Assembly (NCBI RefSeq): GCF_038630985.1
Contig: NZ_CP152049.1
Coordinates: forward strand, 1,438,501 to 1,502,500
DNA: 64,000 nucleotides
Reading direction: 5' to 3'
Source of the DNA: Paenibacillus sp. FSL H8-0548
Lineage (GTDB): Bacteria > Bacillota > Bacilli > Paenibacillales > Paenibacillaceae
The notes under the pieces were generated by a model, which made no database searches, was not told where the DNA came from, and saw only the letters and a list, made by a program, of their open reading frames with translations. Positions 1-64,000 of this stretch are shown piece by piece (positions within the stretch are counted from its first letter, which is position 1; every line of letters begins with the position of its first letter). A program made the position numbers and the translations under genes.

Positions 1-77
1 CTCACTTAATAGAGGGACTTCTCAAAAGCCATAAAATATGGCTGGGTACAGTCTATTATCACTAATATAAAACAAAA

Positions 78-135
78 AGAAACTGTCTCTTAGTAAAATG
101 GAATTGCGACTACCATTTAAAAGGAGACGGTTTCT
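78..135. repeat. inverted repeat near left edge
   Basis: AGAAACTGTCTC at 78-89 is matched by GAGACGGTTTCT at 124-135, giving a 12-bp stem with one G-T pair around a 34-nt spacer. It lies beside decayed transposase sequence. It could be an old insertion-sequence end or a hairpin. No gene is visible in 1-236. Confidence 0.4.
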
Positions 136-236
136 TTGTACTTGGATCATGAGTCTGCTGTACGAAGAAAATAGGGTTTCCTTATCCATGTGATTGGGAG
201 TCTGTCAAATCTTTTGTGTAAACTCAATTTAAATAA

Positions 237-545
237 TCAGTGGATGTAGGGGGTGATGCGTTCCCCAAAGTGTATGGAGAGCTGTAGGATGATTTGTCCC
301 GAGCCCTGTACTCTTCCAGTCCATTTCTTCATGAAGGTACTGAAAGAAGGCTGTGAGCTCTGTCGAGTTAGTTCTCCAAGAGCGAACAATATAGGGATAT
401 TTCTTGCCCTACTCCGCTTCAAACACGTCTAGCGCAGCAGCAGCATGTTCATTTACAGCTTCTCGGTAAGCGAAGCTTTTATAAAAAGTATTAATATTGG
501 CACTATTGAACACCCGATCATGCTTAGAGACAAAGAGCTCGACAG
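237..545 (-). pseudogene. IS256-family (mutator) transposase remnant
   Basis: Read on the minus strand, about 485 down to 345 gives a stretch typical of the second half of IS256-type transposases (YREAVNEHAAAALDVF, then GKKYPYIVRSW). It is interrupted by an amber stop near 409-411. The true C-terminal end of the family (KKWTGRVQG, then QLSIHFGERITPYI) follows at 237-335 but in a different frame, so the reading frame is shifted and the section between is deleted. The DDE-containing N-terminal half is missing. This is a dead fragment. The family call rests on remembered sequence pattern only. Confidence 0.65.
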
Positions 546-990
546 TGGCTTGTAGACCAAGCAATGAGTAAGTAGAAAAGTTGTAATTATGAATTTAGGT
601 TGTGGCTACACATTGCAGAATGAATCCACCATTCAACCAATAACAGACTTAACCCATTTAATACCCGTACACAAAACAGGTCGATTATGGTCAGATAACA
701 CCATGATTGACCTGTTTTTTTGTTACCTTTGTTATCTGCATTTTTTTCGGAAGTACTCGCAACTGTAAAATACCATATAACGATAGTGATACTGAGAAAG
801 AAAAAATCGCACCTTTCAAGATGGATAGCACGACAACTATAGTAAAGGTGCTATGCAATAGAACTTTGTCCGCAACTTAACTGACACTTGCAACGATGAC
901 TACGATGTATGAAAGCAATCTGGTGACGACCAGTCAACATATAAAAGTTTGGCAACGTTGTAAGGCTAGCCACCCTGCACTCTAATATAG
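546..990. other. gene-free stretch between two IS remnants
   Basis: No open frame of credible length or with a ribosome binding site is visible. The stretch holds the strong terminator-like hairpin at 673-722. It also has a shorter inverted repeat (GCACCTTT near 809-816, AAAGGTGC near 844-851) of unknown meaning. Confidence 0.5.
673..722. terminator. strong intrinsic terminator hairpin
   Basis: An 18-bp stem starts AAAACAGGTC and ends GACCTGTTTT, with a 10-nt loop and a run of T on the plus strand. The A-run on the other side makes it potentially bidirectional. No intact gene now reads into it, so it may be left from a lost gene. Confidence 0.75.
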
Positions 991-1340
991 TCCGAAATTC
1001 GTTGAAAAATGGAAGAGCGCTATGATGACATTCTTGCTGATGGCTATCACGAATGGGCAGATCCAGGAATAACGGAGCAAGTACGTACGAAAGGAAGAAA
1101 GAAAAAGAGCAAAGCCACCAACTTAGGGCAGAGATTTCAGCTTCACAAAGAAGCTATACTCCGCTTTATTCGAGATGCCCGCGTTCCATTCGATAATAAT
1201 CAAGCAGAGCGTGACATCCGTATGGCTAAGGTCAAAGTGAAAGTTTCAGACTCCTATCGCTCAAAGTCCAATGCAGAGCGCTTTGCTCGGATTCGCTGTG
1301 CGATATCTACGTTGACGTTGCGTCTAGAGTTGCGCAACAC
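991..1340 (+). pseudogene. IS66-family transposase C-terminal fragment
   Basis: The translated stretch from about 991 carries signature residues of the IS66 transposase C-terminal region: ERYDDILADGYHEW, then NLGQRFQLHKEAILRF, then VPFDNNQAERDIRM with the family's conserved D-N-N-x-A-E-R-D catalytic motif, and FARIRCAISTL. The ORF opens only at 1009, has no start region, and lacks the N-terminal two thirds and the accessory orfs. After about 1340 the frame runs into sequence antisense to the AraC gene and no longer resembles a transposase. It is a truncated, inactive relic. Confidence 0.8.
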
Positions 1341-1405
1341 AACACCACCCGAAGTCAGAGCCCGCATCGATGAAGGAGGGACTTCCGATCCTAAAGGAGT
1401 TTGTT

Positions 1406-2308
1406 TTAGGGGATATCGTTTATCTGCCAAGGAATGCGCTCATGCGCTTGGCCAGTTTCTTTCCTATACTCCCTGGGTGAGAGACCTGTTTTTTTTCGGA
1501 ACAGTCTATTGAAAAATGTAATATCCTGATAGCCGACGGAGGAAGCAATGTCCGCGACTTTGCGGTCGGACGTAAGGAGCAGTCGGCATGCTTCCTCGAT
1601 CCGGACCGATTGGACGTAATCGATAAATGACATGCCGGTTCGGCTTTTGAATTTTCGATAAAATTGCCGCTCCCCAAGTGCAGACAGTTCGGCTGCTTCC
1701 TTTAATGTGATGGGGGAATGAAAACGATTATGGATGATATGGAGCGCCATTTCCATATCTGGTGAAACGGCTTTCTGTACAGTATCCGACGCCTCGTCCC
1801 GGTAGCGGTGAAGGTAAAGAAGCAGCTCAAGTACGGCCAAGTGCAGTTCGGTGCTCCAGCCTGACCGCTTGGTTGTGTATACGTCATACAGCTTAAGAAA
1901 TAGCCTTCGGAATTCACCAAACGCATCGCGGTAATGTCTCCAATCGGCTTCATCCAGCACCGTCGCAAGCGCGCCCCCTCCGGGGAAGCTCTGCAGCAGC
2001 GGTCTAATCGGTTCTAGAGCCATCACGCAGTTGTAGACGACGAGTGGCCGGCTAGACGATGTGGTAGCAGGACGGAATATGTGGGAGACTCCGACAGGAA
2101 TAAGGAAAACGTCTCCTTGATGTACTTGCAATGCCAGATCGCCGATATAATGAGTGCCGGAACCTTCCCCCACATAGCTGATTTCAAGAAAATCGTGCCG
2201 ATGTTCGATCTTATCGAAAGCTTCAATCGCCCGATTTACAAAAATGGGAACATCGGTACGAAAATATTTATCGCCTTTGGACATGTCGATTGTGCGTTGA
2301 ATCGCCAT
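1406..2308 (-). CDS. AraC-family transcriptional regulator
   Basis: A probable one-component sugar-responsive regulator of about 300 residues. The N-terminal half looks like the cupin-type AraC ligand-binding domain (HRHDFLEISYVGEGSG, then LQVHQGDVFLIP). The last 100 residues form the double helix-turn-helix DNA-binding domain (LKEAAELSALGERQFYRKFK, then VADIASSVGYQDITFFNRLF). The frame is open from 2329, but GGAGAG lies just upstream of two adjacent ATGs at 2311 and 2308; 2308 gives the better spacing. It is divergent from the GH106-like glycosidase at 2514 and probably controls it. Its 3' end abuts the IS66 remnant. Confidence 0.9.
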   Translation of the reverse strand: MAIQRTIDMSKGDKYFRTDVPIFVNRAIEAFDKIEHRHDFLEISYVGEGSGTHYIGDLALQVHQGDVFLIPVGVSHIFRPATTSSSRPLVVYNCVMALEPIRPLLQSFPGGGALATVLDEADWRHYRDAFGEFRRLFLKLYDVYTTKRSGWSTELHLAVLELLLYLHRYRDEASDTVQKAVSPDMEMALHIIHNRFHSPITLKEAAELSALGERQFYRKFKSRTGMSFIDYVQSVRIEEACRLLLTSDRKVADIASSVGYQDITFFNRLFRKKTGLSPREYRKETGQAHERIPWQINDIP

Positions 2309-2401
2309 CATTATCTCTCCATATATCATACAAATAATGTCCGAAATATCACTATAAAAGTCAGAATCGCCAGTAATATTGGACTCAATCTCATTTTATA
2401 A

Positions 2402-2420
2402 TGTAATAAAAACGATTACA
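2402..2420. promoter_or_regulatory. palindrome in divergent promoter region, possible operator
   Basis: TGTAAT at 2402-2407 and ATTACA at 2415-2420 form a perfect 6-bp inverted repeat with a 7-bp spacer. It lies midway between the AraC regulator and the glycosidase. The position suits an operator, but no binding evidence exists. Confidence 0.35.
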
Positions 2421-2513
2421 AGCAGGAAGAAAATGAAATGTCTTAACCCATACGGCCAAACATTTTATCTTAAGGCAGTCTGATTGCATATTACATGAAT
2501 AGGGGATAACGAT

Positions 2514-4994
2514 GTGAACAGTTTGCACAAAATGAATGCTTTAAAGAGGGAATTTATCAACCCACCGGCTGAATTTAGCCCGCTTCCGTTTTGGTTCTGG
2601 AATGACGAGCTATCAGCAGAGGAAATCACCGGACAAATTCATGACTTCCACGCGAAGGAAGTGGACGGCTTCGTCATTCATCCGCGGATGGGTCTGCCCC
2701 GATCGATGCCTTATCTGTCGGAGCCTTATATGGAGCTTGTCGAATTAGCTGTGACCGAAGCGAATAAACTGGGCATGAGGGTCATTCTTTATGATGAAGG
2801 CATGTATCCTTCCGGCTCTGCCTGTGGAATGGTCGTGAAGGAGAACATAGATTACGCCAGCCGTGGTCTGCAAATGAAGGAATATCCTTGTTTGGTGAGC
2901 GGAGAACCTGTTCGAATACCGGTTGAGCTGCTCTCGGAGGAAAACCTGGTTTCCGCTCTTGCGGTCCGCAAGCTTTCCGGGGGAGAGATTGATGCCGAGA
3001 GCACCCTTGTGCTTCGTCCCGAGGAGGACAGTATTCGGTTTGCCCCCTCGCTTTCGGGTGATTGGTCGGTCCTATTGTTCATTGAGACCCCTTCCAAGGG
3101 GACCATCCGGGGGGTTCATCCAGGTCAGGACGACGGCGAGTACGACACTCCTTTGGCTGCTGACTTATTAAATCCCGATGCGGTCCAGACCTTCATCAGG
3201 TTGACGCATGAAACGTATTACAAGAAGCTGAGCCGCTTTTTCGGAACCACAGTTATTGCCATGTTTACGGATGAGCCGGATTTGCTCGGGCGCTGTCATT
3301 TGAAGGGATTAAAGCCCTGGACCCGAGGCTTTATGAATGAATATCTGAAGGGCGGGAGCCGGGAACAGGATTTGGCGGTGCTTTGGTTCGAGACCGGAGA
3401 AACGACGGCAATGATCCGCGAAGCATATGAAACGGTAATCCGCAATCGACTGGCCCGGACGTATTATAAAGCGTTGGCTGATTGGTGCGAAGCTCACGGG
3501 ATTGGTCTGACCGGTCACCCGGCAGCGAGCAACGATATCGGGCTGTTGGAGCATTTTCATATACCGGGACAAGATGTGGTCTGGAGATATGTTGCGCCGG
3601 AGGCAGGAAAAGCGGTGACAGGCATGCACAGCACCATGGGCAAGTGCTCGTCGGACTCAGCGCGCCATCGCGGCAAACGGAGAAATATGAATGAAAGCTT
3701 CGGTGTCTGCGGAATCGAAGGTGGTTGGTCGCTCAGCGCCGACAATATGAAGTGGTATCTGGACTGGCTGTTCGTCAGAGGCGTCAATCTGATCGTCCCG
3801 CATGCCTTCTATTACTCTATTAGCGGAGAACGCAGGGATGAACGGCCGCCGGATGTGGGACCGAATAATATATGGTGGCAGGATTATGCTCAATTTGCAA
3901 GATATATCAAGCGGATGAGCTGGCTGATGACCGACGGCCGAAACGGTGCGGAAACGGCGGTTATCGCCGGGTTTGCCGAACTTCCATGGAGAATCGTCAA
4001 ACCACTGTACGAAGGGCAGTTCGAGTTTAATTATCTGGAAGAAAGCCTGCTATGTAGTTCCACCGAATGTAAGGATGGGATATTGTCGATTGCCGGTTAC
4101 CGCTACAAGGCGGTATTGGTCGAGGATGGCAAGCGGTTGACGCCGGACAGTTGGCGGATGCTTCAAACATTTGCCGAACAGGGCGGATTGGTCATCGAGC
4201 TTTCTGATGACGCTCAAATAACGAATGACATCGGCCAGGTTCAGGTTTGCCACGAGGAAGAAATACCGGAGTTGCTGGAACGCACGCTCGGCAAAGATAC
4301 TCATCTTGAGCCTGCAGCGGATTACATCCGGATCAGCCAGGCAACGAAGAATGGCATCCTGTTCTACGTTATCGTGAATGAAGGCGAAGTAGGTTACGAG
4401 GGAACGCTTGTGATGAATCGCTCCGGTTATACGGAATGTTGGTTGCCTTGGACAGGAGGAATTCAACGGGCAAGAGTCGAACAGTCTATGGAAGGACAGA
4501 GGCTCCATATAAGCATCGAGCGCCGGGGATGTTTGATTATCGCCGTAGACCCGAATATCGAGCAGGGTGGAATGGAATGTGAACCAGGTGAGGCCGTTGC
4601 AATTATGGAGTTGTCAACCGATTGGCGTGTTGTTAAAGGACTGGTGAGCGATGAACTCCCGGCACTTTGCTCCTGGACGGAATGGGTTGGCATGAAGCAT
4701 TATTCCGGTATCGTTACGTATGAGAAAAGCTTTGAGCTCAATGATCCGTCCGCTTGGGCCGACGTCAAGCTTGATCTTGGCGAGGCTCATGAACTGGCAC
4801 GGCTGTGGGTCAATGGCCAGGAAGTGGGAGTGCGTATGTGGAGTCCTTATGTATTTGACATTGGAGACTATTTAAAGCTAGGAGCGAACGAGCTAAAGGT
4901 AGCGGTAACGAACAGCTTAGCCAACCTTTACGACGGCAAGTCGTATACATCCGGTCTAATTGGACCTGTACAGCTTAATGGTGTACGGAAGTAA
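2514..4994 (+). CDS. GH106-like glycoside hydrolase (alpha-L-rhamnosidase-type)
   Basis: An 826-residue cytoplasmic protein without signal peptide. The N-terminus (LPFWFWNDELSAEEI, residues about 22-37) and the VDGFVIHPRMGLP segment are typical of the barrel of GH106-like proteins. MFTDEPDLLG at about 249-258 is a likely active-site loop. The last 130 residues form a GH2-type sugar-binding beta-sandwich (LARLWVNGQEVG, then SPYVFDIGDYL). The start is GTG 2514, with AGGGG 8 nt upstream. The divergent AraC regulator fits inducible use of a plant or bacterial glycoside. Rhamnosidase is the family's known activity, but this subgroup is often annotated only as glycosyl hydrolase, so the substrate is uncertain. 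Confidence 0.75.
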   Translation: MNSLHKMNALKREFINPPAEFSPLPFWFWNDELSAEEITGQIHDFHAKEVDGFVIHPRMGLPRSMPYLSEPYMELVELAVTEANKLGMRVILYDEGMYPSGSACGMVVKENIDYASRGLQMKEYPCLVSGEPVRIPVELLSEENLVSALAVRKLSGGEIDAESTLVLRPEEDSIRFAPSLSGDWSVLLFIETPSKGTIRGVHPGQDDGEYDTPLAADLLNPDAVQTFIRLTHETYYKKLSRFFGTTVIAMFTDEPDLLGRCHLKGLKPWTRGFMNEYLKGGSREQDLAVLWFETGETTAMIREAYETVIRNRLARTYYKALADWCEAHGIGLTGHPAASNDIGLLEHFHIPGQDVVWRYVAPEAGKAVTGMHSTMGKCSSDSARHRGKRRNMNESFGVCGIEGGWSLSADNMKWYLDWLFVRGVNLIVPHAFYYSISGERRDERPPDVGPNNIWWQDYAQFARYIKRMSWLMTDGRNGAETAVIAGFAELPWRIVKPLYEGQFEFNYLEESLLCSSTECKDGILSIAGYRYKAVLVEDGKRLTPDSWRMLQTFAEQGGLVIELSDDAQITNDIGQVQVCHEEEIPELLERTLGKDTHLEPAADYIRISQATKNGILFYVIVNEGEVGYEGTLVMNRSGYTECWLPWTGGIQRARVEQSMEGQRLHISIERRGCLIIAVDPNIEQGGMECEPGEAVAIMELSTDWRVVKGLVSDELPALCSWTEWVGMKHYSGIVTYEKSFELNDPSAWADVKLDLGEAHELARLWVNGQEVGVRMWSPYVFDIGDYLKLGANELKVAVTNSLANLYDGKSYTSGLIGPVQLNGVRK

Positions 4995-5116
4995 CGATGT
5001 TGGAGGAGTTTTCTATGTGGTGAAGACTACATATTCCTCCAGCACCTCTTAATCTGTCAAAGTTGAAATCCTAAGAATGAGCGGGAAAACATTACTTTAT
5101 AGTAGGAGGAGAGTTT

Positions 5117-5551
5117 ATGTTATTTAAAGCTACTACTCAAAAAGCTATTATCTTTCCTCCTTTACTTTTAGGGATTTTATTATTCGTTCAAGGATCTCAA
5201 TCCAAAGTGGTGGTGTTTTTGGCACTTCTTACTATCATTTATTCGTTTCTCACACTTTTTATTAGATATGAATTTGTTATAGATAAAGATACCTTAACCT
5301 ATAAAACATACATGTTTGGATTTAAAGTGTATCAAAAAATGGTTAAGCCCAAAGACATAAATAAAATCGTGTTTAAGCGTGCAAATTGGAAAACAAAGTT
5401 AGCAATAGTAAGAGTGGAAAAAGCTTGGAATATGCGAATATCGTTGTTCAATCCAACAAATGTATTCAATGAATTAGAAACATTTGCAAATGAATTTGAT
5501 ATCGATATTCATAAAACATCAGATTATAAAATTTTAGAGAAAATGACTTGA
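5117..5551 (+). CDS. small membrane protein with PH-like domain
   Basis: A 144-residue protein with two hydrophobic segments near the N-terminus (about 10-25 and 30-48) followed by a short soluble part (YEFVIDKDTLTYKTYMFGF, then KPKDINKIVFKR). This resembles the bacterial PH (bPH) layout of small YdbS/YvbH-type membrane proteins. AGGAGGAG stands 6-8 nt before the ATG. The gene is visibly more AT-rich than its neighbours and stands alone between the glycosidase and a dehydrogenase, which may mean recent acquisition. No specific function can be given. Confidence 0.6.
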   Translation: MLFKATTQKAIIFPPLLLGILLFVQGSQSKVVVFLALLTIIYSFLTLFIRYEFVIDKDTLTYKTYMFGFKVYQKMVKPKDINKIVFKRANWKTKLAIVRVEKAWNMRISLFNPTNVFNELETFANEFDIDIHKTSDYKILEKMT

Positions 5552-5618
5552 TGCCTGTAATAGATAGTAACCATAAGATCGAGCTTCATTTGAACGATAA
5601 TGGAAGGGGGGTATGAAG

Positions 5619-6470
5619 ATGATAGAAGTCGCAAATCAAACAAACCGTCCTATCGCTCTAGTAACAGGAGCCTCCAGCGGGTTTGGCTTACTCACCTCTA
5701 TTCGCTTGGCACAGGAGGGTTATCGTGTCATAGCAACGATGCGGGATAGGGGAAAAGAAGAGAGCATTCTTGCCAAAGCAGAAGAAAACGGTGTACTTGC
5801 GCATTTGGAAATTATGAAGCTAGACATTACTGACCATCAGAATGTAACCGACGTCGTTCAAGCCGTAATGGAGCGCTGGGGGCAGATTGATGTGCTAGTA
5901 AATAATGCGGGCTATGCGGTCATGGGTGTCATTGAGGAGGTGCCGATGGCCGATTGGCGAGCTCAGCTGGAGACTAATTTTTTCGGCATGGTCGCTGTCA
6001 CCAAAGCGGTGCTGCCTCATATGAGAGTCCGCAAGCAAGGGAAAATCATTAATGTCAGCAGCGGTGCTGGCATCATAGGCTTTTCCAATACTGGTCCTTA
6101 CTCCGCTTCTAAATTCGCAATGGAAGGCTTTAGCGAGGCACTGCGTTTGGAGCTGCTGCCGTTCTCGATACCTGTGGTGCTCGTCCAGCTAGGCACTTAC
6201 AACACGGGCATTTCAGCCAAGCATGTGTACCGCAGCCATCCAGATTCACCTTACAAGAAGATGATTAAGCGTTTCAACGAGTTTAACAGAAAATCAGAGA
6301 AAAACGCTCCTGACCCTATCCATGTAGCCAATACAATTGTGAAAATATGCAAAGCCCGAAATCCAAAGCTGCGTTATACCTGCGGCAGTGATGCCAAAAT
6401 GATTTTTCTCATGAAAAAACTTCTCCCCTGGCGCCTAATCGAATGGGTTCTCCGCAAAGCACTTCACTAA
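5619..6470 (+). CDS. short-chain dehydrogenase/reductase (SDR)
   Basis: A classical SDR of about 283 residues that should use NAD(P)H to reduce a carbonyl or oxidise an alcohol. It carries the cofactor-binding TGASSGFG motif near the N-terminus, the structural NNAG motif, and the catalytic Ser...Tyr-x-x-x-Lys set (INVSSGAG, then YSASK). The frame opens at ATG 5613, but GGAAGGGGGG is almost adjacent to it; ATG 5619 has normal spacing and is preferred. It is monocistronic. Substrate unknown. A small GC-rich hairpin (6498-6514) without a T-run follows. Confidence 0.9.
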   Translation: MIEVANQTNRPIALVTGASSGFGLLTSIRLAQEGYRVIATMRDRGKEESILAKAEENGVLAHLEIMKLDITDHQNVTDVVQAVMERWGQIDVLVNNAGYAVMGVIEEVPMADWRAQLETNFFGMVAVTKAVLPHMRVRKQGKIINVSSGAGIIGFSNTGPYSASKFAMEGFSEALRLELLPFSIPVVLVQLGTYNTGISAKHVYRSHPDSPYKKMIKRFNEFNRKSEKNAPDPIHVANTIVKICKARNPKLRYTCGSDAKMIFLMKKLLPWRLIEWVLRKALH

Positions 6471-6640
6471 ATCATATCCTCACTAATAAAAACATCAGGG
6501 GACAAGCTGTCCCCCTCTATTCCACCCCTTCTTCTGTAAAGTAAGCGACCGCATTGAATTATTGAATGTAGATATAGAATTTATCTATTATGGAAGTCAT
6601 TGACTGTGTTTGGACGCAGGTGATAGACTCATCTCAACGT

Positions 6641-6665
6641 AATTCCGATAAAACCTATTTGAATT
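6641..6665 (+). promoter_or_regulatory. possible CymR-type operator upstream of monooxygenase operon
   Basis: AATTCCGATA and TATTTGAATT form an imperfect dyad around ACC. The outer AATTC/GAATT half-sites resemble the operator of CymR, the Bacillales repressor of sulfur-acquisition genes. The site lies 47 bp before the operon start. The resemblance is by eye. Confidence 0.35.
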
Positions 6666-6711
6666 ATTTAGTATGCATGAAATTGATGATCAAATGAAGG
6701 GTGGAGAGATT

Positions 6712-8109
6712 ATGGCGGAGCAAAGAAAACTAAGATTAGGTGCTATATTACATGGCGCTGGAGGCAATTTGGCAGGCTGGAGACATCCTGATGCGGTTGC
6801 GGATGCTAGCGTGAACTTCAATTTTTACAAGCAGCAGGCGATTAAAGCAGAGGAAGGGAAGTTTGATTTTTTATTTATAGCTGACGGTCTTTATATCAAT
6901 GAAAAATCCAATCCGCATTTCTTGAATCGGTTTGAGCCAATTACCATTTTGTCTGGGCTGGGCGCTGTCACCTCCAAAATCGGATTGGTTGGCACATTAT
7001 CGACTTCTTACAGCCAGCCCTTCACCGTAGCAAGACAATTTTCTTCTCTTGATCATATTAGCGGAGGAAGAGCCGGCTGGAATGTTGTCACGTCTCCACT
7101 TGAAGGCACAGCGCTTAATTACGGGCTTCCCCTTGATGAGCATCCAGACCACAGCAAGCGTTACCGTATAGCTGCCGAGTATTTGAAGGTTGCTCGCGGG
7201 CTATGGGATTCCTGGGAGGATGATGCGTTTGTCCGCAATAAGGAAACCGGCGTATTTTTTGATGAAAGCAAGCTTCATGCCTTAAATCATGAGGGAGAGT
7301 TTTTTTCCGTCAAGGGGCCGCTTAATATTGCAAGATCGAAGCAGGGTCAGCCGGTCGTGTTCCAAGCCGGTTCGTCAGACAGAGGAAGGAATCTGGCAGC
7401 CGCTTCTGCGGATGCAGTGTTCACGGGTCATGAAACGCTTGAGGAAGCGAAAGCATTCTATCAGGATGTGAAGCGCAGAGCAGTAGAGCTGGGACGCTCG
7501 CCTGAGGACATTCTTATTTTTCCCGGCATAGGGGTTATTGTTGGAGCAACAGCTGAGGAAGCAGAACGGAAATATGAGGAAGTAGCTGGCTTGATCAGCA
7601 TTGACAATGCGCTGGATAATCTGGGACGGTTTTTCGAGCATCATGACTTCAAGCAATATCCGCTGGACGGGCCGTTTCCTGAGCTGGGCGAGCTCGGGAA
7701 AAACAGCTTTCAAAGCACAACGGACAAAATTAAAAGGGAAGCGAAGGAGCAGAGCTTAACTTTGCGTCAAGTGGCTCAGCGGTCGGCAACGCCTAGAACT
7801 CCGTTTATCGGAACGCCTGAGAAGGTTGCTGATCTCATTCAAGAATGGTTCGAGCAAGGTGCATCCGATGGCTTTATTATCGGAGCGGGCGTGCCTACGG
7901 GGCTGGATGAATTTGTAGAGTTCGTTATTCCTGTACTGCAGCAGCGCGGCTTGTTCCGGACCGAATATGAAGCGGACACGCTGCGTGGCAACTTGGGCCT
8001 AGCGATACCAGTTAACCGCTACACCGAGCAAAGAAATAAGCAATTGGGTGTGCCTGCGGAGATTGCCGAGGCTGAGGCGGCGGCAGCAGAAGTAACGAAA
8101 ACCATCTAA
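6712..8109 (+). CDS. NtaA/SnaA/DszA-family FMN-dependent monooxygenase
   Basis: A 465-residue class C flavin monooxygenase with a bacterial-luciferase-like barrel. It should use reduced FMN and oxygen to oxidise a small substrate and cleave a C-S or C-N bond. Family marks are the N-terminus ([12 protein letters not shown], then GWRHPDA), [17 protein letters not shown] in the middle, and [19 protein letters not shown] near residue 370-390. The frame is open from 6673, but GGGTGGAGAGA directly precedes ATG 6712, which is chosen. It is the first gene of an operon with a complete peptide-type importer, so the transporter probably delivers its substrate. Relatives act on nitrilotriacetate, organosulfur compounds and modified cysteines; the real substrate is not evident. 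Confidence 0.9.
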
Positions 8110-8135
8110 CTTAAGAAGAAACGGGGGAGCTTAAC

Positions 8136-9806
8136 ATGTTGAAAAAACGAAGCAGTTTGAAAATTATGATTGCACTCACTACCGCACTAATATTGGTGCT
8201 GAGCGGCTGTGCAGGTACGAATAAAGGAAGCAGCACTAGCGATGGCGCTGCTTCTGTCTCCGAAACCAATACAGCAGCAGCGTCAGAGCCTGCCAAAGGC
8301 GGAGAACTGACCTATGCGCTGGCAACGTCGCCCGATACGCTCGATCCGCATCGCAGCGGGCTAGCAGTCGCTGTTCGCGCCATTCGGACGATTCACGACA
8401 GTCTAGTCGCCCAACTCCCTGACGGCAGCATACAGCCTTGGCTGGCTGAGGAGTGGACCGTTTCAGAGGATGGCAAGAGCTACACGTTTAAGCTCCGTCA
8501 GGATGTGAAATTTCATGATGGAACTCCGTTTAATGCGGAGGCTGTTAAGTACAACTACGACCGGATATTGAATCCTGAGACGAAGGCGGCTAACTCAGCG
8601 GCTTTGATTAGACCTTATAAATCTGCCGAGGTGCTTGACGAGTACACGATAAAGCTGAATTTGGAGACGCCCTCCAATGCCTTTCTCGGTAATCTCAGTC
8701 AAGCGCTGGTAAGTATCGTATCGCCTACCGCAGCGCAAAAATATGGTGACCAGCTTGGTAAAAATCCGGTAGGCACCGGCCCGTTCAAGTTTGTAAGCTG
8801 GGAAGAAAACTCGCAAATTACAGTTGAGCGCAATCCAGACTACAAATGGGCGCCGCCGCTAGTGGAAAACAAGGAAGCTCCTTATTTGGATAAAGTCGTG
8901 TTCAAGATTGTACCTGAGGAGGCTACCCGAATCGGAAGCGTGCAGAGCGGCCAGGTGCTCGCAGGCGAAACGATTCCACCGCAAAACATTCTCGCACTGA
9001 AGAAGGATGAGAAGCTTCAATTGTTCCAATCGAATACGCAGGGCCTGCCGTACACTTTATTTATCAATCAAAGTAAGGCGCCATGGAATGAATTGAAGGC
9101 TAGACAGGCGCTGCAGACGGCCATTGATGTGGATGCGATCGTCAAAACCTTGTATCTCGGCACCTATGACCGGGCATGGTCACCGCTTACGCCAGGCACC
9201 TTCGGTTATGATAAGTCGCTTGAGGGTGGCGTGAAGCCTGATTTAGACAAGGCAAATGCACTGCTTGATGAGCTTGGCTATGTGCTTGGCGCTGATGGCA
9301 TCCGTACGAAAGACGGCAAGAAGCTTACGCTTCATTATGTGGACGGCTCGCCTAATCGCGAGAAAAGAAATGACATTGCGGCAATTATTCAGCAGCAGCT
9401 GAAGCAAATCGGCGTTACGGTTGAAGTGGAAATTACGAAGGATGTACGTACCGTCGTCTATGAGAATGGCAATTATGATATTTATGGCAACAGTCAAGTG
9501 AATTCTGATCCGGAAGCTTTGCGTTCCTTCTATCACTCATCGGCAGTTAACGTTTCTGGGAAGCAAAACCTTCCAGGTTACAAAAATACCGAGGTGGATA
9601 GCTGGATTGATCAAGGGCTGATCGAGAAGGACCCCGTTAAGCGTCAAGAGCTTTACGCAAACGTTCAGAAGGCGATTATCGAGCAGGCAGTCATTATTCC
9701 GATTTATGTATTCCCGTATACGATCGCCGCTTCAAAGTCAGTTACAGATATAAAGTTTGATTCCTTAGCTTATCCGCTGTTTAATGATGCGTTCATTCAA
9801 AAATAA
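8136..9806 (+). CDS. ABC transporter substrate-binding lipoprotein, SBP_bac_5 family
   Basis: A 556-residue extracellular binding lipoprotein. A type II signal peptide ends in the lipobox LSGC (Cys25), followed by a Ser/Thr/Ala-rich linker. The mature part begins GGELTYALATSPDTLDPH and contains LAEEWTVSEDGKSYTFKLR and VGTGPFKF, all typical of dipeptide/oligopeptide/nickel binding proteins. It has a ribosome binding site (GGGGGAG) and sits 26 nt after the monooxygenase and 52 nt before the permeases. It should capture the operon's substrate at the cell surface. The ligand may be a peptide-like conjugate and cannot be read from sequence. Confidence 0.93.
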   Translation: MLKKRSSLKIMIALTTALILVLSGCAGTNKGSSTSDGAASVSETNTAAASEPAKGGELTYALATSPDTLDPHRSGLAVAVRAIRTIHDSLVAQLPDGSIQPWLAEEWTVSEDGKSYTFKLRQDVKFHDGTPFNAEAVKYNYDRILNPETKAANSAALIRPYKSAEVLDEYTIKLNLETPSNAFLGNLSQALVSIVSPTAAQKYGDQLGKNPVGTGPFKFVSWEENSQITVERNPDYKWAPPLVENKEAPYLDKVVFKIVPEEATRIGSVQSGQVLAGETIPPQNILALKKDEKLQLFQSNTQGLPYTLFINQSKAPWNELKARQALQTAIDVDAIVKTLYLGTYDRAWSPLTPGTFGYDKSLEGGVKPDLDKANALLDELGYVLGADGIRTKDGKKLTLHYVDGSPNREKRNDIAAIIQQQLKQIGVTVEVEITKDVRTVVYENGNYDIYGNSQVNSDPEALRSFYHSSAVNVSGKQNLPGYKNTEVDSWIDQGLIEKDPVKRQELYANVQKAIIEQAVIIPIYVFPYTIAASKSVTDIKFDSLAYPLFNDAFIQK

Positions 9807-9858
9807 GGGATGCAGCTGTGCACGGAAACGCAGGATAAAAACGTTCAGGAGGTAAGTC

Positions 9859-10785
9859 ATGCTCAAAACGATAAGTATACGGTTGTTTACCTCCCTATTG
9901 GTTATTCTCGGATCGCTTGTGCTCGTATTTGTGATCGTCTATTTGCTGCCGGGAGATCCGGTCATGTCCATGGTCGATCCGAGCACGGTGACGCCCGAGG
10001 TGCTTGCGAGCCTGCGTGCGCAGCTCGGGGTAGATCGGCCGCTTTATGAGCAGTTTGGTTCCTATGTGAGCAAGGTTTTACAGGGGGATTTCGGCAAATC
10101 GATTGTAAACGACGACCCTGTGCTGCCCAAAATCATTGCCCATTTGCCGGCAACGCTTGCTCTAACGGCTGCGAGCTGCCTTATCGCTGCTGTGGTCGGT
10201 ATTTGGCTTGGCGTGCTGTCGGCGATCCATCGTGACCGCTGGATCGACATTACGGCAAGAGTGGTCGGATTGTTCGGCATATCGATGCCAACCTTCTGGT
10301 CAGGTATTTTGCTCATCCTCCTCTTTTCCATTACGCTCGACTGGTTTCCTGCAATGGGCTCAGAGGGTTGGAAGACGCTTGTGCTCCCGTCAATTGGACT
10401 AGGCATCGTTGGGGCAGGCTTTGTCGTTCGATTGGTGCGCAACAGCATGCTTGAGGTCATTAATGAGCCCTTTATCGTGACGCTAAGAGCGAAGGGGATA
10501 TCGGAGAAGCTGGTGATGTATCGGCATGCGCTGCGAAATGCGCTTATACCCGCGTTAACGATGATCGGCGTCCTTAGCGGAGATCTATTAGCTGGGACTG
10601 TAGTTATTGAAACGGTATTTTCCAGACAAGGAATTGGCAGAGTGATTTCAGATGCGCTCATGTCCAAGGATTTGCCTGTCGTTCAGGGTGTTGTTTTCTT
10701 CTCGGCGATTATGTACGTCATTATTAATTTAATTGTGGATCTCTCCTATCGGATCATAGATCCGAGAGTTAGACGTTCGCAATAG
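9859..10785 (+). CDS. ABC transporter permease, DppB/OppB type
   Basis: A 308-residue inner-membrane permease. The N-terminus is typical of DppB/GsiC proteins (LGSLVLVFVIVYLLPGDPV; residues about 15-35), followed by further membrane spans. The EAA coupling loop near residues 200-220 (LRAKGISEKLVMYRHALRNA) contacts the ATPase, and the protein ends in a DPRVR tail. AGGAGGTAAG precedes the ATG. It pairs with the next permease to form the channel of the importer. Confidence 0.93.
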   Translation: MLKTISIRLFTSLLVILGSLVLVFVIVYLLPGDPVMSMVDPSTVTPEVLASLRAQLGVDRPLYEQFGSYVSKVLQGDFGKSIVNDDPVLPKIIAHLPATLALTAASCLIAAVVGIWLGVLSAIHRDRWIDITARVVGLFGISMPTFWSGILLILLFSITLDWFPAMGSEGWKTLVLPSIGLGIVGAGFVVRLVRNSMLEVINEPFIVTLRAKGISEKLVMYRHALRNALIPALTMIGVLSGDLLAGTVVIETVFSRQGIGRVISDALMSKDLPVVQGVVFFSAIMYVIINLIVDLSYRIIDPRVRRSQ

Positions 10786-10803
10786 GCAAGGGGGGAATTT
10801 AGC

Positions 10804-11697
10804 ATGAAGGAGACCGCAGTTGCCAAGACGGCCTGGCCGAGGGAGAAGGCATCGCGCCGCTTGGCACCGCAAACGGCCAAGCTGAATGTATCCAATCTGC
10901 TCGTTTATACCGCAGGCTTTGTCGTTATTTTCATTATTTTGTGCGCGCTTATTCCAGCCCAGATCGCGCCATATTCACCTACCGAAATGGTCATGACGGA
11001 CATTATGCTGCCGCCAAGCCTAACCCATTTTTTTGGAACCGATTATTACGGTCGTGATGTGTTTAGCGTTGTTGTATACGGAAGTCGTGATTCGCTCTTG
11101 ATCGGTCTGGCATCGGTTATGATCGGCGGATTGCTAGGAGCTTCGATTGGAGCGCTATCAGGCTTTCTTGGCGGTATTTTCGATACGATCATTATGGGTT
11201 TCATCGAGGTGTTAATGACCATTCCTGGAATTTTGTTCGCTCTTGCGATTGCGGCAGCGATGGGGCCAAGTCTGACCAATGTCGTATTGGCGGTTGCTTT
11301 ATCATCCGTTCCTGGATATGCGAGAGTATTTCGCGGTCAAATCATTAGTATTAAAGGGCGTCCGTTCATTATGGCGGCGCGTTCGGTTGGAGCGGGACAT
11401 TTGCGGATTTTTTTCCGCCATGTGCTTCCGAATGCTTGGTCGCCGCTGCTCGTTATGGCAACGATTGGTTTAGGCACATCCATCCTTGTAGGATCAGGGC
11501 TAAGCTTCCTTGGACTAGGCGTTATTAAGGAAATTCCAGACTGGGGTACGCTGCTGTCACAGGGGAGAAGCTATTTGACTGTCGCATGGTGGATGTCCAC
11601 CTTCCCAGGTCTGGCGATTACGCTGCTAGTATTGTCGGTGAACCTAATGGGCGACAAGCTGAGAGACCATATCGATCCGAAAAAAAGCAGGCTTTAA
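10804..11697 (+). CDS. ABC transporter permease, DppC/OppC type
   Basis: A 297-residue partner permease. The OppC N-terminal pattern is present: a cytoplasmic tail, one membrane span at about 37-55, then FFGTDYYGRDVFSVVVYGSR at about 78-97, the conserved G-T-D-x-x-G-R-D-x-x-S/R motif. The EAA loop reads AARSVGAGHLRIFFRHVLPN. It begins 18 nt after the first permease behind GGGGGGAA and ends 15 nt before the ATPase gene. Confidence 0.93.
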   Translation: MKETAVAKTAWPREKASRRLAPQTAKLNVSNLLVYTAGFVVIFIILCALIPAQIAPYSPTEMVMTDIMLPPSLTHFFGTDYYGRDVFSVVVYGSRDSLLIGLASVMIGGLLGASIGALSGFLGGIFDTIIMGFIEVLMTIPGILFALAIAAAMGPSLTNVVLAVALSSVPGYARVFRGQIISIKGRPFIMAARSVGAGHLRIFFRHVLPNAWSPLLVMATIGLGTSILVGSGLSFLGLGVIKEIPDWGTLLSQGRSYLTVAWWMSTFPGLAITLLVLSVNLMGDKLRDHIDPKKSRL

Positions 11698-11712
11698 GGA
11701 GGAGACATTCAT

Positions 11713-13746
11713 TTGAAAGCATTGCTTGAAATCGAGCATCTAACCGTCAAGTTTGCCACGCCAAAAGGCTGGCTGACCGCTATTTCGGACGTATCGCTGA
11801 GCATGCAGCCAGGTGAGACCGTCTGTTTGGTCGGCGAATCCGGGAGCGGCAAGACGATTACCTCCAAATCGGTCATGCGTCTGATCGATTATGAGAACGG
11901 AGTTATTGCAAGCGGAGAGATGAAGCTGGATGGCGTTGATTTGGTAAGGTCTCCACAAAGCAATATGCGATTGCTGCGCGGCAAGAAAATGGCGATGGTA
12001 TTTCAAGAGCCTATGTCCGCCTTTGATCCGGTGTTCACCATCGGGAGTCAAATTATCGAGGTCATAGTCGGTCATAAAATAAGCGGCAGAGAGAAGGCTG
12101 CAGAGCGTGCGATTCATCTATTGCGCCGCGTTGGCATCCCTGAGCCGGAGCTGCGAATGAAGCAATACCCCGGCGAGCTGTCAGGGGGCATGCTCCAGCG
12201 TGCGATGATTGCGATGGCTCTTGCCTGCGGCCCGGAGCTGCTCATCGCAGACGAGCCGACAACGGCGCTGGATATGACGATCCAAGCGCAAATATTACAG
12301 CTGCTGCAGGAGCTTAAGCAGGAATTTAATATGTCTATTCTGCTGATCACGCATGATATGGGTATTGCAGCTGAGATGGCTGATCGCATCATTGTCATGT
12401 ACGCTGGACAGGTTGTTGAGCAAGCTACGGCTGCACAGCTGTTCGAGCTGCCTCATCATCCCTACACACAGGGCTTGCTTCGTTCGGTGACGACGCTCGA
12501 TAGCGATCGAGGCGCTAAGCTATTCTCAATCGAAGGCAGTATTCCGAATTTATTCGAGCTGCCGACGGGCTGCCGCTTTCATCCGCGCTGTCCTCATGCG
12601 ACGGAGAAATGCGAGAAGGAAAATCCGCCGCTCCTCACTGTTAATGATCGTCAGGCTGCTTGCTGGTATGCAGAAGAGCTGGCAGAGTCTCAGGCATGGG
12701 CAGGTGCTAACCCTTCCAAGGCAAGTGTGGAACTTGTCGAGGAATCACAGGATCGCCTCGTGATCGGCCCGAGAAGCCGGGCAGCAAATCTTTTTGAAAT
12801 CGAAGGGTTGAAAAAATATTATCCGCTTGGCAAAAGTGTGCTTTCTCGTCAAGCATCTGCTATCCGTGCGGTTGATGATGTATCCTTCCAAATACGCAAG
12901 GGAGAAACGTTTGGCTTGGTGGGCGAATCAGGGAGCGGCAAATCGACGCTTGGGAGGGTCATCATGCAGTTGGAGAAAGCAACAGCGGGCAAGGTGCGGT
13001 TTGCGGGAAATCCGTTAACCGAAATGAAGCCATCGCAGCTGCATGATGTACGCAAAGATATGCAGATGATATTTCAGGACCCTTTCGGCTCCATGAATCC
13101 CCGCTGGCGAGTCGGCGATATTATTGGAGAGCCGCTGTCTATACATACCTCGCAGAGCGCGGCGGAGAAACGCTCCCGGGTGGAGGAGCTGCTGCATGTC
13201 GTTGGACTTAATCCATCCTGGCATGATCGCTTCCCTCATGAGTTTTCCGGGGGACAGCGGCAGCGTATAGGGATAGCGAGAGCGATCGCGCTTAAGCCCT
13301 CGTTTGTACTGGCTGATGAAGCGGTATCGGCGCTTGACGTTTCCGTGCAAGCGCAAATTGTGAATTTGATGCAGGATTTGCAGCAAAGCCTTGGACTGAC
13401 CTATTTGTTTATTGCTCACGGCCTTCATGTCGTGAGGCACATCTCGAATCGAATCGGCGTGATGTATTTAGGAAAGCTTGTTGAGATTGCGGACAGCGAG
13501 GAGCTGTTTACGCATCCTGCGCATCATTATACGAAGGCGCTGATTGCCTCGATTCCTTGGCCAGATCCTTCGCGCAAGCGAGAGCTTATCGCCATTAGCG
13601 GTGAAATTCCGTCCCCCGCAAGTCCCCCCTCAGGCTGCCGCTTTCATACCCGCTGCCCTGCAGCGACTGCGCGTTGCAAGAACGAGCAGCCAGAGCTGAC
13701 GGAGATCGCTCCTGAGCACTGGGCAGCATGTCATTATCCGCTTTAA
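11713..13746 (+). CDS. fused dual ABC ATPase (DppD-DppF type)
   Basis: A 677-residue protein with two complete ATPase modules that are usually separate subunits. Module 1 (about 1-320) has Walker A GESGSGKT, signature LSGGM and Walker [13 protein letters not shown]. Module 2 (about 350-677) has GESGSGKS, signature FSGGQ and [12 protein letters not shown]. Each module ends with the oligopeptide-transporter Cys motif ([30 protein letters not shown]). The signature of module 1 reads SGGM where SGGQ is usual. The start is TTG 11713 behind AGGAGGAG. It closes the operon and is followed by a terminator. Confidence 0.93.
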
Positions 13747-13747
13747 A

Positions 13748-13790
13748 GGCTGAGCGCTCTGTTTTTAGGAGCAGCTCAGTCTTTTTGTTT
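13748..13790 (+). terminator. terminator of the monooxygenase-importer operon
   Basis: GGCTGAGC at 13748-13755 pairs with GCTCAGTC at 13774-13781, and a T-rich tail follows. It separates this operon from the STM401x cassette, so the two are probably transcribed independently. Confidence 0.75.
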
Positions 13791-13886
13791 TGCAGGCGCA
13801 AGGCGAGATGTTACTATGGGACCATTGACGTGTTGAAAATCGCCATGGTAACCTAATTCCATATGGAATTAATTGGAGGGATACTT

Positions 13887-14729
13887 TTGATTGAAATTCG
13901 CTTATCGATAGGCTATGACGAGTATGAAGAAGGCGCAAGGATGTCCAATCTTATTGAAAAATTGGCATCGGGCCCGGATAGCCAGCAGCTTTCCATACTG
14001 ACGATTGGGGATTGGGGTCAGGCGTATGAGAATTCTCCGGACAGTTTTTTGGACACCTTGATTAGCCATAAGGATTCCTTTCCGAGCTTAAAGAAACTAT
14101 TCATAGGAGATATGACCTTTGAGGAATGTGAGGTTTCCTGGATTAATCAGACAAACCTTGCCCCGCTGCTTGCCGCTTTTCCTAATCTGCAGTCGTTGTC
14201 GATCAAGGGCAGCCAAGACTTAAGCCTGCAGCCGCTCGTTCATGAGAAGCTGGAGGAGCTGGTTGTGATATGCGGGGGACTTCCGAAGTCTGTGCTGGAG
14301 GAAATAACAAGTGCAAGCCTGCCTGAGCTGAAGCGTCTGGAGCTTTATTTGGGCGTAGAGGACTATGGCTTTGACGGCGGCATCGATGATGTTCTGCCGC
14401 TGCTACAGGGTGATTTATTTCCAAAGCTCAAATACTTGGGTTTGAAGGATAGTGAAATTCAGGACGAAATCGCGATTGCGGCTGCGGCTGCGCCTATATT
14501 GGATCAATTGGATACGCTGGATTTGTCTTACGGTACGCTAACGGATGTGGGTGGAGAGGTATTGCTTGCAAGCGAGCGGGTTAAGAAGCTGAAGCATTTG
14601 AATCTAAGCTATCACTATATGTCTGATGAGCTGCTGCTGCGCTGGAAGCAATCAGGTTTGTCTGTTGATGTGACGGACCAACAAGAATCGGATGAAGAGG
14701 ATTGGCGCTACCCATTCCTGACGGAGTAA
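13887..14729 (+). CDS. STM4015-family leucine-rich repeat protein
   Basis: First gene of a five-gene cassette. It encodes about 280 residues with irregular leucine-rich repeats across most of the length (FPNLQSLSIKGSQ, LPELKRLELYLGVEDYGFDGG, FPKLKYLGLKDSEI, LDQLDTLDLSYGTL, VKKLKHLNLSYHYM). There is no signal peptide or membrane segment, so it is cytoplasmic. The ELYLGVEDYGFDG segment and the gene order match the Salmonella STM4015 family. The frame is open from 13863, but GGAGGG sits 6 nt before TTG 13887, which is the better start. LRR folds bind proteins or peptides, so it may be a scaffold or substrate-recognition subunit. No biochemical function is known to me. Confidence 0.85.
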   Translation: MIEIRLSIGYDEYEEGARMSNLIEKLASGPDSQQLSILTIGDWGQAYENSPDSFLDTLISHKDSFPSLKKLFIGDMTFEECEVSWINQTNLAPLLAAFPNLQSLSIKGSQDLSLQPLVHEKLEELVVICGGLPKSVLEEITSASLPELKRLELYLGVEDYGFDGGIDDVLPLLQGDLFPKLKYLGLKDSEIQDEIAIAAAAAPILDQLDTLDLSYGTLTDVGGEVLLASERVKKLKHLNLSYHYMSDELLLRWKQSGLSVDVTDQQESDEEDWRYPFLTE

Positions 14730-14745
14730 GGGAGGTTGTTCTCCG

Positions 14746-15957
14746 ATGAATGATTCAGAGCTTCCTTTTCTACTCATTGGAAATCCGGCTAATAAACGGA
14801 CGCATGGACTGCAGGCAGCAAGAACTAAGCTGGGACTTGCACCGGCTATCGTTCTTCCATATGAGCAGCTCCTTCAGCGAACATTGTACATAGAAGATAT
14901 ACTGCGGAATTTAATAGGCTGCAAAGAGGTTATCATTCGCCTTGACGCGCCAGGTGAGCATCAGGCGGTTGAACGTGAGCTGATCGCTTGGGGTGCGCCG
15001 GATCGAAGCGGTGACGATTTGTTTTGGTCAGCGGGCTCTTTGGCTGAGGATATCTCGATTGCAGCATCGGAGGCACTCAAGCTTCCTATGGAGCACGGGC
15101 GAATCTTCTATCCTGCTCAGTGGTATCGCGGCTACTGCCGGTTTCTTGCCGCGCTGCAGAGGGAGACGAGGGTTTCAGGCATATCCGTTCGCTGGGTGAA
15201 TACGCCTGGAAGCATCGCGAGGATGTTCGACAAGAGAAGCTGCTGGCATCAGCTATCTCGTCACGGACTTCCGATGCCTGCCTTGCCCGCTCCCGTTGGA
15301 TCCATTAAAAATTATGACGACCTTCAAGCTGCCATTAGCGCAAGCAGCATGAAGCGTCTATTTATTAAGCTTGCCTGCGGCTCGGGAGCCGCGGGTGTTA
15401 TCGCTTACCAGCTCAATCCGCGCACGGGTGAGGAGCTTGCGATTACGACGATTGGCATGGAGGAGCGTGAAGGCGGCTGCTCCTTCTACAACGCGGGACT
15501 GCTTCGTCGTTATCGAGAGCGGTCCTCTATTCGGCGAATTATTGATTGGGTTTGCAGGGAAGGAGCGCATATTGAGCGATGGATCGAGAAGGAAAGCTTC
15601 GAGAGCAAGTCGTTCGACGTGCGGCAGCTAGTCGTGAACGGCAGGGCCTGCCATACGGTGCTGCGTTTGAGCCGCACGCCCATTACGAACCTGCATCTGC
15701 GCAATGAGCGGCGAATGGATATTGACCAGCTTCTATCCACAGAGGTGGAGCAAGCGGTGAAACTTACAGCGGAAGCGGCGCTTCGTGCTTTTCCAGGGAG
15801 CTCAACGGCTGGGGTGGACGTGCTCGTTAAACGGGGAAGCGGCATGACCTACGCGATCGACATCAATCCTTTCGGCGATTTGCTGTACGGCGCTGAGTAC
15901 GAGGGGATGAACACCTATGAATGGCAGATGCATCAGCTTCTCAGAAAGGAATCGTAG
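14746..15957 (+). CDS. STM4014-family ATP-grasp protein
   Basis: 403 residues, soluble. The second half has the outline of an ATP-grasp ligase: a substrate/ATP entry region (FDKRSCWHQLSRHGLPMPA), a Gly-rich nucleotide loop (FIKLACGSGAAGVIAY, residues about 205-220), and a metal-binding end (AGVDVLVKRG, then AIDINPFGDLLYG, about 355-385) with the D-x-N motif. Family chemistry is ATP-driven joining of a carboxylate to an amine or thiol. GGGAGG precedes the ATG; the next gene starts 3 nt after its stop, so co-translation is likely. The assignment comes from its fold plus position in the STM401x order. The substrate is unknown. Confidence 0.85.
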   Translation: MNDSELPFLLIGNPANKRTHGLQAARTKLGLAPAIVLPYEQLLQRTLYIEDILRNLIGCKEVIIRLDAPGEHQAVERELIAWGAPDRSGDDLFWSAGSLAEDISIAASEALKLPMEHGRIFYPAQWYRGYCRFLAALQRETRVSGISVRWVNTPGSIARMFDKRSCWHQLSRHGLPMPALPAPVGSIKNYDDLQAAISASSMKRLFIKLACGSGAAGVIAYQLNPRTGEELAITTIGMEEREGGCSFYNAGLLRRYRERSSIRRIIDWVCREGAHIERWIEKESFESKSFDVRQLVVNGRACHTVLRLSRTPITNLHLRNERRMDIDQLLSTEVEQAVKLTAEAALRAFPGSSTAGVDVLVKRGSGMTYAIDINPFGDLLYGAEYEGMNTYEWQMHQLLRKES

Positions 15958-15960
15958 CAT

Positions 15961-16746
15961 ATGCTGGATATGAACCAAATTGTGGGCACCCACGATATAT
16001 TGATGATTACGCTCGACACGCTGCGCTATGATGTGGCGAAGCTCGAGGAAGCAAATTGTCCGAACCTGTGCGGGGATGGAGGATGGGAGAAGCGGCATAC
16101 GCCGGGCAGCTTTACCTATGCGGCCCATCACGCGTTTTTTGGTGGTTTTCTGCCTACACCCGCGAATACAGACAAGTCAACGCATGTGAGGTTATTCCAC
16201 ACGAAAAATACGGGGCTCAAAACGCACCCGCATACATGGTTATTTGACGCTCCGGATCTCATATCCGGCTTGCAGGAGGCGGGGTACCGGACGATCTGCA
16301 TCGGAGGCGTCATTTTTTTTACGAAAAAAAACAAGCTGGCCAAGGTGCTCCCGAGTTATTTTGGAGAGAGCTATTGGCGGATGATCTTTGGCGTAACCAA
16401 TCCTCGCTCGACCGAGCATCAGGTGAATCATACGCTGAAGCTGCTGGAGAAGGCTGATCCGTCTGAGAGGCTGTTTTTATTTCTAAATATATCGGCAATG
16501 CACGGCCCTAATCACTATTATGTAGAGGGTGCGAAGCGGGACTCTATAGAGACGCAGCGTGCGGCGCTGCGCTATGTTGACAGCCAGTTAGGCGTTTTAT
16601 TTGAAGCGATGCGTAAAAGAGGGAAAACATTATGCCTCGCTTTTTCCGATCATGGGACCGCTTATGGCGAGGATGGTTATGAAGGACATCGCTTGGCGCA
16701 TGAGGTCGTCTGGAATGTTCCGTATCGCGAATTTTTATTGGATTAA
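15961..16746 (+). CDS. STM4013-family hydrolase, alkaline phosphatase superfamily
   Basis: 261 residues, no signal peptide. The N-terminus has ILMITLDTLRYDVA (residues 13-26), matching the metal-binding start of alkaline phosphatase/sulfatase-fold enzymes. Thr20 after the LD is a candidate nucleophile. AFSDHGTAYGEDGYEGHRLA near 228-247 supplies the second Asp-His metal site and a following His. The sulfatase C/S-x-P-x-R formylglycine motif is absent, so phospho- or phosphonate-ester cleavage is more likely than sulfate cleavage. It is shorter than secreted members and apparently cytoplasmic. It is translationally packed with its neighbours (3 nt upstream, 14 nt downstream). Confidence 0.85.
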   Translation: MLDMNQIVGTHDILMITLDTLRYDVAKLEEANCPNLCGDGGWEKRHTPGSFTYAAHHAFFGGFLPTPANTDKSTHVRLFHTKNTGLKTHPHTWLFDAPDLISGLQEAGYRTICIGGVIFFTKKNKLAKVLPSYFGESYWRMIFGVTNPRSTEHQVNHTLKLLEKADPSERLFLFLNISAMHGPNHYYVEGAKRDSIETQRAALRYVDSQLGVLFEAMRKRGKTLCLAFSDHGTAYGEDGYEGHRLAHEVVWNVPYREFLLD

Positions 16747-16760
16747 GGAGGGGAAACATC

Positions 16761-18119
16761 TTGGATCATCCATCATCGCTACAAACTTCTCCCGAGCTGC
16801 GGGAGCTGGAGCAGCGCTGGACGCGTGCTCCATACCGTTCATATTTGTATTCTTACCCGCATAAGACTGCTTATCGCGATCTGCAGCCTGCAGTGTCGCT
16901 TAAGGAGCTATGGGAGCAGGACCAGACTGATTATCATTTTTTGTATATGCATATTCCTTTTTGCGGAGCCCGCTGCGGCTTCTGCAACTTGTTTACGCTG
17001 CCGGATCGTCGTTTGGACGTTCACGAGCAGTATGTTGATGCGCTTGGGCGTCAGGCGGAGCAATGGGCGCCGTGGTTTCAAAACCGAACCTTCTCCAGAT
17101 TTGCGATTGGCGGAGGAACGCCTACACTGCTGGAAGCGGGACAGCTGAACCGATTGTTCGATATTGCCGAGCTCACGATGGGACTTGATCCGAGTGCAGC
17201 ATCCATATCGGTTGAAACCTCGCCTGAGACGGTAACGGCGGATCGAATGAAAGTGCTGAAGGATCGGCTCGTTGACCGTGTCAGCATGGGCATTCAAAGC
17301 TTCGTAGAAGAGGAAGCGGCAGCCATTTATCGTCCACAGAAGCCGCGGCTTGCCGAGGATGCGCTCGAGATGCTTATGGGTTATGCTTTTCCGCTCGTTA
17401 ACTTGGATCTTATTTATGGCTTGCCAGGTCAAACCGCGGCTACATGGCTGTATTCACTAGAGAAGGCGATTAGCTACGGGCCGGGGGAAATTTTTATTTA
17501 CCCGCTCTACACACGTGAGAATACGATCCTAAAGCCGGAGCAAATACGAAACGCAGGGACGGATATTCGTTTGGAGCTGTATCATATCGCTCGTCAACGG
17601 CTGGAGGAAGCGGGCTATAAGCAGTTTTCGATGCGGCGCTTTGCTAAGGATACGACTTTTACTCACAAAAGCATATTGCCCTTTAGCTGTCAGGAGGAAG
17701 GGATGGCTGGACTTGGCTGCGGAGCAAGGTCCTATACGCGCGAGGTTCATTATGCCTCCAAATATGGCGTGAGCGCAGCGGCAACACGGAGTATTATTGA
17801 GAATTATGTCGCTTCCGAGCGCTATGATATGGCCGATTATGGTTTTAGACTAAACGAGGCGGAGCAGAAGCGCAGATTTATTCTGAAAGCCCTTCTGCAC
17901 CGAGAAGGGCTTGAGCTTGCTGCTTATGAGGGGCGCTTCGGACATGATGCTTTGGTTGAGCATTCTGATCTAGAGGAGCTGCTGAGCACACGGCTGGCAG
18001 AGCTTGAATCAGGCGTAATGCGGCTGACCACGCTCGGAATGGCGTATTCGGATGCGATCGGGGACGAGTTTATTTCAGGAGCTGTGAGAGAGCTGATGGA
18101 CAGCTGTGTGATCCGATGA
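16761..18119 (+). CDS. STM4012-family radical SAM protein (HemN/HemW-like)
   Basis: 452 residues. The radical SAM cluster motif is C-x3-C-x2-C at Cys68, Cys72 and Cys75 (PFCGARCGFCN), followed by SAM-binding GGGTP at 117-121. The overall layout, including MGIQSF and LDLIYGLPGQ and a C-terminal helical domain, resembles coproporphyrinogen III dehydrogenase/HemW. Position in the cassette and divergence argue against a haem role. The start is TTG 16761 behind GGAGGGG. The stop overlaps the next gene by ATGA. It should generate a 5'-deoxyadenosyl radical or use SAM for methylation or rearrangement. The substrate is unknown. Confidence 0.88.
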   Translation: MDHPSSLQTSPELRELEQRWTRAPYRSYLYSYPHKTAYRDLQPAVSLKELWEQDQTDYHFLYMHIPFCGARCGFCNLFTLPDRRLDVHEQYVDALGRQAEQWAPWFQNRTFSRFAIGGGTPTLLEAGQLNRLFDIAELTMGLDPSAASISVETSPETVTADRMKVLKDRLVDRVSMGIQSFVEEEAAAIYRPQKPRLAEDALEMLMGYAFPLVNLDLIYGLPGQTAATWLYSLEKAISYGPGEIFIYPLYTRENTILKPEQIRNAGTDIRLELYHIARQRLEEAGYKQFSMRRFAKDTTFTHKSILPFSCQEEGMAGLGCGARSYTREVHYASKYGVSAAATRSIIENYVASERYDMADYGFRLNEAEQKRRFILKALLHREGLELAAYEGRFGHDALVEHSDLEELLSTRLAELESGVMRLTTLGMAYSDAIGDEFISGAVRELMDSCVIR

Positions 18120-18979
18120 AGGCGACACTGTATTACCGCGGCGCGCTGTCATCCTGCAACTATGACTGTCCGTATTGTCCCTTTAGCAAAACGACGGACA
18201 GCAAAGAGACGCTTGCCAAGGATAAGCAGCAGCTCGCGGATTTTATGAGCTGGGTGCGAGAGCAGCAGGGGGCAGGCCATGAGCTTTCTATTTTCTTTAA
18301 TCCGTACGGGGAGGCGCTTGTCCATAGTTGGTATCGAGAAGCTATGACGGAGCTGTCTCACATGCCTCATGTTGCGAAGGTAGCGATACAGACGAACCTG
18401 TCAGTTAAGTTGGATTGGACGGAGCAGCTTGCAAGAGGCAAGGCCGCCTTCTGGGTTACGTATCATCCTGGGCAGACGAAGCAAGCAAACTTTCTTAGCC
18501 AGTGCATGAAGCTATATGAGCAGCGAATTCCGTTTAGTGTTGGCTCGGTTGGTATTCGCAGCGCATTCCCTGCTATAGAAGAGCTGAGGAAGCTGCTTCC
18601 TGAGGATGTCTACCTGTGGGTGAATGCTTTTAAAGATCAGAAGGCGTACTATACGGAGGAAGATATTGCGCATTTATCACGAATAGATCCTCTTTTCCAG
18701 CTTAACATACCTGACTATAACAGCTTTGGCAAGTCATGCGATGCGGGCGCGAATGTGTTTTACATACAGGGGTCGGGAATCGTCAAGCGATGCTACAGTG
18801 ATCGACGGGTGATAGGCCAGCTTTATCGGGACGGCTTGGAGGGCCTCAGTGCCGATCGTCCTTGCGGGATGAAGAAATGCGGCTGTTATATCGGCTATAT
18901 TCACATGCCAGAGCTTAAGCTAGACGAGGTTTATGGCAAAAGCTTGCTGGAGCGAATACCCGCTGGCTTTGCACGCTGA
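18116..18979 (+). CDS. STM4011-family radical SAM protein
   Basis: 287 residues, last gene of the cassette, overlapping the previous gene by 4 nt. The cluster motif CNYDCPYC (Cys14, Cys18, Cys21) is very near the N-terminus. SIFFNPYGEALV occupies the usual SAM-contact strand. The C-terminal third carries further cysteines at about 208, 226, 250, 255 and 257 (CDAG; CYSD; PCGMKKCGC), which suggests a SPASM/twitch-like auxiliary iron-sulfur cluster as found in peptide-modifying radical SAM enzymes. This is inference. A GC-rich palindrome without a T-run (18982-19010) follows. Confidence 0.88.
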   Translation: MKATLYYRGALSSCNYDCPYCPFSKTTDSKETLAKDKQQLADFMSWVREQQGAGHELSIFFNPYGEALVHSWYREAMTELSHMPHVAKVAIQTNLSVKLDWTEQLARGKAAFWVTYHPGQTKQANFLSQCMKLYEQRIPFSVGSVGIRSAFPAIEELRKLLPEDVYLWVNAFKDQKAYYTEEDIAHLSRIDPLFQLNIPDYNSFGKSCDAGANVFYIQGSGIVKRCYSDRRVIGQLYRDGLEGLSADRPCGMKKCGCYIGYIHMPELKLDEVYGKSLLERIPAGFAR

Positions 18980-18981
18980 GC

Positions 18982-19010
18982 GACAGCCCCGAGCAGTTGA
19001 AGGGGCTGTC
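18982..19010. other. hairpin after the STM401x cassette
   Basis: GACAGCCCC pairs with GGGGCTGTC across an 11-nt loop. Downstream is CCAAAAAG with no T-run, so termination in the plus direction is doubtful, though the stem itself is strong. Confidence 0.45.
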
Positions 19011-19048
19011 CCAAAAAGCAAGAGAGTCAGCAAAGCCACAAAAACCAT

Positions 19049-19440
19049 CTCAAAAGCACCTATGTGTTCCTATTCGCACGAAATGACCGTCTCCTGCCAC
19101 AAATTAGAGCTCATAAGCACACATATGCGCTTATCGCCCAAGAAGTCCTACAGTTTCGCCGTGATAAGCACCTATGTGTTCCTATTCGCACGAAATGACC
19201 ATCTCCTGCCACAAATTAGACCTCATAAGCACACATATGCGCTTATCGCCCAAGAAATCTTGCTGTTTCGCCGCGATAAGAACCTATGTGTTCTTATCCG
19301 CACGAAATGACCGTCTCCTGCCACAAATTAGAGCTCATAAGCACACATATGCGCTTATCGTCCAAGAAGTCCTACAGTTTCGCCGTGATAAGCACCTATG
19401 TGTTCTTATCCGCACGAAATGACCGTCTCCTGCCACGATT
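19049..19440. repeat. 112-bp tandem repeat, 3 full and 1 partial copies
   Basis: The same landmark (ATGTGTTC) recurs at 19062, 19174, 19286 and 19398, exactly 112 bp apart, and the sequence between is nearly identical. Each unit has two dyads: one around CTATGTG (perfect in the third copy, GATAAGAAC at 19275-19283 and GTTCTTATC at 19290-19298), and one in ATAAGCACACATATGCGCTTAT. Frames open through it only because the unit carries no frequent stops. Since 112 is not a multiple of three, the frame rotates each unit, so it does not encode a repeat protein. Confidence 0.9.
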
Positions 19441-19562
19441 TTCCTCGCTCTATAGAGGCATCTCGCACATGCTGTTCGCAGTCTACCTCTGACCATGCTT
19501 CAAATCGATTCGTTTGGGGTAAAGTAATATATGGTTTGAATATGGAGAGGAGCGTGCAGCAT

Positions 19563-20093
19563 ATGACGAAAGCGAAAAAGGTTGCATTTTTACTAGCGAG
19601 TGACTTCGAAGATTCCGAGATGCAAAACCCATATGATGAAATGGTCAAAAACGGTCATGACGCTGTCATCATTAGCCTCAAGAGTAATGAAAAGCTAACC
19701 GGCAAGCAGGGGACGATTACTTATACTTCTCATTTGGGCATCGGTGAGGCGAACGCAGATGATTACTCGGCGATTATTATCCCAGGTGGAAAATCACCAT
19801 CTCACCTAATGAATAATGCTGAGGTAAAAGCTTTCGTGAAAGAGGCTGATGAAGCAGGTACAACGATCGCAGCGATTTGCCACGGTCCGCAAATATTGGA
19901 AGCAGCCGGTCTGCTCAAAGGACGTACGCTTACATCCTATCCTGGCATTTCGTCCGAAATAGAAGCCGCAGGCGGGAAATTCGTCGATAAAGAGGTTGTC
20001 GTTGATCGTAATCTAATTACATCTCGAACACCAGAGGATGAGCCTGCCTTTATCCATGAGATCATTGAGAAGCTGGGCGTAAATGCGTGGTAG
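19563..20093 (+). CDS. DJ-1/PfpI family protein
   Basis: 176 residues of the PfpI/YfkM-type class I glutamine amidotransferase-like fold, whose members act as glyoxalases, deglycases or stress proteases. Nucleophile elbow AICHGPQIL holds Cys106 with His107 beside it, and Glu16 (SDFEDSE) is the conserved acid. The frame is open back to 19398, but that part is tandem-repeat DNA. GGAGAGGAG a few nt before ATG 19563 fixes the start. It is monocistronic and ends before a strong terminator. Confidence 0.9.
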   Translation: MTKAKKVAFLLASDFEDSEMQNPYDEMVKNGHDAVIISLKSNEKLTGKQGTITYTSHLGIGEANADDYSAIIIPGGKSPSHLMNNAEVKAFVKEADEAGTTIAAICHGPQILEAAGLLKGRTLTSYPGISSEIEAAGGKFVDKEVVVDRNLITSRTPEDEPAFIHEIIEKLGVNAW

Positions 20094-20119
20094 CTTGAGC
20101 TGCGGCACATAGCCGATCT

Positions 20120-20160
20120 AGAGCTGCCGTCAGAATGATTCGTATTCTGACGGCAGCTCT
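20120..20160 (+). terminator. terminator after PfpI gene
   Basis: A perfect 17-bp stem (AGAGCTGCCGTCAGAAT and its complement) with a 7-nt loop, followed by ATTTATA. Confidence 0.75.
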
Positions 20161-20238
20161 ATTTATACTTTAATGGCATTGAACACTTAGTTGGGGTATA
20201 CTTTAAGCATATTTGAATATTAAGGGGGGCGTGCTTGA

Positions 20239-20880
20239 ATGCCCGATATTACACTTGATAAACGAGATGACAAGTCCCAGGGAGCCATCGCGCATACTTC
20301 TTCAACCGTAAGCAGGACAAATGTTATTGAGAGCGGTCTGCAAGTTTTAAATGAACTCGGAGCTAATCATATCTGCAAGGTTTGCATTGCCAACAGTGGC
20401 TCGTGCTGCAACGGTTGTCGGAATCTGCTCGATGGCGTAGGCTGTCAGCTGCGTAATACGAGCTGTACGGCATGGTTATGCGGCTTTCACAAATATTTAT
20501 TATATGAGGTTGAACAATTAGAGGGCTGGCATGCATTCTGGGATCAGGTGCCTGGGCAGGATTACCGTGAGGACTTTACACCGGAACAAATGACGCTGGA
20601 AAAAACACTCTATATGCAGCAGCAAACGATGGATCATTTGGGAGAAGCGCTCGCAGCGGATTTGCAGGAGATGGAGCGATCCCATATTGCGATTGGCATC
20701 ATCCTGACACTCCGTGAGAAGCTCGACAAAAACATCGATTTGTATATGGATGGCGGGCAGGACCATAAGAAGAGGCTTAGACTCAAAAGAAAAATAAAGG
20801 TGCTCTCGAGTGACTTTCAACGGTTTCATTTCTTATTAAATAAGTTTCATATGCAGCAAGCAGAGGATCAAACGACCTAA
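20239..20880 (+). CDS. cysteine-rich protein of unknown function
   Basis: 213 residues, not recognised. Residues 1-40 are polar. Residues 46-81 hold eight cysteines (46, 49, 56, 57, 60, 69, 76, 81) in the order CKVC, SCCNGC, GCQL, SCTAWLC, enough for two four-ligand zinc or iron-sulfur sites. The rest is helical and charged, with runs of Lys/Arg near 175-190 (KKRLRLKRKIK). There is no signal peptide. GGGGGG lies about 10 nt before the ATG. It stands alone between two terminators. A metal- or redox-sensing role is plausible but only inferred. Confidence 0.7.
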   Translation: MPDITLDKRDDKSQGAIAHTSSTVSRTNVIESGLQVLNELGANHICKVCIANSGSCCNGCRNLLDGVGCQLRNTSCTAWLCGFHKYLLYEVEQLEGWHAFWDQVPGQDYREDFTPEQMTLEKTLYMQQQTMDHLGEALAADLQEMERSHIAIGIILTLREKLDKNIDLYMDGGQDHKKRLRLKRKIKVLSSDFQRFHFLLNKFHMQQAEDQTT

Positions 20881-20942
20881 GCTTTCCCAGCATCCCCTAA
20901 ATGTCCCTAAGCACATACTGACTAAGGCTTATCATTTCAAGA

Positions 20943-20991
20943 GAAAGAGGTTGTTCTACAAGGCATATCGCATTGTAGAACAACCTCTTTC
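20943..20991. terminator. bidirectional terminator between convergent genes
   Basis: A perfect 19-bp stem (GAAAGAGGTTGTTCTACAA and its complement) with an 11-nt loop. It sits between the plus-strand cysteine-rich gene and the minus-strand hydrolase, so it may serve both. Confidence 0.7.
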
Positions 20992-21104
20992 CCAAAATAT
21001 AGGAAAGTATATCATTTCACCATACGATCTCTATATTTCTCCGGAATGAAACGCGCCACCGCCATAAGGGCGGCGACAGCCGTTTCACCTTGTAACGCCT
21101 TACT

Positions 21105-21920
21105 TTATTTCAGAAACTCCAGCAGCTCATGATTGAATTTATCCGGCTCGTCGAATAGCATGCCATGCCCGCTATTTTCGAATGACACGAGCGTGGAACC
21201 ATCGATGCCATTAAGCAGCTGCTTGGCGAACTCTGGCGGACATATCGTGTCCAGCTCACCTTGAAAGATCGTTGTAGCCGTTTTGATTTGCAGCACGTCA
21301 GCTCGCAAATCCTCATCACGAAGCGATTCGAATGTACGAACCGTCCCCCAAGCGGAGGCCTCGAGGCCAAGCGCCTGCAACCAATCTTTAAAGGGCTGGC
21401 TTATCCTGTTTTCTGCATGATCAGCCAGAAATATTTCGCCGAAATCGCGAAGCATCTGCGGGCGGTCTTTTTTGACGGCAGCGATTTGTTCATTGGCCTG
21501 CTCTTGCGTCATGCCGTAAGGGTAATCCTCGCGTTGTGTGAAGGAAGGAGCAGCTGCTCCAAGCAAGGCAAGCTTCCGAATAGCGTAGCCTCCATGACGG
21601 GCCATATAACGGACAGCGATTGCGCCGCCTACGGAGAAGCCGATCAGATAAGCTTGGTCCAGCTTCAAATAATCAATAACTGCCTTTATATCATCTGCAA
21701 GCCTGTCATAGTTGTATCCATCAGCCGGGGCGTAGGATTTGCCGAAGCCGCGCTGGTCGATTCCAATGCAGCGATAGCCCTGCTCAGTAAGCAGTGTGAA
21801 TTGCGATTCGAACATCCGGCTGTTGAGCGGCCACCCATGAAGGAAAATGACAGCGGGCCCAGAGCCGACATCCGTTACGTGTAGTCTTACGTTTGTTTCA
21901 ACCTCAATGTAATGTCCCAT
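21105..21920 (-). CDS. alpha/beta hydrolase (haloperoxidase-like)
   Basis: 271 residues with the alpha/beta-hydrolase fold. FLHGWPLNSR (about 26-35) forms the oxyanion hole and GFSVGG contains nucleophile Ser96. The Asp is probably in GELDTICPP, and His is in SGHGM near 250-254. DQRGFGKS is typical of the non-haem chloroperoxidase/esterase branch. The frame opens at 21959, but GAGGAGAG precedes the ATG at 21920, the preferred start. It is divergent from the M50 protease gene. The likely activity is hydrolysis of an ester or similar bond; substrate unknown. Confidence 0.9.
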   Translation of the reverse strand: MGHYIEVETNVRLHVTDVGSGPAVIFLHGWPLNSRMFESQFTLLTEQGYRCIGIDQRGFGKSYAPADGYNYDRLADDIKAVIDYLKLDQAYLIGFSVGGAIAVRYMARHGGYAIRKLALLGAAAPSFTQREDYPYGMTQEQANEQIAAVKKDRPQMLRDFGEIFLADHAENRISQPFKDWLQALGLEASAWGTVRTFESLRDEDLRADVLQIKTATTIFQGELDTICPPEFAKQLLNGIDGSTLVSFENSGHGMLFDEPDKFNHELLEFLK

Positions 21921-22035
21921 TGTATCTCTCCTCTCGCGTCTATATATTTCTATACCCAATTAAGAAGTATTTGAAAAATAAATCTTTTTTATCCGTATGT
22001 ACAGTTAGAATAAAGGGAGAGGTTGGAGGCGATCT

Positions 22036-22722
22036 ATGTATTCTTGGCTAAGGATGGCAGCTATTTTTATCGTCACTGCTTTTTTGACGCGTTTTATTCC
22101 GTTTTCGACCTTTTTTCAAAATGTAAATACATTGGTCCATGAACTGGCCCATGCGCTGGCAACACTGCTGCTTAAGGGCAGCGTTATGCATATTTACTTA
22201 AACGCGGATCAGAGTGGAGTCACTTATACCTCCTATACGAGCAGCTGGATGCTGATTCCGATTGCGCTTGCTGGCTATATGGGCTCGGCGTTGTTCTCGC
22301 TGCTGCTCTTCTTTCTTTACGGGAGAGGGAAGGAGCGCTTTGGCTTAGCCATAATTACTTTAGCAGCAGGAGTGGCGTTAGCGCTATTCGTTCGAAATGA
22401 GTATGGGATGGTATGGAGTGCAGGATTTACGTTATTATCCGTGTTTATTTACTTTGGTGCGCCGAACTGGCTGAGAAGCGGCTATTATTTGCTGATTGCT
22501 TTCATTTGTTTGGTGGAGTCGATTATTAGTCCGTTTGTGCTGCTTTTTCTTTCGGTTACGGAGCCAGACTCCGCCGGTGATGCAACCAGCTTAAGCGGGG
22601 CAACGTCCATTCCGGCATTTGTATGGTCAGCTTTATTTTGCTTCTTTGCACTTTGGTGTGCCAAAATCGCAATCGGTTATTTGTTTAAGAGTAAGCGCGG
22701 CAGGATACAATTTAGTAAATAG
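22036..22722 (+). CDS. M50-family membrane metallopeptidase
   Basis: 228 residues, mostly hydrophobic, with about six membrane spans. The zinc motif HELAH (His35, Glu36, His39) sits inside the first hydrophobic region, as in M50B intramembrane proteases of the SpoIVFB/YugP-adjacent group. A clear second motif (NxxPxxxLDG) is not visible, so the third ligand is unclear. GGAGGCGAT precedes the ATG. It is 15 nt upstream of the PPK2 gene and probably co-transcribed. Its substrate is unknown. Confidence 0.8.
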   Translation: MYSWLRMAAIFIVTAFLTRFIPFSTFFQNVNTLVHELAHALATLLLKGSVMHIYLNADQSGVTYTSYTSSWMLIPIALAGYMGSALFSLLLFFLYGRGKERFGLAIITLAAGVALALFVRNEYGMVWSAGFTLLSVFIYFGAPNWLRSGYYLLIAFICLVESIISPFVLLFLSVTEPDSAGDATSLSGATSIPAFVWSALFCFFALWCAKIAIGYLFKSKRGRIQFSK

Positions 22723-22737
22723 TAGGAGGCGAAAGCG

Positions 22738-23565
22738 ATGAATAAATTGTCCAAAGGCTTTAGAGTGAACGAGAAAAACAAGGTGGATTTAACTAACTAT
22801 GATCCGAGGGATACGGGACGATTCAAGAACAAAGAAGAGGCAGCCGAGGAGACAAAGGAGCTGGAGCAGGAGCTGCAGCAGCTGCAGGAGAAGCTTATCG
22901 CTGGCAAAGAGCAGGCGGTGCTGTTTATATTTCAAGGGATGGATTGCAGCGGTAAGGATGGGGTCATAAAAAATGTGTTTGCCGGACTTAATCCACAGGG
23001 GATTTCAGCTCATAGCTTCAAGGAGCCGACGGAGGCTGAGGCGCTCCATGACTTTTTATGGAGAGCGCATCATGAAGTTCCTGCTCTTGGCAAAATAGCC
23101 GTATTTAATCGCTCTTACTATGAGGACGTACTCATTACGAGAATTCACGGGCAGGTGAGCGATAAGGAAGCTAAGCGGCGGTTTAAGCATATTAATCATT
23201 TTGAGACACTATTGGAAGACAGCAGAGTGAAGGTAGTCAAAATATTTTTGCATATCTCGAAGGAATTCCAGCTGGAGAAGCTGATTAGCCGTATCGAGGA
23301 CCCAACTAAAAACTGGAAGTTTGACCCATCGGATCTACAGGAGCGCAAGTCTTGGGAGCGATATGGCAAGTACTATGAGGAGCTGTTTGAAAAATGCAGC
23401 AAAGCTTCGCCGTGGCATGTCGTTCCCTCTGATAATCGGTGGTATCGCAATTATGCGGTGCTCAACATTGCAGTGGACGCCTTGCGCAGCCTTGAGCTAA
23501 CGGACCCGCCTGCGAATCCAGAGCTTCAGCGCCTGCTTGAGGAGATCCAGAAGGAAGAAGGCTAG
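22738..23565 (+). CDS. polyphosphate kinase 2 family protein
   Basis: 275 residues of the PPK2 type, which transfers phosphate between polyphosphate and nucleotides. Walker A is GMDCSGKDG (67-75). The lid and Walker B region read VFNRSYYEDVL, followed by R-I-H, a pattern of single-domain PPK2 proteins. The N-terminal 50 residues are charged and helical (ELEQELQQLQEKL). AGGAGGCGAAAG precedes the ATG. Nucleotide preference (AMP, ADP or both) cannot be told from sequence alone. Confidence 0.92.
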   Translation: MNKLSKGFRVNEKNKVDLTNYDPRDTGRFKNKEEAAEETKELEQELQQLQEKLIAGKEQAVLFIFQGMDCSGKDGVIKNVFAGLNPQGISAHSFKEPTEAEALHDFLWRAHHEVPALGKIAVFNRSYYEDVLITRIHGQVSDKEAKRRFKHINHFETLLEDSRVKVVKIFLHISKEFQLEKLISRIEDPTKNWKFDPSDLQERKSWERYGKYYEELFEKCSKASPWHVVPSDNRWYRNYAVLNIAVDALRSLELTDPPANPELQRLLEEIQKEEG

Positions 23566-23633
23566 CATTTGAAATTTATCCAATGATAAGAAATATAGCT
23601 GGACTTATATTGTAGGTTTGGTAAGCTAGTTAC

Positions 23634-23665
23634 AAGGCCTCTGCTTCAGAGGTCTTATATTTTTT
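23634..23665 (+). promoter_or_regulatory. leader hairpin before GreA-like gene
   Basis: AAGGCCTCTG pairs with CAGAGGTCTT over a 3-nt loop, followed by ATATTTTTTT. It looks like an intrinsic terminator, but it lies just ahead of AGGAGGAG and a short ORF. The same arrangement recurs at 37604-37630, which points to a conserved leader or attenuator. Confidence 0.6.
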
Positions 23666-23680
23666 TAGGAGGAGAAGAGT

Positions 23681-23755
23681 ATGGAAAAAGCAGTTGGATG
23701 TTTGTGTAGAATTAGCATCGTGCGCATAGGAGGCGAGGTCTACTATGAACCATAG
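23681..23755 (+). CDS. 24-residue leader peptide overlapping the GreA-like gene
   Basis: A short ORF begins at ATG 23681 with an excellent site (AGGAGGAGAAGAGT) and ends at TAG 23753-23755, overlapping the next gene's ATG (23745) by 11 nt. It starts MEKAVGCLCRISIV. The degenerate second locus at 37653 starts MSKATDCGSRISNV, so the frame and several residues are conserved. It probably mediates translational coupling or leader control. Expression is not proven. Confidence 0.5.
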   Translation: MEKAVGCLCRISIVRIGGEVYYEP

Positions 23756-24194
23756 TATCGATTTTTCCAGTGTAAGAGAACAATTGGTCGTGCAGCTAGT
23801 ATTATTGAGTGATGAGAAGAATCGCTTTCTCGACAGCTATTTTGTTATGCAAGGAAAAGAGCGTACAGAGATTAGCCAATTCCTTTCTATATACACACAA
23901 ACTGTGCAAAAGCTGCTTAAAGCTTCAGATGAAGAGCTGCAGTCTAAGGTGCTGATAGGCAGTCAAGTTACGATCGAATATCCAGATTTTGATACGAAGG
24001 ACTCTTTTACGATTGTTATGCCTGACGCGGCTGATCCGGATGAGAACCTAATTTCTTTTCTATCTCCGGTAGGGAAGCAATTGCTTCTAGCTGGCATAGA
24101 TGAGGTGATCTCTGTTGCTGCGCCGTCCGGCGCGATTCGGACTCGTATTGCGGCTATTGCGTATGCAGGAGACAAGTCTTCTACAGTAGCGTAA
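23745..24194 (+). CDS. GreA/GreB C-terminal-domain protein
   Basis: 149 residues. The N-terminal 75 residues are helical but lack the acidic coiled-coil tip motif of true GreA. The C-terminal half (VLIGSQVTIEYPDFDTKDSF, then ISFLSPVGKQLLLAGIDEVI and AAPSGAIRTRIAAI) is a GreA/Rnk-type FKBP-like domain that binds RNA polymerase. It may modulate transcription by docking in the secondary channel region. ATG 23745 has AGGAGGCGAGG 9 nt upstream. A terminator follows. A decayed paralogue lies at 37653. Confidence 0.8.
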   Translation: MNHSIDFSSVREQLVVQLVLLSDEKNRFLDSYFVMQGKERTEISQFLSIYTQTVQKLLKASDEELQSKVLIGSQVTIEYPDFDTKDSFTIVMPDAADPDENLISFLSPVGKQLLLAGIDEVISVAAPSGAIRTRIAAIAYAGDKSSTVA

Positions 24195-24241
24195 GCTCAT
24201 CACAGATCGATGAGAGCTTTGTATAGATAATCTTTACAGCT

Positions 24242-24275
24242 GCCCTTGGAGATCATTCTTCAAGGGCTTTTTTTT
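24242..24275 (+). terminator. terminator of GreA-like gene
   Basis: GCCCTTG at 24242-24248 pairs with CAAGGGC at 24261-24267 and is followed by eight T. Confidence 0.85.
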
Positions 24276-24318
24276 GCTGCCTGCTCAGGAGGATGAACCA
24301 CTCACATATGATGACATA

Positions 24319-24348
24319 ACAAAAAGACCGCCTTCATTGAAGGCGGTC
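24319..24348 (-). terminator. terminator of the pspC-pspA unit
   Basis: GACCGCCTTC-ATT-GAAGGCGGTC (24326-24348) is a perfect 10-bp stem. On the minus strand it is followed by a T-run. Confidence 0.85.
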
Positions 24349-24369
24349 AATCTTGATGTAAATGTTGGG

Positions 24370-25029
24370 CTAGCTGACGGATTTTTTTTGCAGGAGCTGC
24401 TTCAGCTCTTCCTCTACACTCGCATGATGCAGCTCGTTCAACTGAGCGGATTCCAGATGGCTGCTTCCATGAATGCCTTTGTTTAGCTCAAGCTCCGCTT
24501 CCTTCTCCATGATCTTCTGTTCGATCCGATCAAAGCCTCTGGAGGCTGTACTTCCTTGCCAAGCAGAAGATGAATTGCCAGATGCTGCGGATGTCTGCTG
24601 GACGCGTGCGACCAGTTCATTACGTTTTCCTTGAAGTTTCGTTTTCTCTTCCTTTAATGTTTCAATTGTGGCCCCTAGGTCAACTGAGGCTTGCTCCGAA
24701 AGACGAAGCAGCTTAAGCGTGTCCTCTGTTTGGTCCATATAAAGAAGCTTCGCTTCAAGCGCTATACGGGCATCTGATTCTCGTCCCTCGCTCGCAGCTT
24801 GCACTGCATTTCTTTCGTAGTAGTCCGAATGATCCTTCAACTCGGCAAGCTTTGCTTGCAAAATACGCTGCTGCGTTAGCTGCTGCACGCTTTCGCGCTC
24901 GGTGCTCGCAATTTCCTCATCCAACTCCTTCAAATAATGCTTGAGCATAGTAACTGGATTTTCAATCTTATCGAGCATCTCATTTGCTGCTGCCTTCGTC
25001 ATGCTAACTACGCGTTGTAAAATTCCCAT
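24370..25029 (-). CDS. pspA: PspA/IM30-family membrane-protection protein
   Basis: 219 residues, nearly all helical coiled coil, typical of phage-shock protein A/LiaH, which forms oligomers on stressed membranes. The N-terminus MGILQRVVSMTKAAANEML is the amphipathic membrane-binding helix. NPVTMLKHYLKELDEEI and the long heptad region (50-140) follow. A Ser/Ala-rich break lies near 145-165. GGAGAG precedes the ATG. It is 27 nt after the pspC-type gene on the same strand, so they form one envelope-stress unit. The symbol is by family. Confidence 0.9.
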   Translation of the reverse strand: MGILQRVVSMTKAAANEMLDKIENPVTMLKHYLKELDEEIASTERESVQQLTQQRILQAKLAELKDHSDYYERNAVQAASEGRESDARIALEAKLLYMDQTEDTLKLLRLSEQASVDLGATIETLKEEKTKLQGKRNELVARVQQTSAASGNSSSAWQGSTASRGFDRIEQKIMEKEAELELNKGIHGSSHLESAQLNELHHASVEEELKQLLQKKSVS

Positions 25030-25056
25030 TTTATAATCTCTCCTTTAATAGTTAAA

Positions 25057-25272
25057 TTAGTGGTGGTCAACAAATCTGAAATCATGGTTTGGCGCTTTTG
25101 GGACAAACAGTGTGGCAATGAAGTAGGCGAGTATTACTGCTCCGAAACTGAAGAACGACGCAATAACGACAATCAGCCTTATGATCGTGGGATCTACGCC
25201 GAGCCATTGTCCAATACCTCCGCAGAGACCAGTTAGTTTACTGTCCGTTGTTGATCGAAATAATTTTTTCAT
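25057..25272 (-). CDS. PspC-domain membrane protein
   Basis: About 71 residues. The segment KLFRSTTDSKLTGLCGGIGQ and WLGVDPTIIRLIVVI is the PspC signature, followed by a membrane span and a short polar tail. The frame is open to 25434, but no start in that stretch has a ribosome binding site. AGGATGAAAG lies upstream of ATG 25272 (a second ATG at 25281 is possible). It precedes pspA and probably helps sense membrane stress. Confidence 0.85.
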   Translation of the reverse strand: MKKLFRSTTDSKLTGLCGGIGQWLGVDPTIIRLIVVIASFFSFGAVILAYFIATLFVPKAPNHDFRFVDHH

Positions 25273-25444
25273 AACTTTCATCCTTTCGTTCAGTTCTTCT
25301 ATGTCCTTATTGTAGTATGCTGAGCATCTTCTCGTAACGGTCGGCAGTCTGTTCTGGGTACTGGTCTTTAGGCGGGGCTCATTGCGACAAACGGCGGGGA
25401 ACGAGGGGCAGTAGGTGGACGGGAAGGAACACAAGAGAAGAAAA

Positions 25445-25475
25445 GCCCTGACGCAGCGTCAGGGCCTTTTACTTA
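25445..25475 (-). terminator. terminator of metallophosphoesterase gene
   Basis: GCCCTGACGCAGCGTCAGGGC (25445-25465) is flanked by AAAA and TTTT, so it can work in both directions. On the minus strand it directly follows the phosphoesterase stop. Confidence 0.8.
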
Positions 25476-26572
25476 TCGAAAGAAACTCGAATTTGGACAA
25501 TTTCGGAGCGGGACCCCGTTCGAATTGGTGGGCCCCAGAAGCCGTAGCCAGAGGATACGATCGAGTGGAACTGCTCCTTCTGCAAATGTCCCCAGTCGTT
25601 CTCAAATAGCAGCTGGGTGATGAGGTGTGCGGGGGCAATTTGTCCACGATGTGTATGCCCTGAGAGCATAAGATCGATGCCTTGCTCCTTCGCCGTATCA
25701 AGCCCGTAAGGCTGATGCTCCAACAAAATAATAGCTTTGGATTGGTCGATGTCCGTTGTGAAGTGGGAAAGCTCTGCTCTTTCCTTATCACTATGATCTT
25801 TGCGTCCGATCAAGGTGAGCCAGCCGTCAACGGTAACGACCTCATCATACAATACTTTCATATTGCTCTCTTCAAGAAGAGCGATGAGCTCTCCGATCTC
25901 TCCTTTAAAGCGATCATGATTGCCGAGAGAGGCATATACGCCATAGGGAGCTTTAATTTGCGCCAATACACTGCCGAGATTCTTCTGCTTGTACGGTTCA
26001 ATATCATCATCAATTAGGTCGCCTGGAATAAGGACGATATCAGGCTTTAAGGCGTTGATCTCCTCAACCATGCGGATGGCGTGCTTCTTGCCGGATAGGT
26101 AACCAAAGTGCATATCGGAGACCATCACAATGTTGAGAGCTCCACTCGCAGGACCTTGCTTAGGCAGTGCAATGTCGTAGCTCCGTACAATTGGGCTGTA
26201 TGCGTTAAAGGTGCCGTAGCCGATAAGTAAAATAAGCGCAGCCAGCGTGATGGAGCCAGCCCATTTCTGTACGCGATGGCGGGGAAGCGATGTAAGCCTC
26301 GTTAGCCATACTAGGAGATGGATGATCGGCAGCACCAGCAGGAGCAGACTGAACAAGGCGAGCCAATAGGAGCCTACAATATTTAGCAGCACAGAGCCTT
26401 CAACTACTCTAGCTAATATAAAGGAGGTTGCGAGAAAGATTAGCGTAATGATGTACAGTAAGCGAAAGCGGCGGGATAGGACAGGCTTCATCCATGACCA
26501 GCCGCTCCACCCAATATAAAATACGAGAGATGCATAAATAGCGATGGATACTAGTCCGATTAAAATAAACAT
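25469..26572 (-). CDS. membrane-anchored metallophosphoesterase
   Basis: 367 residues. The first 125 residues contain four hydrophobic segments. The rest is a calcineurin-like phosphoesterase: VSDMHFG (D-x-H), DIVLIPGDLIDD (G-D), YASLGNHDRF (G-N-H-D), LLEHQP, and LMLSGHTHRGQ (G-H-T-H), which supply all metal ligands. The layout matches the YkuE/YpbG group of Bacilli. GGGGGAG precedes the ATG. It probably acts at the cytoplasmic membrane on a lipid-linked or nucleotide phosphate. Confidence 0.9.
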   Translation of the reverse strand: MFILIGLVSIAIYASLVFYIGWSGWSWMKPVLSRRFRLLYIITLIFLATSFILARVVEGSVLLNIVGSYWLALFSLLLLVLPIIHLLVWLTRLTSLPRHRVQKWAGSITLAALILLIGYGTFNAYSPIVRSYDIALPKQGPASGALNIVMVSDMHFGYLSGKKHAIRMVEEINALKPDIVLIPGDLIDDDIEPYKQKNLGSVLAQIKAPYGVYASLGNHDRFKGEIGELIALLEESNMKVLYDEVVTVDGWLTLIGRKDHSDKERAELSHFTTDIDQSKAIILLEHQPYGLDTAKEQGIDLMLSGHTHRGQIAPAHLITQLLFENDWGHLQKEQFHSIVSSGYGFWGPPIRTGSRSEIVQIRVSFDK

Positions 26573-26701
26573 GGGCTCCCCCTTAATGATGTTGTTGCTA
26601 TTGTACCATTTATACTCGCCTATCGAAATGTTGCTGTCCTATTCAGGCGTACTACAACTGGAGCAAGGATTGGCTTATACTATTGAAGTGAGGTGAACGC
26701 T

Positions 26702-27280
26702 ATGGATCAGACGTTATTTGACCTTGTATACAAAGCTGTTGTGAATCGGGAATTAACCTATGAAGGTATATATTATACAGGTGTAAGGACGACGAAGATC
26801 GTATGTCGGCCCAGCTGCCGCGCCAAAACACCGCTTGCCCGCAATGTGACTTTTTACTCTTCATTGGAGGATGCGCTGCATGCGGGCTTTCGTCCTTGCA
26901 AGCGATGCAAGCCCGAGGAGAATGGGACGCTTCGACCGGATGCGGACCTGGCCGCTAAGGCGGATGCGATTATTGAGGCACACTACAAAGAGAAGCTGAC
27001 TTTATCTATGCTGGCTGCTTCACTTGCTATTAGCCCTTACCATCTGCAGCGGGTATATAAGCAAGTGACCGGATATTCTCCTGCGGAAAAAACGGAGCGT
27101 GTTCGATTAGCACACGCGCAGAGATTGTTGTTAGAAGATGGAGCTGTCATCGCAGAGGTTGGAGCAGCAGTAGGCTACCGCAATCCATCTCATATGGCTT
27201 CTTGGTTTTTTCGGAGAACGGGCATCACGCCTACGGCGTATCAGAACGGACAAAGAGGAGGGGATTTATTTGACAGCTAA
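26702..27280 (+). CDS. adaA: AdaA: methylphosphotriester-DNA methyltransferase and activator
   Basis: 192 residues. The N-terminal zinc domain has Cys35, Cys39, Cys66 and Cys69 (VCRPSCRAKTP and PCKRCKP). By family knowledge, Cys35 accepts the methyl group from DNA phosphotriesters and thereby activates transcription. The C-terminal AraC-type helix-turn-helix region is at about 95-185 (LSMLAASLAISPYHLQRVYK; then VGAAVGYRNPSHMASWFF). The frame opens at GTG 26693; ATG 26702 with GAGGTGA at normal spacing is preferred. It overlaps adaB by 11 nt and is the sensor of an adaptive-response operon. Confidence 0.93.
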   Translation: MDQTLFDLVYKAVVNRELTYEGIYYTGVRTTKIVCRPSCRAKTPLARNVTFYSSLEDALHAGFRPCKRCKPEENGTLRPDADLAAKADAIIEAHYKEKLTLSMLAASLAISPYHLQRVYKQVTGYSPAEKTERVRLAHAQRLLLEDGAVIAEVGAAVGYRNPSHMASWFFRRTGITPTAYQNGQRGGDLFDS

Positions 27281-27812
27281 CCAAAAATATCGGCAAACGA
27301 TAATCGGCTTCGATCAGCCGTGGACACTTATTGCTACTGATCAAGGAGTAAGTCAATTGTTATATCCGCCGCATGTTTCAGAGTTGGCCGGTTTGGACCA
27401 GGATTTCACACATATGATCGAGGATCGCGGCTTGTTTGTTGAATTCGGCATCCTCGACCTGCTGGAGCAGTTTTTCGCCGGCGTTCCCGTCAGCTTCGAT
27501 AAGGTACCGCTGGATGCGGGAGGAACGCCGTTTCAACAAAGCGTATGGACGGGCCTGAGCCAAATTCCTTATGGGGAGACGTGGACGTACAAGCGGTTCG
27601 CGGACGCAATTGGAAAGCCGGCAGCGATACGGGCGGCAAGCACAGCGATTGGGCGCAATCCGCTTCCCATTATTTTGCCCTGTCATCGTGTCGTGGGCTC
27701 CAATGGTACGCTGACAGGGTTTAGAGGGGGACTTCAGATGAAAAAAGACATTCTTGCGTTGGAGGGAGTAACGAATATGGAGGTAGTGGGGCATGAACGC
27801 TTCCGTTTTTGA
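27270..27812 (+). CDS. adaB: methylated-DNA-[protein]-cysteine S-methyltransferase
   Basis: 180 residues. The active-site motif PCHRVVG (Cys138) takes the methyl group from O6-methylguanine in a suicide reaction. The DNA-binding part (FQQSVWTGLSQIPYGETWTY, then AAIRAASTAIGRNP) precedes it. The start is TTG 27270 behind GAGGAGGGG, inside the end of adaA. It overlaps the next gene by 20 nt, showing tight coupling in the ada operon. Confidence 0.95.
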   Translation: MTANQKYRQTIIGFDQPWTLIATDQGVSQLLYPPHVSELAGLDQDFTHMIEDRGLFVEFGILDLLEQFFAGVPVSFDKVPLDAGGTPFQQSVWTGLSQIPYGETWTYKRFADAIGKPAAIRAASTAIGRNPLPIILPCHRVVGSNGTLTGFRGGLQMKKDILALEGVTNMEVVGHERFRF

Positions 27813-28698
27813 GCTGGCGCTTCCGCAGCCGTTTGATTTCCAGCAATGCCTGGACTATATGACGCGTTCTCCGCTGGAGAGCTTGTACCGCATGGATTAC
27901 TCAGGAGTGAATCGTCTGCTGCGAGTTGGATCTGCCGACCGTTTAGTCAGGGTGACCTGCCTTGAAGGCAGGGGCGTAATGCAGGTTCAAATGCTGGATG
28001 GGGCTTCCCTTTCGCTTGAGGATAGGGAGCAGCTAACACGGTATATAAAGGATTGGTTTGATCTGGATCGGGATTTGAAGCCGTTTATCAAGCTCTTACA
28101 GGGTGACCCACTGCTTGCTCCGCTGGCAGAACGCTTTGCCGGATTGCGGCTGGTAGGCATTCCGGATCTTTTTGAAGCATTGTGCTGGGCGATTGTCGGT
28201 CAACAAGTGAATCTTGCATTTGCCTACAAGCTTAAACACCGGCTGGCAGAGCGGTACGGCATTGCTGCGGATTGGGAGGGCGCAACGTATCGCCTGTTTC
28301 CATTGCCTGAGCGGTTTGCTGGGGAATCGGTAGAATCCCTATGCAGCCTTCAGCTTACCAAGAACAAAGCGATGGCTATATTGGATGTGGCATCCCGTAT
28401 GGCTGGCGGGGAATTAAGCCGGGATAAGCTGCTAAAGCTGAACGATTCTGAATCCGTCGATCAGGAGCTTACGAAAATACGCGGCATCGGTCCATGGACA
28501 GCCCAATATGTGCGAATGAGATGTTTGGGCGATCAGACCGCTCTCCCTGTAGGAGACGTGGGACTGCAAAATGCGGTAAAGAAGCTGCTGGGGTTAAGCC
28601 TAAAGCCAACTCCGCTTGAATTGAGCGCATTGTTCGATCAATGGCCCGGGTGGGAGTCTTATATTGCTTTTTATTTATGGAGAACCTTGGAAGTATAG
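27793..28698 (+). CDS. alkA: DNA-3-methyladenine glycosylase II (AlkA-type)
   Basis: 301 residues of the HhH-GPD superfamily. It removes 3-methyladenine and related alkylated bases. The helix-hairpin-helix reads TKIRGIGPWTAQYVRMRC (227-244) and catalytic Asp255 lies in LPVGDVGLQN. GLRLVGIPDLFEALCWAIVG is the conserved domain core. GGAGGTAGTGGGGC precedes the ATG. It is third and last gene of the adaA-adaB-alkA operon; no clear terminator was seen after it. Confidence 0.93.
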   Translation: MNASVFELALPQPFDFQQCLDYMTRSPLESLYRMDYSGVNRLLRVGSADRLVRVTCLEGRGVMQVQMLDGASLSLEDREQLTRYIKDWFDLDRDLKPFIKLLQGDPLLAPLAERFAGLRLVGIPDLFEALCWAIVGQQVNLAFAYKLKHRLAERYGIAADWEGATYRLFPLPERFAGESVESLCSLQLTKNKAMAILDVASRMAGGELSRDKLLKLNDSESVDQELTKIRGIGPWTAQYVRMRCLGDQTALPVGDVGLQNAVKKLLGLSLKPTPLELSALFDQWPGWESYIAFYLWRTLEV

Positions 28699-28820
28699 AG
28701 GCAATTACAGGTAGATAGCAGCTTCTGGAATTTAAATGTTTGCGTTTTCACCCTATGAATTGTGAAACATGAAGGGATATGCTACTATTTTGGTATATTA
28801 TCAAGTACAGGATGGGGTTT

Positions 28821-29831
28821 ATGAGGGGAAAAGTTACGATTCAACAGATTGCTGACCTGGCGGGATTATCGAAGTTCGCCGTATCCAGAGCGTTGGCCGG
28901 AAAGACGGGAGTCAGTGATTCAACGCGCGAGATGATTCTCAAAACAGCAGGGCAGCTAGGATACTTTAAGAGCAGCCGCCCTAGTCCTTTAACCCAATCT
29001 CCTGATCATAGTACGGACAAAATTACAGGCACTATAGTGGTATTATTCCCGAATATTCGTTATCAAAACAAGGATTCTGTTTATTGGGGTCCGATTTTTG
29101 ACGGCATTTCTGCACGGCTGAATCAAAGGGAAATGGATATATTAACGTTAACAGAGCCTTCTAGCGACCATGTTTTCAGTCTATTAAACCCGAATGCTAT
29201 ACAAGGGATTATTACGCTGGGAACGGTATCGACACAGATTTTGCTCGACATCAAGAAGCTGGAGATACCTGTCGTTATGATCGACCATCTCGATCCGGCT
29301 CTGCATGCCGACACCATATTTACAGACAACTTTACGTGCATGCGTGAGCTGATGCTTCAGCTTGTCAGCAAAGGGTATAAAGATTTTCAATTCGTAGGAA
29401 GAACCGATTATGCCCAAAGCTTCTTTGAACGCTGGATCGCCTATCGCTCTGTTCTGGATGAATACGGGCTGACCTGCGAACAAGATCCGCTGCTTACGGA
29501 AACGGAGGCGGAGCTTCTGCATGAGGTGATCCCTCTCGCTGTAGCGGGCAGTCTTCCCGAGGTATTCGTTTGCGCGAACGATCATTTGGCCTCAACGGTC
29601 ATGCACGCGCTTCACGAGCGGGGGATCGAGGTGCCCAAGCAAGTTGCCGTAACCGGTTTTGACAATACAGATAAGGATTATTCTCCTTTGCTCACAACGG
29701 TTAATGTGAACAAAGAGCTGCTTGGCATGCGCGCCGTCGATAAAATGATATGGAGAATCCAAAATCCCCAATCGATGGTCGAGAAAACGCTCATCTACGC
29801 TGAAGTGCTCATGAGAGAATCAACGAATTAA
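28821..29831 (+). CDS. LacI-family transcriptional regulator
   Basis: 336 residues. The N-terminal helix-turn-helix (VTIQQIADLAGLSKFAVSRA) and hinge are typical of LacI/GalR repressors, followed by a periplasmic-binding-protein-like effector domain (GTIVVLFPNI, then VAVTGFDNTDKDYSPLLTTV). The frame is open from 28779; AGGATGGGG before ATG 28821 decides the start. It lies upstream of the arabinan genes but is followed by its own terminator. It may control those genes or distant targets. Effector unknown. Confidence 0.9.
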   Translation: MRGKVTIQQIADLAGLSKFAVSRALAGKTGVSDSTREMILKTAGQLGYFKSSRPSPLTQSPDHSTDKITGTIVVLFPNIRYQNKDSVYWGPIFDGISARLNQREMDILTLTEPSSDHVFSLLNPNAIQGIITLGTVSTQILLDIKKLEIPVVMIDHLDPALHADTIFTDNFTCMRELMLQLVSKGYKDFQFVGRTDYAQSFFERWIAYRSVLDEYGLTCEQDPLLTETEAELLHEVIPLAVAGSLPEVFVCANDHLASTVMHALHERGIEVPKQVAVTGFDNTDKDYSPLLTTVNVNKELLGMRAVDKMIWRIQNPQSMVEKTLIYAEVLMRESTN

Positions 29832-29852
29832 ACCTGATTATTGAGATGCGAC

Positions 29853-29886
29853 AGGCTGTCCCGCTGAAAGGGGCAGCCTTTTTTTG
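29853..29886 (+). terminator. terminator of LacI-type regulator gene
   Basis: AGGCTGTCCC pairs with GGGGCAGCCT around GCTGAAA, with a run of seven T. Confidence 0.85.
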
Positions 29887-30304
29887 TATTGTATAGGAAG
29901 CTACACCTTCTCCGAACCTGGTGATAACGAAAGCTAACGGAAACCAGAGACGCTAAAATTCCATTTTTGGCTAGCGCCACATCTTAACGGAAGAGGAAGA
30001 CTCTATTATGCAGAAATGTAGCGAGATCGGGCATATAGGCTACAAATAGAGGGCCGTGTTTCCGTTACAATCTTGACTGCTTACTACGTAGGCCTCCTCC
30101 GCTAGATGAAGGAGAAGTACCTACACTGTACCTGCCTTGTTAGGCTAAGTAACGTCGATTACGTTGTCCAAACTGCAACGTAGCCTCTTCCTATAGCGCT
30201 GAACCCATAGCGCTAGCACGACCAATCTAAGAACAGGAGAAAGAAAGCTAATATTCCATAACATAATTTTCTAAAACTTTAATTTAACTTATAGAGATAG
30301 ATTT
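29887..30304. other. 418-bp intergenic stretch without a gene
   Basis: There is no open frame with a start signal. The stretch has short scattered motifs (AACGGAAAC, GCTAGCGCC) of the kind often seen in Paenibacillus spacers. Nothing more specific can be supported. Confidence 0.4.
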
Positions 30305-30333
30305 TTGACAGATAGTTGTATGATGATTAACAT
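30305..30333 (+). promoter_or_regulatory. sigma-A-type promoter of ArsR-type regulator
   Basis: TTGACA (30305-30310), 17-bp spacer, TAACAT (30328-30333), about 50 bp before the start codon. Confidence 0.5.
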
Positions 30334-30381
30334 TGGAGTATATTTATTTATAAATCTATTATGAATAAGGGTGAGAACATA

Positions 30382-31326
30382 ATGAAGATAGATATCTCTC
30401 TACATTCGCTCCCTGTATATGAAGCGCTGGCAAGCAGCGTGCGAATTGGCATGATTCAGCAGCTTACCCAGAAGCCGATGAATGTCAAAGAGCTTGCGGA
30501 AGCGATGAATTTGAGCAGCGCGATTATGACGATGCATGTGAAGAAGCTGGAACGCGCAAGCATCATCAAGACATCCATGCAGCCAGGCAAAGGCGGGGCC
30601 AAGAAGGTATGCACACTTGTAACCGATTCCATTGAGATATTATTCCCAACCAAGGTTGCTTCAGTGATACGCGAATGCCATGTGACGGAAGTATCGGTGG
30701 GACATTACACTGACTTTGAGGTTGCACCGACTTGCGGTCTTGCATCCACAGTCAAAGTAATTGGCATGTTCGACGAGCCGCGCGCATTTCTGGAGCCGGA
30801 GCGTGTCAATGCCAAAGTATTATGGTTTGGACAAGGCTTTGTGGAATACCGTCTTGCTAATTATTTGATGAAAAATGAGGAGCCGACTGAGCTTGAGATA
30901 ACGATGGAAATTTCCTCCGAGGCTCCTTTTGCCAACGATAATTGGCCATCGGACATTACGTTTACGCTCAATGACATCAAGCTTGGATCATGGACAAGTC
31001 CCGGAGACTTCGGCGGCGGCAACCGCGGCCGCTACACCCCTGACTGGTGGTGGAATGAGATAAATCAATACGGTATTTTGAAAATGCTGAAAATTAATGA
31101 AGAAGGCACGTTTATTGACGGTACAAGAATCTCGGACGTTAAGCTAAGTGACATTCATATCGACCTGAAGCAATGGACATTTCGCATCGCTGTGCATGAG
31201 GATGCGCAAAATGTAGGAGGCGTAACCTTATTTGGGACGGGATTCGGAAATTACAATCAAGATATTGTCTTCAAGCTTTTTTACGAGAAGATAACAGCTC
31301 CTGAGACTGAGGGAGCATCTCACTAA
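30382..31326 (+). CDS. ArsR-type winged-helix regulator with large C-terminal domain
   Basis: 314 residues, about three times a plain ArsR. Residues 1-85 form a winged helix (LPVYEALASSVRIGMIQQL, then MNVKELAEAMNLSSAIMTMH). The remaining 230 residues form an unassigned, probably beta-rich domain (YTDFEVAPTCGLASTVKVIG, then VLWFGQGFVEYRL) containing a Trp-rich loop near DWWWNEINQYG. There are no metal-binding Cys clusters of the ArsR type. ATG 30382 follows AAGGGTGAGA; an ATG at 30361 has no site. It lies just ahead of the arabinan genes and is probably their carbohydrate-sensing regulator. Confidence 0.75.
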   Translation: MKIDISLHSLPVYEALASSVRIGMIQQLTQKPMNVKELAEAMNLSSAIMTMHVKKLERASIIKTSMQPGKGGAKKVCTLVTDSIEILFPTKVASVIRECHVTEVSVGHYTDFEVAPTCGLASTVKVIGMFDEPRAFLEPERVNAKVLWFGQGFVEYRLANYLMKNEEPTELEITMEISSEAPFANDNWPSDITFTLNDIKLGSWTSPGDFGGGNRGRYTPDWWWNEINQYGILKMLKINEEGTFIDGTRISDVKLSDIHIDLKQWTFRIAVHEDAQNVGGVTLFGTGFGNYNQDIVFKLFYEKITAPETEGASH

Positions 31327-31340
31327 TTTGCCATCCAGAT

Positions 31341-31376
31341 ACGACAAAAGGGCTCTGTGAAGAGCCCTTTTGTCGT
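31341..31376. terminator. terminator after ArsR-type regulator
   Basis: A perfect 16-bp stem (ACGACAAAAGGGCTCT and its complement) closed by GTGA. T and A runs lie inside the stem ends, so it is usable in both directions. Confidence 0.75.
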
Positions 31377-31430
31377 GTCTAGACCAATCTATACGCAGTA
31401 AGCTGGGCTTGCTCTTCGATGAATAAATAA

Positions 31431-31460
31431 TTGACAGAGACGGTGTTAAATTGCTATCAT
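31431..31460 (+). promoter_or_regulatory. sigma-A-type promoter of intracellular GH43 gene
   Basis: TTGACA (31431-31436), 18-bp spacer, TATCAT (31455-31460). A long 5' leader of about 180 nt precedes the start codon. Confidence 0.5.
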
Positions 31461-31645
31461 TTGCATTATAGTGAATTAGTTAATATATATACGAATCATA
31501 TGAGGTGTTTAGCAGCCTCAAAAAAGACGTGATTTGTGACGTTTGGGTGATTCAGAAATGAAGCTAATAAGCTGCCAGCTGCATGGGCAAACATAGCAGT
31601 CAGCAAGAGCAGCAAACACGGCTTATAGAAAGGGAGTTTAATTAC

Positions 31646-32635
31646 ATGTTAAGTAAAGAAATCTCAGCAACACAATCCTTTGTTAATCCGGTCATTCCCC
31701 AGCGCGCCGATCCGTGGGTTTACAAGCATACGGATGGTTATTATTATTTCACCGCCTCGGTGCCGGAATACGATCGACTTGAGGTGAGGAGGGCCCGAAC
31801 GATTCAGGAGCTTGGCTCTGCTGAGCCGGTCGTGGCTTGGAGAAAATATGATTCAGGCATGATGAGCGCGAACATTTGGGCGCCAGAGATTCATTTTATT
31901 GATGGTAAATGGTATATCTACTTCGCGGCTGCCAGAACAACGGACACCGTTGATGGCTTATTCGATCATCGCATGTTCGTTGTCGAGAATGAATCGGCTA
32001 ATCCACTTGAGGGCGAGTGGGTTGAGAAAGGGCAAATCATAACGAATTGGGAGTCATTTGCGCTGGATGCGACGACGTTCGAGCATAACGGCGTGCGTTT
32101 TCTAGTATGGGCGCAGAAGGATCCGTCCATCTATGGAAACTCCAATCTGTATATTGCGGAAATGAGCAGCCCGTGGACGATCAAGGGAGAGCAAGTTATG
32201 ATTGCTACCCCTGAGCAGGAGTGGGAGAAGATCGGATTCCTCGTTAATGAGGGAGCGGCGGTATTGAAGCGGAACGGCAAAATATTTATCAGTTACTCTG
32301 CCAGTGCTACCGATTTCAATTACTGCATGGGGCTGCTGTCGGCGTCTGAGACAAGCGACTTGCTTGATCCGGCCTCTTGGACGAAGGCACCGATGCCAGT
32401 TTTCCAAACGAATGAAGCGACAGGGCAATATGGTCCCGGCCACAATAGCTTTACAGTGAGCCCAGACGGTCTGCAGGACATTATCGTCTATCACGCCCGC
32501 AACTATAAAGACATTACAGGCGATCCTCTCTACGATCCGAATCGTCATACCCGTGCCCAGGTGTTCGGCTGGAACTCCGATGGGACGCCTCATTTCGGTA
32601 TTCCGCAAGCGGATGGAAGAACGGGAAATCAATAA
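31646..32635 (+). CDS. GH43 exo-alpha-L-arabinofuranosidase-type enzyme, intracellular
   Basis: 329 residues with no signal peptide. Five-bladed propeller marks of GH43 (subfamily 26-like): RADPWVYKHTDGYYYFTAS with catalytic-base Asp22, IWAPEIHFIDGKWYIYFAA, LDATTFEHNG for the second Asp, and VNEGAAVLKRNGKIFISYSA with the likely acid Glu. It should release arabinose from short arabino-oligosaccharides imported by the ABC system. The frame is open from 31583, but GAAAGGGAG precedes ATG 31646. Subfamily and exact bond are by resemblance. Confidence 0.88.
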   Translation: MLSKEISATQSFVNPVIPQRADPWVYKHTDGYYYFTASVPEYDRLEVRRARTIQELGSAEPVVAWRKYDSGMMSANIWAPEIHFIDGKWYIYFAAARTTDTVDGLFDHRMFVVENESANPLEGEWVEKGQIITNWESFALDATTFEHNGVRFLVWAQKDPSIYGNSNLYIAEMSSPWTIKGEQVMIATPEQEWEKIGFLVNEGAAVLKRNGKIFISYSASATDFNYCMGLLSASETSDLLDPASWTKAPMPVFQTNEATGQYGPGHNSFTVSPDGLQDIIVYHARNYKDITGDPLYDPNRHTRAQVFGWNSDGTPHFGIPQADGRTGNQ

Positions 32636-32693
32636 ACAAGTTTTCAAATTAGCAAATTCATTAATTAAATTATAAATATGTAATTGATTTATA

Positions 32694-32722
32694 TTGACAA
32701 TGAAAGCGCTTTGCATTATTAT
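32694..32722 (+). promoter_or_regulatory. promoter with cre site in the spacer
   Basis: TTGACA (32694-32699), 17-bp spacer, TATTAT (32717-32722). The spacer holds TGAAAGCGCTTTGC (32701-32714), one or two bases from the CcpA catabolite-responsive consensus. Binding there would block RNA polymerase, so the importer operon is probably glucose-repressed. Confidence 0.75.
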
Positions 32723-32829
32723 CAATTTAACAAAAACATTAACTATGTAATGTAAATGCTAATTTATTATATTTTCATTACATAATCGAAGTTATTGTGA
32801 CAGCTGCATATATAGGAGGGGTTTAATTG

Positions 32830-34176
32830 GTGAAGAAAAAAGGTTTGCTTTCCGTGTTTGTATTAATGATGTCGTTAGTAGTTGTCCTTTCCGCATGCGG
32901 AGGCAAAGACAATGAAGGAGCGCAAGGCAATAAAACGGAATCGCAAGAAATTTCGTTTATGTTCAGAGGTGCTCCGGAAGAGCAAAAGGCATATGAGGCT
33001 ACTGTAAAAAAATTCGAGGCGGATAATCCTGGTGTTAAAGTTAAAATCATTACGACAACCGGCGATCAATATGCTACGAAATTGAAGGCTGCTATTACAG
33101 GGAAAAGCGTACCCGACGTGTTTTACTTCGATCCGGGTGATCTAAGAGCCTATGTGAACGGTGGCGTACTGAAGGACATTACAGAGTATGTGAAGGACGT
33201 CAACTTCGATAATATCTGGCAATATGGTGTAGACATCTACCGTTATGATGGCGACAACGTAGGCCAAGGCAGCATCTATGGTTTGCTGAAAGACGTTGGT
33301 CCTTTCGCGCTTGGCTTTAACAAAAATATGTTCGAAGCAGCTGGCATTCCATTGCCGGACAAGGACAAGCCGTACACTTGGGATGAATTTATTAAAGTAA
33401 ACCAGCAGTTGACCAAAGACAATGACGGTGACGGCAAAATTGACCAGTACGGCACAGGCTTCAACATTAACTGGGCGCTGCAGTCATTCGTATGGAGCAA
33501 CGGCGGGGACTGGCTTGATGAGACAAATACGAAAGTAACGATTGACGATCCGAAATTTGCGGAAGCGCTGCAATACTTTGCAGATATGCAAAACGTTTAT
33601 AAGATCACACCGTCCATTGAAGACGCGGCTACGCTGGATACTTACCAGCGTTGGATGAAAGGCGAATTGGCATTTTTTCCGGTAGGCCCATGGGATTTGG
33701 CTACTTACGAAACACTTCCTTTCGATTATGATCTTATTCCTTACCCAGCAGGCTCTACTGGCAAATCGGCAACCTTCGTCGGTTCGCTTGGCATCGGCGT
33801 TTCCAATAGCTCGAAGAGTCCTGAGCTTGCAGCCAAGCTGGTTACGTACCTGACAGCTTCTCCTGAAGGCCAGCAGCAATTGGTTGATGCTAAAGTACAA
33901 ATTCCTAACCTGATTGATATGGCTGAGACTTGGGCTGCCAATACGGAGACCAAGCCTGCCAACAAGAAAGAGTTTTTGGATATCGTTCAAGATTACGGTA
34001 AACCAATGCCTAACACATTAACTTACAACGGAGAATGGTACCAATTGTTCTTCACGGACATTCAACCGGTATTGGATGGCAAAACAACCGCAGCCGATTA
34101 TGTGAAATCACAGCAGCCAAAAATGCAGGCGCTGCTTGACAAAGCGATCGAGCAGGAAGCAAAATCCAAAAAATAA
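32830..34176 (+). CDS. sugar ABC transporter substrate-binding lipoprotein
   Basis: 448 residues, extracellular solute-binding family 1. The signal peptide ends at LSAC (Cys23). The mature protein contains [19 protein letters not shown] and [14 protein letters not shown], and [16 protein letters not shown] around the ligand cleft. A calcium-like loop ([12 protein letters not shown]) occurs near residue 198. GGAGGGG is followed by TTG 32827 and GTG 32830; the latter has the better spacing. With the two permeases it should import arabino-oligosaccharides. No ATPase is encoded nearby, so it probably shares an MsmX-type ATPase. Confidence 0.92.
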
Positions 34177-34271
34177 AACCAGCTAAACATTTTTAGCCCG
34201 TAAGGAACGGTGTCTATCCTCCTCAAGGAAGGCAGGCGCCGTTCTCGTGCCGGGTGAATCAGGGGTGGAAG

Positions 34272-35162
34272 ATGAAAACCAAGTCGAATCTCTATCGCAA
34301 AGAAAGCTACTACGGGTATTTGTTTGTGCTTGCTCCCGTTCTTGGGTTTCTCTTGTTTACAATGTATCCGCTTTTATATTCGCTTTACGGCTCCTTCACG
34401 GATTGGGACGGCTTAGGCCGCATGGATTTTATCGGATTGGCGAATTTTAAGGAGATCTTTGCAGACGAGCAGTTTCATAAGGCTGGTTTCAATACGATCT
34501 TCATGATGATTGGCATTCCAATCGAAATTATTCTGGCTTTACTGCTGGCTCTTGGTCTAAACCGCAAAATGTTCGGCACGACCGCCTTTCGAGTCGTCTA
34601 TTACATTCCGGTTATTTCATCGCTTGCGGCGATTTCGATTTTGTGGCAATGGGCTTATAACGGAGACTACGGTTTGGTTAATCAGTTTCTTGCGCTGTTC
34701 GGGATTGACGGCCCCAACTGGCTGACCAATAAATATACGGTGAAACCCGCTCTTATCATCATGATGGTATGGAAAAACATCGGATATTCCATGCTGCTTT
34801 ATTTGGCGGCGCTGCAAAGCGTGCCCAAGGATTATTACGAAGCGGCCTCGCTTGATGGCGCCAACGCTTTTCAAACCTTCAAGCATATTACTTTTCCGAT
34901 GGTGAAACCGGTTACTTTCTTCATCATCGTGACGAAAATTATTGGAGGCGCTCAAGTCTTTACGGAAATCAACATTATGACCTCGACAGGCGGCCCGGAA
35001 TACAGCTCCGCTTCGGTCGTATTCTATGTTTGGCAGAAGGCGTTTGGCAACCTGCAAATGGGTTATGCTTCTGCGATGGCGATGCTGCTCGGTCTATTCA
35101 TCTTTGTCATTACGCTCGTCCAATTCAAGATGAATGAGAGATCGTCAAGAGATTTGGAATAA
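34272..35162 (+). CDS. sugar ABC transporter permease (MalF/UgpA type)
   Basis: 296 residues, six predicted spans. The start of the transported domain (YLFVLAPVLGFLLFTMYPLL) and the coupling loop (YYEAASLDGANAFQTFKHIT, about 193-212) define the family. ATG 34272 follows AGGGGTGGAAG; the upstream GTG 34254 has no site. The gene is 95 nt after the binding protein and ends 31 nt before the second permease. Confidence 0.93.
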   Translation: MKTKSNLYRKESYYGYLFVLAPVLGFLLFTMYPLLYSLYGSFTDWDGLGRMDFIGLANFKEIFADEQFHKAGFNTIFMMIGIPIEIILALLLALGLNRKMFGTTAFRVVYYIPVISSLAAISILWQWAYNGDYGLVNQFLALFGIDGPNWLTNKYTVKPALIIMMVWKNIGYSMLLYLAALQSVPKDYYEAASLDGANAFQTFKHITFPMVKPVTFFIIVTKIIGGAQVFTEINIMTSTGGPEYSSASVVFYVWQKAFGNLQMGYASAMAMLLGLFIFVITLVQFKMNERSSRDLE

Positions 35163-35193
35163 CGACCATTTGAAGGAAGGAGTGAAGACAGCC

Positions 35194-36036
35194 ATGCTAT
35201 CGGCCAAAAGGATTAAAATTTCGGATATTTTTATTTTCATATTCATCAGTATCGGCGCCGTATTTATGATTGCACCACTGGCTTGGACGGTTTCGACCTC
35301 TTTCAAGACGAAAGCGGAAGTATTCGCGCTGCCGCCGGTCTGGATTCCGGAGACGTTTGATTTCATCAAATACGTGGAAATTTGGGATAAAGGGCCGCTG
35401 CTCAGCGGGATTCAGAACAGCCTGTTCATTACGCTTTGCGTAACGGTTATCGGGACGTTCACATCAAGTCTTGCGGCTTTTTCGTTCGCTAAACTTCGGT
35501 TCAAACATAGGAATACACTTTTTTTGATTCTGCTGTCATCTTTAATGATACCTTATCCGGCGATTATGATTCCGCAGTTTATTATGTTCTCCGAATTCGG
35601 GTGGGTGGACACGCTAAAACCGCTCATCGTGCCAGGCTTGTTCGGCAATATTATGATGATCTTCTTCCTGCGCCAATATTTAACGAGCATACCGGGAGCG
35701 ATTATTGAAGCAGGCAAAATCGACGGAGCATCCTATTTCGGTATTTTCGCGAGAATCATTTTCCCGTTAATTCGTCCAGCGGTAGCTGCTCAGGTTATTT
35801 TGTGGTTTATGGCGATCTGGAACGATTATCTCGCTCCTATCATCTATTTGAATTCGCCTGAGAAGCAGACGCTGCAGCTCGTCATTGCGAACTTTAACGC
35901 GACCTATGCCATTCAGACGGATTATCCGCTCATTATGGCGGCATCCTTCGTCGCTTTGCTGCCGATGCTGCTTATTTTCCTCGTGTTCCAAAAACAAATT
36001 ATTGAATCTGTCGCTATCTCCGGCGTAAAGGGCTAG
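35194..36036 (+). CDS. sugar ABC transporter permease (MalG/UgpE type)
   Basis: 280 residues, six spans. The EAA loop reads EAGKIDGASYFGIFARIIFP (about 181-200), and WNDYLAPIIYL is characteristic of the MalG branch. AAGGAG lies 11 nt before ATG 35194; an in-frame ATG at 35134 overlaps the previous gene and lacks a site. It forms the channel with the preceding permease. Confidence 0.92.
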   Translation: MLSAKRIKISDIFIFIFISIGAVFMIAPLAWTVSTSFKTKAEVFALPPVWIPETFDFIKYVEIWDKGPLLSGIQNSLFITLCVTVIGTFTSSLAAFSFAKLRFKHRNTLFLILLSSLMIPYPAIMIPQFIMFSEFGWVDTLKPLIVPGLFGNIMMIFFLRQYLTSIPGAIIEAGKIDGASYFGIFARIIFPLIRPAVAAQVILWFMAIWNDYLAPIIYLNSPEKQTLQLVIANFNATYAIQTDYPLIMAASFVALLPMLLIFLVFQKQIIESVAISGVKG

Positions 36037-36055
36037 CAGAGAGGACCATGATACG

Positions 36056-37492
36056 ATGAAATTAGCAGGCTTCGGAATGAAAAAGCTTACTGGCGCGGCC
36101 TTAATGACTGCGCTGCTGCTCACGGGCTGCTCGGGTCAGGCTGATCCGACCGCTTATCCGTCAGCGCCGCCTGATTACAAGCTGTACGATACGGATAATC
36201 TTCACAACGAGGCAGCTTGGAACACAAGCAATGTGCATGATCCGTCCATTTTGAAGGATGGGGATACTTATTATATTTATTCTACGGATGTGAAGGTCGG
36301 CGGTACGGGCACTCCTGGCATTATGGTGCGAAAGTCGAAGGATCTGATTAGCTGGGAGTGGGTTGGCTATGCGTTCGTTGGCGTTCCAGAAGAAGCGGAG
36401 ACGTGGACTGGGGCAACGGGACTATGGGCGCCGGATATTGAGAAGTTTGGCGACACTTATTATTTGTATTATTCGGCATCGACCTTCGGCTCCAATACCT
36501 CTTATATCGGTGTGGCGACCAGCTCATCGCCAGAGGGACCGTGGACAGATCAAGGAGAGGTTGTGAAGACCTCGGGAGTGGACGATCCAAACGCGATTGA
36601 TCCGAACATCGTTTTGGATGCGGACGGCAAGGCATGGTTTGTTTACGGTTCTTTTTTTGGCGGGATTTACGTATCGCCGCTTAATCAAGAGACAGGCAAG
36701 CTTGCGGAGCCCGGCTTCGGTACGAAGATTGCTGCCCGCAGCAGGTCGATGGAGCAAGGCGCGGTGGAAGGACCTTATGTCATCTATAATCCCGAGCAGG
36801 AAAAATATTATTTATTCGTTTCGTACGACTCTTTATCCTCCGATTACAATGTTCGGGTTGGGCGCTCGGAATCGATAACGGGACCTTATCTGGATTCGAA
36901 TGGACGCGATATGCTGGATGTTGACTATGAGGCTCAATTCGAAATCGGGAACAAGCTCATTGGCGGCTATCGTTTTAATGAAGGAGAAGGTTGGATATCT
37001 CCCGGGCATAACTCTGTTTTGCAGGATGGCAGCGACTACTATCTGGTGCACCATGCAAGGCCAGAGCAGGATTCGAACTGGATGTATCTCCATGTGAGGC
37101 GGATGGTGTGGACTGCGGACGGCTGGCCGGCCGTATCCCCTGAACGCTATGCAGGCGAAACGCCGCAGAAGGTGGCGGCAGGCAGCATACATGGTGAATG
37201 GGAGCTGCTTGTCCATGAGAAGCTCATTGACGGACAAGTCGGGTCCAATACGATTACTTTACTGAAGAACGGCAAGATTGAGGGCGGCGAACCAAAGGAT
37301 TACTGGAAGTTTGACGGAGATCATACCTTGACCTTGTACTGGCACGATGCGGAGGGCACAGTTATTTCAGAGGAGACTGTTCTTCTGTTGCCCGCATGGG
37401 ACTGGGAACGGAACAAGGCTGCTCTCGTCTTCACAGGGATGAATGAAAGCGGTGCCGCCGTCTGGGGCAAGCAGCTGTCTCGAGACTCGTAG
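36056..37492 (+). CDS. GH43 arabinan endo-1,5-alpha-L-arabinosidase, lipoprotein
   Basis: 478 residues. The signal peptide has lipobox LLTGC (Cys25), so the enzyme is anchored outside the cell. The propeller has NVHDPSIL (Asp62, base), TGLWAPDIEKFGDTYYLYYS, NAIDPNIVLD (second Asp) and EGPYVIYNPEQ (acid Glu), a pattern of GH43 subfamily 4/5-type arabinanases. A C-terminal beta-barrel of about 110 residues follows. It closes the importer operon with a 19-nt gap. Outside cutting of arabinan here, import next, and inside trimming by the 31646 enzyme form a coherent pathway. Confidence 0.9.
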   Translation: MKLAGFGMKKLTGAALMTALLLTGCSGQADPTAYPSAPPDYKLYDTDNLHNEAAWNTSNVHDPSILKDGDTYYIYSTDVKVGGTGTPGIMVRKSKDLISWEWVGYAFVGVPEEAETWTGATGLWAPDIEKFGDTYYLYYSASTFGSNTSYIGVATSSSPEGPWTDQGEVVKTSGVDDPNAIDPNIVLDADGKAWFVYGSFFGGIYVSPLNQETGKLAEPGFGTKIAARSRSMEQGAVEGPYVIYNPEQEKYYLFVSYDSLSSDYNVRVGRSESITGPYLDSNGRDMLDVDYEAQFEIGNKLIGGYRFNEGEGWISPGHNSVLQDGSDYYLVHHARPEQDSNWMYLHVRRMVWTADGWPAVSPERYAGETPQKVAAGSIHGEWELLVHEKLIDGQVGSNTITLLKNGKIEGGEPKDYWKFDGDHTLTLYWHDAEGTVISEETVLLLPAWDWERNKAALVFTGMNESGAAVWGKQLSRDS

Positions 37493-37603
37493 CGAGCTAT
37501 TGAGCAAGCGAAAGAATGCTCAGCAAAGAGCTAAACCGAGTTAGCTTTTAGAACAAAAATTGAATAATAGCTGGACATAATAATGATGTTTGGTAAGTCT
37601 GGT

Positions 37604-37630
37604 AAAAGGTCTCTTACACAGAGACCTTTT
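37604..37630 (+). promoter_or_regulatory. leader hairpin of the decayed GreA-like locus
   Basis: AAAAGGTCTCT pairs perfectly with AGAGACCTTTT over TACAC, followed by ACTATTTTAGGAGGAG. Position and flanks match the hairpin at 23634. Confidence 0.6.
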
Positions 37631-37652
37631 ACTATTTTAGGAGGAGACAAGG

Positions 37653-37915
37653 ATGAGCAAAGCAACGGATTGTGGCAGCAGAATCAGCAATGTGCTATCC
37701 AGACTACAATACGCAGGATTCCTTTACGATAGTCCTGCCTGTTGTTTGCCAGCTTAGTGGTAAGTGTTTTCAGGAAAAAGCATGCTTGAGACGGGCTGCA
37801 TGTTCAACTACCGCGAAGGACAAGGTTTCGTGGTTTTTAAATTGCTGTACGTGAAATTAAAAGTTTGGTCAAGCACATGCCAGTCCGCATAATTGGTCAA
37901 GTCCCCTCATAGACA
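37653..37915 (+). pseudogene. decayed GreA-C-domain paralogue with leader ORF
   Basis: AGGAGGAGACAAGG is followed by ATG 37653, whose peptide begins MSKATDCGSRISNV, like the leader at 23681. It runs directly into a fragment that, in another frame (from about 37696), reads YPDYNTQDSFTIVLP, nearly identical to YPDFDTKDSFTIVMP of the 23745 protein. Further on, weak matches to the domain end appear in yet another frame (GLHVQLPRR near 37790-37816). The N-terminal helical half is deleted and frameshifts interrupt the rest, so no functional protein is expected. Confidence 0.7.
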
Positions 37916-37958
37916 TGTTATCAGCCAGTAAAAAACAATGTGCAGAGGGGATGATTAC

Positions 37959-39161
37959 ATGCGTCGCATGACATGGACCGCGGCAATAATATTATGTCTA
38001 TCATTAATATTGGCAGCTTGCGGAACGAAGGACGCCGAGTCCGTGGTTAAGGACCTCGACAAAGTAGTAAACAGTATGGAGAGCTATCAGGGAAGCGGTA
38101 CGATGACACTGCGGACGGGACAGCAGCCACTGGAGTATAAGGTGGAGATCTCCTACCAAAAGCCGCAATATTATCGGATCAAGCTGACGAATGAAGAGAA
38201 GGACATTACTCAAATCGTGCTTCGCAATGACGACGGCGTATTCGTTCTCACACCGAAGCTGAATAAAGTGTTCCGCTTCCAAAGCGATTGGCCGCAAAAC
38301 CAAGGCCAAGTGTATTTGTACCAAACGCTAATTCAAAGCATTTTAGTAGATAATTCACGGCAATTTGTAAGCGACGAGAATGCTTACGTCTTTGATGTAA
38401 TGGCCAACTATAATAACGGCTCTCTGGCTCGCCAGAAGATTTGGCTGAATAAATCAGACTACAAGCCGGTGCAGGTAGAGGTTAGTGATACAAACGCGGC
38501 TGTCATGGTCGAAGTGAAATTTGATACGTTCGATTTTGGAACTAAATTTGACAAGGCAGTATTTGAGACAGAGGCGAATATGAAGGCTACACCTTCCAGC
38601 CAGTCTTCTGATGAGCCGACAATGACATTGCCAGACCAGCCAGGTCATGATTCGGCAGACGAAAATGCAACAAAAGAAACGGATGAGAATGCAGACTCTG
38701 ATAACAGCGACAATGCATCAAACGATGACAGCGCGGTAGACGGAGATGATCAATCGGGTCATAGCGGTAATAAAGCCGATGATGCCGCAACTGGCGCGAA
38801 GCCAGAGGTGAAGGCTGATTTTGCAGCTATGAAGCCTTCCTACACGCCAGATGGCGTAACGGAGCTGGATTTAGTCGATATCGTTTTTGGCGGCAATCCG
38901 GGCCTCATGACCCGTTACACCGGAGATTACAGCTATACACTTATTCAAACAGAGCCGAAGGATCAGGCGGCTTCATTAATACCGGGTATGCTGGTTGATC
39001 TTGGGTTTACGATGGGACAGCTTAACAGTGATGATCAGAGCCTGCACCAAACGCTGGATTGGACGTACGAAGGACATCAATTCCGTCTGACAAGCTCGAA
39101 TCTTCCTGAAACGGAAATGATTAAGATCGCACAATCGGTACAGGGCGAAATCGGTAAATAA
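37959..39161 (+). CDS. ydcC: YdcC-type sporulation lipoprotein (LolA-like fold)
   Basis: 400 residues. Signal peptide with lipobox LAAC (Cys21). The next 190 residues match outer-membrane-lipoprotein-sorting/LolA-like proteins (MESYQGSGTMTLRTGQQP, then YKVEISYQKPQYYRIKLTN and WLNKSDYKPVQVEV). An Asp/Asn/Ser/Glu-rich low-complexity insert occupies about 215-275, then a second conserved part (GVTELDLVDIVFGGNPGLM) follows. In B. subtilis ydcC lies directly before alr and is linked to sporulation, and the same order occurs here. ATG 37959 has AGAGGGG upstream. Confidence 0.85.
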   Translation: MRRMTWTAAIILCLSLILAACGTKDAESVVKDLDKVVNSMESYQGSGTMTLRTGQQPLEYKVEISYQKPQYYRIKLTNEEKDITQIVLRNDDGVFVLTPKLNKVFRFQSDWPQNQGQVYLYQTLIQSILVDNSRQFVSDENAYVFDVMANYNNGSLARQKIWLNKSDYKPVQVEVSDTNAAVMVEVKFDTFDFGTKFDKAVFETEANMKATPSSQSSDEPTMTLPDQPGHDSADENATKETDENADSDNSDNASNDDSAVDGDDQSGHSGNKADDAATGAKPEVKADFAAMKPSYTPDGVTELDLVDIVFGGNPGLMTRYTGDYSYTLIQTEPKDQAASLIPGMLVDLGFTMGQLNSDDQSLHQTLDWTYEGHQFRLTSSNLPETEMIKIAQSVQGEIGK

Positions 39162-39311
39162 AGCGGATAAAAACGAGAATTCCCAAGACGTACTAGCCAT
39201 ATCCGGCTTTCATTTCATTGACAGTCAAAGCAGCAGCGTATAACATTATTGCTATTGATGTTTGCTGCTCGGATTATTGTGGCTGCCATATCTAAGGAGA
39301 AGGTGAACGGC

Positions 39312-40496
39312 TTGGACTCGTTTTATCGCCCTACCAGGGTTGAAATATCATTAGATGCATTACGACATAATTTACAAGCGTTTCGGGACGCCATGCCTCA
39401 AGGCTGCATGCTTATGGCTTCGGTCAAAGCAAATGCTTACGGGCATGGTGCCGTAGAAGTGGCGCGTGAAGCAGAACGCTTTGGCGTCGACTATTTAGGA
39501 GTCGCTTTTCTTGATGAAGCTTTGCAATTGCGGAAGGCTGGCATCCAAAGCCCGATTCTCGTACTAGGATTCGTGGCGGCGGATGCTTTGTCTGTTGCAA
39601 GGGAAAACAATATTACGATAAGTCTGTTTCGTGATGATATTTTAGAAGCAGCAGCTAAGCTGCCTATGGATAGCAGCAATCGCAAGCTCAAGGTGCATAT
39701 TAAGGTTGATACCGGAATGGGACGTCTTGGCATTATCGGCAAAGATGCTGCAGTGTCTTTTATAGAGAAGGCTTTGCAGGTAACGCAGCTTAACGTTGAA
39801 GGCTTATTTACCCACTACGCACGTGCAGATGAAGCAGATAAGAGCTATACGCAGCAGCAGCATGACAGATTTCGTGAAGTGGCGGGCTATGTAGAGCAGC
39901 AAGGCCTGCCTATTCCGATCATTCATGCGGCGAACAGCGCTGCTGGTATCGATACACCAAGCATGGCAGGCAGCATGCTGCGTCTCGGCATTAGCATGTA
40001 CGGCTTATATCCTTCAGAAGAGGTTAACAAGCAGCGTATTGAGCTGGAGCCAGTTATGTCACTAAAGACGGAAGTGACTATGGCCAAAAGAACGCCAGCC
40101 GGCTGGGGAATCAGCTATGGTACACGTTATGTAACGCAGGGCGAAGAGCTTATTGGAACGCTGCCCATTGGTTATGCAGACGGCTTTAGCCGCATGCTTA
40201 CAGGCAAAGCGCATGGACTTGTTCGGGGAGTTAAGGCACCGATTCGCGGAACCATTTGTATGGATCAATGTATGATTGCGCTTGATGAAGCTTCAACTGC
40301 CGGAGCTGCGCCCGTTGGGCCAGGAGAAGAGGTTGTGCTTATAGGGCGTCAAGGCAATAATGTCATTACGATTGAAGAAGTAGCAGACCAACTGGGCACG
40401 ATCAATTATGAAATCATTTGTATGCTGGCTGCTCGTGTGCCACGGATCTATATAAGCGGCGGCCAAACAACCGCAATATTTAACCCCTTGGTGTAG
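39312..40496 (+). CDS. alr: alanine racemase
   Basis: 394 residues of a PLP-dependent fold III enzyme that makes D-alanine for peptidoglycan. The PLP lysine is Lys39 in MASVKANAYGHG. KVDTGMGRLG and HAANSAAG and the second catalytic residue Tyr in GISYGT are all present, as is the MCMDQ-type entry motif (GTICMDQCM). The frame is open from 39249, but AAGGAGAAGG precedes TTG 39312, whose peptide starts with the usual N-terminus of the family. It lies between ydcC and the toxin-antitoxin pair. Confidence 0.95.
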   Translation: MDSFYRPTRVEISLDALRHNLQAFRDAMPQGCMLMASVKANAYGHGAVEVAREAERFGVDYLGVAFLDEALQLRKAGIQSPILVLGFVAADALSVARENNITISLFRDDILEAAAKLPMDSSNRKLKVHIKVDTGMGRLGIIGKDAAVSFIEKALQVTQLNVEGLFTHYARADEADKSYTQQQHDRFREVAGYVEQQGLPIPIIHAANSAAGIDTPSMAGSMLRLGISMYGLYPSEEVNKQRIELEPVMSLKTEVTMAKRTPAGWGISYGTRYVTQGEELIGTLPIGYADGFSRMLTGKAHGLVRGVKAPIRGTICMDQCMIALDEASTAGAAPVGPGEEVVLIGRQGNNVITIEEVADQLGTINYEIICMLAARVPRIYISGGQTTAIFNPLV

Positions 40497-40673
40497 ACTG
40501 AATTTGTACTGGTAATCTTTTCATCCTACATTTTTTTTCAATTGAAGAGGATTTTCGTCAAAAAGCACGAATGTAGTATGTAAGATCATCTATAACGGCT
40601 ATACATGAAAACATACAGCATATTTGATATACGGCGATCATAGATATGTTGAAGTATAGCGACGGCAATATTT

Positions 40674-40682
40674 TGTTATAAT
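40674..40682 (+). promoter_or_regulatory. extended -10 promoter of ndoAI-ndoA
   Basis: TGTTATAAT (40674-40682) is an extended -10 (TGnTATAAT), 42 bp before the GTG start. No good -35 is present at the right distance, as is common with extended -10 promoters. Confidence 0.5.
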
Positions 40683-40723
40683 GAGTAGTAAGGTTATGGA
40701 AAAGTTTTGGGGGTGCGAGTTCG

Positions 40724-41005
40724 GTGGCCAATGTACAAAATACCAAAAGAATCATGATTAGCCTGCCAGATCACTTGCTGGAGGAGGTTGACGGGATTGT
40801 TGCAAAGGAAAACTCCAACCGCAGCGAATTTATTCGGCAAGCCATGAAGCTATATTTGGTGGAACGCAAAAAGCGCCAAATTCGTGAGTCCATGCAGCGC
40901 GGATATATGGAAATGGCGAAAATAAACCTGATCATGGCCTCGGAAGCTTTTCAAGCGGAGGAAGAAGCAGATCATACGTTAGGCCGTCTCGTTAGCGGGG
41001 TGTAG
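40724..41005 (+). CDS. ndoAI: antitoxin EndoAI (MazE-type)
   Basis: 93 residues. The N-terminal ribbon-helix-helix (TKRIMISLPDHLLEEVDGIV, then NRSEFIRQAMKLYL) binds DNA and dimerises; the charged C-terminal part wraps the toxin. GTG 40724 follows GGGGGTGCG. The gene is 3 nt before the toxin gene and likely autoregulates the pair. The order alr-ndoAI-ndoA is as in B. subtilis. Confidence 0.95.
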   Translation: MANVQNTKRIMISLPDHLLEEVDGIVAKENSNRSEFIRQAMKLYLVERKKRQIRESMQRGYMEMAKINLIMASEAFQAEEEADHTLGRLVSGV

Positions 41006-41008
41006 AGG

Positions 41009-41359
41009 TTGATTGTAAAACGCGGAGATGTTTTTTTTGCGGATTTATCACCTGTCGTCGGATCGGAACAGGGAGGTGTTCGCCCCGTTTTGGTCATTCA
41101 GAATGATATCGGAAATCGCTTCAGTCCTACCGTAATCGTCGCTGCGATTACAGCTCAAATTCAAAAGGCAAAGCTGCCTACTCATGTGGAAATGGATGCT
41201 GCGGCACACGGGTTTGATCGTGATTCTGTCGTGCTTCTTGAGCAAATTCGAACGATTGACAAGCAAAGGCTAACCGACAAAATTACGCATTTGGATGATG
41301 AAACGATGCGTAAGGTTGATGATGCGTTGTTGATTAGTGTAGGATTAATCGATTTTTAA
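41009..41359 (+). CDS. ndoA: endoribonuclease EndoA (MazF toxin)
   Basis: 116 residues, the usual length. [18 protein letters not shown] and [12 protein letters not shown] are strictly typical. The catalytic pair Arg25 and Thr48 of the B. subtilis enzyme falls at the same positions here. The enzyme cleaves single-stranded RNA at a short U-rich site and is held by EndoAI. The start is TTG 41009, and a terminator follows. Confidence 0.96.
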
Positions 41360-41368
41360 AGTAGGAAG

Positions 41369-41417
41369 AGCTATTTAGCATCCAAAGAGATCATCTCTTG
41401 CTGAATGGCTTTTTTTG
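41369..41417 (+). terminator. terminator after ndoA
   Basis: AGCTATTTAGCA pairs (with G-U pairs) with TGCTGAATGGCT; an inner stem AAGAG/CTCTT closes the loop. Seven T follow. Confidence 0.75.
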
Positions 41418-41535
41418 TCGATTGGAACCGAAAAATGGTGGAATTAGAAAAAAATGATAGACAAATGAAAGCTTATTTTGCTATTATGAATTCAATTACT
41501 TATTGCTAACTAATATATGAGCTTTATTATGCGAA

Positions 41536-41583
41536 GAACGCACGTAGTACGCCTTAAATGGCTACTGCTGCGTTCTTTTTTTT
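41536..41583 (+). terminator. hairpin with T-run just before the Tad operon
   Basis: GAACGCA (41536-41542) pairs with TGCGTTC ahead of eight T, with an inner GTAG/CTAC pair. It ends about 10 nt before the ribosome binding site of the first pilus gene. That is closer than a spent upstream terminator would normally lie, so attenuation is possible. Confidence 0.55.
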
Positions 41584-41606
41584 GTGCTCAGTGAGGAGTG
41601 AGGATA

Positions 41607-42329
41607 TTGAGAAGGCGTAATGCGATGATTAGCTTAACTGCTGCGGTGCTGTCGGCAAGCCTCGTTTATGGCATGTATGAGCTGCAGCGCAATCAAATTG
41701 AGCTTGATGACACCATTGCGATTATTGTTCCGAAGCGCTTCATCGGAGCGGGAGAGCGGCTGAAGGAAAGTGATCTGGAGTTTAAAATGCTGCCGAAGGC
41801 TGCTTATGTGTCAGATATGATAAGCAAATTAGAGCACGCAGCAGGGAAAGAAACGATTATTCCTTTAGGGCAGGGCGAACCGCTCTTGCATTGGAAGGTC
41901 GACGATTATTATTTTCAGCCTAAACGTTCAGAGTCGACCTTTCAAATTCCGAAGGAATATATCCGCTCGATTTCAAACGGAATTAGAGCGGGTGATAAGG
42001 TGATGATTTATGCATCAGGAGAAGCAGCTCCTTCCATGCGGATATTCTCAGAAGCGGTTACTGTCGCATCGGTTAAGAGCTCAGGCAACGTAGAGATCGA
42101 TAGCATCGAGAATCCGAACCTATTTTCACTGGCGGAAGGAAACAAGCAGCAAATGTATGCTTCTAGGCGAGAAGCAAATGGAATGATCGATTATTTAAAC
42201 TTGAATTTATCGGAAGAGCAATGGCTGCAGCTGGATGACTTATGCAAGGCTGGAGAGTTGAAGCTGGTTGTTGCGTACAGTCCTGAGTCGCTTAATTTAG
42301 CTGTAGGCGAGGAGGGGGATAGATCGTGA
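41607..42329 (+). CDS. CpaB-like SAF-domain pilus assembly protein
   Basis: About 240 residues. An N-terminal membrane anchor (MISLTAAVLSASLVYGMYEL) is followed by a SAF/CpaB-like domain (AIIVPKRFIGAGERLKESDL, then IPLGQGEPLLHWKV). In Tad systems CpaB/RcpC stabilises the secretion apparatus. The frame opens at GTG 41598; TTG 41607 lies downstream of GAGGAGTGAGG and is preferred. First gene of the pilus operon; its end overlaps the next gene by 4 nt. Confidence 0.7.
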   Translation: MRRRNAMISLTAAVLSASLVYGMYELQRNQIELDDTIAIIVPKRFIGAGERLKESDLEFKMLPKAAYVSDMISKLEHAAGKETIIPLGQGEPLLHWKVDDYYFQPKRSESTFQIPKEYIRSISNGIRAGDKVMIYASGEAAPSMRIFSEAVTVASVKSSGNVEIDSIENPNLFSLAEGNKQQMYASRREANGMIDYLNLNLSEEQWLQLDDLCKAGELKLVVAYSPESLNLAVGEEGDRS

Positions 42330-43174
42330 CTGGAGCTATGGCGCCTATAGCTGTATTTATCGGCACAACACCTAATATCGGGACTACGGCAGCTGCATTT
42401 GCTGCAGCTTATCGGATAGCGGAAGCAAGCGGCAAACCAATCGGTTATTTATGTCTTAATCTTAAGAGCGCTAAGATCCATCGCTACTTAGGTATTGACG
42501 AGCCGCTTGTTACATTGGATAAGCTTCGTCCGGAGCTTAGATCCTACACGTTGTCGCCCGAGCAGCTGCATAGAGCAGCCTATACGGTACCAAGCCAGCC
42601 GAATCTACATATTTTGTTCGGTAATCTGATGAGGGATCAAGCTGAATATTTCACACCTGAGGAAGCGGAGCATTTGCTCTCGATTGCAGAGCAAGCCTTC
42701 GCATTTACTATTTTGGATGTAGGGGCCTATTGGGATAATGCAGCGACAATTTGTTCTATTGGCAGAGCAAGCTCACGTATTCTCGTAACGACACCGGCGT
42801 TATCTCATTTTCAAGAGGATGGCAGGCGGTGGATAGGTCAGGTATCTCCTTTATTCGGGATTGCTCCCAAGCAGTATGATTTGATCGTTATTAACGGCCC
42901 ATGGAGAAATGGAGGTTATCAGATGAAGCATATTTGCAAAGAGCTAGGCACATCGGCGCTCGGACAGCTTCAATTGAGTGAGCCGGTCTTTAGTCAATTG
43001 GATAATGGAACGTATGCAGAGTGGCTCAAATCAGACTCGGAGGGCAAGCAAATGATGCAATTTCCAGCTAAAGCAATGATGCAGCGGCATGGCATGCGCA
43101 GCAGACCGACAACGATATCGGTTCAGCCGTGGTATCGGAAGCTGCTGGCTCATCGAGACGGTACAAGCTCATGA
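42326..43174 (+). CDS. CpaE/MinD-like protein with degenerate P-loop
   Basis: 282 residues, overlapping both neighbours by 4 nt. The N-terminus APIAVFIGTTPNIGTTAAAF occupies the place of the deviant Walker A of ParA/MinD proteins (KGGxGKT), but both lysines are gone. The later DVGAYWDN and VIINGP-like segments match the fold. In Tad loci CpaE positions the machinery. The missing lysines suggest that this copy does not hydrolyse ATP. The start is GTG 42326. Confidence 0.7.
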   Translation: MTGAMAPIAVFIGTTPNIGTTAAAFAAAYRIAEASGKPIGYLCLNLKSAKIHRYLGIDEPLVTLDKLRPELRSYTLSPEQLHRAAYTVPSQPNLHILFGNLMRDQAEYFTPEEAEHLLSIAEQAFAFTILDVGAYWDNAATICSIGRASSRILVTTPALSHFQEDGRRWIGQVSPLFGIAPKQYDLIVINGPWRNGGYQMKHICKELGTSALGQLQLSEPVFSQLDNGTYAEWLKSDSEGKQMMQFPAKAMMQRHGMRSRPTTISVQPWYRKLLAHRDGTSS

Positions 43175-44544
43175 CGGCGGAGCAGAGTAGGTTCTCGCCA
43201 TCAGAATTTGCAGCTCGAAAGCAATTAGAAAAGGACAGCCGGGACGCTGAGATGATGCTCCCCTATCTTGCGGCTGACACACAGGATGAATTCGTCAGGC
43301 TGGCTGAGGACATTAGAGCCTATTTAAGCTCCCCGCATGGGCTTGGCGAGGAAGAGAGGCGGCAGTATAGTGAAACGCTTAATCGGGCGGTGCTGGGCTA
43401 CGCTCAGGAGCGGGAGCAGGTCATGGCTGTCATTTCGGATCGGCTGATTAGATTGCGAGTTCATGGCGCGGTCAATGTTCAGCATCCGTACCAAACCCTT
43501 GCAGAAGCATTGTTCGCAGAAGTGGTTGGGCTTAATGTGCTTGAATTGGTATTGGCGGATAAGGAAGGCTTAGAGGAAATACAAGTAGTTGGCCAGCAAA
43601 TTTTCATTGTCAAGCATGGGCTGACCTATCCCTCTGCTTATCGTTTCAACAGCATTCGAGAGGTAGAGCGTGTCCAGCAAAATTTGGTGCTCTACAATAA
43701 CGATCGGATTAATCCACGGAAGCGGTGGGCGGAGGTGATGCTGCGAGATGGGTCCCGTGTAACGATGACTGGCTTTGGATTCACAGCAACCCCGACCTTG
43801 ACTATACGTTTCTATACGGTTCGCAGCTTCAGTCTAGAGACGTTAGGCAGTCCGGCATATAGGACGATGAATGGACGAATACAACAGCTGCTTAAAGCGA
43901 TATTGGCGGCGAGATATAATCTGGTCATTATTGGACCGACGAATTCAGGAAAAACAAATCTTATGAAAGCATTAATTGCGGAGCTTCCTGATGCGGAGCG
44001 AATTATTACGATCGAAGGGCGATTCGAGATGATGCTTGGGCGTGATTTTCCGAGCAAAAATGTCGTGGAATATATGACAGAGGAAGATGATGCGTATCAT
44101 CGTGCTGACCAAGCCTTTAAGCTCGCTCTTAGACAATCTCCGCAGCGGATCATTCATGCTGAAATACGAGATCTCGATGCCAATATTTATGTTAGAGCCT
44201 GTACGAGAGGACACTCAGGAAGCATGACAACGGTGCATGCAAGCAAATTAGAGGATGTGCCGGAGGCGATCACCGACATGTGCATGCTCGATGGCAGAGG
44301 CATGAATGCTGAACGCCTGACGAAACGGATTACACAATACGTGACGGAGATCGGTATCGAGATGAGCTATTTGGGAGGACGCCGGGTAATTAGCCGCATA
44401 GGAGAGCTGCGCTGGGAGGAAGGACAGAGCTGTGTGCGGGATTGGGTGAGGTTTGATGAGTCCTTGAAGGATTGGATATATCCATCGCTTCCTGCTAAGA
44501 GGGCAGCTGCTCATATTGCTGATGGGAGGGAGCATGATGAATAA
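43171..44544 (+). CDS. cpaF: CpaF/TadA-type secretion ATPase
   Basis: 457 residues, type II/IV secretion ATPase. The N-terminal helical part and the beta domain (VVGLNVLELVLADKEGLEEI) precede Walker A GPTNSGKT (255-262), an Asp/Glu box and LRQSPQRIIHAEIRD (Walker B region), then TRGHSGSMTTVHA (His box). It powers pilus assembly. ATG 43171 overlaps the stop of the previous gene by ATGA; an earlier in-frame start at 43129 would need a longer overlap. Confidence 0.9.
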   Translation: MTAEQSRFSPSEFAARKQLEKDSRDAEMMLPYLAADTQDEFVRLAEDIRAYLSSPHGLGEEERRQYSETLNRAVLGYAQEREQVMAVISDRLIRLRVHGAVNVQHPYQTLAEALFAEVVGLNVLELVLADKEGLEEIQVVGQQIFIVKHGLTYPSAYRFNSIREVERVQQNLVLYNNDRINPRKRWAEVMLRDGSRVTMTGFGFTATPTLTIRFYTVRSFSLETLGSPAYRTMNGRIQQLLKAILAARYNLVIIGPTNSGKTNLMKALIAELPDAERIITIEGRFEMMLGRDFPSKNVVEYMTEEDDAYHRADQAFKLALRQSPQRIIHAEIRDLDANIYVRACTRGHSGSMTTVHASKLEDVPEAITDMCMLDGRGMNAERLTKRITQYVTEIGIEMSYLGGRRVISRIGELRWEEGQSCVRDWVRFDESLKDWIYPSLPAKRAAAHIADGREHDE

Positions 44545-45472
44545 GCTCTCGCTTGCTGCCGCGGCATGCTTGCTCTTTTGCTTGCTATTCATTAGTTTCT
44601 ATTACTTGCTATTTATTTGGTCAAAGGAGCGGCAGCTAGTCAGTAAGTTGACGTATACGGCGGATAGCGGCTGGCGTAATCAAATGGCAATGCGCTTTAG
44701 ACGACAAGAATGGCTGTATCAGCATTTGTCAGAATTGTTAGAATCGCTTCGATTGAAGCTTACCCCGGCAGCATTTGCCGGTCTGTCAGGCTTGCTCCTG
44801 CTGGCGGGTGTCTCAATAGGCGGCTTTTTCTTTCAAAACGTAAAGGGAACTCTTTTGTTCGGAGTTCTGCTAGGGGCCCTGCCTTATACCTCGCTTAGAG
44901 CGATGCTTGTCCACCGTCGTATGCAGACGCAGATGGATTTTTTGCCTGCTGTTGAGCTGTTTTATCAGTGTTATCTGGTTACTGGGGAGCGTCAAATTAG
45001 AATAGCGCTGCAGCGCACAGTAGAAGAGAGAAGATTACTTGGACCGATGCAAGCCGTATTTGAACAGCTTTATCGCAATCTTTCCGTCCGCAGCGACGAT
45101 GAGGCGAGTCTCCGGCTGCTTTCAGTTTCGCTAGGTCATCTATGGGCAGATTATTTTGTTAATATTTTGCGAGTTGCGCTCGTGGAAGGTGTTCCCGTAT
45201 CGGACAGCTTAAGGGAGCTGCTAACTGATATGCGTAAGGCTAGACGTGCAAATGAGCAGGAAAGGAACAGACTGCTGGAAATACGCGTAGCAAACTTCTC
45301 GCCCGTCTTGTTTTTAGTATTTTTTATTGGGATTAATTTGCGGTACAACAAGGATAATTCCTACTATTACTATTTCGTCGATACGCAGGGCCGAGACATG
45401 CTGCTGAATGCTGCGCTGCTCATTTTTGCATCATTTCTGATGGGCCTATGGCTGTCACGCAAAAAAATGTGA
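44537..45472 (+). CDS. tadB: TadB-type membrane platform protein
   Basis: About 311 residues. An N-terminal membrane span (LSLAAAACLLFCLLFISFYY), two spans near 85-125, a cytoplasmic type II secretion F domain (DFLPAVELFYQCYLVTGERQ, then LLSVSLGHLWADYFVNILRV) and a C-terminal span make up the platform. GGGAGGG is followed by ATG 44534 and 44537; the second has better spacing. It overlaps the CpaF gene by 8 nt. Confidence 0.85.
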   Translation: MNKLSLAAAACLLFCLLFISFYYLLFIWSKERQLVSKLTYTADSGWRNQMAMRFRRQEWLYQHLSELLESLRLKLTPAAFAGLSGLLLLAGVSIGGFFFQNVKGTLLFGVLLGALPYTSLRAMLVHRRMQTQMDFLPAVELFYQCYLVTGERQIRIALQRTVEERRLLGPMQAVFEQLYRNLSVRSDDEASLRLLSVSLGHLWADYFVNILRVALVEGVPVSDSLRELLTDMRKARRANEQERNRLLEIRVANFSPVLFLVFFIGINLRYNKDNSYYYYFVDTQGRDMLLNAALLIFASFLMGLWLSRKKM

Positions 45473-45485
45473 AGGGAGCAAGCTA

Positions 45486-46376
45486 ATGCCTGACTTCTTG
45501 GAAAATATGCTGGGTCTAGCTTTGCTGGCGGGCCAGTACGTTTTTGGAGCAGTGGCTATTTATTCACTGCTGCAGCTTTGGCCGCAGCGGCCTGCTAGAT
45601 GGAGACATTTAGCCTTGCTAAGCTGGCGAACGAAGAGGGTACCAGAGAGATGGCTCCGCTGGTTTCGGATTTCAAGGCAGCAGCCTTCCTTCATGGAGCG
45701 TGAGCTGCTCCTCGCAGGCTGCGGGGTAACCATCGATGCCGCGTGGTATGTGCTGGTGAGGCGATTTCTGTTTAGCGCAGTTTACGTCTTGTTAGCACTT
45801 GTTGCTGCATGTCATAAGTTTATTTCTGCTTATATTCCTATTTCCTATGCAGGTGCTGTACTTACGATCCTATTGCTGATGCTCTATATTGATTTAATGT
45901 GGCTGCGCTCGATCCGCACAGTGCGTGCGCTTCAAATTACGAAAGAAATATTTGTCATCAGCAAGCAGCTGCTTTATATGTCGGAATCCTCGCTGCATAT
46001 TCATGCTAAGCTGCTGCGGTGTATTCCGTTTACAAGAGTGATGCGCGACGATCTAGATTGGCTGCTGGCGGAATGGTATCACGATGCGGGAAGTGCGCTG
46101 CAGCGCTTCAAGCAGCGTCTGGGTACGGAAGAGGGCTTAAGCTTCGTGGAAACACTCGATGCGCTTCGCCTGCATGAGAGCCCTGAGTACTACGAACTGC
46201 TGCGTGTTCGGATAGCGGATTACAAAGAGAAGATCGAACTGGCCAAGGAAAGCCGCAAGGAATCGACCTCCTATTTTTTATTTGTTATCGCAGGCATTCC
46301 CATTTTGTATACGTTTCAAATATTTATATACCCGTGGGTGCGAGAAGGGCAGAAACTGTTTCAATCACTTAGTTGA
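45486..46376 (+). CDS. tadC: TadC-type membrane platform protein
   Basis: 296 residues with spans near 10-30, 90-110, 120-145 and 265-285. The F-domain-like segment between (ALQITKEIFVISKQLLYMSE, then EGLSFVETLDALRLHESPEY) marks it as partner of TadB. AAGGGAG precedes the ATG, and the gene is 13 nt after tadB. Sequence drift from classical TadC is clear, but position and topology agree. Confidence 0.75.
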   Translation: MPDFLENMLGLALLAGQYVFGAVAIYSLLQLWPQRPARWRHLALLSWRTKRVPERWLRWFRISRQQPSFMERELLLAGCGVTIDAAWYVLVRRFLFSAVYVLLALVAACHKFISAYIPISYAGAVLTILLLMLYIDLMWLRSIRTVRALQITKEIFVISKQLLYMSESSLHIHAKLLRCIPFTRVMRDDLDWLLAEWYHDAGSALQRFKQRLGTEEGLSFVETLDALRLHESPEYYELLRVRIADYKEKIELAKESRKESTSYFLFVIAGIPILYTFQIFIYPWVREGQKLFQSLS

Positions 46377-46412
46377 TTGCTGTTTGACAACTTAGGAAAG
46401 GAGGTGAATCGC

Positions 46413-46562
46413 ATGCGCAATATTTTGATGACTGTCATGCTGCTCGTTGTTGTTGTCGTCCTGTTCAATACGATAATCGCTAAGGAGACGACTGGGACAA
46501 GAAGTCAGATCGAATCACAAGGAACCTCGGCAAATACAAAAATTAGTCAGCTGCTTCCGTAG
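46413..46562 (+). CDS. pilin-like microprotein 1
   Basis: 49 residues: MRNILMTVMLLVVVVVLFNT followed by a short polar Gly/Ser/Thr tail. It has the very strong site AAAGGAGGTGA 6 nt upstream, stronger than the other genes of the operon, suggesting abundant product. The size, one hydrophobic helix and location directly after tadC suit a Flp-type pilin or minor pilin, though there is no classic Gly-x-Glu cleavage site. It is paralogous to the next gene. Confidence 0.65.
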   Translation: MRNILMTVMLLVVVVVLFNTIIAKETTGTRSQIESQGTSANTKISQLLP

Positions 46563-46609
46563 TAGTTGCAGTACTCTTTATTTCTCAATAAGCGCGGAGG
46601 TCATTACTT

Positions 46610-46756
46610 ATGCGTGGAATTCTGGTATCTATGCTGCTATTGGTTACTGTGATTTTACTTTATCAAGCTGTTGCAGAAGGCGATGAAGGAATGAAGAAGC
46701 AGATAGATGGCGCGGGCAGCTCGATCAGCAGCCATATTAGAGGGATGAGCCCATGA
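46610..46756 (+). CDS. pilin-like microprotein 2
   Basis: 48 residues starting MRGILVSMLLLVTVILLYQA, then a polar tail ending SSHIRGMSP. The pattern M-R-x-I-L, hydrophobic core, charged/Gln segment and closing Ser-rich part aligns with the 49-residue neighbour, so the two are tandem duplicates. GCGGAGG precedes ATG 46610. Its stop overlaps the next gene's ATG (ATGA at 46753-46756), which supports real translation. Confidence 0.65.
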   Translation: MRGILVSMLLLVTVILLYQAVAEGDEGMKKQIDGAGSSISSHIRGMSP

Positions 46757-47178
46757 AGCAAATATTAATTTTTGTACTGTTTGCCGGATTGTTATGCTGG
46801 CTCATGTTTTCCCCAATTTATAAGCATGTACTTATCGTTAGGCAAGCCGTTTTGCAGCAGGAGGTTGATTATTTATTAGAAATTGGGGCTAGTGGAACTT
46901 ATGGCTATATTAGTGAGGAGATGCAGGAGCAGTCAAGGCAGCGGCTTTCACGTTTTGGTCTGCTGCCCGCTGCGATAGAGTTCGAGCTTGCGACTACAAG
47001 CGGATTGTCCGCCTCAGATCCAAGCTCTCCGTTAATTCGCGGGACAGGCCTTTCGCTCACGATGAGTTATCCCTATGATGGATTGTTTGAGATTGATCGT
47101 TTATTAGGGCTGACGCCGCCTTCGGAGGATGAGAGAATTCGGGCTTTCGGTATGAAAATGAGTGAATATGTCCCATAA
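46753..47178 (+). CDS. Tad-operon protein with N-terminal membrane anchor
   Basis: 141 residues. It begins MKQILIFVLFAGLLCWLMFS, a type IV-pilin-like hydrophobic helix without visible cleavage site. The remainder (VLQQEVDYLLEIGASGTYGY, then FGLLPAAIEFELATTSGL and LTMSYPYDGLFEID) resembles TadE-like pseudopilins or the Gram-positive counterparts in similar operons. It overlaps the microprotein gene by 4 nt. Not recognised by family name. Confidence 0.6.
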   Translation: MKQILIFVLFAGLLCWLMFSPIYKHVLIVRQAVLQQEVDYLLEIGASGTYGYISEEMQEQSRQRLSRFGLLPAAIEFELATTSGLSASDPSSPLIRGTGLSLTMSYPYDGLFEIDRLLGLTPPSEDERIRAFGMKMSEYVP

Positions 47179-47199
47179 ACGAAGAGAGCAGGTGAATGG

Positions 47200-47685
47200 A
47201 TGTACAAGCTGCTGCTTATCGTGCTTATGATGACGGTGTGGCTCTCGATTCATCTGCTGCAGGTGGAGGAGGAGCTCGCCATGCACACCTTGTTCCAAGG
47301 CAAGCATGCTGTTAATCGCTCTGCTCATGCAGCGGCTCAGCAGCTTGATTCGTCAGCGCTTGCTGAAGGGGTGCTCCGATTAGCGCCTGATGAGGCATCA
47401 GGCGCTGCTTCACTATACTTGCGGGAAAATTTAAAGCTTGATGAGGACGGAACTCCGCTGCCGCAGTCTTTCTTGAAGCATCCGGTAAAGGTAGTCGTAT
47501 TCGAGCTTGTGAATGATGAGCATGCATTTCCATATACTTATCGAAATGCTGCATATCATTATGAAGTTACATTGACAAGGCCAGGAGTAATCATGATTGT
47601 TCATATGGTGTATCCACGTGCTTTTCAAGTCATGGAGCCCATTGAATGGTACATAAAGGGGGCGGCAGAGCTCGTAGCAGGTTGA
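47200..47685 (+). CDS. pseudopilin-like protein at end of Tad operon
   Basis: 161 residues. One N-terminal span (YKLLLIVLMMTVWLSIHLLQ) is followed by a soluble domain (LFQGKHAVNRSAHAAAQQLD, then PVKVVVFELVNDEHAFPYTY and MVYPRAFQVMEPIEWY). The placement and architecture match TadE/TadG-like minor pilins. It begins 21 nt after the previous gene behind AGAGCAGG. The exact family is unknown. Confidence 0.6.
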   Translation: MYKLLLIVLMMTVWLSIHLLQVEEELAMHTLFQGKHAVNRSAHAAAQQLDSSALAEGVLRLAPDEASGAASLYLRENLKLDEDGTPLPQSFLKHPVKVVVFELVNDEHAFPYTYRNAAYHYEVTLTRPGVIMIVHMVYPRAFQVMEPIEWYIKGAAELVAG

Positions 47686-47737
47686 CTAGCATTTGGATAA
47701 TTGGTGTAATAAGGGGAGGGAAGTTATATAGGAGCTG

Positions 47738-48970
47738 ATGACTGAAATGATAGACATTGTACAGGATATTCCTGCCGAGCTTATCAGGCAGCGAATTGAG
47801 CGCTTGCAGGAAACGATGCAAGCCGCACAAATTGACGCATTTCTCATTACTCAAAATGTTGATCTTTATTATTTTAGCGGCTCTATGCAAAATGGATATT
47901 TGTTTGTTCCAAGTGCCGGGGAGGCCACCTTTTACGTAAAACGTAGCGTTTCGCGTGCTAAGCAGGAAGCGGGGGTGCGTGTCGCGGAGCTCGGCGCTTT
48001 TCGTATGTTTGGAGAAACGCTGGCGAGCCATTATTCGTATTTGTTTGATAAGGGTACGGAGGTGCGGATTGCAGCGGATATGGATGTGCTCCCAGCACAG
48101 CTGTATCTGAGACTTGTGGAGCTGCTCGGCAAGGCGGGACGCTGTGAGCTCATCGACGGCTCTGCACACATTCGTACGATAAGAATGATTAAAGCAGCTT
48201 GGGAAATAAGCCGAATTGAGATAGCCGCTGAGGTTGTGGCAGAAGCGCTGAGCGAGGCTTTGAATGAGCTGAAGGCTGGAATCAGCGAGCTTGATTGGAT
48301 GGCACGAATTGAATACGAGCTTCGGATACGTGGACATATTGGCATGATGCGCATGCGCGGCTTCAATCAAGAAATTACGACAGGAATGGTTATTTCAGGA
48401 CCGGCAGCAGCTATACCCTCATACTTTGACGGACCTGCGGGTGGTCTTGGGCTCGGAGCTGCATCACCGCAAAGCGTCAGTAGATCACTAATTAGACGAG
48501 ATGAGCCTATTCTTATCGATATTGGCTGCTGCGTGGATGGTTATGTGATCGATCAGACTCGTACAGCTGTCATAGGCGAGCTACCGGAGCTGCTTCAGCA
48601 TGCTTATGAGGTGTCGGAGTCCATTATCGGCGCAGCAGAGAAGTTATTGGTACTCGGCACGCCTTGCTCCAATTTATATGAGGATGCGCTTGAACGCTGT
48701 GGAGCAGCTAAGCTGACAGAGCATTTTATGGGTTTTGGGGCCGATCAAGCCAAGTTTTTGGGACATGGCATTGGACTGGAGATCGACGAGTGGCCGGTGC
48801 TTGCAAAAGGATTTAAGGTTCCGCTTGCAGCTGGAATGGTTATTGCAGTGGAGCCGAAATTCACATTTCCAGGCCAAGGGGTTGTAGGAATTGAGAACAG
48901 CTATTTGGTTTCGGATCAGGGGGCAAGGGCGCTGACCAGGTCAAAGGCAGAGCTTATTGTACTGCCTTAG
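47738..48970 (+). CDS. M24-family aminopeptidase (Xaa-Pro peptidase-like)
   Basis: 410 residues. The creatinase N-terminal domain (LQETMQAAQIDAFLITQNVD, about 25-45) is followed by the pita-bread domain. Metal ligands can be seen as Asp in ILIDIGCCVDGYVIDQTRT (two Asp), His in FLGHGIGLEIDEWP, Glu in VIAVEPKFTFPG and Glu in GIENSYLV. It should be a cytosolic Xaa-Pro dipeptidase or aminopeptidase. ATG 47738 lies close to AGGAG; ATG 47747 is an alternative. It is separated from the pilus operon by 52 nt. Confidence 0.9.
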   Translation: MTEMIDIVQDIPAELIRQRIERLQETMQAAQIDAFLITQNVDLYYFSGSMQNGYLFVPSAGEATFYVKRSVSRAKQEAGVRVAELGAFRMFGETLASHYSYLFDKGTEVRIAADMDVLPAQLYLRLVELLGKAGRCELIDGSAHIRTIRMIKAAWEISRIEIAAEVVAEALSEALNELKAGISELDWMARIEYELRIRGHIGMMRMRGFNQEITTGMVISGPAAAIPSYFDGPAGGLGLGAASPQSVSRSLIRRDEPILIDIGCCVDGYVIDQTRTAVIGELPELLQHAYEVSESIIGAAEKLLVLGTPCSNLYEDALERCGAAKLTEHFMGFGADQAKFLGHGIGLEIDEWPVLAKGFKVPLAAGMVIAVEPKFTFPGQGVVGIENSYLVSDQGARALTRSKAELIVLP

Positions 48971-48991
48971 ATACAGGGGGAGAGTTATCTA

Positions 48992-49471
48992 ATGAATCGT
49001 AATTTATCAAGGCGACTTCACAGGGACTATATTAAGGTTTATCGGATTAGCGGACTTATTACACATGGGATATTTCTAGCAGTCATTATTGCTTATTTTT
49101 CATGTGCATTGGCATGGGATTGGACGCTCATTCCTGGATGGATTGCCTTGCCCCTAGTTATTGCTTCTTTCGTATTGTTTATTTGGATTATACCGCAGAT
49201 GAAGTATACCCGCTTTCAATATGAGCTGTTTGAGGAGGAGCTGGAAATTCAATCAGGTCTGATCTTTTTGAGCAATGTGCTCGTTCCGATGGTTCGCGTG
49301 CAGCATGTTGAGCTGGAGAGCGGACCTCTGATGCGCAAATATGATTTGGCTAGCGTGTCGGTCGTTACCGCTGCTACCACGCATAGGATTAGCGGTCTAA
49401 AGCAATCGGAGGCACAGCAGCTAAAGCAGCAGATCGGTATTTTAGCTAAAGTGGATGATCAAGATGAATGA
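48992..49471 (+). CDS. ydbS: YdbS-type PH-domain membrane protein
   Basis: 159 residues with two membrane spans at about 22-45 and 50-70, then a bacterial PH domain (FQYELFEEELEIQSGLIFLS, then VPMVRVQHVELESGPLMRKY). YdbS/YdbT pairs in Bacillus form a membrane complex; they contribute to antimicrobial and amylocyclicin-type bacteriocin resistance in some species. GGGGGAG precedes the ATG. It overlaps ydbT by 17 nt. Confidence 0.85.
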   Translation: MNRNLSRRLHRDYIKVYRISGLITHGIFLAVIIAYFSCALAWDWTLIPGWIALPLVIASFVLFIWIIPQMKYTRFQYELFEEELEIQSGLIFLSNVLVPMVRVQHVELESGPLMRKYDLASVSVVTAATTHRISGLKQSEAQQLKQQIGILAKVDDQDE

Positions 49472-51002
49472 GCGTCGTACGCTTCATCCCATCTACATTT
49501 TATTTGGCCTTCTACAAACCATCCGCGGCTTCCTCCCCTTTATCTTAATTGGTTTAGTGAAGGGAACAGACTGGACTGGTTTGAATTGGTACTGGTATGC
49601 AGGGGCTGCTGCGCTGGCTGTCGTTATTTTGGTTTTTAGCTTCCTGGAATGGAGAAGCTTCGGCTTTTGGCTGGAGGAGGACCGGATTATCATTCGCAAA
49701 GGCTTGCTGCTGCGGGATGAGAAGACGATCTATTATGGACGCATTCATTCTGTCAATGTGGAGCAGCCGCTTATCCAACGTTTGCTTGGCGTGGCACAGG
49801 TGAAGATAGAGACACCGGGCGGAAACAAGAAGGCGGATGGTATTTTGCCGGCGCTCTCGGTTAAGGAAGCTAACGATATTCAGCTTATGCTGAGAAAACA
49901 AGCGAATACAAAAACGGAGCCGACGAGTGACGTATTTGCAGATGCCACTGAAGCTGCAGAGATAGATATGCCAGCGGATCGACCATTAATTGTAAAGATT
50001 AATGAAAAACCACTTATGGCGGCACCTTCGAAAGTTGAAGTGAGCAGTGAAATACGGAGTGTTACGCTAAAACCAGTGCAGCTGTTTCAAGCAGCTGCCA
50101 CGTCGACTAATTTTGGACTGGTCGCTGCATTTTTGGCGGGGCTGTACTCCTTTGCAGACGATATTATTAATCAGCTGCTTCCCGATCATTTCTTTGAGAC
50201 GATGGTAGAAGACTCATCGAGCTTAATGCCGGGCTATATTCTCATCGTTATGGTTGGTGTCGCTGTAATTGGCTTTGCATGGCTGCTTTCTGTACTATTG
50301 TACGTGCTGAAGTATAGCGGCTTTTCTGTGAAGAGGGATGGCCGGCAAATTTCGGTATCGTATGGCCTGCTCGAGAAGAAATCATTTGTATTTGATTCGA
50401 AGAAGGTACAGGCGGTTATCGTCAATGAAGGCTTGCTGCGTCAAATATTCGGATATGCGGAAATTCAGCTTCAAATTGTATCCTCGGACAAGAAGGAGCA
50501 GCTGATGCTGCATCCTTTCCTCAAACGGTCGAAGGTGCAAAGCCTGCTTAACGATTTTGTTCCGCAGGTGACACTGCCTTCGAATACGGATTTGACGGGG
50601 GCGCCGAAGCGCGCTCTGCTTTATTATGTAAGAATCGAACTGCTGCTTGCGCTTGTTGCATGCTCAGCATTAATCGTGTTTTTGAAGACCGACGGTTTAT
50701 GGTCGCTGCTGCTGATTCCGCTTCTGCTATGGTGGAGAAGAAGCTGTTATGTGGCTGCTGGAGTTAAGCTCGCAGATGGCCAGCTAACGCTTCGCAATCG
50801 TTTCATATCCCGAACTACCTATTTAATTCGGCGTCCTCAGATTGTTACGATGCGAGTGAACCGCTCGAAAGGACAGCAGCGCAAACAGCTGCTGACGCTG
50901 TCAGTACGGGCACTCGGAAGTCCATTTGAATACAAAGTAACATGCTTGGATCGTAAGGATGTCGAGCCTGTGTGGCGTTGGTACAGCCGCAGTCAAGATT
51001 AA
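49455..51002 (+). CDS. ydbT: YdbT-type PH-domain membrane protein
   Basis: 515 residues. It has several membrane spans (residues about 10-30, 38-58, 220-240, 255-285, 390-430) with three bacterial PH repeats between and after them; the first reads RSFGFWLEEDRIIIRKGLLL and IHSVNVEQPLIQRLLGVAQV. A hydrophilic insert (about 155-200) follows repeat 1. The start is ATG 49455 within the end of ydbS, with ATG 49464 as alternative; both have weak sites, as expected for translational coupling. Confidence 0.88.
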   Translation: MIKMNERRTLHPIYILFGLLQTIRGFLPFILIGLVKGTDWTGLNWYWYAGAAALAVVILVFSFLEWRSFGFWLEEDRIIIRKGLLLRDEKTIYYGRIHSVNVEQPLIQRLLGVAQVKIETPGGNKKADGILPALSVKEANDIQLMLRKQANTKTEPTSDVFADATEAAEIDMPADRPLIVKINEKPLMAAPSKVEVSSEIRSVTLKPVQLFQAAATSTNFGLVAAFLAGLYSFADDIINQLLPDHFFETMVEDSSSLMPGYILIVMVGVAVIGFAWLLSVLLYVLKYSGFSVKRDGRQISVSYGLLEKKSFVFDSKKVQAVIVNEGLLRQIFGYAEIQLQIVSSDKKEQLMLHPFLKRSKVQSLLNDFVPQVTLPSNTDLTGAPKRALLYYVRIELLLALVACSALIVFLKTDGLWSLLLIPLLLWWRRSCYVAAGVKLADGQLTLRNRFISRTTYLIRRPQIVTMRVNRSKGQQRKQLLTLSVRALGSPFEYKVTCLDRKDVEPVWRWYSRSQD

Positions 51003-51024
51003 CAATAGAATAGATATAAACATG

Positions 51025-51068
51025 CAACAGCTGCAGAAGTCCTATACGCTTCCGCAGCTGTTTTATTG
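51025..51068 (+). terminator. terminator after ydbT
   Basis: AACAGCTGC and GAAG pair with CTTC and GCAGCTGTT around a 9-nt loop, followed by TTATTG. Confidence 0.7.
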
Positions 51069-51154
51069 TTTAAAACACATAAATGCAAAGCTCGTTTTGC
51101 AGTGATAGATAAGTCTATTTATTATTGAAAACTTATAAATTCTTATATATTAGA

Positions 51155-51301
51155 AAAGACTCTTTGAATGAGGAAATCGATCACTTGCTATTTGAAGATG
51201 AGTCGATGATTCAGAACTACCAGACCATTCAAAAAACATGCTTTCTACATGGCAAACGGCGCAACATCAAAACGACAGGCAAGCATCTCGGCGTGATTTA
51301 A
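51155..51301 (+). pseudogene. IS630-family transposase fragment
   Basis: The frame from about 51167 reads EEIDHLLFEDESMIQNYQTI, then QKTCFLHGKRRNIKTTGKHL, closely following the DDE strand around the second catalytic acid of IS630-type transposases (the F-x-D-E motif). It stops at TAA 51299-51301. Nothing of the rest of the element is present. Confidence 0.6.
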
Positions 51302-51327
51302 TCGCCGATTTCTTGGTTCAACTTATA

Positions 51328-51571
51328 TAGATCTAATTTTTAGATCTAATTCACCGAAAAAGGCCGAATTGGAAGAAATAGATCTAAAAAATAGATCTAA
51401 TATTGCTGAGTGGTCCCAAATGGGCGGAAAAAGGTTGGTTTTTTGAGAAATAGATCTAATTTTTAGATCTAATTCACCGGAAATAACTGAATTGGAAGAA
51501 ATAGGTCTAGAATGTAGATCTAATATCGCTGAGTGGGGTCAATGGGCGAAAAAAGGCTGGTTTTTGAGAAA
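51328..51571. repeat. two-copy 123-bp repeat rich in AGATCT palindromes
   Basis: The landmark TAGATCTAATTTTTAGATC starts at 51328 and again at 51451, 123 bp apart, and the intervening sequence is about 80-90 percent alike by eye. Seven AGATCT sites (plus one decayed to GGTCTAG) occur, paired as direct or dyad copies separated by TAATTTTT or AAAAAA. No frame is conserved. It looks like an intergenic repeat family rather than coding DNA. Confidence 0.8.
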
Positions 51572-51756
51572 AAGTTGCAATTTCACCCGGTTATTATACA
51601 GAAAAATTAAGCTCATTTACAAACTATACAAAGAATCTGGCTGCAACCGCGACCCTTCAGAATGATTTACTCGCGCAGCGCTCAAAACGTAAATTTCTAG
51701 TTCGAATTATATAAAGTATTAAATTAGCCGCGGATAAAAGTTTTTTTTATTTCCAG
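51572..51756. other. intergenic stretch before sigY
   Basis: No open frame or hairpin of note is visible. It is AT-rich and leads into the sigY promoter. Confidence 0.4.
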
Positions 51757-51782
51757 TGAACGAAATGCGGTCATTAACCGTC
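51757..51782 (+). promoter_or_regulatory. probable SigY-dependent autoregulatory promoter
   Basis: TGAACG (51757-51762), 16-bp spacer, CGTC (51779-51782). This matches the -35 and -10 elements I recall for the B. subtilis sigY promoter. It stands about 40 nt before the GTG of sigY, so SigY probably drives its own operon. Confidence 0.65.
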
Positions 51783-51821
51783 AAAGCTATAACGGAATGA
51801 AATAAAGGAGGTTACGCGCTC

Positions 51822-52355
51822 GTGCACGACGAGACGAAGCTCATTAAGCAAGCGGTTCGTGGTAATTCCAGCGCGCTCTCTGAACTGCTGCGGCTGCATT
51901 ATGCATTTCTATATCAATATGTACTAAAGGTAACGATGAACAAAAGTCGTGCGGAGGATGTTACACAGGAAACGATGCTGAAGGCAATTGAGAAAATAGC
52001 GACTTTTCAAGGCAAAGCTAAATTTTCAACCTGGCTCATTACGATTGCATCCAGGCTGGTTGTAGACAATATTCGGCGCAGCGAGCTTGAAAAGCATTGG
52101 CTGCAGGAGCAGCAGTTGCTGCGAGCTATCCGTTTTGACACGCTTCACCAAGGTGAGGAATGGCCGGAAGCGCTGGAGGCATTAGGGCAGCTAAGCAGTG
52201 ATGTTCGGATACCGATTTTGCTCAAGTATTATTACGGCTACGCACAGGAGGAAATTTCCTCGATGCTGGATATTCCAGTAGGTACAGTAAAATCAAGGCT
52301 GCATAACGGGTTAAAGCAGCTGCGGAAGGAGCTAACGGAGCATGAAGAAGTCTAA
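51822..52355 (+). CDS. sigY: ECF sigma factor SigY
   Basis: 177 residues. Region 2 reads LRLHYAFLYQYVLKVTMNKS, then RAEDVTQETMLKAIEKI; region 4 reads LSSDVRIPILLKYYYGYAQE, then ISSMLDIPVGTVKSRLHNGL. The set of following genes (yxlC-like small protein, two small membrane proteins, ABC ATPase, ABC permease) is the B. subtilis sigY operon. The start is GTG 51822 behind AAAGGAGG. The anti-sigma function resides in downstream genes. Confidence 0.92.
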   Translation: MHDETKLIKQAVRGNSSALSELLRLHYAFLYQYVLKVTMNKSRAEDVTQETMLKAIEKIATFQGKAKFSTWLITIASRLVVDNIRRSELEKHWLQEQQLLRAIRFDTLHQGEEWPEALEALGQLSSDVRIPILLKYYYGYAQEEISSMLDIPVGTVKSRLHNGLKQLRKELTEHEEV

Positions 52356-52683
52356 TGATGATCTTGATGATCAGCAATGGTTTGAGGATCATATAACAGA
52401 AGCGGTAAGTAGGTTTGATGCTGTTCATGCGCCGCATATCCCTGAAGCGCTGCAGTTCGAGGCGCTTGTTGAGGGGCATAAGAAAGAGTTAAGGAGAAGA
52501 TTATGGAAGGAGCTTCTACTGCTTTCGTTTGCGGCATGCGTTGTTCTAAGCTTGATGCTGTGGATGACAGCAGAACGTAATTTGGTCTTTTTTGTTATCT
52601 TTCAAGCTTCAATTGCAGCGATTGGCATTGGAATTTCCAGCGCGGCGTTTGGACGAGGGAAGGTGCGGAAATGGAGGAGCTAA
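52342..52683 (+). CDS. yxlC: YxlC-like anti-sigma factor candidate
   Basis: 113 residues, overlapping sigY by 14 nt. A soluble acidic N-terminal half (DDQQWFEDHITEAVSRFDAV) is followed by two hydrophobic segments (LLLLSFAACVVLSLMLWM and LVFFVIFQASIAAIGIGISS). This layout and position suit the YxlC negative regulator, which by family knowledge holds SigY at the membrane. Identity is by context more than sequence. Confidence 0.7.
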   Translation: MKKSNDDLDDQQWFEDHITEAVSRFDAVHAPHIPEALQFEALVEGHKKELRRRLWKELLLLSFAACVVLSLMLWMTAERNLVFFVIFQASIAAIGIGISSAAFGRGKVRKWRS

Positions 52684-52895
52684 AGGTATTGCCGCTTTGG
52701 TTCTGGATATTAATGATCCCTATATTGATTGCTCAATCGACCTGGCTATTTATTGATGCCCGCAAACGGGACAGCATGCCCTGGCTCTGGGGCTTGTGGG
52801 GTTTAATTCAAACGCCGCTGCCGCTCGTTTTTTATTATATATTTGTTCGCAGCGGGTGGTTTCCTCGGGGTGGAAACAAAAGAAAGAAACAATAA
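52671..52895 (+). CDS. small membrane protein of the sigY operon
   Basis: 74 residues with two spans (FWILMIPILIAQSTWLFIDA; then LIQTPLPLVFYYIFV) separated by the charged RKRDS, and a basic tail. It overlaps yxlC by 13 nt. It occupies the position of YxlD in B. subtilis and is probably part of SigY control or the exporter. Resemblance to a named family is weak. Confidence 0.6.
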   Translation: MEELKVLPLWFWILMIPILIAQSTWLFIDARKRDSMPWLWGLWGLIQTPLPLVFYYIFVRSGWFPRGGNKRKKQ

Positions 52896-52931
52896 GCTAA
52901 TTTCAAATAGATATAAAGGGGGTTTTCTTTT

Positions 52932-53138
52932 ATGAATGAATCCATTGAGCTATCCGAAATTTTACCCATTATTGCACCGATCATTGTTATTCAGCTCATA
53001 CTAATGGTAATTGCATTAATACTTTGCGCAAAAGCAGAGAAAACGCGTGGACCGAAATGGGTTTGGGTTTTGATTATTATATTCGTAAATTTAGTAGGGC
53101 CGATTGCCTTCTTTATTGCTGGCAGGAGGTCTGACTGA
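52932..53138 (+). CDS. PLD-nuclease N-terminal-type small membrane protein (YxlE-like)
   Basis: 68 residues, two spans. The pattern RGPKWVWVLIIIFVNLVGPI ending FFIAGRR matches the phospholipase-D nuclease N-terminal (PLDc_N) membrane domain, as in YxlE. GGGGG and a 10-nt spacing precede the ATG. It overlaps the ATPase gene by one base (TGATG). It is probably an accessory to the exporter or an anti-sigma component. Confidence 0.65.
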   Translation: MNESIELSEILPIIAPIIVIQLILMVIALILCAKAEKTRGPKWVWVLIIIFVNLVGPIAFFIAGRRSD

Positions 53139-54088
53139 TGACGGCGCTCCTTCAAGTTAAGGGACTGTCTAAGTCATTCGGTTCGGTGAAGGCGGTCTCA
53201 GGTATTGATTTCGAAATAAAGGAAGGTCACTGTGTAGCGCTGCTAGGGCCTAACGGAGCGGGAAAAACGACTACGATACGGATGATTACGGGCTTGCTTA
53301 AGCAGACCGCAGGCGAAATGGATTTTCAGGGCTCTGCACAAGGAATCGATCACAGAGAGTTAATTGGCTATTTGCCGCAATCCCCTTCCTTTTATTCATG
53401 GATGACAGGCTTGGAATACGTGGTATATGCGGGCAAACTATGTGGTCTCAGTTCTGCCGCAGCAAAACAGCGAGCGAAGGAACTTCTTGAGCGCGTAGGT
53501 ATCTCAAGTGCAGCAAAGAGACGGATTTCATCGTATTCAGGAGGAATGAAGCAGCGTCTTGGACTCGCTCAAGCACTCGTTCATCAGCCTAAATTGTTAG
53601 TTATGGATGAGCCTGTATCTGCGCTTGATCCTCTAGGACGCAGAGAGGTGATGAAGCTGCTGCGCGAGCTGAAGCAGGAAACGACAGTGCTGTTCTCCAC
53701 GCATGTGCTGCACGATGCAGAGGAGCTTTGTGATGATGTCATAATTATTCGGAACGGGCAAGTAGCTATCCAAGGCGCTATTGAGGATATTCGTGCTGAG
53801 CATCGTAAACCGATCATTGAGCTTCAGCTTGAGAATGACGAGCACTCACAGCGCTGGCTTGCGTCTTATATGGAGAAGATTCAGGTTTCTATAAATGAGG
53901 GGGGCGGAGCAAGCTTGTTTCATGAAATGGAGCTGCAGAGCGGAGCTGCACGTTTTACCGTCCATGATGTGGATACAGCAAGACGCATGCTTCTGGAGGA
54001 GCTGACGCGTGAGAATGTGAAGGTAAGCAGATTGGAAATCGGCCATACCTCGCTCGAGGATTTATTTATGAAGGTGGTGACCGCATGA
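53138..54088 (+). CDS. yxlF: ABC transporter ATP-binding protein (YxlF-like)
   Basis: 316 residues. Walker A GPNGAGKTT, Q-loop PQSPSF, signature YSGGMKQRLGLAQAL and Walker B LLVMDEPVSALDPLGRR are intact. The C-terminal 90 residues form the extra domain typical of multidrug-export ATPases of the NatA/CcmA group. ATG 53138 shares a base with the previous stop; it overlaps the permease gene by 4 nt. With YxlG it forms an exporter under SigY control; the substrate is unknown. Confidence 0.93.
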   Translation: MTALLQVKGLSKSFGSVKAVSGIDFEIKEGHCVALLGPNGAGKTTTIRMITGLLKQTAGEMDFQGSAQGIDHRELIGYLPQSPSFYSWMTGLEYVVYAGKLCGLSSAAAKQRAKELLERVGISSAAKRRISSYSGGMKQRLGLAQALVHQPKLLVMDEPVSALDPLGRREVMKLLRELKQETTVLFSTHVLHDAEELCDDVIIIRNGQVAIQGAIEDIRAEHRKPIIELQLENDEHSQRWLASYMEKIQVSINEGGGASLFHEMELQSGAARFTVHDVDTARRMLLEELTRENVKVSRLEIGHTSLEDLFMKVVTA

Positions 54089-54930
54089 GCAGCACAGCCT
54101 TGAGACAAAAATCATCTACGGAGGGAAAAGCATCTATTTCCTCAAGCTTTAGCCGATACATCGTTATGGTTGAAAAGGAGCTTCTTGAGCTTGTACGCAG
54201 CTTTAAGCTGCTCTGGGTGCCGCTCGTATTTATTTTGCTCGGCATTATGCAGCCCGTAACTACTTACTATATGCCAGTGATCTTGATGCAGACCGGAGGA
54301 TTGCCAGAAGGAACAGTTATTGAAATGCCTATGCCGTTAGGGGCAGAGGTGCTGGCACAAACATTGCAGCAATTCAGCACAATAGGCATTTTAGTACTCG
54401 TTCTCGTCTGTATGGGTACAGTATCGAGCGAACGCAATAGCGGGGCGGCATCACTCATACTTGTGAAGCCAATTTCCGTGCTTGCTTTTATCGGCTCCAA
54501 ATGGACTGCTATGCTTATCCTCACCTGGGGCTCGCTTTCTACTGGATATTTAGCCTCCTGGTATTATACGGGTCTATTAATTGGGACGGTTCCATTTGCG
54601 AAGATGGCGAGCAGTTTGCTTGTATATGGCTTATGGCTCACCTTTGTTATAACGGTAACGATTCTGTTCAGCTCACTGCTCCGAAGCCCTGCCGCAGCAG
54701 CTTTCTGCGCAATTGGAGGCACACTTGCGCTATCCTTGCTCATTTCTCTTTTTCCCAAGGCGCTTGGCTGGAGTCCTGGAGCACTTAGCGGGTTCGCTTC
54801 TCAAGCGGTTGTCTCTGAAATTACGAATAGCGGCCGATTCGGATTAGCAATTGTTGTGACGGTGATCAGTATCGCAGTGTTCGTTTTGATATCATCAGCC
54901 GTACTAAAAAGAAGCTCAACGGTCGATTGA
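54085..54930 (+). CDS. yxlG: ABC transporter permease (YxlG-like)
   Basis: 281 residues with six hydrophobic segments, of the ABC-2 type (SFKLLWVPLVFILLGIMQPV; then SSERNSGAASLILVKPISVL, the conserved E-R-x-x-G-x-x-x-L turn). It partners YxlF. It is last in the sigY operon; a run of T (54977-54986) follows without a strong stem. Confidence 0.9.
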   Translation: MSSTALRQKSSTEGKASISSSFSRYIVMVEKELLELVRSFKLLWVPLVFILLGIMQPVTTYYMPVILMQTGGLPEGTVIEMPMPLGAEVLAQTLQQFSTIGILVLVLVCMGTVSSERNSGAASLILVKPISVLAFIGSKWTAMLILTWGSLSTGYLASWYYTGLLIGTVPFAKMASSLLVYGLWLTFVITVTILFSSLLRSPAAAAFCAIGGTLALSLLISLFPKALGWSPGALSGFASQAVVSEITNSGRFGLAIVVTVISIAVFVLISSAVLKRSSTVD

Positions 54931-55036
54931 ATAAACGGTAAATCTATCTGTCTCTCTCTTCTATTGGACACCGCTATTTTTTTTTAGTAGGATAGTAGTG
55001 AAAGAATCAGCGGCGAAGAAACAGGAGTTGAGGACG

Positions 55037-55420
55037 ATGCTACAGCTAGGCACAAAGGTCGTCATTGTGGCTGACCAATTTGAACAAAACCTTCCTATTG
55101 GGGAGCATGGTTATATAATAGCGTACGACCGCAATGCAGATAATGTATTTGATTATGTGCTGCGTGTACCTGCGGCTAATCGAAACTTTCTAATTCCTGA
55201 TGAGGACGTAGAGCTTGAAGAGGTGCTTATTCAAGATGAGGTTGACCGCATTGAGCGTGAAGCACTTATTGATTTTGCACTCGCTACGCATAATGAGGAA
55301 TTGTTCAAACGGATCATGAACGGCGAAGAGGAGCCAAAGCAAGAGGAAGAGGCTGTGGAATTGGAGCAGCTTAGTCCAGCAGACTTTATTCGTCGGGTTA
55401 ATTTAAAGGCTTGGATTTAA
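55037..55420 (+). CDS. conserved-looking acidic protein of unknown function
   Basis: 127 residues, not recognised. The N-terminal half appears beta-rich (LGTKVVIVADQFEQNLPIGE, then HGYIIAYDRNADNVFDYVLR), like a small SH3-type barrel. The C-terminal half is strongly acidic and helical (IQDEVDRIEREALIDFALAT, then EEEPKQEEEAVELEQ). The frame opens at 54998 but AGGAGTTGAGG precedes ATG 55037. It stands alone between the sigY operon and gatC. No function is claimed. Confidence 0.7.
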   Translation: MLQLGTKVVIVADQFEQNLPIGEHGYIIAYDRNADNVFDYVLRVPAANRNFLIPDEDVELEEVLIQDEVDRIEREALIDFALATHNEELFKRIMNGEEEPKQEEEAVELEQLSPADFIRRVNLKAWI

Positions 55421-55439
55421 TAATTGCTGCAGGTAACGG

Positions 55440-55484
55440 ACTGTTCTGTATGTCACATTGCTGACAATGGAACAGTTTTTTTTT
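55440..55484 (+). terminator. terminator after the acidic protein gene
   Basis: ACTGTTC pairs with GAACAGT, enclosing a CATTG-CTGA-CAATG hairpin, followed by nine T. Confidence 0.75.
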
Positions 55485-55548
55485 CGCTAATATGCTTAAA
55501 AAGCTTCAGTAGAAGAATTTGCTTGGTTTGAATGGCATAGCAGACGAT

Positions 55549-55571
55549 AGACTCGGGGAGAGTCTTTTTTT
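55549..55571 (+). terminator. short hairpin with T-run ahead of gatC
   Basis: AGACT pairs with AGTCT over CGGGGAG and is followed by seven T. It is small; it may be a second stop for upstream transcripts. Confidence 0.4.
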
Positions 55572-55611
55572 CTTCTTTTGGCAGGAATACGGAAGTCGTT
55601 TGCTCTGTACA

Positions 55612-55641
55612 TTGATGTTCGCCCTAGCTTTGAGATATAAT
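55612..55641 (+). promoter_or_regulatory. sigma-A-type promoter of gatCAB
   Basis: TTGATG (55612-55617), 18-bp spacer, perfect TATAAT (55636-55641), 40 bp before the gatC start. Confidence 0.65.
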
Positions 55642-55681
55642 AGAAAGAATGATTACAGGAATAGGAAAGGAAGAAAACCTG

Positions 55682-55969
55682 ATGAGCATTACACCTAAGG
55701 ATGTAGAGCATGTCGCCAGACTGGCGCGGCTAGAGCTGTCTGATTCGGAGAAGGATCAGTTCACAGAGCAGCTTAATGCGATTTTGAAATATGCGGAAAA
55801 GCTTAATGGTCTCGACACCGAGAATGTTGAGCCTACAAGCCATGTACTGCCGATCAAGAACGTTATGCGTGCGGATGAGAAGCGTCCATCGCTGCCGATC
55901 GAGAAGGTACTGCTGAACGCGCCTGATGAAGAGGAAGGACAATTTAAAGTACCAGCGGTACTTGAATAA
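55682..55969 (+). CDS. gatC: Asp/Glu-tRNA amidotransferase subunit C
   Basis: 95 residues, the normal length. [20 protein letters not shown] and [20 protein letters not shown] are the GatC signature. GatC wraps GatA and GatB and stabilises the complex. The frame opens at 55649, but GGAAAGGAAG lies before ATG 55682. It is first in the gatCAB operon, 35 nt before gatA. Confidence 0.96.
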
Positions 55970-56004
55970 TACGAATGGGTTTTATATGAAGGGAGGAACT
56001 ACTG

Positions 56005-57462
56005 TTGGCACTGTTTGATTTGCGCCTGCAGGATGTACATAACAAGCTTAACAATAAGGAACTTTCCGTTTCTGAGCTGGTTAGCGCATCATATGCGAGA
56101 ATTGCAGAAACTGAGCCTGCTATTCAGGCTTTTATTACGTTGAATGAAGAGAATGCCCGCTTGCAAGCGTCAGAGCTGGACAAGCAATTGCAAGAAGGCG
56201 GCGAGCGTGGTTTGTTGTTCGGATTGCCGGCTGGAGTGAAGGACAATATTGTGACCGAAGGGCTTCTGACTACTTGTGCGAGCCAGTTTCTGAGCAATCA
56301 TAATCCTATATACGATGCAACGGTCGTCAGCAAGCTGAAGGCAGCCCAATCCGTAACGATTGGCAAGCTGAACATGGACGAATTTGCTATGGGCGGCTCG
56401 AATGAAAATTCAAGCTATTATGCTACGCGCAATCCATGGAATGCGGAATACGTGCCTGGCGGCTCAAGCGGCGGATCAGCAGCATCGGTTGCTGCTGGTC
56501 AAGTATACTTCTCATTAGGTTCAGATACGGGCGGCTCGATTCGCCAGCCTGCAGCCTACTGCGGTATCGTCGGCCTTAAGCCGACCTACGGCCTTGTATC
56601 GCGTTTTGGTCTCGTTGCATTTGCATCGTCGCTCGATCAGATCGGACCGCTTACGAAAAACGTCGAAGACTCCGCTTATGTACTGCAAGCTATTGCAGGT
56701 TATGATGAGAGAGACACGACTTCTGCAAATGTAGATATTCCGGATTACACTGCCGCATTAACGGGCGATGTTAAGGGCCTTCGCATCGGTGTTCCTAAGG
56801 AATATCTTGGAGCGGGTATTGATCCGCGTGTGAAGGAAGCTGTTCTGAAGGCTTTGGCTGTATACGAATCGCTTGGCGCAGCATGGGAAGAGGTTTCGCT
56901 GCCGCATACGGAGTATGCGATCGCAACGTATTATTTGCTTGCTTCATCTGAGGCTTCGTCGAACCTGGCACGCTTTGATGGCGTACGCTATGGGGTTCGT
57001 GCGGAAAATCCGGAAAATCTTATTGATCTATATAAGAAATCTCGCAGCCAAGGCTTCGGCCCTGAAGTAAAACGCCGCATTATGCTAGGAACCTATGCGC
57101 TTAGCTCCGGCTACTATGATGCTTATTACTTGAAAGCACAGAAGGTGCGGACGCTTATTAAGCAAGATTTTGACCAAGTGTTCAACCAATATGATCTCAT
57201 TATCGGGCCTACGGCTCCGACTCCAGCGTTCCGCATTGGAGAACAGGTTGGCGATCCATTAACGATGTATTTAAACGATATTTGTACAATTCCGGTAAGC
57301 TTGGCAGGCGTTCCTGCTATTAGCGTTCCTTGCGGCATGGCTGACGGCCTGCCGATCGGCTTGCAAATTATCGGGAAGGCGTTCGACGAATCGACGGTGC
57401 TGCGCGCCGCTCATGCGTTCGAGCAGCACACGGAGCATCATAAACAACGTCCGCAGCTATAG
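56005..57462 (+). CDS. gatA: Asp/Glu-tRNA amidotransferase subunit A
   Basis: 485 residues, an amidase that frees ammonia from glutamine. The Ser-cisSer-Lys triad is present: Lys79 in PAGVKDNI, Ser154 in GGSSGGSAA and Ser178 in [11 protein letters not shown], at the numbering used for the Staphylococcus enzyme. The start is TTG 56005 behind GGGAGG. Together with gatB it converts misacylated Glu-tRNA(Gln) and Asp-tRNA(Asn) to the correct products. Confidence 0.97.
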
Positions 57463-57498
57463 GCGGGTATATATACGTTTACGAAGGGATCGATACGA

Positions 57499-58938
57499 AT
57501 GTCTGAACCGAACAAATACGAGACGGTTGTCGGGCTGGAAGTCCATGTGGAGCTGCACACGAATAGCAAAATCTTTTGCGGCTGCTCTACCGCTTTCGGC
57601 GCGCCTGCCAATACCCATACCTGCCCGGTATGTCTTGGGCACCCCGGCGTATTGCCGGTATTAAACCGTCAAGCCGTTGAGTACGCTATGAAGGCAGCTA
57701 TGGCCTTGAATTGTCAAATTGCTGATATTAGCAAGTTTGACCGTAAAAACTACTTTTACCCAGATTCTCCTAAGGCTTATCAAATTTCGCAATTTGATCA
57801 ACCGATTGGCGAGCATGGCTGGATAGATATTGAAGTGAATGGCGAGACAAAACGAATCGGCATTACACGGCTGCATTTGGAAGAGGATGCTGGCAAGCTA
57901 ACCCATGTTGACGGTGGATATGCTTCGCTTGTCGATTTCAATCGTGTGGGTACGCCGCTCATTGAAATTGTCTCTGAGCCGGATATTCGCACGCCTGAGG
58001 AAGCGAAGGCTTACTTGGAAAAAATCAAAGCGATCATGCAGTACTGTGACGTATCTGATGTGAAGATGGAAGAAGGAAGCCTGCGCTGCGATGCAAATAT
58101 AAGTTTGCGTCCATATGGACAGAAGGAATTTGGCACGCGTGCTGAGCTCAAGAACATGAACTCCTTCCGCGGCGTTCAGCGCGGTCTTGAGTATGAGCAA
58201 TTCCGCCAAGCGGAAATTTTGGATGGCGGCGGAGTAGTGATTCAAGAGACGCGTCGCTTCGATGATGCGCTTGGCAAATCCTTCTCGATGCGCGGCAAGG
58301 AAGAAGCTCATGATTATCGCTACTTCCCAGACCCGGATCTTGTTTCTCTTCATATTAGCGAGGAGTGGAAGCAAAGTATTCGCATAACGATTCCAGAGCT
58401 GCCGGATGCCCGCAAAGCAAGATATACAGCGGACTATAGCCTGCCTTCTTACGATGCTGAGGTTATTACCTCCTCTAAGGAGCTTGCAGACTTCTTCGAG
58501 GAGAGTCTAGCGTATACGAAGGATGCTAAAGCCGTCTCGAACTGGATCATGGGCGATCTTCTCGGTTTTCTTAATGCGAACGGTCAAGAAATTTCCGATG
58601 TGAAAATCACAGGTCAAGGGCTTGGCGAAATGATCGGCTTGCTTGAGAAGGGCACGATCAATGGTAAAATTGCCAAAACTGTATTTAAAGCAATGCTGGA
58701 GACTGGCAAGCTGCCGCAGCAAATCGTTGAAGAGCAAGGCCTTGTTCAAATTAGCGATGAAGGTGCCGTATTGCAAATTGTCGATCAAATTATCGAAGCG
58801 AATCCTCAATCCGTTGAGGATTATAGAGCGGGTAAAGATAAAGCAATTGGTTTCCTAGTTGGTCAGATTATGAAGGCCTCCAAAGGAAAAGCGAATCCTG
58901 CGCTAGCAAACAAGCTGCTGATTGAGCGTTTGAAATAA
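57499..58938 (+). CDS. gatB: Asp/Glu-tRNA amidotransferase subunit B
   Basis: 479 residues. The N-terminal kinase domain starts [20 protein letters not shown] and bears the zinc-binding cysteines (FCGCSTAF and [11 protein letters not shown]). [17 protein letters not shown] and a C-terminal YqeY-like tail for tRNA follow. It activates the tRNA-bound acid with ATP and receives ammonia through a channel from GatA. It is 36 nt after gatA. A terminator follows. Confidence 0.97.
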
Positions 58939-58956
58939 CAGTATTCGTACGCTAAG

Positions 58957-58989
58957 ACACGGTTCATCGCTATGATGAGCCGTGTTTTT
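58957..58989 (+). terminator. terminator of gatCAB operon
   Basis: ACACGGTTCATC pairs with GATGAGCCGTGT over GCTAT, followed by TTTTC and more T. Confidence 0.85.
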
Positions 58990-59084
58990 CTTTTTTTGCC
59001 GAAGCAAGAAACGCCAGACCTGCCTGCCCTATTTGAAGCATATAATTATGTTACAATAGGCAAAGAGAAAGGTCGGGATCGCTA

Positions 59085-59807
59085 ATGCTATTAAGCTCGC
59101 TTCACAATCCTTGGTACATCAGTGAGCTCCATATTTTATTAAGGCTGCTGCTTGCTTTGCTGCTCGGAGGACTTGTTGGATTCGAGCGTGAGCAGTCTAA
59201 ACATGCGGCAGGTCTCCGAACTAATATTTTGGTTTGCCTCGGCTCGTGTTTGCTCATGCTGCTCTCCATGTATGGCTTTTCTGCTTTTGTTGATGAGCCG
59301 AATGTCAGAGTTGACCCTGCGCGCCTTGCGGCTGCGGTCATTACTGGAATTGGTTTCCTTGGAGCGGGTACGATATTATTTACTGGTAAATCGATCACAG
59401 GCCTAACAACAGCGGCTTCGTTGTGGGTAGTATCCGCAATTGGTCTAGCAGTTGGAGCTGGCTTTTATTTCGCATCGGCAGTAACGACGATTATGGTGCT
59501 CGTGACGCTATGGGCATTTAATAAGCTTGAGAAAAGGTATATAAGCGCGAAGAAGGAGCATCTTCTGAAAATAAAAATAAATCACTACTCTCAAGCGATG
59601 CTTGAAATCAACAGCTTGCTGGTAGAAAGAAAAATCGTCATGCGAAAAATGCTGCTGGAGGAATGTGAGGATGACGGCAAAGGTGCGGAAAAGGGAGAGC
59701 AGATTATACTTCAGTTCTATATCACTTTGCCGAAGTCGGAGGCGCTGCTTGTGCTGCTGGATAAAATAAAGCATCTGGAGGGTGTACGTTGGGTCAGCTC
59801 AGAATAA
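59085..59807 (+). CDS. MgtC/SapB-family membrane protein
   Basis: 240 residues. Four or five spans with the MgtC signature LALLLGGLVGFEREQ, then KHAAGLRTNILVCLGSCLLM and AAVITGIGFLGAGTIL, and a soluble C-terminal ACT-like domain (KIKINHYSQAMLEINSLL). Family members have roles in magnesium stress and modulate membrane ATPase in other bacteria. A TACAAT -10 candidate lies at 59052-59057. It overlaps the next gene by 19 nt. Confidence 0.9.
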   Translation: MLLSSLHNPWYISELHILLRLLLALLLGGLVGFEREQSKHAAGLRTNILVCLGSCLLMLLSMYGFSAFVDEPNVRVDPARLAAAVITGIGFLGAGTILFTGKSITGLTTAASLWVVSAIGLAVGAGFYFASAVTTIMVLVTLWAFNKLEKRYISAKKEHLLKIKINHYSQAMLEINSLLVERKIVMRKMLLEECEDDGKGAEKGEQIILQFYITLPKSEALLVLLDKIKHLEGVRWVSSE

Positions 59808-61732
59808 AACAAACGTTAAAGAGGCTGCTCACCGTTGTATTGGCCTTCGCAATGCCAGGGGCAGGGCATATTTATACGGGACAGCATCCGAAGGGATTGC
59901 TGTTAATCTCAGCCTTTTGGCTGGATATAACAGCAATCGTTCGGCTGGCTGATTCTGATGGCGGAAGACATTTGCTGTTAATCGTTTATTTAGGCATTAT
60001 GCTCCCCATCATATATTTTATAAGTGTGTTTGATTCCTTGCAAAGCACGGAGGCTGAGCATTCAAGTCCCATCGCGCTAAATCTTATTCACGGTATGCTG
60101 CTGTTTGCCGCGGGAGGCATCATGCTTATTTTAGTAAAGCCTCCCCATGCTATACTGCCGTGGATGAATGAGCTTGCCGAGCTGAGTGTGGGGCCGATGA
60201 TTATGATGGTTTCAATAACGCTGCTGTTACGCTTGTGGAAAGGGTCGTTATCTATGTTGAAATTAGGCCGTTTTACGGCAGCAGCACTCGTCCTAACTGT
60301 AGGAGCGCTGCTTTTATGGGATCAAATAAAAGGACGGAATGATATTTCGTTACTTGGACAATGGTGGCCGATCATATTTATATTATTAGGTCTTGAAACG
60401 ATTATTTTCAGCTTGAAATTCAAAGGTGTACAGAAACGGCTTAGGCTGGATGTCACAGGCGGGATGATTGCAATCGTTATTACGCTGACCGCTTATGGGG
60501 TAACGCAATACGCAGATCTACCATTTCGGTGGTTGGATCAATTTAACGTTGACCTTAATGGACCGGCAGAGTTCGGCGAGGAGAAGGGCTTTCAATATGA
60601 TAAAGCTGTCATTAAGGTACCACTGGATGAGGAGGCTTCGCTAATCCGGATCGTTAATCCGAATGGGCAAGTAACCGTACGTTCGGGTGAGGTGCAAGAG
60701 ATTGAGCTGCTAACGACCGTTTGGGTAGACGTAACGGACCAATCGGAGGCGGATGCTATAGCAGAGCAGACGACAGTTAAAATCGATCCTGGTACAGAAT
60801 TGACAGTAGAGGCTAAAGGTCAGGCTTATGGAGCGAATGGCAGCAGAAAGCCGAGAATGAATATGATTGTAACGGTGCCTATGTCCTTGTCGGATCAGCT
60901 TCAAGTCGAGGAGCTGCCCGTTGAAACAGCTCTTCCAGAGGAAACGGAAAGCGCGATCGATGTGACTGATGATTTAGCAGCGGTGGAGCAAGAAATGGAA
61001 AGCAGCACAGAAATAGAAGATCTGCAGGTGATCGAAACAGATGCACCGGGAGCTTTGGAGACGGATTTGAATGAAGAGCCCGAGCAAACTCCGGACATCG
61101 CCAAAGAGCAGAAGCCTCTTTTAAAGTTAAAGGTGGAATCGGGAAATGGTGCGGTAGATATTCGTGAGCTAACGCTTTCTGGTGGACTTGATATCCGAAG
61201 CAACAGTGGCATTGTCACGGTTAGCAACATTATAGGTGCTGTGTACGTCAAAGGAATTGCTGGCGAAATAGCAGTGAATGGCGTAACTGGAGACAGTACG
61301 CTCGAAATAAAGAATGGCAGCATTATGGCCGCGGCGATTCAAGGGAAGCTTTTTGCCAACACGCTTAATGGAAGCTTAGATCTTAAGGATATAGAAGGCA
61401 ACGTTGAAGCGGAAACGAAGAATGGAAAAATTCAAATGAACCGCGTAGGCGCTTCAGTAAAAGCAGATACGCTTAATGGGGACATTGAGCTAAGCAGCGA
61501 TATTGTTGGCGGCAACTGGGACCTCGACAGCTCCGTAGGCGAAATCAAGCTTGCTATGCCGGAGAATAGTCATTTTACATTGTACGGATCGGTAACTTTC
61601 GGTAATATTACGAGCGAGCTGCCGCTTGAGGTAAGTAAGAAAACTATAAGAGGCACAATGGGAGACGGTACTTTTCGAATTCAAATTAATGCAACGAACA
61701 GCATTTCCATTAAACAAATTGGGCTATCCTAA
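59789..61732 (+). CDS. membrane protein with LiaF-type and DUF4097-type regions
   Basis: 647 residues. The N-terminal 260 residues carry multiple spans, including MPGAGHIYTGQHPKGLLLIS (as in TM2-type proteins) and LGQWWPIIFILLGLETIIFS (as in the LiaF N-terminal region). The rest is a beta-solenoid-like DUF4097 region with repeated polar turns (VESGNGAVDI, LDIRSNSGIVTV, ADTLNGDIELSSD), broken by an acidic linker (about 375-450, EETESAIDVTDDLAAVEQEM). TTG 59789 follows GGAGGG inside mgtC. It may sense envelope stress; the function is inferred. Confidence 0.75.
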   Translation: MGQLRIKQTLKRLLTVVLAFAMPGAGHIYTGQHPKGLLLISAFWLDITAIVRLADSDGGRHLLLIVYLGIMLPIIYFISVFDSLQSTEAEHSSPIALNLIHGMLLFAAGGIMLILVKPPHAILPWMNELAELSVGPMIMMVSITLLLRLWKGSLSMLKLGRFTAAALVLTVGALLLWDQIKGRNDISLLGQWWPIIFILLGLETIIFSLKFKGVQKRLRLDVTGGMIAIVITLTAYGVTQYADLPFRWLDQFNVDLNGPAEFGEEKGFQYDKAVIKVPLDEEASLIRIVNPNGQVTVRSGEVQEIELLTTVWVDVTDQSEADAIAEQTTVKIDPGTELTVEAKGQAYGANGSRKPRMNMIVTVPMSLSDQLQVEELPVETALPEETESAIDVTDDLAAVEQEMESSTEIEDLQVIETDAPGALETDLNEEPEQTPDIAKEQKPLLKLKVESGNGAVDIRELTLSGGLDIRSNSGIVTVSNIIGAVYVKGIAGEIAVNGVTGDSTLEIKNGSIMAAAIQGKLFANTLNGSLDLKDIEGNVEAETKNGKIQMNRVGASVKADTLNGDIELSSDIVGGNWDLDSSVGEIKLAMPENSHFTLYGSVTFGNITSELPLEVSKKTIRGTMGDGTFRIQINATNSISIKQIGLS

Positions 61733-61745
61733 AATGGCGCTTTCA

Positions 61746-61775
61746 TTGACAAACTCTTAAATAAGAACGTACAAT
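61746..61775 (+). promoter_or_regulatory. sigma-A-type promoter of perR
   Basis: TTGACA (61746-61751), 18-bp spacer, TACAAT (61770-61775), 33 bp before the perR start. Confidence 0.6.
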
Positions 61776-61777
61776 AG

Positions 61778-61792
61778 TTGTAATTACTTTAG
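61778..61792. promoter_or_regulatory. weak PerR-box-like sequence upstream of perR
   Basis: TTGTAATTACTTTAG shares about 11 of 15 positions with the PerR box (TTATAATNATTATAA). It overlaps the transcription start region, which suits autorepression, but the match is imperfect. Confidence 0.35.
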
Positions 61793-61808
61793 GAAGGGCG
61801 TGAGGGGA

Positions 61809-62243
61809 ATGGGAGCCAACGTTAACTTAGCATTGGAACAACTGAAGATGAATGGTGTCCGAATGACCCCGCAACGTCACGCCATATTAAGCTACCTGAT
61901 GGACTCGATGACTCATCCGACTGCAGATGAAATTTATAAAGCGCTCTCTCCGGCTTATCCGAGCATGAGCGTAGCTACCATATATAACAATCTGCGTTTA
62001 TTTGTAGAAGCTGGATTAGTGCGTGAACTTACTTATGGCGATGACTCTAGTCGGTTTGATTCGGATTTATCCGATCATTACCACGCTATTTGTAAGACTT
62101 GCGGTTCAATCGTCGATTTTGATTATCCACCACTGCTTGAGGTAGAGCGTGTCGCATCTCAAGTGACCGGGTTTGTGGTTGAAGGTCACCGGATGGAAAT
62201 TTACGGACTGTGCACAGCATGCAACACCACATCAGCGAAATAA
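61809..62243 (+). CDS. perR: peroxide-responsive repressor PerR
   Basis: 144 residues. The regulatory metal ligands of B. subtilis PerR are all present one position earlier: His36, Asp84, His90, His92 and Asp103. The structural zinc cysteines are Cys95, Cys98, Cys135 and Cys138. The winged helix reads [16 protein letters not shown] and [18 protein letters not shown]. Iron-catalysed oxidation of the histidines releases DNA on exposure to peroxide. The frame opens at GTG 61800; ATG 61809 is preferred, with GAAGGGCGTGAGGGG upstream of it. Confidence 0.95.
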
Positions 62244-62263
62244 GGGGCGATTAAGCCTAGAAG

Positions 62264-62306
62264 AACGTGCCGGGAAGCGATGAAACGCTAATCTGCACGT
62301 TTTTTA
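62264..62306 (+). terminator. terminator after perR
   Basis: AACGTGC pairs with GCACGTT with an inner AGCG/CGCT stem, followed by five T. Confidence 0.75.
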
Positions 62307-62352
62307 ATAGGATAGGATCGAAACATAAGCTAAGAAATTGGAGCGTGATGAC

Positions 62353-64000
62353 TTGGAAACGATGTACAGCCGAACGCCGCGCCGAAGAGGCAGCAAAGGT
62401 GCTCGGAGCTTTTTTATAATTATGATTTTAGCGATAATTGCAGCCATGTGCTGGTACGGATATATTCGTTTTGTACCAAATAACGAGTGGATTGATGCAA
62501 GCTTCAAAGCCGAAAATCCGATTATGGTTCGGGGATTAGAGTCACAGCAAGGCGCAATTATTGAAAATGGCGAGGTAAAGCTTCCTTTAGAGGTGCTGCA
62601 GCAGGTACTCGGAGAGGACAAGCCTATTCGGTATGAGAAGGATTCAGGCTCGATTGTTTTGACGACAGCGAGCAAGGTTCTTCATCTCAAAACGGACTCC
62701 TTAACAGCAACAATTAATCAGAAGCCGTATAATCTAACGATTACTGCTGAGAAATCAGAGGATACCGTTTATATTCCAGCTGAACCTTTGAAAGAGCTAT
62801 ACGGACTGCAAGTAGAGCTTAACGAAGAAACAGGTGTAGTCACACTGCTCTCAGCTGGTGACACGATTCAGCTTGCTGAAGCTATTCCTGCCAAAGGAGC
62901 TGCCATTCGTACCGAGCCAACTATTCGCGCACCTTATATTAAGAAGGTACCGCAAGCGGAGTCAGTTAGAATTTGGGGAGATCAGGAAGGGTGGCTGCTT
63001 GTCCAGAGCAGTGATGGACTGGCTGGTTTCATTAATAAGAAGGATTTAAAGCTAACGACAATTGATCAAATCGCCAAACCTTCGACTGAGCCGCCTTTCA
63101 TCGCTTGGAAGGTTCTAGGCAACAAGATTAATATGACCTGGGAAGCGGTATATGAGCGCAAAATAGACACAACGAAGATTGCGCCTATGCAAGGGCTAAA
63201 TGTAGTCAGTCCAACTTGGTTTGCGCTTGCTGATGACAAAGGCACGATTAAAGGCAAGGCTGATCCAGCCTATGTGAAATGGGCTCATCAGCAAGGATTG
63301 CAAATTTGGGCGCTTTTCAGCAATGATTTTGAACCAGATCGAACAACAAAGGTTTTGGCTAATGCGGATACACGATTTTCAATGATTCAGCAGTTGATTG
63401 CATTTGCCGAGATTTATAACCTACAGGGCATTAATATTGATTTTGAAAATGTATACACCTCAGATAAAGAGAATTTCGTGCAATTTGTACGTGAGATGAC
63501 ACCGCTGCTTCATGAGCAAGGCTTGGTCGTATCGGTCGATGTAACTCCTAAATCGAACAGCGAGATGTGGTCAGTGTTTCTTGATCGTGCAGCATTAGGC
63601 GGAATTGTCGATTATATGATGGTCATGGCTTACGATGAGCATTGGGCCTCAAGTCCAAAATCCGGCTCCGTTGCTTCTCTGCCATGGACGGAAAGCTCTA
63701 TCGTTCGTATATTGCAGGAGGATGGCGTGCCGTCAAGCAAACTTATAATGAGCATGCCGCTATATACCCGAATCTGGACAGAAAAGAAGGATGAGACTGG
63801 TAAAGTAACGGTCTCGTCGAAAGCAGTAGGTATGGAGCGTGTAAAGGAAATTATAAGTACAAAGAAGTTGACGCCGGTGTTTGATGCAGCCGCAGGCCAA
63901 AACTATGTGGAGTATACGGAAGACGGAGCATTGCTGCGAATTTGGATTGAGGATGATTTGTCATTGAAAGCTCGAATAGCCATTGTTCGCAAATATGATT
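62353..64000 (+). CDS. GH18-family cell-wall/spore hydrolase, 3' end outside window
   Basis: The frame stays open to the window end (at least 549 residues). TTG 62353 has GGAG 9 nt upstream. An N-terminal anchor (SFFIIMILAIIAAMCWYGYI) is followed by a copper-amine-oxidase-like N-terminal domain (about 55-165), a bacterial SH3 domain (about 175-235, GAAIRTEPTIRAPYIKKVPQ), then a GH18 barrel from about 240. The active-site strand reads LQGINIDFENVYTSDKENF, so Glu of D-x-E remains while the first Asp of D-x-x-D-x-D-x-E is absent. Similar proteins act in spore cortex or wall remodelling; true chitinase activity is unlikely. Confidence 0.85.
   Translation, partial: METMYSRTPRRRGSKGARSFFIIMILAIIAAMCWYGYIRFVPNNEWIDASFKAENPIMVRGLESQQGAIIENGEVKLPLEVLQQVLGEDKPIRYEKDSGSIVLTTASKVLHLKTDSLTATINQKPYNLTITAEKSEDTVYIPAEPLKELYGLQVELNEETGVVTLLSAGDTIQLAEAIPAKGAAIRTEPTIRAPYIKKVPQAESVRIWGDQEGWLLVQSSDGLAGFINKKDLKLTTIDQIAKPSTEPPFIAWKVLGNKINMTWEAVYERKIDTTKIAPMQGLNVVSPTWFALADDKGTIKGKADPAYVKWAHQQGLQIWALFSNDFEPDRTTKVLANADTRFSMIQQLIAFAEIYNLQGINIDFENVYTSDKENFVQFVREMTPLLHEQGLVVSVDVTPKSNSEMWSVFLDRAALGGIVDYMMVMAYDEHWASSPKSGSVASLPWTESSIVRILQEDGVPSSKLIMSMPLYTRIWTEKKDETGKVTVSSKAVGMERVKEIISTKKLTPVFDAAAGQNYVEYTEDGALLRIWIEDDLSLKARIAIVRKYD

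Follow-up and report, generated by a model that had tools for sequence, protein, structure and literature searches.

The five-gene cassette in the analysed window (the whole 64,000-nucleotide stretch of Paenibacillus sp. FSL H8-0548 DNA) is read here, with somewhat better than even confidence, as a protein-tethered modification pathway in which the leucine-rich repeat (LRR) protein STM4015 serves as the covalent carrier or substrate and its terminal Glu is loaded by the ATP-grasp ligase STM4014. STM4015 is probably the handle of the system by virtue of a last residue that is always Glu, and the other enzymes would build or modify something at that position.

The cassette (13887-18979, + strand) consists of five collinear genes that are real and correctly placed (Table 1). 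In gene order the intergenic gaps are 16, 3 and 14 nt and the last pair (STM4012/STM4011) overlaps by 4 nt, which agrees with the spacing given in the original prediction for this DNA. The family names proposed there also hold, as all five proteins score above their own NCBIfam cut-offs. Curated names exist for the cassette, and its function was not found in a literature search; the search returned no functional report for the STM4015-STM4011 loci, in keeping with the view that no function is established, and no fitting precedent for such a pathway.

Table 1. Coordinates of the cassette genes and of features within them (window positions; scores in bits)
Feature	Position	Strand	Details
STM4015 family LRR protein, proposed carrier/substrate	13887-14729	+	280 aa; TTG start; NF038076 355.5 (cut-off 275)
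STM4015 acidic linker	14673-14705	+	Precedes the tail; an alignment of diverse sequences has gaps and many D/E residues here
STM4015 tail Arg-Tyr-Pro-Phe-Leu-Thr-Glu	14706-14726	+	Glu codon 14724-14726, proposed ligation site
STM4014 family ATP-grasp ligase, LysX/RimK-like	14746-15957	+	NF038074 405.5 (cut-off 175); likeness by PDB profile and Foldseek
STM4013 family alkaline-phosphatase-fold enzyme	15961-16746	+	NF038075 402.8 (cut-off 250)
STM4013 Thr52, probable nucleophile	16114-16116	+	Assigned by motif spacing
STM4012 family HemN-like radical SAM enzyme	16761-18119	+	TTG start; NF006067 572.9 (cut-off 380)
STM4012 CxxxCxxC	16962-16985	+	C68, C72 and C75 invariant in 14/14
STM4011 family radical SAM enzyme	18116-18979	+	NF038073 400.2 (cut-off 200)
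STM4011 CxxxCxxC	18155-18178	+	More invariant cysteines at 18737-18886

The distribution of four of the proteins (STM4013, STM4015, STM4014 and STM4011) was examined across 98 genomes from the window's family. All four exceed their cut-offs in an identical set of 32 genomes, and in 31 of these they keep the same order, all on a single contig and strand; in the 32nd, the STM4011 piece sits on a separate contig. These counts exclude sub-cut-off matches, with which (any match at E <= 0.001) STM4013 would be counted in 54 and STM4014 in 73 of the 98 genomes. The combination of co-occurrence and order in this set indicates that the genes are associated by more than chance. A second collection comprised the best-scoring 80 of 588 confirmed STM4013 matches, chosen by STM4013 alone and drawn in 77 cases from Paenibacillus-like records. 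STM4015, STM4014 and STM4012 are present in all 80 loci and STM4011 in 79, the one remaining locus stopping at a contig end. One copy of each of the five genes in this order was found in 82 of 91 loci, with nine exceptions; in a Myxococcus locus, STM4014 and STM4015 lie on the opposite strand. The fixed order and co-inheritance that had been predicted are thus borne out, and the members were not mostly apart in the 98 family genomes, the pattern named beforehand as refuting the idea of a cassette. Lone copies of STM4013 and STM4015 exist elsewhere, in some actinobacterial and cyanobacterial records.

Cassettes occur in Bacillota, Pseudomonadota, Actinomycetota, Deinococcota and Myxococcota, in genera that include Salmonella, Streptomyces, Paenibacillus, Deinococcus and Myxococcus. 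Given this spread over several phyla and its occurrence on several plasmids, transfer of the cassette as a unit is plausible. The Salmonella cassette DNA had no near match in 20,395 E. coli records. All five genes are also borne by one metagenomic contig of a viral collection, and STM4013 is present in three INPHARED records. No PADLOC defence model fits the cassette, for which only weak matches were returned (PDC-M51A for STM4012 and pVip for STM4011), and the prokaryotic viperin family scored 15.8 bits against a cut-off of 180.

STM4015 has three parts: an LRR body, a linker rich in acidic residues, and a tail with Glu as its last residue. The AF2 model shows an LRR fold whose closest solved structure is PDB 2ra8 (Q64V53_BACFR; 39% identity, TM 0.90 by query length). 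This protein was deposited as uncharacterised, and its match to the STM4015 family likewise ends in Glu; a literature search for a paper naming it found none. Among the 95 STM4015 ORFs of the collected loci, mostly close Paenibacillus relatives, every last residue is Glu, as it is in 52 of 52 sequences after reduction at 80% identity. The same holds for 120 of 120 homologues, again mostly close Paenibacillus relatives, among the matches listed (1030 matches in all). Outside Paenibacillaceae, Glu ends 17 of 17 sequences from 11 loci, and the last residues of STM4011-STM4014 vary there. Seven further copies collected later end in Glu as well, and five of them, which in the records examined lie away from the enzyme genes, retain the tail. 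The terminal codons are mixed (GAG in 48, GAA in 47) and all three stop codons are used, so the constraint acts on the amino acid. Conservation of the tail as a ribosome-binding site is ruled out by the same mixed codons and stops and by the solitary copies.

The residues preceding the Glu are less strictly kept. Arg at position -7 (92/95) and Tyr at -6 (83/95) are well conserved in the locus set, and Arg-Tyr-Pro is common without being universal, the Salmonella protein ending in NAMYTE and that of Methylobacterium in SIAVSE. Asp and Glu make up 36% of the last 20 residues of STM4015, versus 9-17% in the other four proteins. The AF2 model is least confident over the final ten residues (73), with the blocks of the body mostly at 94-98 and three at 83-88. 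In the one tandem fusion found, the tail is present on the terminal unit only and the inner unit lacks it.

The similarity of STM4014 to LysX and RimK is weak in sequence. A single-sequence search found no match, and the rimK family model gives the protein 17.7 bits, its cut-off being 143.4. A profile search of the PDB placed LysX at the top (1uc8/1uc9 and 3vpd, E 4e-4 to 6e-4), followed at rank four by an inositol kinase (Vip1) and then by RimK (8e-4 and 9e-4). Foldseek ranks 1-6 are ArgX:LysW, LysX/ArgX:LysW and LysX chains, with RimK next and identities to the matches of 11-16%; the graspetide ligase PsnB is also among the matches. Structural Z scores are a near tie between ArgX (22.8), RimK (22.3), LysX (22.1/22.0), PurK (21.3) and the D-cycloserine synthetase DcsG (21.1). 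Related ATP-grasp genes may be treated in the survey of amidoligases that Iyer and co-workers published in 2009. LysX uses the gamma-carboxyl of LysW's C-terminal Glu to attach an amino group, an ArgW E54A mutant is an arginine auxotroph and GSWGR is reported as a motif of ArgX/LysX (PMC10433800). This motif was looked for in the window's STM4014 and is absent. The available text of PMC4431377 covers another ATP-grasp clade and contains neither 'leucine' nor 'LRR', and PMC8939145 has graspetides as its subject.

The remaining three proteins were assigned to enzyme classes by their conserved residues and relatives. In STM4013, D19, T52, H181, D230, H231, H243 and H247 are invariant in 14 of 14 sequences. 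The formylglycine motif of sulfatases is Cys/Ser-x-Pro-x-Arg; STM4013 has Thr52-Tyr-Ala-Ala-His56 there, with T52 and H56 invariant in the same 14. A solitary STM4013 in S. albidoflavus adjoins a thymidylate-kinase-like gene and a NUDIX gene. The PDB relatives of STM4012 are HemN and NocN, and it scores below the cut-offs for HemN (139.3 versus 324.95), HemW (151.3 versus 205.4), HemZ and HutW. Eight cysteines of STM4011 are invariant in all 16 sequences compared, and a PDB profile search ranks SkfB first for this protein (E 6e-4). SPASM domains consist of a first half, CX9-15GX4C, and a second, CX2CX5CX3C. STM4011 contains the first (C208-x12-G221-x4-C226, invariant in 16/16) and carries C250-x4-C255-x-C257 in place of the second.

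In the proposed pathway, the LRR body of STM4015 would be recognised by the enzymes, with the acidic linker and short tail presenting the last Glu. STM4014 would activate either the gamma-carboxylate of this residue, on the LysW pattern, or its alpha-carboxylate, on that of RimK, and join an amino compound to it. STM4011, which is SPASM/twitch-like, and STM4012 may then act on the tethered group, on the adjoining Arg-Tyr residues or on both, STM4012 possibly forming C-C bonds or methylating as its relative NocN does. STM4013 could remove or transfer a phosphate-type group, or finish or release the product. The architecture of STM4015, its constant terminal Glu, the co-inheritance of the genes and the enzyme classes are observed; the action of STM4014 on STM4015, the sequence of reactions and the parts played by STM4011-STM4013 are inferred. 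The original prediction of a peptide- or protein-modifying pathway is supported, and the nucleotide-like product it also considered finds no support in the five genes. STM4015, which it cast as a probable recognition subunit, reads better as substrate or carrier, since its very last residue is without exception Glu and STM4014 is LysX/RimK-like.

A conserved short ORF, suggested earlier as something to look for in the cassettes, was sought as a separate precursor peptide. BLAST clustering, which very divergent peptides could escape, was applied to 3168 short ORFs (20-80 aa) from the surroundings of the cassette, and no family extended beyond 19 of 89 loci; the largest families (19 loci) appear to lie in flanking genes. 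The simplest reading is therefore that one of the five proteins is itself the substrate. The search for a sixth core gene or conserved extra partner likewise gave no flanking family beyond 19 of 89 loci, and neither a peptidase or protease nor a transporter or exporter is among the five cassette proteins. In six records the cassette is adjoined by DUF6745, whose proteins have a fixed tail of their own, Tyr-x-Pro-h-x-Glu-Thr/Ala (h mostly hydrophobic). DUF6745 was rejected as a universal partner. It had no match in any of 59 genomes from the window's family, but the control search was blank there as well, which leaves its absence short of proof.

These results bear on an alternative resembling RiPP maturation, in which the tail residues (Tyr, Arg, Thr, Glu) form a modified core in which the radical SAM enzymes introduce cross-links or oxidations. 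STM4014 would make an intramolecular bond or add one amino acid, and the product or cofactor would be either the whole modified protein or a peptide cleaved from it. The likeness of STM4011 to SPASM/twitch peptide maturases, the STM4012 relative NocN (a RiPP enzyme), the match of STM4014 to PsnB and the conservation of Arg and Tyr all point this way. The reading is nevertheless judged unlikely, since Glu alone is constant, Tyr and Pro being replaced in several phyla, the five proteins include no protease or exporter, and no separate precursor was found.

Short free C-termini serve as docking motifs in other systems, and the Glu end could be such a PDZ-ligand-like motif, holding STM4015 to the enzymes or to a target; STM4015 would then be a recognition subunit and the substrate another molecule. 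The LRR body, a usual binding fold, and the retention of the tail in copies away from the enzymes are consistent with docking. It is held to be improbable, as it leaves unexplained why STM4014 is nearest to ligases acting on a protein C-terminal Glu, and no conserved extra partner gene was found. The cassette might instead serve a small-molecule pathway in which the tail plays no part, such as tetrapyrrole chemistry through STM4012 or phosphoester metabolism through STM4013. Such a pathway would accord with the alignment of STM4012 to HemN, the phosphoesterase-like conserved residues of STM4013 and the neighbours of its solitary S. albidoflavus copy. The sub-cut-off scores of STM4012 for HemN, HemW, HemZ and HutW and the constant STM4015 end, which such a pathway would not explain, make it very improbable.

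For the favoured reading of STM4015 as a covalent carrier, the constant C-terminal Glu offers a cheap and decisive test of cassette function, and it directs the search for a product to the protein rather than to the free metabolite pool. If correct, this reading would add a carrier type and radical SAM chemistry to scaffold-assisted biosynthesis and give a role to the solved structure 2ra8. A more speculative extension, held at below even confidence, is that STM4015 proteins are exchangeable carriers of a new class, built on an LRR (sometimes WGR-LRR) scaffold. One radical SAM enzyme set would load and tailor a group on the C-terminal Glu, with additional distant carriers bearing the same tail in some genomes; in some phyla, DUF6745 proteins may form another carrier class. 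Scaffold-assisted biosynthesis would thereby gain a third logic, next to those of amino-group carrier proteins (AmCPs) and pearlins.

Compared with known systems, the cassette is best read, by analogy, as working like the LysW carrier systems without being a member of them. The LysW route employs a kinase, a reductase, an aminotransferase and a peptidase; in their stead the cassette has two radical SAM enzymes and an alkaline-phosphatase-fold enzyme. With its LRR fold and ~280 residues, STM4015 is unlike the zinc-binding LysW, and it ends in RYPFLTE, not EDWGE; the window's STM4014 differs in its missing GSWGR. The likeness lies in the carrier and, less clearly, in the ligase: LysX/ArgX-type enzymes are the nearest relatives of STM4014 by profile and Foldseek but are near-tied in Z with RimK, PurK and DcsG. 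LysW/LysX (ArgW/ArgX) AmCP systems serve lysine, arginine and DADH. Like STM4015, their carriers end in Glu with negative charge near the tail (PMC10433800, PMC9303977), and their enzymes read this charge, according to PMC9303977. STM4014, which falls below the rimK cut-off, differs from RimK (ribosomal protein S6 glutamate ligase) in sitting with a dedicated partner. STM4012 aligns with HemN and NocN but has its own family, NF006067. STM4011 shares CxxxCxxC, C-x12-G-x4-C and further invariant cysteines with SPASM/twitch maturases such as SkfB, and differs in its C-x4-C-x-C second half and in having no short precursor peptide that could be found. The PEARL-type carrier-peptide pathways (pearlins) rely on aminoacyl-tRNA and carrier peptides, and PEARL-type families gave no match to the five cassette proteins. 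What they would share with the cassette is a gene-encoded carrier whose C-terminus is the site of the chemistry; one of these pathways involves a radical SAM enzyme (PMC9303977).

The five-gene run that the original prediction had read from the window is confirmed in position and lies on the + strand (see table), and the intergenic distances agree with the predicted gaps of 16, 3 and 14 nt and 4-nt overlap. All five products score well over the cut-offs of the NCBIfam models STM4015 to STM4011, which are named for Salmonella loci, and the predicted family identities stand. Pfam returns leucine-rich repeat (LRR) matches for STM4015, a Sulfatase match for STM4013 and a Radical_SAM match plus a weak HemN_C match for STM4012; the ATP-grasp match of STM4014 and the Radical_SAM match of STM4011 are sub-threshold.

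The five genes are one functional unit, and the co-occurrence and gene-order check proposed with the prediction bears it out. The search of 98 genomes of the window's family covered STM4013, STM4015, STM4014 and STM4011, with STM4012 outside it. Each of the four passes its cut-off in 32 genomes, and these 32 are the same for all four, weaker STM4013 and STM4014 matches in further genomes falling below cut-off. Order and strand are constant in 31 of the 32; in the exception, G376, the genes are split across contigs. STM4013 exceeds its cut-off in 6 of 299 Bacillota genomes. Among loci found via STM4013 alone (the best 80 of 588 confirmed, all Paenibacillus-like save L084, L087 and L088), STM4015, STM4014 and STM4012 are present in all 80 and STM4011 in 79. 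Genes lie close together, with median gene-to-gene distances of 2.5, -4, 53 and -4 (82 collinear loci among 91). The same order recurs in Salmonella, Methylobacterium, Deinococcus, Streptomyces, Nonomuraea and Embleya plasmid records, some of these non-Paenibacillus records having two STM4015 genes, and on one metagenomic contig from a viral collection. The Salmonella cassette DNA has no near match across the E. coli collection.

STM4015 is modelled by AF2 as an LRR body (mean pLDDT 94.3), and among solved structures the closest is 2ra8, from Bacteroides fragilis (39% identity, TM 0.90 by query length). The body leads into an acidic, gapped linker and then a tail, which reads Arg-Tyr-Pro-Phe-Leu-Thr-Glu in the window; Arg-Tyr-Pro is common, not universal. 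Glu is the final residue in 95/95 ORFs from the loci, 52/52 sequences of a set reduced at 80% identity, 120/120 homologues among the matches listed (of 1030 found) and 7/7 additional copies, most of these sequences being from Paenibacillus relatives. At 11 loci outside Paenibacillaceae, STM4015 ends in Glu in 17/17 cases, while none of the other four proteins has a constant end residue. In an alignment of 18 diverse sequences, the terminal Glu is one of 16 invariant columns, preceded by variable, gapped linker columns.

As a control for nucleotide constraint, the terminal codon was found to be GAG in 48 cases versus GAA in 47, followed by stop codons of all three kinds. In P0126, the sole fused tandem protein seen (571 aa, two STM4015 units), the acidic tail ending in Glu is kept by the second unit only. 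The tail is also kept in 5/5 copies whose fetched flanks show none of the other four families. The STM4015 family match in 2ra8 ends in Glu, and the deposited chain runs eight residues further, presumably a tag. From the mixed codons, P0126, the unlinked copies and the 2ra8 end, selection seems to act on the tail as a free C-terminus with Glu at its end.

Clustering of flanking ORFs yielded no sixth core gene (largest family 19/89 loci). The conserved short ORF that the original prediction proposed to look for did not emerge either: no precursor is shared among 3168 clustered short ORFs beyond 19/89 loci, a search that divergent peptides may escape. STM4015 itself is the simplest substrate candidate.

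The cassette most likely works in the manner of an amino-group-carrier system. STM4014 would load a group onto the final Glu of STM4015, and STM4011, STM4012 and STM4013 would then modify the tethered group or neighbouring tail residues. STM4011 carries CxxxCxxC and five further invariant cysteines, among them C-x12-G-x4-C (16/16); its top PDB profile match is SkfB (E 6e-4), a peptide maturase, followed by BtrN. A RiPP-like modified STM4015 tail is a less probable reading. STM4012 is HemN-like, with PDB matches at E <= 1e-10 to HemN and NocN, and scores under every cut-off for HemN, HemW, HemZ and HutW. In STM4013, D19, H181, D230, H231, H243 and H247 are invariant in 14/14, and a Thr probably occupies the nucleophile position of the alkaline-phosphatase superfamily, as assigned from motif spacing. 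Weak PDB profile matches are to sulfatases, nucleotide pyrophosphatases and phosphoethanolamine transferases; a role in phosphoester chemistry or phosphotransfer looks more probable than one as a sulfatase. That the tail serves for docking is unlikely, somewhat more so than its RiPP-like modification, and a small-molecule pathway unrelated to the tail is very improbable.

Coordinates of the cassette, its relatives and neighbouring features (L-numbers are fetched records carrying cassette genes)
Feature	Record	Position	Remark
Five-gene cassette	Window	13887-18979	+ strand
Repeat, three near-identical overlapping copies	Window	19054-19441	112-nt spacing, 93-95% identity; closely 3' of cassette
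Cassette region	L104, Salmonella plasmid	7207-15525	Flanked by ompL and HAD-hydrolase gene (then typA); sulfoquinovose genes adjoin
DUF6745 and small gene	L105	13012-14309	
DUF6745 and small gene	L106	5168-6632	
DUF6745 and small gene	L108	6504-7829	
DUF6745 and small gene	L109	12885-14368	
DUF6745 and small gene	L114	13043-14352	
DUF6745 and small gene	L117	2725-4347	Small gene outside comparison
STM4013 family without cassette	L107	7860-11309	
STM4013 family without cassette	L110	9980-10792	
Degenerate cassette	L118, Bacteroides finegoldii	6758-10775	STM4015, STM4014, STM4011 present; STM4013 truncated; STM4012 not found
STM4015 relative, N-terminal WGR	L118, Bacteroides	6758-7831	
STM4015 relative, N-terminal WGR	L088, Myxococcus	8114-10853	Also TIGR02996 domain in the relative scanned
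Distant STM4013-like gene	L112, Agrobacterium plasmids	6001-6864	109.9 bits vs cut-off 250; other cassette genes absent from the one stretch fetched
Solitary STM4015	L116, S. cadmiisoli		~24 kb from same plasmid's cassette
Solitary STM4015 (one; two)	L119; L120, Embleya		~140 and 290 kb from STM4013 gene, same plasmid
Solitary STM4015	L115, Calothrix		Solitary within fetched flanks; chromosome outside scope

Records from Deinococcus, Actinomycetota and Methylobacterium have the DUF6745 gene and a small gene (~98-110 aa) next to the cassette. The small gene has GHSH/GHAH and HEEH stretches where read. The DUF6745 C-terminus is fixed among the matches listed, with Glu at -2 in 115/120 and Tyr at -7 and Pro at -5 in 119/120. 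In S. albidoflavus, a radical SAM gene whose MoaA-type C-terminal match is weak adjoins the cassette-free STM4013, as do a NUDIX gene and one resembling thymidylate kinase, with lasso-peptide B2 genes nearby; Kitasatospora has cassette-free STM4013 at three places on one plasmid.

In the portions of the open-licence literature available, the cassette loci are mentioned in table rows, with no functional report, and that literature offers no precedent for a carrier of the LRR type or for a connection between LysW and radical SAM enzymes; proposals elsewhere are possible for both. The cassette is not a LysW system, because its proposed carrier has a different fold and lacks the EDWGE end, and STM4014 of the window lacks the GSWGR ligase motif. 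Scaffold-tethered biosynthesis as such is already known from amino-group carrier proteins and from the carrier-peptide pathways of pearlins.
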